From a bacterium (lineage in GTDB: Bacteria; Patescibacteria; JAEDAM01; Absconditabacterales; Absconditicoccaceae): a stretch of DNA of 8,514 nucleotides. Shown piece by piece: positions 1 through 8,514 of this stretch (position 1 is the first letter of the stretch; the number at the start of each line of letters is the position of its first letter). The translations under genes and the position numbers were made by a program. The stretch is taken from positions 1 to 8,514 of the forward strand of contig JAUMYK010000018.1 of NCBI GenBank assembly GCA_030528665.1, read 5' to 3'. Under the pieces are notes generated by a model. That model was not told the DNA's origin and did no database searches. It was given only the letters and a program-made list of their open reading frames with translations.

Positions 1-37
1 ATTATAGCTCTTATTAGCTAGTAATCGCTATCCAATA

Positions 38-373
38 TTACTTCTTCTTGATTCCCAAGAGCATATTTACTCCAGAGAGAACCAAAGCAAATAGAGCAGT
101 ACCAAAAAATCCTCCTGTGCTAAATCCAGGCACTATTGAAGAAGCGAGTTGGATCATAAAAACTGAAATGATAAATGAAACAAGTCCTAATGTCATCCAG
201 TTAAGTGGCAAAGTAAGTAAGCGAAGAATACTTCCAATAAAAGCATTAACCAGACAAATCATCACCCCAGCAATAATCGCAACTCACAAGGATTCTACTT
301 CCACACTAGGTACAAGCCAGGCTGCGATTGAAATTGCGATTCCGCTGAGGATAAGTTTGAGCATGAAGTTCAT
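38..373 (-). CDS. YvlD / phage holin family 4-like small membrane protein (UGA=Gly)
   Basis: A 111-residue integral membrane protein. The sequence is almost wholly hydrophobic, with about four membrane segments (roughly residues 4-21, 31-50, 62-81 and 86-106) and a KKK tail. It has two similar halves: WLVP (19-22) followed by VN (42-43), and SSIVPGF (78-84) followed by VN (102-103). LLTLPLN (52-58) followed by LGL is typical of the YvlD family (phage_holin_4_2, DUF360), whose biochemical role is poorly defined; some members are linked to envelope stress. The frame crosses one UGA (284-286, residue 30), which the standard code would read as a stop, leaving only the C-terminal part. I chose ATG at 371-373 because it precedes the first membrane segment and sits about 22 nt downstream of the expected transcript start. 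The stop is TAA (38-40). It stands alone and is divergent from the large gene on the other strand. The family call is strong; the function is not known. Confidence 0.85.
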
Positions 374-401
374 CGTGTTGTAGATACCAAATAAACACCT
401 T

Positions 402-429
402 ATTATACTACTGAGGTGGGAGAATGCAA
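402..429 (-). promoter_or_regulatory. Candidate sigma70-type promoter of the YvlD-like gene
   Basis: On the minus strand a perfect TATAAT -10 box (402-407) lies 16 nt downstream of a weak -35 box, TTGCAT (424-429). Transcription would start near position 395, leaving a leader of about 22 nt before the ATG at 373. The -10 box is the main support. Confidence 0.5.
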
Positions 430-484
430 GTTGTTTTGCAAAGAAGAAAATTATAATTCAAAAAGCACCATTAAGTGATACGAT

Positions 485-508
485 AAAAGTCTGATTTTTT
501 TGACTTTT
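485..508. repeat. Inverted repeat over the -35 box, possible operator
   Basis: AAAAGTC (485-491) and GACTTTT (502-508) form perfect 7-bp arms separated by 10 nt. The right arm overlaps the TTGACT -35 element of the rightward promoter. This placement would suit a repressor site, but the arms are AT-rich and short, so it may be chance. Confidence 0.3.
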
Positions 509-528
509 TTGCCTGTTGTGGCTATAAT
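500..528 (+). promoter_or_regulatory. Near-consensus sigma70-type promoter for the large rightward gene
   Basis: TTGACT (500-505) is followed, after an exact 17-nt spacer, by a perfect TATAAT (523-528). Transcription should start near 535, about 28 nt before the ATG at 563. Because the -35 TTG falls at the start of the open frame, 500 can be mistaken for a TTG start codon. The promoter shows that translation begins further down. Confidence 0.8.
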
Positions 529-562
529 TGAGATAAGGAATTTTATATCAGATCCAGGACCA

Positions 563-2893
563 ATGAGTACGAATGAGCTAAATATTAGAGTAGAAGCAAG
601 TGAAGGAACTATTCCTGCTATTGACAATCAGCTAGAATCAACCAAACAGCTCACAAAAAATTTTCAGTCTGAGGCAGCGATCTTTGAATCTGAAGTCAAG
701 CTTTCTCAGCTCGATAGTGAGGCAAAAAAGCAGCAGATCGATGTCTTGAGAAATTTGGATTTAAGTAAAGAAAAAAATCTGATGTTGGCGATCGATCAGC
801 TGATGATCATCTATAAAGACTTCAAAAAAAGTTCTGGTTTGCGAGCGAGAATTAATTTTTTGGATAAAATCAATTATACTCCAGATTCCAAGCCTGCACT
901 CAAGCGTATTCATCAGCAGTCTAAAGTCCGTCTCTCTCAGCTCAAATCGATGAAAGCAGGACTCAAGACACAAACCTCAATTCCAAGAAGCTATATGGCA
1001 GAAGTGATGAAAATGGTCAAGGATATTGATGCTTTTAATGAAACCCTTGCTCGTGCGAGGATGGGAGAAAATGCTCCTGCAAATATCAGAAATGCTGATC
1101 ATTCAATTCGTGGGATCAAAAAGAATATTCGCTATGAAAAAGAGCAACAAAACTATTTCAAAAAACAGTTACCTCTACAGATAGAGAGTGCTATTAGGCA
1201 ATTGGATATCCAAGATAAGGAGGGAGTCAGAGATTATTTGATTGCTGTGGAGGAGGGGAGAATTACCCATCCCAGTCAGGATCCTTACTTTTTTAAACAT
1301 AAGGCGGATATCCTCTATCTCTGCTGTCTCAATGCTCAGCTAGGGCAAAAAGTTTTGCAACTTCATAAACTCGTTGGTATTTCTCGTAAAGATCTTGGAA
1401 AATATCGAAGTCAGCTCAATCCTGCAGTACAAAATGCCTTTGTAGGACCTAATCAGGTCTATATGCCAGCAGTGAACTCAAGTTTTGATCTTCAGTCAGT
1501 ACCTCCTCAGCAATTGGGTGGCTTGCGTGGACTCTTGAGAACTGGGATCGATAAAATCACCCCAAAGATGACTCCTCATCAAAAGGAAATGTGGGCTCAG
1601 GGTGCAGAACTTGCGATCTTGGGAGTGGGGATATTTCAGCTTGGAAAATGGTTCTTTGGCAAGGATAAGGATGGGAACAAGAATTTTTGGTCAAAATTGG
1701 GAACCGCAGGTGCAGTACTCTTAGGAGGACAGTTTGCATCGCAGGCCTTTTTAGGAAAGGATTTGGGTTCTGTGTTCAAGGCTGCAGTCAATGGAGGACA
1801 GGAATGGAATTCGATGACCAAAAATTTTAAACTCAGCTCCAATCCTCAGAAAATCGATCAAATGGTCGTGCAACCTCAACATGCGATGTACCTCTATGCA
1901 GGGATGACACCACGTGAAGTGTATGACCTCCTTAAAATGGATCCTCAGTCACAGATCTATGAGACCCTTGAAGCAAGGTACAAAGCTGATACTTCTCCCA
2001 ACGGAAAGACCGCATATGAAATCCTCAAAAAAATTGACAAACATCAGCCAAAAGCACAGTTGGAAGCTTCTTTGAACGCACTCCTTCCTGCTGGGAAAAT
2101 CCCAGAATCGCAAATGGATACGCAGATTGATGTCTTGACAACTGTGTATGCCAACAATATGGCAGCAGTTAATGCTTATCTTGATCAGCATCCGCACCTG
2201 GAGTACAACAAGGAAAAAGAGGAAGAAATCCTGAATACTCTCAAGGCAAACACTGAACTCAAAGGCAAAGATATGGATGCACTCGTGCAGGCAGGATTTT
2301 TCAAGGTACAAGAAAAATATGATACTAAATTCTGATCGCAGATCGATGCATTATCTCTTCCTGCAGGGGAAAAACTCGCTTTTCGTGAGGGATTTCGTGC
2401 TTTGCAGGAAAATGCATCACTCAAAGACCTCGATATCCAGATTAGTGGTAACCAGCTCACTTTGCTTGCCAATGGACAGAACATCATCCTCGATCTCCAG
2501 CAAAAAACGATTGATGGCTTCCTTGATGCTGCTAATGCACCAATCCGTTTTGCCTCTCCACAAGAACTCTTGAAAACCGCTGCACTGATCAATACGATCA
2601 GATCGGATGATGGACTCTGGGAAGAAGTTCCTGATGTCCTCAAAAAAACTGACAAAGACTATCCTTTTGCACTAGCGGAGGGCTGGACCACACTCTGGTC
2701 AAAAAATATCATCTTCAAAAAGCATGATGGTAATCAGACCGTTATCAGTGATCTCTTGCCTTGGATAAGCCAAATGGACTGGCAATTCCCAACGATTGAA
2801 AAGAAAGAAAATAGGAACTTTTTTGTCAATTATCTCAATACCCTCTGGAAAAATGATCATCCAGATTGGAATAAATCTTCAGACTCTCAATAA
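563..2893 (+). CDS. Large helical protein of unknown function with two central hydrophobic segments (UGA=Gly)
   Basis: I do not recognise this 776-residue protein. Residues about 1-300 are rich in Q, K, E, L and S and look largely helical, with coiled-coil-like stretches near 8-60 and 180-215 and no signal peptide. Two apolar segments follow at about 350-365 (LAILGVGIFQLGKWFF) and 380-398 (GTAGAVLLGGQFASQAFLG), joined by a short charged linker with DKDGN; they could be a membrane hairpin. The remaining ~375 residues are mixed and soluble-looking, with a DWNKSSDSQ tail. A single UGA at 2333-2335 (residue 591) lies in one unbroken frame with the last 185 residues, so the two standard-code pieces are one gene. 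The start is ATG at 563, downstream of a strong promoter; AGGA lies only 3 nt before it. The end is TAA. A lipoprotein gene follows after 47 nt and may be co-transcribed. A scaffold or envelope-spanning role is only a guess. Confidence 0.8.
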
Positions 2894-2905
2894 AGAAAAA
2901 AAAAG

Positions 2906-2934
2906 TTAGAAAACAGATTTTATCCTCTTATGCT
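2906..2934 (+). promoter_or_regulatory. Weak candidate promoter, possibly giving a leaderless mRNA
   Basis: TTAGAA (2906-2911), a 17-nt spacer and TATGCT (2929-2934) resemble a degraded sigma70 promoter. A start about 7 nt after the -10 box would fall on the ATG at 2941 itself, giving a leaderless transcript. The boxes match poorly, so read-through from the upstream gene is equally possible. Confidence 0.25.
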
Positions 2935-2940
2935 CTACCA

Positions 2941-3456
2941 ATGGCGATCAATTACAAAGAAACAGGAAGAAAATTTACCGAGGCGATGAAGAAACTCGCT
3001 CAAGATGCAAAGGTTAAAACTACAACTGCTTTAGCTACGACACTGATGCTTACGAGTTGTGATCGACAGCCGATGACAGGTTCTACTTTTGCTACTGCAA
3101 AATGAGATTTTATCGATGGTACCACGGAAAAACTTATAGCAGAGGCAATAGCAGAGAGAAATATCCTGATAGAATCCTATGAGAGCTATATGCTGATCTA
3201 TGAAAAAGGACAAAAAATCCTTACTCAGCATATTGCAAGTGGTAATGTGAAAGCAGCAGGCAGAGAAACCGAGAGACTTGAGGAGTTGAAGTCTACCATC
3301 AAAAAGACCGAAAAAAAGATCGAATCCCTCGATGATGAGTTGATCGATTTAGAAAAATATAAGATGAAAGGCAAGAAAAACGCTAAAATTCAAGAAGCTT
3401 CTCATAGTGATTCTAAAGCCTGACTCAAGAGGAGAAAATTTAAAAAAATAGATTAA
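2941..3456 (+). CDS. Small coiled-coil lipoprotein of unknown function (two UGA=Gly)
   Basis: A 171-residue predicted lipoprotein. A basic N-terminus leads to a short hydrophobic stretch and the lipobox LTSC, with the lipidated Cys at residue 40. The n-region is long, so translation may really start at the internal ATG at 2986 (residue 16, MKKLAQ), which would put the Cys at 25. After the lipobox come a short linker and an acidic/basic helical region with a likely coiled coil at about 109-140 (ERLEELKSTIKKTEKKIESL). Two in-frame UGA codons are read as Gly: 3103-3105 (residue 55) and 3421-3423 (residue 161). The second is followed by a strongly basic tail, LKRRKFKKID, and TAA at 3454-3456. Under the standard code the lipoprotein would end 15 residues after the Cys. 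It follows the large helical gene by 47 nt and may be its partner. Its stop overlaps that of the convergent queA. The function is unknown. Confidence 0.75.
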
Positions 3457-3483
3457 AAATCTGACTGAGATGGTTTTTTAATC
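3441..3483 (-). terminator. Possible AT-rich terminator hairpin at the convergent stop codons
   Basis: GATTAAAAA (3451-3459) and TTTTTAATC (3475-3483) are perfect 9-bp arms around a 15-nt loop. Read on the minus strand the stem is followed by TATTTTTTTAAA, so it could end queA transcription. The stem is almost all A-T, which makes it weak. It overlaps the stop codons of both convergent genes. Confidence 0.35.
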
Positions 3484-4664
3484 CACATCCCATCGCCAAA
3501 ACTATAAAAGCGATAGCCTTTTTCAATCGCCTCTTGATAGCAGTTCAGGAGGTTTTTTCTTCCCATAAATGCAGCAATCAGCATCAGGAGTGAGGATTTT
3601 GGCAGATGAAAATTGCTGATAAGCTCATCTGTGAGGAGAAAAGAAATCCCAGGTCTGAGAAAGAGTCTCGTATCGATTTTCAGGAGCGTATTCACTATAC
3701 TTGGCGTTTGCTCTGGGATAAATGAAGCGAGATGTTCCTGAGAGATATGTTGACTGAGCTGATCTCGCCAAACGAGGGTCGAATCAGGCAGGGGAGGAGT
3801 CAGCTTTTTCTTTTTTAAAAATTGCCAGATATAGGGTAAAGATTCCAAAAATCTGATCATCGTTGTCCCAATGGGGAGAAAAATTTTGCCCTCCTGTTTT
3901 GCCTCAGCGATCCTCGTTCGTAGCTGATGAGGGATGAGCATTGGCTCGCTATGGAGCTGCTGATCTGAGATGATAGGTTCAAAGACAGGTTTAAAAGTGC
4001 CGAGTCCGACATGCAGGCAGAGATATTCAAAATCAACGCCCTGATGCTCAAGCGCTAAGATGAGTTCTGGACTAAAGTGGAGTGAGGCGGTAGGAGCAGC
4101 TGCGGAGCCGATCTCTTGAGCAAAAAAAGTCTGATACCATACTTCTTTATCCTTGCTATAGTTGATATAGGGAGGTAGTGGCATCTCACCATACTGCTCC
4201 AGCAAAGGCAATATTTCTGCTCCATGCAAGGTAAAAAGCAAGCCATTCTCAGTAAAAGAGAGACTCTCAAACCATACTTCATCACTGAGAAAAATTCTTG
4301 TTCCTGGTCTAAAATTTTTGCTATCGGAGACCAGACATTCAAACTGCTGATCGCCTCTGAGGCTGTAGACAAAGATTTCCCCTTTTGGGAGCCAGATTTT
4401 TTTTCCACTTTTTCTGATGATTTTGGTTTGGTTGAGGGGAATTCTCGCTTTAAAGACCTTGCTCCTATTGAGAAAGAGGAGGTAGCGACTATCAAGATGC
4501 GTTTGGAGGTCTCGAAAATGCTGATGCTGAACGCTGATAGGGGTTTGAGCAGGACTGCAGATCATCAGTTTGGCACTGTGGGCTGGGATACTTGGCATTT
4601 GAGCGATCGCCTCTTGAGGGAGATAATAGTCGTAGTTGGACAAAAGCAAATCAGGATCGAGCAT
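3453..4664 (-). CDS. queA: S-adenosylmethionine:tRNA ribosyltransferase-isomerase
   Basis: QueA transfers and isomerises the ribosyl group of S-adenosylmethionine onto the 7-aminomethyl-7-deazaguanine base at tRNA position 34, forming epoxyqueuosine, the step before queuosine; it acts in the cytoplasm. Family hallmarks are clear: YDYYLPQEAIAQ near the N-terminus, MPLPPYI, GSAAAPTASLHF (from residue 186), LHVGLGTFKPV, QLHSEP, and a C-terminal block with NFHLPKSSLLMLIAAFMG and YRFYSFGDGM. The protein is 403 residues, against about 340-350 for most members. The excess includes a segment at about 275-330, between FLESL and LFLRPG, where the usual protein has only a short linker. The frame contains no UGA. 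It starts at ATG 4662-4664 with no Shine-Dalgarno sequence and ends in TAA. It is the last gene of the tilS operon, 56 nt after the membrane-protein gene, and its stop codon overlaps that of the convergent lipoprotein. Confidence 0.95.
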   Translation of the reverse strand: MLDPDLLLSNYDYYLPQEAIAQMPSIPAHSAKLMICSPAQTPISVQHQHFRDLQTHLDSRYLLFLNRSKVFKARIPLNQTKIIRKSGKKIWLPKGEIFVYSLRGDQQFECLVSDSKNFRPGTRIFLSDEVWFESLSFTENGLLFTLHGAEILPLLEQYGEMPLPPYINYSKDKEVWYQTFFAQEIGSAAAPTASLHFSPELILALEHQGVDFEYLCLHVGLGTFKPVFEPIISDQQLHSEPMLIPHQLRTRIAEAKQEGKIFLPIGTTMIRFLESLPYIWQFLKKKKLTPPLPDSTLVWRDQLSQHISQEHLASFIPEQTPSIVNTLLKIDTRLFLRPGISFLLTDELISNFHLPKSSLLMLIAAFMGRKNLLNCYQEAIEKGYRFYSFGDGMWIKKPSQSDF

Positions 4665-4679
4665 TACAGATCGAGCAAA

Positions 4680-4732
4680 TAAAAAGAAACTCTTGAGAGA
4701 CTATCAGCCTCTATCCTCCTTTAGCTCAAGAG
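4680..4732 (-). terminator. Inverted repeat with T-rich tail between the membrane-protein gene and queA
   Basis: On the minus strand CTCTTGAG (4725-4732) and CTCAAGAG (4690-4697) form perfect 8-bp arms, followed by TTTCTTTTT (4681-4689). The loop is 27 nt, long for an intrinsic terminator. It holds an AGGAGG motif and begins at the TAA of the upstream gene. It could attenuate or process the operon mRNA before queA. Confidence 0.4.
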
Positions 4733-5245
4733 CGTATACAGTCCAAGGGTTGGGATGCTGATTACAGTCTTGAGCAAGCGTTCAAAAAAATGTAGGATAC
4801 GAAAACGCTTACTTTGTCTGAGGAGCTGGGCTTCCTGCTGAGGGCTGATGATTTTGTGTCCAAAAATCTGTTCTACTTTGTGAAGAGTATCAAGGATGAG
4901 AAAATCACTCTTGATGTAGTCGGCATTGCCTTTGGTAAATATGGTCTGGAGTAGTGAGAGATGAGGATTTCCACCAAGAGTCTTGAGATTGATGGAGCTT
5001 TGAGCTTGAGCAAGCGCGGTCAAATAGATCATCTCATCTACTAGAGTTGTGATCTCTTTTTGGAGTCAGATTTTTTTTCTTTTAAGCCATCTATGGAGCG
5101 GAATCAACACTGCCATCAGCAAAAATATCCCTCCCATTACCCAAAGCAAGACTTGAGTTTGAGGAAGAGAAAGTCCAGTGATAAACGAAACTTCTTGCAA
5201 AAATCGTGTCCAAATCTGCATAAGCTGTTCGCGAAACTGAGTCAT
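4721..5245 (-). CDS. Single-pass membrane protein of unknown function (UGA=Gly)
   Basis: A 174-residue protein that I do not recognise. Residues 1-31 look amphipathic. A single strong membrane segment spans about 32-50 (VLLWVMGGIFLLMAVLIPL) and is followed by the basic stop-transfer stretch HRWLKRKK (51-58), which suggests the C-terminal ~115 residues lie in the cytoplasm. That part is soluble-looking and mostly helical. UGA at 5066-5068 (residue 60) falls just after the basic stretch. Under the standard code this gene would appear as two unrelated fragments, a 60-residue membrane anchor and a soluble remainder; both lie in one frame. I prefer ATG at 5245 over TTG at 5260. The gene begins 18 nt after the tilS stop and precedes queA, so the three are probably one transcript. 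No known partner of TilS or QueA is implied beyond the position. Confidence 0.75.
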
Positions 5246-5263
5246 TATGTTATGATCCAAAAG

Positions 5264-6535
5264 TTAAAATATCAAGTGTTGTGGTTTCCATACCATCATA
5301 ATTTTTCCCTCCTTTTCTGCAAGGGGAAGTGTGTTTCTCCAAAAGAGGGGGATTTTTTGATTGATCGCCCATTTGCTGAGTGATTTACCATGAAACTTAT
5401 CTCCTGGTCTGGGAAATCTCAGCTTTGCTCCGATAAGCTCAGCAGGGACTTCGAGCTGAAAAAGTCCAAAAGTCTGCATGCCTTCGGCGAGTATCTCCTT
5501 TTCAAATCTGATCTCCTTTTCCCAAAATGCCTCCTTAGTCGGGAAAAAATAGAAATGCTGATGCGCAATCACGATTTGCCAACTTCCAATATAAAACCTG
5601 CCATCATCGGCTTGTTCGCTCCAGTGGGCAAGCGCTTTGATCTCATCTCAGGTATAGTCGATCCCAAGCCTAGTTAAGAGATTGCTTAAACGGAGTTGGT
5701 TTTTCCATTCAGGCATAACTGCCCATTCATATGCATGGCTAAGTCCTCGATAAGGATTGAGCGGTATCGGTTTGAGAAACTGAAAGGCTTGCGTAGTTTG
5801 TAGCTCTTCTAGATGAGCGTATATCTGGGATCGTGACCAAAAAAAGGTATTCCTCTTTCCTGTTTGCAATGCTTGTTCTGCCAGAGGAAAGAGAAAGGTA
5901 TTTCTGATCAGGTTTCTTTTGCTTGTGGTGGGATCATCGTTGCTCGGGTCGTGGACATAGGGAATATCATACGCTTGGCAGAGAGACTGGATTTGCATCT
6001 TGGTAAGCGAGAGGAGTGGTCTGTAGACCTGCCTTTGCTCGAGAAGATGATGACTTTCTTGTGCTTGCATACCGATAAAGCCTACGATCCCACAGCCACG
6101 GAGCATATTGAGCAGGGTGCCTTCGATCCTATCGGTTAGGTTGTGTCCTGTCAAAAGTATTGCGATATGCTCCTCCTGCATCAGCTGGAGAAACTGCGTA
6201 TATCTTCGCTCTCTCAGGCTTTCTTCGTTGATTTTGATGTCCTCAGTTCTTTCGGAGATTTTGAGCTGATAGCCTGCAAAAAATGAGCGTACAAAGCGAG
6301 CTTCCTCATCACTCTCAGGTCTAACCTTGTGATTGCAATGGATGAAAAAAAGCTGATCAGGATTCCATTTTTTTTGTGTCCAAAAGGTCAGGACTGCACT
6401 ACTCAAGAGCATACTGTCACTCCCTCCAGAGACAGTAATGGCAATTTTTTGCTCTGTAGGAAAAAGTCTGATCAGCTCGCCTAAAAGCTCTGGATGTGTT
6501 GCAAAAAGCTGGGGGATGGATTGGAGATGATGCAT
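5264..6535 (-). CDS. tilS: tRNA(Ile)-lysidine synthase, read through one UGA (Gly)
   Basis: TilS uses ATP to join lysine to C34 of tRNA-Ile(CAU), changing its decoding from AUG to AUA and its charging from Met to Ile. The PP-loop ATP pyrophosphatase motif SGGSDS is at residues 36-41. Other family features are HCNHKVRPESDEEARFVRSF, LTGHNLTDRIEGTLLNMLRGCG, RPLL and SNDDPTTSKRNLIRN. After UGA at 5648-5650 (residue 296) the same frame continues into the C-terminal domain, with RPGDKFHG (376-383) and a typical strand-rich end, finishing at TAA (5264-5266). The full 423 residues suit a long-form TilS. The standard code would remove about 128 C-terminal residues, and family knowledge argues against that loss. 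I chose ATG 6533-6535 because it places the PP-loop at the usual distance; an upstream TTG at 6589 would add an unusual hydrophobic extension. It is the first gene of the leftward operon. Confidence 0.95.
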
Positions 6536-6562
6536 CAGTATCCACAAGAGTAAATAGAGGAA

Positions 6563-6589
6563 GTATAAGGATTTTGCTTGGTTATACAA
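6563..6589 (-). promoter_or_regulatory. Weak candidate promoter of the tilS operon
   Basis: On the minus strand TTATAC (6563-6568) could be a -10 box with TTGTAT (6584-6589) as -35, but the spacer is only 15 nt. The alternative -10 box TATAAC (6581-6586) has no good -35. Either would give a short leader before the ATG at 6535. Confidence 0.22.
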
Positions 6590-6601
6590 GGGAAGAAGGG
6601 C

Positions 6602-6629
6602 TTGACTTTGAGGAGGGAAACACTATGGT
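6602..6629 (+). promoter_or_regulatory. Candidate promoter for the CHAP lipoprotein transcript
   Basis: TTGACT (6602-6607), a 16-nt spacer and TATGGT (6624-6629) resemble a sigma70 promoter; the -35 hexamer is the same as in the strong promoter at 500. The -10 is only a partial match. It overlaps repeat copy 1 and the palindrome. The leader to the ATG at 6788 would be about 150 nt. Confidence 0.3.
6610..6628 (+). repeat. Direct repeat, copy 1 (GAGGAGGGAAA...CTATGG)
   Basis: GAGGAGGGAAACACTATGG matches copy 2 (6694-6713) in the first 11 bases and the last six, with 2-3 unlike bases between. The element has the form of a Shine-Dalgarno sequence 7 nt ahead of an ATG (6625), but that frame closes after three codons (ATG GTC CCA TAG). 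Confidence 0.55.
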
Positions 6630-6637
6630 CCCATAGT
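6622..6637. repeat. Palindrome ACTATGG-TC-CCATAGT
   Basis: Perfect 7-bp arms with a 2-nt centre. The left arm is the end of repeat copy 1, and the palindrome contains the candidate -10 box. The short centre suits a dimeric DNA-binding protein better than an RNA hairpin. A further CTATGG stands alone at 6659-6664. Confidence 0.4.
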
Positions 6638-6693
6638 CAATAATAAAAACAAAAATGCCTATGGACTAAGAAATGTTGCTTTTTGTCTCCTGG

Positions 6694-6713
6694 GAGGAGG
6701 GAAAAGGCTATGG
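6694..6713 (+). repeat. Direct repeat, copy 2 (GAGGAGGGAAA...CTATGG)
   Basis: GAGGAGGGAAAAGGCTATGG, 84 nt downstream of copy 1. GGAGGG lies 8 nt before an ATG (6710), an ideal ribosome-binding spacing, and this one opens a 15-codon frame. None of the main genes whose starts are visible has such a strong ribosome-binding sequence. Confidence 0.55.
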
Positions 6714-6757
6714 ATCAAAAATACGCCAGAACATCAAGTATTTTGAAAAAAAAATAA
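6710..6757 (+). CDS. Possible 15-codon leader peptide
   Basis: ATG at 6710 follows a strong GGAGGG at 8-nt spacing and opens a frame for MDQKYARTSSILKKK, ending in TAA 30 nt before the CHAP lipoprotein start. It has no long run of one regulatory amino acid and no obvious paired attenuator hairpins, so a leader-peptide role is speculative. The ribosome-binding sequence is the only real support. Confidence 0.22.
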   Translation: MDQKYARTSSILKKK

Positions 6758-6787
6758 ATACAATAAAAATCAAAAAAATTAAAAACA

Positions 6788-7834
6788 ATGACAACAAAAA
6801 AAATGTTAAAGCTTAAGGGAATGATCAAATCCCTTGTATTCATCAGCCTAAGTGCTGGAATCTTGCAATCTTGTAACAAACTCGAGGATTCCTCGCTGCC
6901 AGAAGCAACTCATAATGCAGATTTAGCCGCTCTAGACTCTTCATCCTTTGAAAGTGATGAAGTCATGGAAGGCTCGCTGACTAGGAGACCCAATCAGGAT
7001 ATTACGAATCCCTCTTGGACACCTGGTAACTATGATCCTATCGTAGCACTCAACTATCAAATCCGCTCTCCTCAGAAAATCAAAGGAGATACCTATCGAT
7101 TTGTTGTGACCTCAAAAAATTTTGCTCGTAAGCATATCTATATCAGATATAATTCTCCTCAGGGAAACGAAGTATTTGAGCAAATGCGACCAAATTTGAG
7201 CTATAGTTCTTTTGAGGTTCAGCGAAGATTCCAACAGGAAGGGGTCTATCATATTCGATTTTACGTGGAATCCACAGGGTCAGTTCTTCCTTATCCACGA
7301 ATTCATCAAAATAGTTATACGATCAATGTAGAACTGCCGGTGAATGTGCCCACGGCTGTTAATGATTATTTCAACTATATGAGGATTGTAGGTAGGGATG
7401 GAAGTAATGGAAGAGATTATGAACAGTGGGGGTTCTTTACAAAAGAATGTGTAAGTTGGGTTGCTCACAAAGTAAATCGAATGTGGAATACTGACAAAGA
7501 CTTTTCAAATAGAATGTTTGCTGGAACACGGCTTAGTACAGCAAGATATTGGAAAAGTAGATTTGTGCAGAATGGCTATCGTGTTGATAAAACGCCCAAA
7601 CCTGGAGCTATCATTTGGTGGGGGGCTAATCCAAATCTCATTAAGGAGTGGGACGGTAGTCTACGGGCAAGAGGAAGCGGTCATGTAGGATTTGTCCACA
7701 AGGTAGAAAATGGGATTGTGTATTATTCAGACTACAATGGAGATGGAAATCATCAATACAATGGAAATCGACAGATAAGAGTTCAGGATATTCGATTAGC
7801 TGAGTTTATTCATGTTCAACGAAAATTACATTAA
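6788..7834 (+). CDS. Lipoprotein with C-terminal CHAP peptidoglycan-hydrolase domain
   Basis: A 348-residue predicted surface lipoprotein. Residues 1-29 form a lipoprotein signal: basic start, hydrophobic core and LQSC, with the lipidated Cys at 29. Residues about 30-75 are an acidic, Ser-rich linker. Residues about 78-190 have the alternating pattern of a beta-sandwich, perhaps a wall-binding domain; I cannot name it. The C-terminal ~130 residues match CHAP (cysteine, histidine-dependent amidohydrolase/peptidase): KECVSWVA with catalytic Cys221, then KPGAIIWW, GHVGFVHKV with catalytic His299, and YYSDYNGDG, which supplies the probable third polar residue. CHAP enzymes cut amide bonds in peptidoglycan. 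There is no UGA in the frame. It starts at ATG 6788 after an A-rich leader with no Shine-Dalgarno sequence, ends in TAA and is followed at once by a terminator. It may remodel the cell's own wall or act on a neighbouring cell. The domain call is firm; the target is inference. Confidence 0.88.
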   Translation: MTTKKMLKLKGMIKSLVFISLSAGILQSCNKLEDSSLPEATHNADLAALDSSSFESDEVMEGSLTRRPNQDITNPSWTPGNYDPIVALNYQIRSPQKIKGDTYRFVVTSKNFARKHIYIRYNSPQGNEVFEQMRPNLSYSSFEVQRRFQQEGVYHIRFYVESTGSVLPYPRIHQNSYTINVELPVNVPTAVNDYFNYMRIVGRDGSNGRDYEQWGFFTKECVSWVAHKVNRMWNTDKDFSNRMFAGTRLSTARYWKSRFVQNGYRVDKTPKPGAIIWWGANPNLIKEWDGSLRARGSGHVGFVHKVENGIVYYSDYNGDGNHQYNGNRQIRVQDIRLAEFIHVQRKLH

Positions 7835-7840
7835 TTCAAA

Positions 7841-7873
7841 AAAAGCTCCTTAGGTTTTTCCTAGGGAGTTTTT
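7841..7873 (+). terminator. Intrinsic terminator, probably bidirectional
   Basis: CTCCTTAGG (7846-7854) pairs with CCTAGGGAG (7860-7868) through nine pairs including one G-U, around a TTTTT loop. TTTTT follows on the right and AAAAAAA precedes on the left, so it works in both directions. It lies 11 nt after the CHAP gene stop, and its right arm contains the TAG stop of the convergent gene. Confidence 0.88.
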
Positions 7874-8514
7874 GCTAAAGGTATTTCACAGGTTTCAATT
7901 TGAAAGTTCCCAATCACTATGCTGTTGTTTTTGGTTGTTTGTTCCAATATATCCCAATCCAAACTATCTCGCTGTGACTTAAAAGGCTCTAGTAAAGTGC
8001 CATTTATCCATCTTTTTACAATAAACACATTCTTTTGTACATCAAAAATACTTCGTCTTGTCTGAATGGTCGTTTGAGTATATGGATCCTCAATTCAGAT
8101 GCCTTGATCATAGAGTTGATGGTCAAGAATAAAAAAGAATCCATCTTCATTTGTTCTATATCCATACAAGAAAAAATGCCCGTTCTTTTCTCCTCGAGGA
8201 TGAGTAACTAATTGCTTACATGCTTTACTATCTCCATCACAGTTTATATCCCACAGCTGGTCTTTATTAGTCTGTACTGCATCTATATAATGTCATTCGT
8301 TGATATGGTGCTTGTCCAAAAAAGCAAGCAATTCTCAGTAGGTATCGAGCGGAAGTGTGTATCTCATATTTCCCTGATGATTTATACAAAAAGGCTGTTG
8401 TCACTCAGCTCCATAATGAGAAACAGCACCAGTGGAAAGTAAAAAAATGCTATCAATGCCTCCTCATCCTCCTCAAATGAAAGAGTAATACATATCATGT
8501 GTGGTATATGTACA
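7861..8514 (-). CDS. UGA-rich gene of unknown function, N-terminus outside the window
   Basis: An unbroken minus-strand frame runs from the window edge to TAG at 7861-7863, giving 217 visible residues if UGA is Gly. It contains six in-frame UGA codons (8473, 8464, 8401, 8335, 8293 and 8095 are their lower coordinates), so the standard code hides it completely. The visible part begins within or after the N-terminus and soon has six successive glycines (codons TGA GGA GGA TGA GGA GGC), preceded by MYYSFI and followed by IDSIFLLSTG. Then come mixed stretches with DINCDGDSKACKQ, aromatic-rich segments such as GHFFLYGY and DGFFFILD, and a C-terminal part with VFIVKRWING. Scattered cysteines and the Gly tract would suit a secreted or pilin-like surface protein, but I cannot assign a family. 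An internal ATG at 8493 is possible but the frame stays open upstream. It converges on the CHAP lipoprotein gene. Confidence 0.7.

Follow-up and report, generated by a model that had tools for sequence, protein, structure and literature searches.

UGA as a sense codon, very probably for glycine, and tryptophan-like CGA codons in a stretch of DNA from an uncultured member of the Absconditabacteria

The window, by which we mean the whole stretch of 8,514 nucleotides analysed here, is best explained (at a probability of roughly 0.85) as part of the chromosome of an uncultured member of the Absconditabacteria (SR1) that uses the code published for this group, with UGA for glycine, CGA and CGG for tryptophan and UAA and UAG as stops, in which UGA-glycine is rare and one gene, encoding a CHAP-domain protein, is an exception. 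UGA is a sense codon in the window, and in the organism from which it comes it very probably stands for glycine, a reading based on kinship: codon columns, tRNA-Gly(UCA) and the lack of release factor 2 (RF2) in relatives. The window sits phylogenetically inside the recoded clade, grouping in a QueA tree at 100/100 with G001, G002 and G025, three genomes whose codon columns show UGA used for glycine and CGA for tryptophan, and gene neighbours are common to the window and its relatives. Searched alone against genome contigs, QueA gave no match; the TilS alignment did find relatives.

The reassignments of both UGA and CGA are already published for the group. The passages of Shulgina and Eddy 2021 (PMC8629427) that deal with the Absconditabacteria give UGA as glycine and CGA and CGG as tryptophan, a code restated in a passage of PMC13092985, and cite Campbell 2013 and Rinke 2013 for UGA as glycine in SR1 and Gracilibacteria. 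The window holds the following eight genes:

38..373, minus strand: YvlD-like membrane protein (PF04020); TGA 284-286 (codon 30), in a column with Trp in three of five relatives (TGG, CGA, TGG)
563..2893, plus strand: 776-aa protein, function unassigned, matched over part of its length by homologs in G001, G002 and further relatives; TGA 2333-2335; CGA 842-844 and 1406-1408
2941..3456, plus strand: 171-aa lipoprotein-like gene, which adjoins the 776-aa gene in G001 and G002 as well; TGA 3103-3105 and 3421-3423; CGA 3064-3066
3453..4664, minus strand: QueA (PF02547); no TGA; CGA 4512-4514 (column not Trp-like), 3918-3920 and 3765-3767 (columns Trp-like)
4721..5260, minus strand: 179-aa protein adjoining TilS, beside which it also lies in several relatives; TGA 5066-5068; CGA 5204-5206
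5264..6589, minus strand: TilS (PP-loop, PF01171), its true start, judged by eye, probably being ATG 6536-6538; TGA 5648-5650; CGA 6206-6208, 5831-5833 and 5747-5749
6788..7834, plus strand: CHAP-domain lipoprotein-like gene (PF05257); no TGA; nine CGA and two CGG
7861..8514, minus strand: last gene, present only with its 3' part and continuing beyond the window at 8514, so that a start at 8493 is not real; TGA 8473-8475, 8464-8466, 8401-8403, 8335-8337, 8293-8295 and 8095-8097; CGA 8194-8196, 8053-8055 and 7969-7971

That UGA is a sense codon throughout the window, as the sequence-only reading had claimed, is borne out by the reading frames, in which we counted 12 in-frame TGA codons spread over six of the eight genes (six in the last gene, two in the 171-aa gene and one each in the YvlD-like, 776-aa, 179-aa and TilS genes) and none in QueA or the CHAP gene; a thirteenth TGA (476) falls in frame only with a GTG 416 start of the 776-aa gene, for which ATG 563 was adopted. 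The eight visible stops are indeed all TAA (seven) or TAG (one), and none of the eight genes has an internal TAA or TAG. In two genes the open frames by themselves exceed chance, the probability of a frame free of these two codons being about 1e-8 over the 776 codons of the long gene and about 3e-5 in TilS. For YvlD, at 0.07, and the remaining three TGA-bearing genes, at 0.006-0.02, homology weighs more. Matches in relatives span UGA sites in all six TGA-bearing genes, extending over residues 17-179 of the 179-aa gene, 353-767 of the 776-aa gene and 45-162 of the 171-aa gene, whose second UGA, at 161, lies barely within the match, and the Pfam match of YvlD (1-105) spans the UGA at 30. As had also been predicted of standard-code annotation, translation with table 11 truncates the TGA-bearing genes, and database proteins from the same contig are cut short too, TilS being represented by P0002 with 295 aa and YvlD by P0083 with 78 aa.

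The residue itself is not indicated by the UGA sites of the window. None of the 11 testable sites lies in a conserved glycine column, and the sites are less Gly-like than GGN sites in the same genes; the score of Gly minus Trp over them comes to -1.1 nats when ambiguous codons are masked (11 sites) and to +3.0 nats when each relative is translated by its own code (12 sites). TilS and YvlD, which had been put forward as independent homology checks, confirm that the genes continue past UGA but leave the residue unindicated: opposite the TilS UGA, 30 rows of relatives (one gene entered twice) have T in nine, K in seven, S in six, Q in four, E in two and A and L in one each, and in five relatives the codons aligned with the YvlD UGA are TGG, CGA, ACC, TGG and ATT, with W at this position in six of eight close YvlD homologs. 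YvlD was rejected as proof of glycine, the column being mixed Trp/Gly; it is the one Trp column among the 11 testable sites, the other UGA columns being without any Trp.

The relatives are the source of the glycine reading, and here the codon columns favour Gly over Trp for UGA in all 45 recoded genomes tested (G001 +73.6 nats, G002 +105.0), with Gly as the top residue in 38 of them. A tRNA-Gly(UCA) gene was detected in 39 of the 45 relatives with in-frame TGA; tRNA-UCA was not detected in six of the 45 recoded relatives, nor was a match found in G062, G071, G088 and G095, though their QueA has in-frame TGA. In G001, G002 and G010 the tRNA-UCA carries G1:C72, C2:G71, G3:C70 and U73, the criteria for glycine identity being taken from the pertinent passage of PMC8629427. 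No tRNA genes were found within the window, and the evidence on tRNAs and RF2 comes from the relatives' genomes and not from the window's own organism, in which, by analogy with the nearest genomes, a tRNA-Gly(UCA) would decode UGA and RF2 would presumably be absent, as it appears to be in the relatives. Of the earlier claim that UGA means glycine, the sense part thus stands on the window, and glycine, although very likely, is owed to its kin.

Two other meanings of UGA have to be weighed against glycine. That it is still a stop, the six genes being pseudogenes, shortened or misassembled, would agree with the rarity of UGA and its weakly conserved positions, but six genes would have been broken simultaneously and yet show homology on either side of the break, all eight genes end in UAA or UAG, the last gene would hold six stops in 217 codons, and prfB, the gene for RF2, was found above the cut-off in none of 36 recoded relatives with in-frame TGA; we consider this extremely improbable. 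A second change after glycine, making UGA tryptophan in this lineage in the manner of code 4, would fit a sense UGA, the YvlD site with its tryptophan codons in three of five relatives and W in close homologs, and glycine positions nearly emptied of UGA, and Gly and Trp are not separated by the window's UGA columns. Against it, the relatives, sister genomes among them, have UGA at glycine columns and glycine-type tRNA(UCA), most UGA columns of the window hold hydrophilic or small residues, a UGA of the last gene lies within a glycine-rich run and is aligned with a UGA in G001, and W in metagenome proteins may itself stem from a code 4 reading of UGA. The sequence-only reading had named Trp at UGA together with a tRNA-Trp(UCA) as the pattern that would speak against glycine; a Trp column was found at YvlD, and no tRNA-Trp(UCA) in the three relatives whose tRNAs were read. 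We regard a tryptophan UGA as very improbable.

With UGA taken as glycine, the window resembles NCBI code 25, in which UAA and UAG are likewise stops, and differs from it in CGA, which is Arg in code 25 along with CGG. Outside the CHAP gene, nine of 11 testable CGA sites favour Trp, with a sum of +33 nats (two further CGA have no aligned relative): codons 249 and 300 of QueA, 128, 253 and 281 of TilS, 19 of the 179-aa gene (CGA 5204-5206, with three W and one CGA among nine relatives) and all three of the last gene, which stand in their listed order opposite Y/W, W/CGG and F/F in two G001 homologs. Among the unambiguous residues that face the six CGA codons of QueA and TilS are 25 W and 1 R, as against 343 R and 0 W opposite AGA, and the best residue is W at +22.5 nats over R, although one of the six sites favours R; all three TilS codons lie in Trp-like columns. 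In the relatives the CGA columns score higher for Trp than for Arg in 41 of 41 recoded genomes that have CGA, G095 excepted (G001 +51.1, G002 +43.2 nats), and lower in G052, G057, G086 and G095 (-3.5 to -10.2). Judged by eye, the tRNA-CCG and tRNA-UCG of G001 and G002 are of Trp type, with G73, A1 or G1 facing U72 and no A20, and stand beside ordinary tRNA-Arg (GCG, UCU, CCU); the tRNA-UCG of G010, with two alternative foldings, is a less clear case. In the window's organism too, by the same analogy with the nearest genomes, CGA and CGG would be read by such tRNAs of tryptophan identity.

Plain code 25 could appeal to G095, a recoded genome that combines UGA as Gly with CGA as Arg, and within the window to the Arg-like CHAP gene, codon 282 of the 776-aa gene and codon 51 of QueA (R, R and K in three solved QueA), but the nine sites in four genes and the reading of CGA as Trp in the nearest genomes, G001, G002 and G025, make it very improbable. 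Code 25, as proposed earlier, is therefore right in a sense UGA that is very likely Gly, and incomplete, and translation with it still gives wrong residues because CGA is tryptophan too. Database genes of this group come out wrong under codes 11, 4 or 25 alike, CGA having changed besides UGA (and CGG, according to publication).

The window departs from the published Absconditabacteria code in how little UGA is used: in QueA and TilS together UGA makes up one of 40 glycines, compared with 56 of 72 in G001 and G002 (P = 5e-16), a use lower than in each of the 41 relatives compared. The remaining UGAs occupy weakly conserved positions, and a milder form of this trend is seen throughout the clade. 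In these genes UGA is a rare, second-class glycine codon outside the conserved glycine positions, and in this lineage it seems to be kept from important glycines; higher GC together with selection for accurate glycine decoding would be a likely cause of its rarity. A neutral cause may also place UGA at variable sites, as it is one step from codons for Trp, Arg, Cys, Ser and Leu. We suggest tentatively, and with some doubt, that the stop-to-glycine reassignment is retreating here, a rare UGA of low fidelity being cleared by selection from conserved glycines, and that the lineage stands at the far end of a gradient running through the clade, along which the place of UGA in proteins depends on its usage. 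If so, a stop-codon reassignment would have been caught while being partly undone, with UGA open to loss or recapture, as at the Trp position of YvlD. The near-loss of UGA from most genes, with the remainder at positions of little importance, is a natural experiment on two questions, whether stop codons are of lower quality once reassigned and whether such a change is reversible.

The other departure is the CHAP gene, whose 11 CGA/CGG codons lie mostly in Arg-like columns and which is probably an import, still unrecoded, from an organism with CGA as Arg. Neither this gene nor the last gene had a relative among viral contigs, and phage records gave no match to window positions 1-8000 or to the CHAP gene. 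Its homologs have 0 R and 46 W at their own Trp positions, but as a sign that they are unrecoded this is weakened by the closest TilS homologs, which are also low in R (P0001 W11 R0, P0003 W8 R2, P0004 W9 R0), and the evidence from CHAP homologs is limited to residues other than R and W. The gene is a candidate for following the fate of a standard-code gene after entry into a recoded genome. It also holds the window's only two CGG codons, one leaning to Arg (-0.69) and the other to Trp (+0.74).

Eight genes are recognised in the window, and in-frame TGA codons, 12 in total, are spread over six of them.

Genes of the window
YvlD-like membrane protein (PF04020, 8.8e-25)
776-aa protein, no family passing its cut-off
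171-aa gene, lipoprotein-like
3453-4664, QueA (PF02547, 1.5e-89)
179-aa gene
TilS (PF01171, 1.2e-37)
6788-7834, CHAP-domain gene (PF05257, 6.4e-11)
7861-8514, last gene, 3' part only, the remainder lying past the window end

None of these genes is terminated by TGA and in all six TGA-containing genes homology spans the TGA sites, therefore UGA is a sense codon here, as the sequence-only reading had held. No tRNA genes were found in the window with ARAGORN, and no Rfam family passed its cut-off there. At residues of about 276-330 the QueA protein has roughly 40 residues that solved QueA lacks (positions 275 to 331 of the query face 266 to 280 of 1wdi); CGA codon 300 falls inside this insertion, at a position where a residue is present in 23 of 30 relatives.

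In relatives of this bacterium the meaning of UGA is clearly glycine. With UGA scored on QueA and TilS columns and ambiguous codons masked, glycine beat tryptophan in all 45 recoded genomes (those with UGA in frame as a sense codon), by 73.6 nats over 23 sites in the relative G001 and by 105.0 nats over 33 sites in G002; glycine was the top residue in 38 of the 45 and was outscored by another residue in seven (G003, G004, G007, G016, G018, G019 and G023). Of 99 genomes, 42 gave a match to a tRNA(UCA) gene with a score of at least 81 bits, and all 42 fall within G001-G048, where in-frame TGA was seen in QueA or TilS of 45 of the 48 genomes and the tRNA in 39 of those 45; four further genomes gave weaker matches (52 bits or less). 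The tRNA(UCA) of G001, G002 and G010 bears glycine identity elements by the criteria of PMC8629427. Among recoded relatives a prfB model scored above its cut-off in none of 36; among the other 23 genomes searched it did so in 20, and two of the remaining three, G062 and G071, also have in-frame TGA. Among the 99 genomes searched, no tRNA(UCA) match came from G062, G071, G088 or G095, all of which show in-frame TGA in their QueA genes; in G095 (locus L068), where the Absconditabacteria tRNA(UCA) was unmatched in the search, UGA behaves as glycine and CGA as arginine, so that this recoded relative lacks the CGA change.

One TilS homolog bears the name Candidatus Absconditabacterales, and a scan with the alignment of TilS homologs gave 33 loci, and the titles of 13 name SR1, Absconditabacteria or Gracilibacteria. 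Of 99 relatives of G001, 51 yielded QueA, and a tree of 30 of these and the window, with TGA, CGA and CGG masked, groups the window with G001, G002 and G025 (support 100/100). The order 776-aa gene, 171-aa gene, QueA is the same in G002, the first two are neighbours in G001, and the 179-aa gene adjoins TilS in G001, G002, G010 and others.

The window's own UGA sites score much less clearly than those of the relatives: glycine minus tryptophan is -1.1 nats over the 11 of 12 sites with an unambiguous aligned residue, where lysine scores highest, and +3.0 nats over all 12 when relatives are read in their own code. Opposite the YvlD site the relatives' codons are TGG, CGA, ACC, TGG and ATT. We therefore infer glycine for the window from kinship rather than from its own sites. 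The observation made in the sequence-only reading is thus confirmed, and its interpretation, glycine under code 25, is supported in part: UGA as a sense codon is shown, and code 25 is incomplete here.

The window contains 22 CGA and two CGG codons. Unambiguous residues of relatives opposite the six CGA codons of QueA and TilS include 29 F, 25 W, 13 M, 8 Y, 8 A, 7 S and 1 R, which favours tryptophan over arginine by 22.5 nats, and those opposite AGA include 343 R and no W. Tryptophan is favoured at 9 of 11 testable CGA sites (QueA, TilS, 179-aa, last and 776-aa genes; sum +33 nats), and arginine at QueA 51, where the residues in three solved QueA proteins are R, R and K, and at position 282 of the 776-aa gene. 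CGA fits tryptophan over arginine in all 41 other recoded genomes with CGA; the reverse holds in the standard-code G052, G057 and G086 and in UGA-recoded G095. By eye, the tRNA-UCG and tRNA-CCG of G001 and G002 show G73 and A1 or G1 opposite U72 and lack A20, which PMC8629427 treats as tryptophan elements; both genomes also carry ordinary tRNA-Arg, and the tRNA-UCG of G010 is less clear. Both reassignments are already known, since PMC8629427 reports that Absconditabacteria read CGA and CGG as tryptophan (mentioning possible CGG reversion in Gracilibacteria) and PMC13092985 repeats this, and the window is a further instance. In many public TilS predictions for the clade (P0003-P0029), glycine columns contain W and tryptophan columns contain R, a pattern like that of UGA translated under code 4 and CGA under the standard code, and the clade's database entries therefore hold many wrong residues.

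UGA is rare in the window, at 1 of 40 glycines in QueA and TilS against 56 of 72 in G001 and G002 together (P = 5e-16), and every one of the 41 recoded relatives covered by over 300 codons exceeds this share (lowest 0.14). The share drops with GC (Spearman -0.54), although the three of these relatives whose GC reaches 0.40 or more keep shares of 0.21-0.46. In the window the last gene departs from this rarity, with UGA at 6 of 21 glycines against 6 of 136 elsewhere in the window (P = 0.0015), half of all window UGA; it has two homologs in G001 (L120, L121). Compared with GGN sites of the same genes, the window's UGA sites look much less like glycine positions (sum -9.7, matched mean 6.8, SD 4.3; about 0.0001 of 20,000 draws equally low), and a second scoring scheme gave -6.0 against 12.0, likewise 0.0001. 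In 29 of 43 recoded genomes with enough sites, these being related and with small counts per genome, the glycines encoded by UGA are less conserved than those encoded by GGN, and the deficit grows as the UGA share falls (Spearman 0.54, P = 1.6e-4), the mean difference being -0.71 nats in 14 genomes with shares under 0.30 and 0.00 in 18 with 0.5 or more. We read UGA-glycine as a codon of lower fidelity, displaced from important positions in lineages with more GC; new UGA-glycines may instead arise neutrally at variable sites. Among the papers listed in the literature searches, no title or abstract opening mentions UGA retreat or unrecoded imports in this group.

Of the 24 CGA/CGG codons, 11 (nine CGA, two CGG) lie in the CHAP gene, which is flanked by recoded genes, has no TGA and makes up 348 of 2,639 codons; the 2,291 codons elsewhere contain 13 (P = 9e-5). 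Once the ambiguous R and W letters of metagenome homologs are left out, the CGA/CGG columns of the CHAP gene favour arginine over tryptophan by 7.6 nats over 11 sites; site 293 leans to tryptophan, and sites 231 and 345 show Q8 E1 V1 and K6 E1 D2. The CGA/CGG columns (10 sites, mean -0.67) resemble the gene's other arginine columns (13 sites, -0.49), unlike its TGG columns (3 sites, +0.37). A distant CHAP gene of G002 (L161, 1006-1938) has no UGA in 25 glycines, against 26 of 33 in the adjoining ORF, and is a further case of an unrecoded CHAP gene within a recoded genome. The window's CHAP gene is probably an import still to be recoded; we think that CHAP genes of this kind enter from standard-code bacteria with recoding yet to come, and in this cell the protein would carry tryptophan instead of arginine, unless decoding is mixed. 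Code-11-compatible phages of these bacteria are described in PMC10746230, and among the phage records searched the CHAP gene had no match. By eye, its first 160 or so residues are nearly identical in the homologs P0071-P0074 and the C-terminal part differs, and the predicted N-terminus of P0074 resembles translated DNA upstream in the window.
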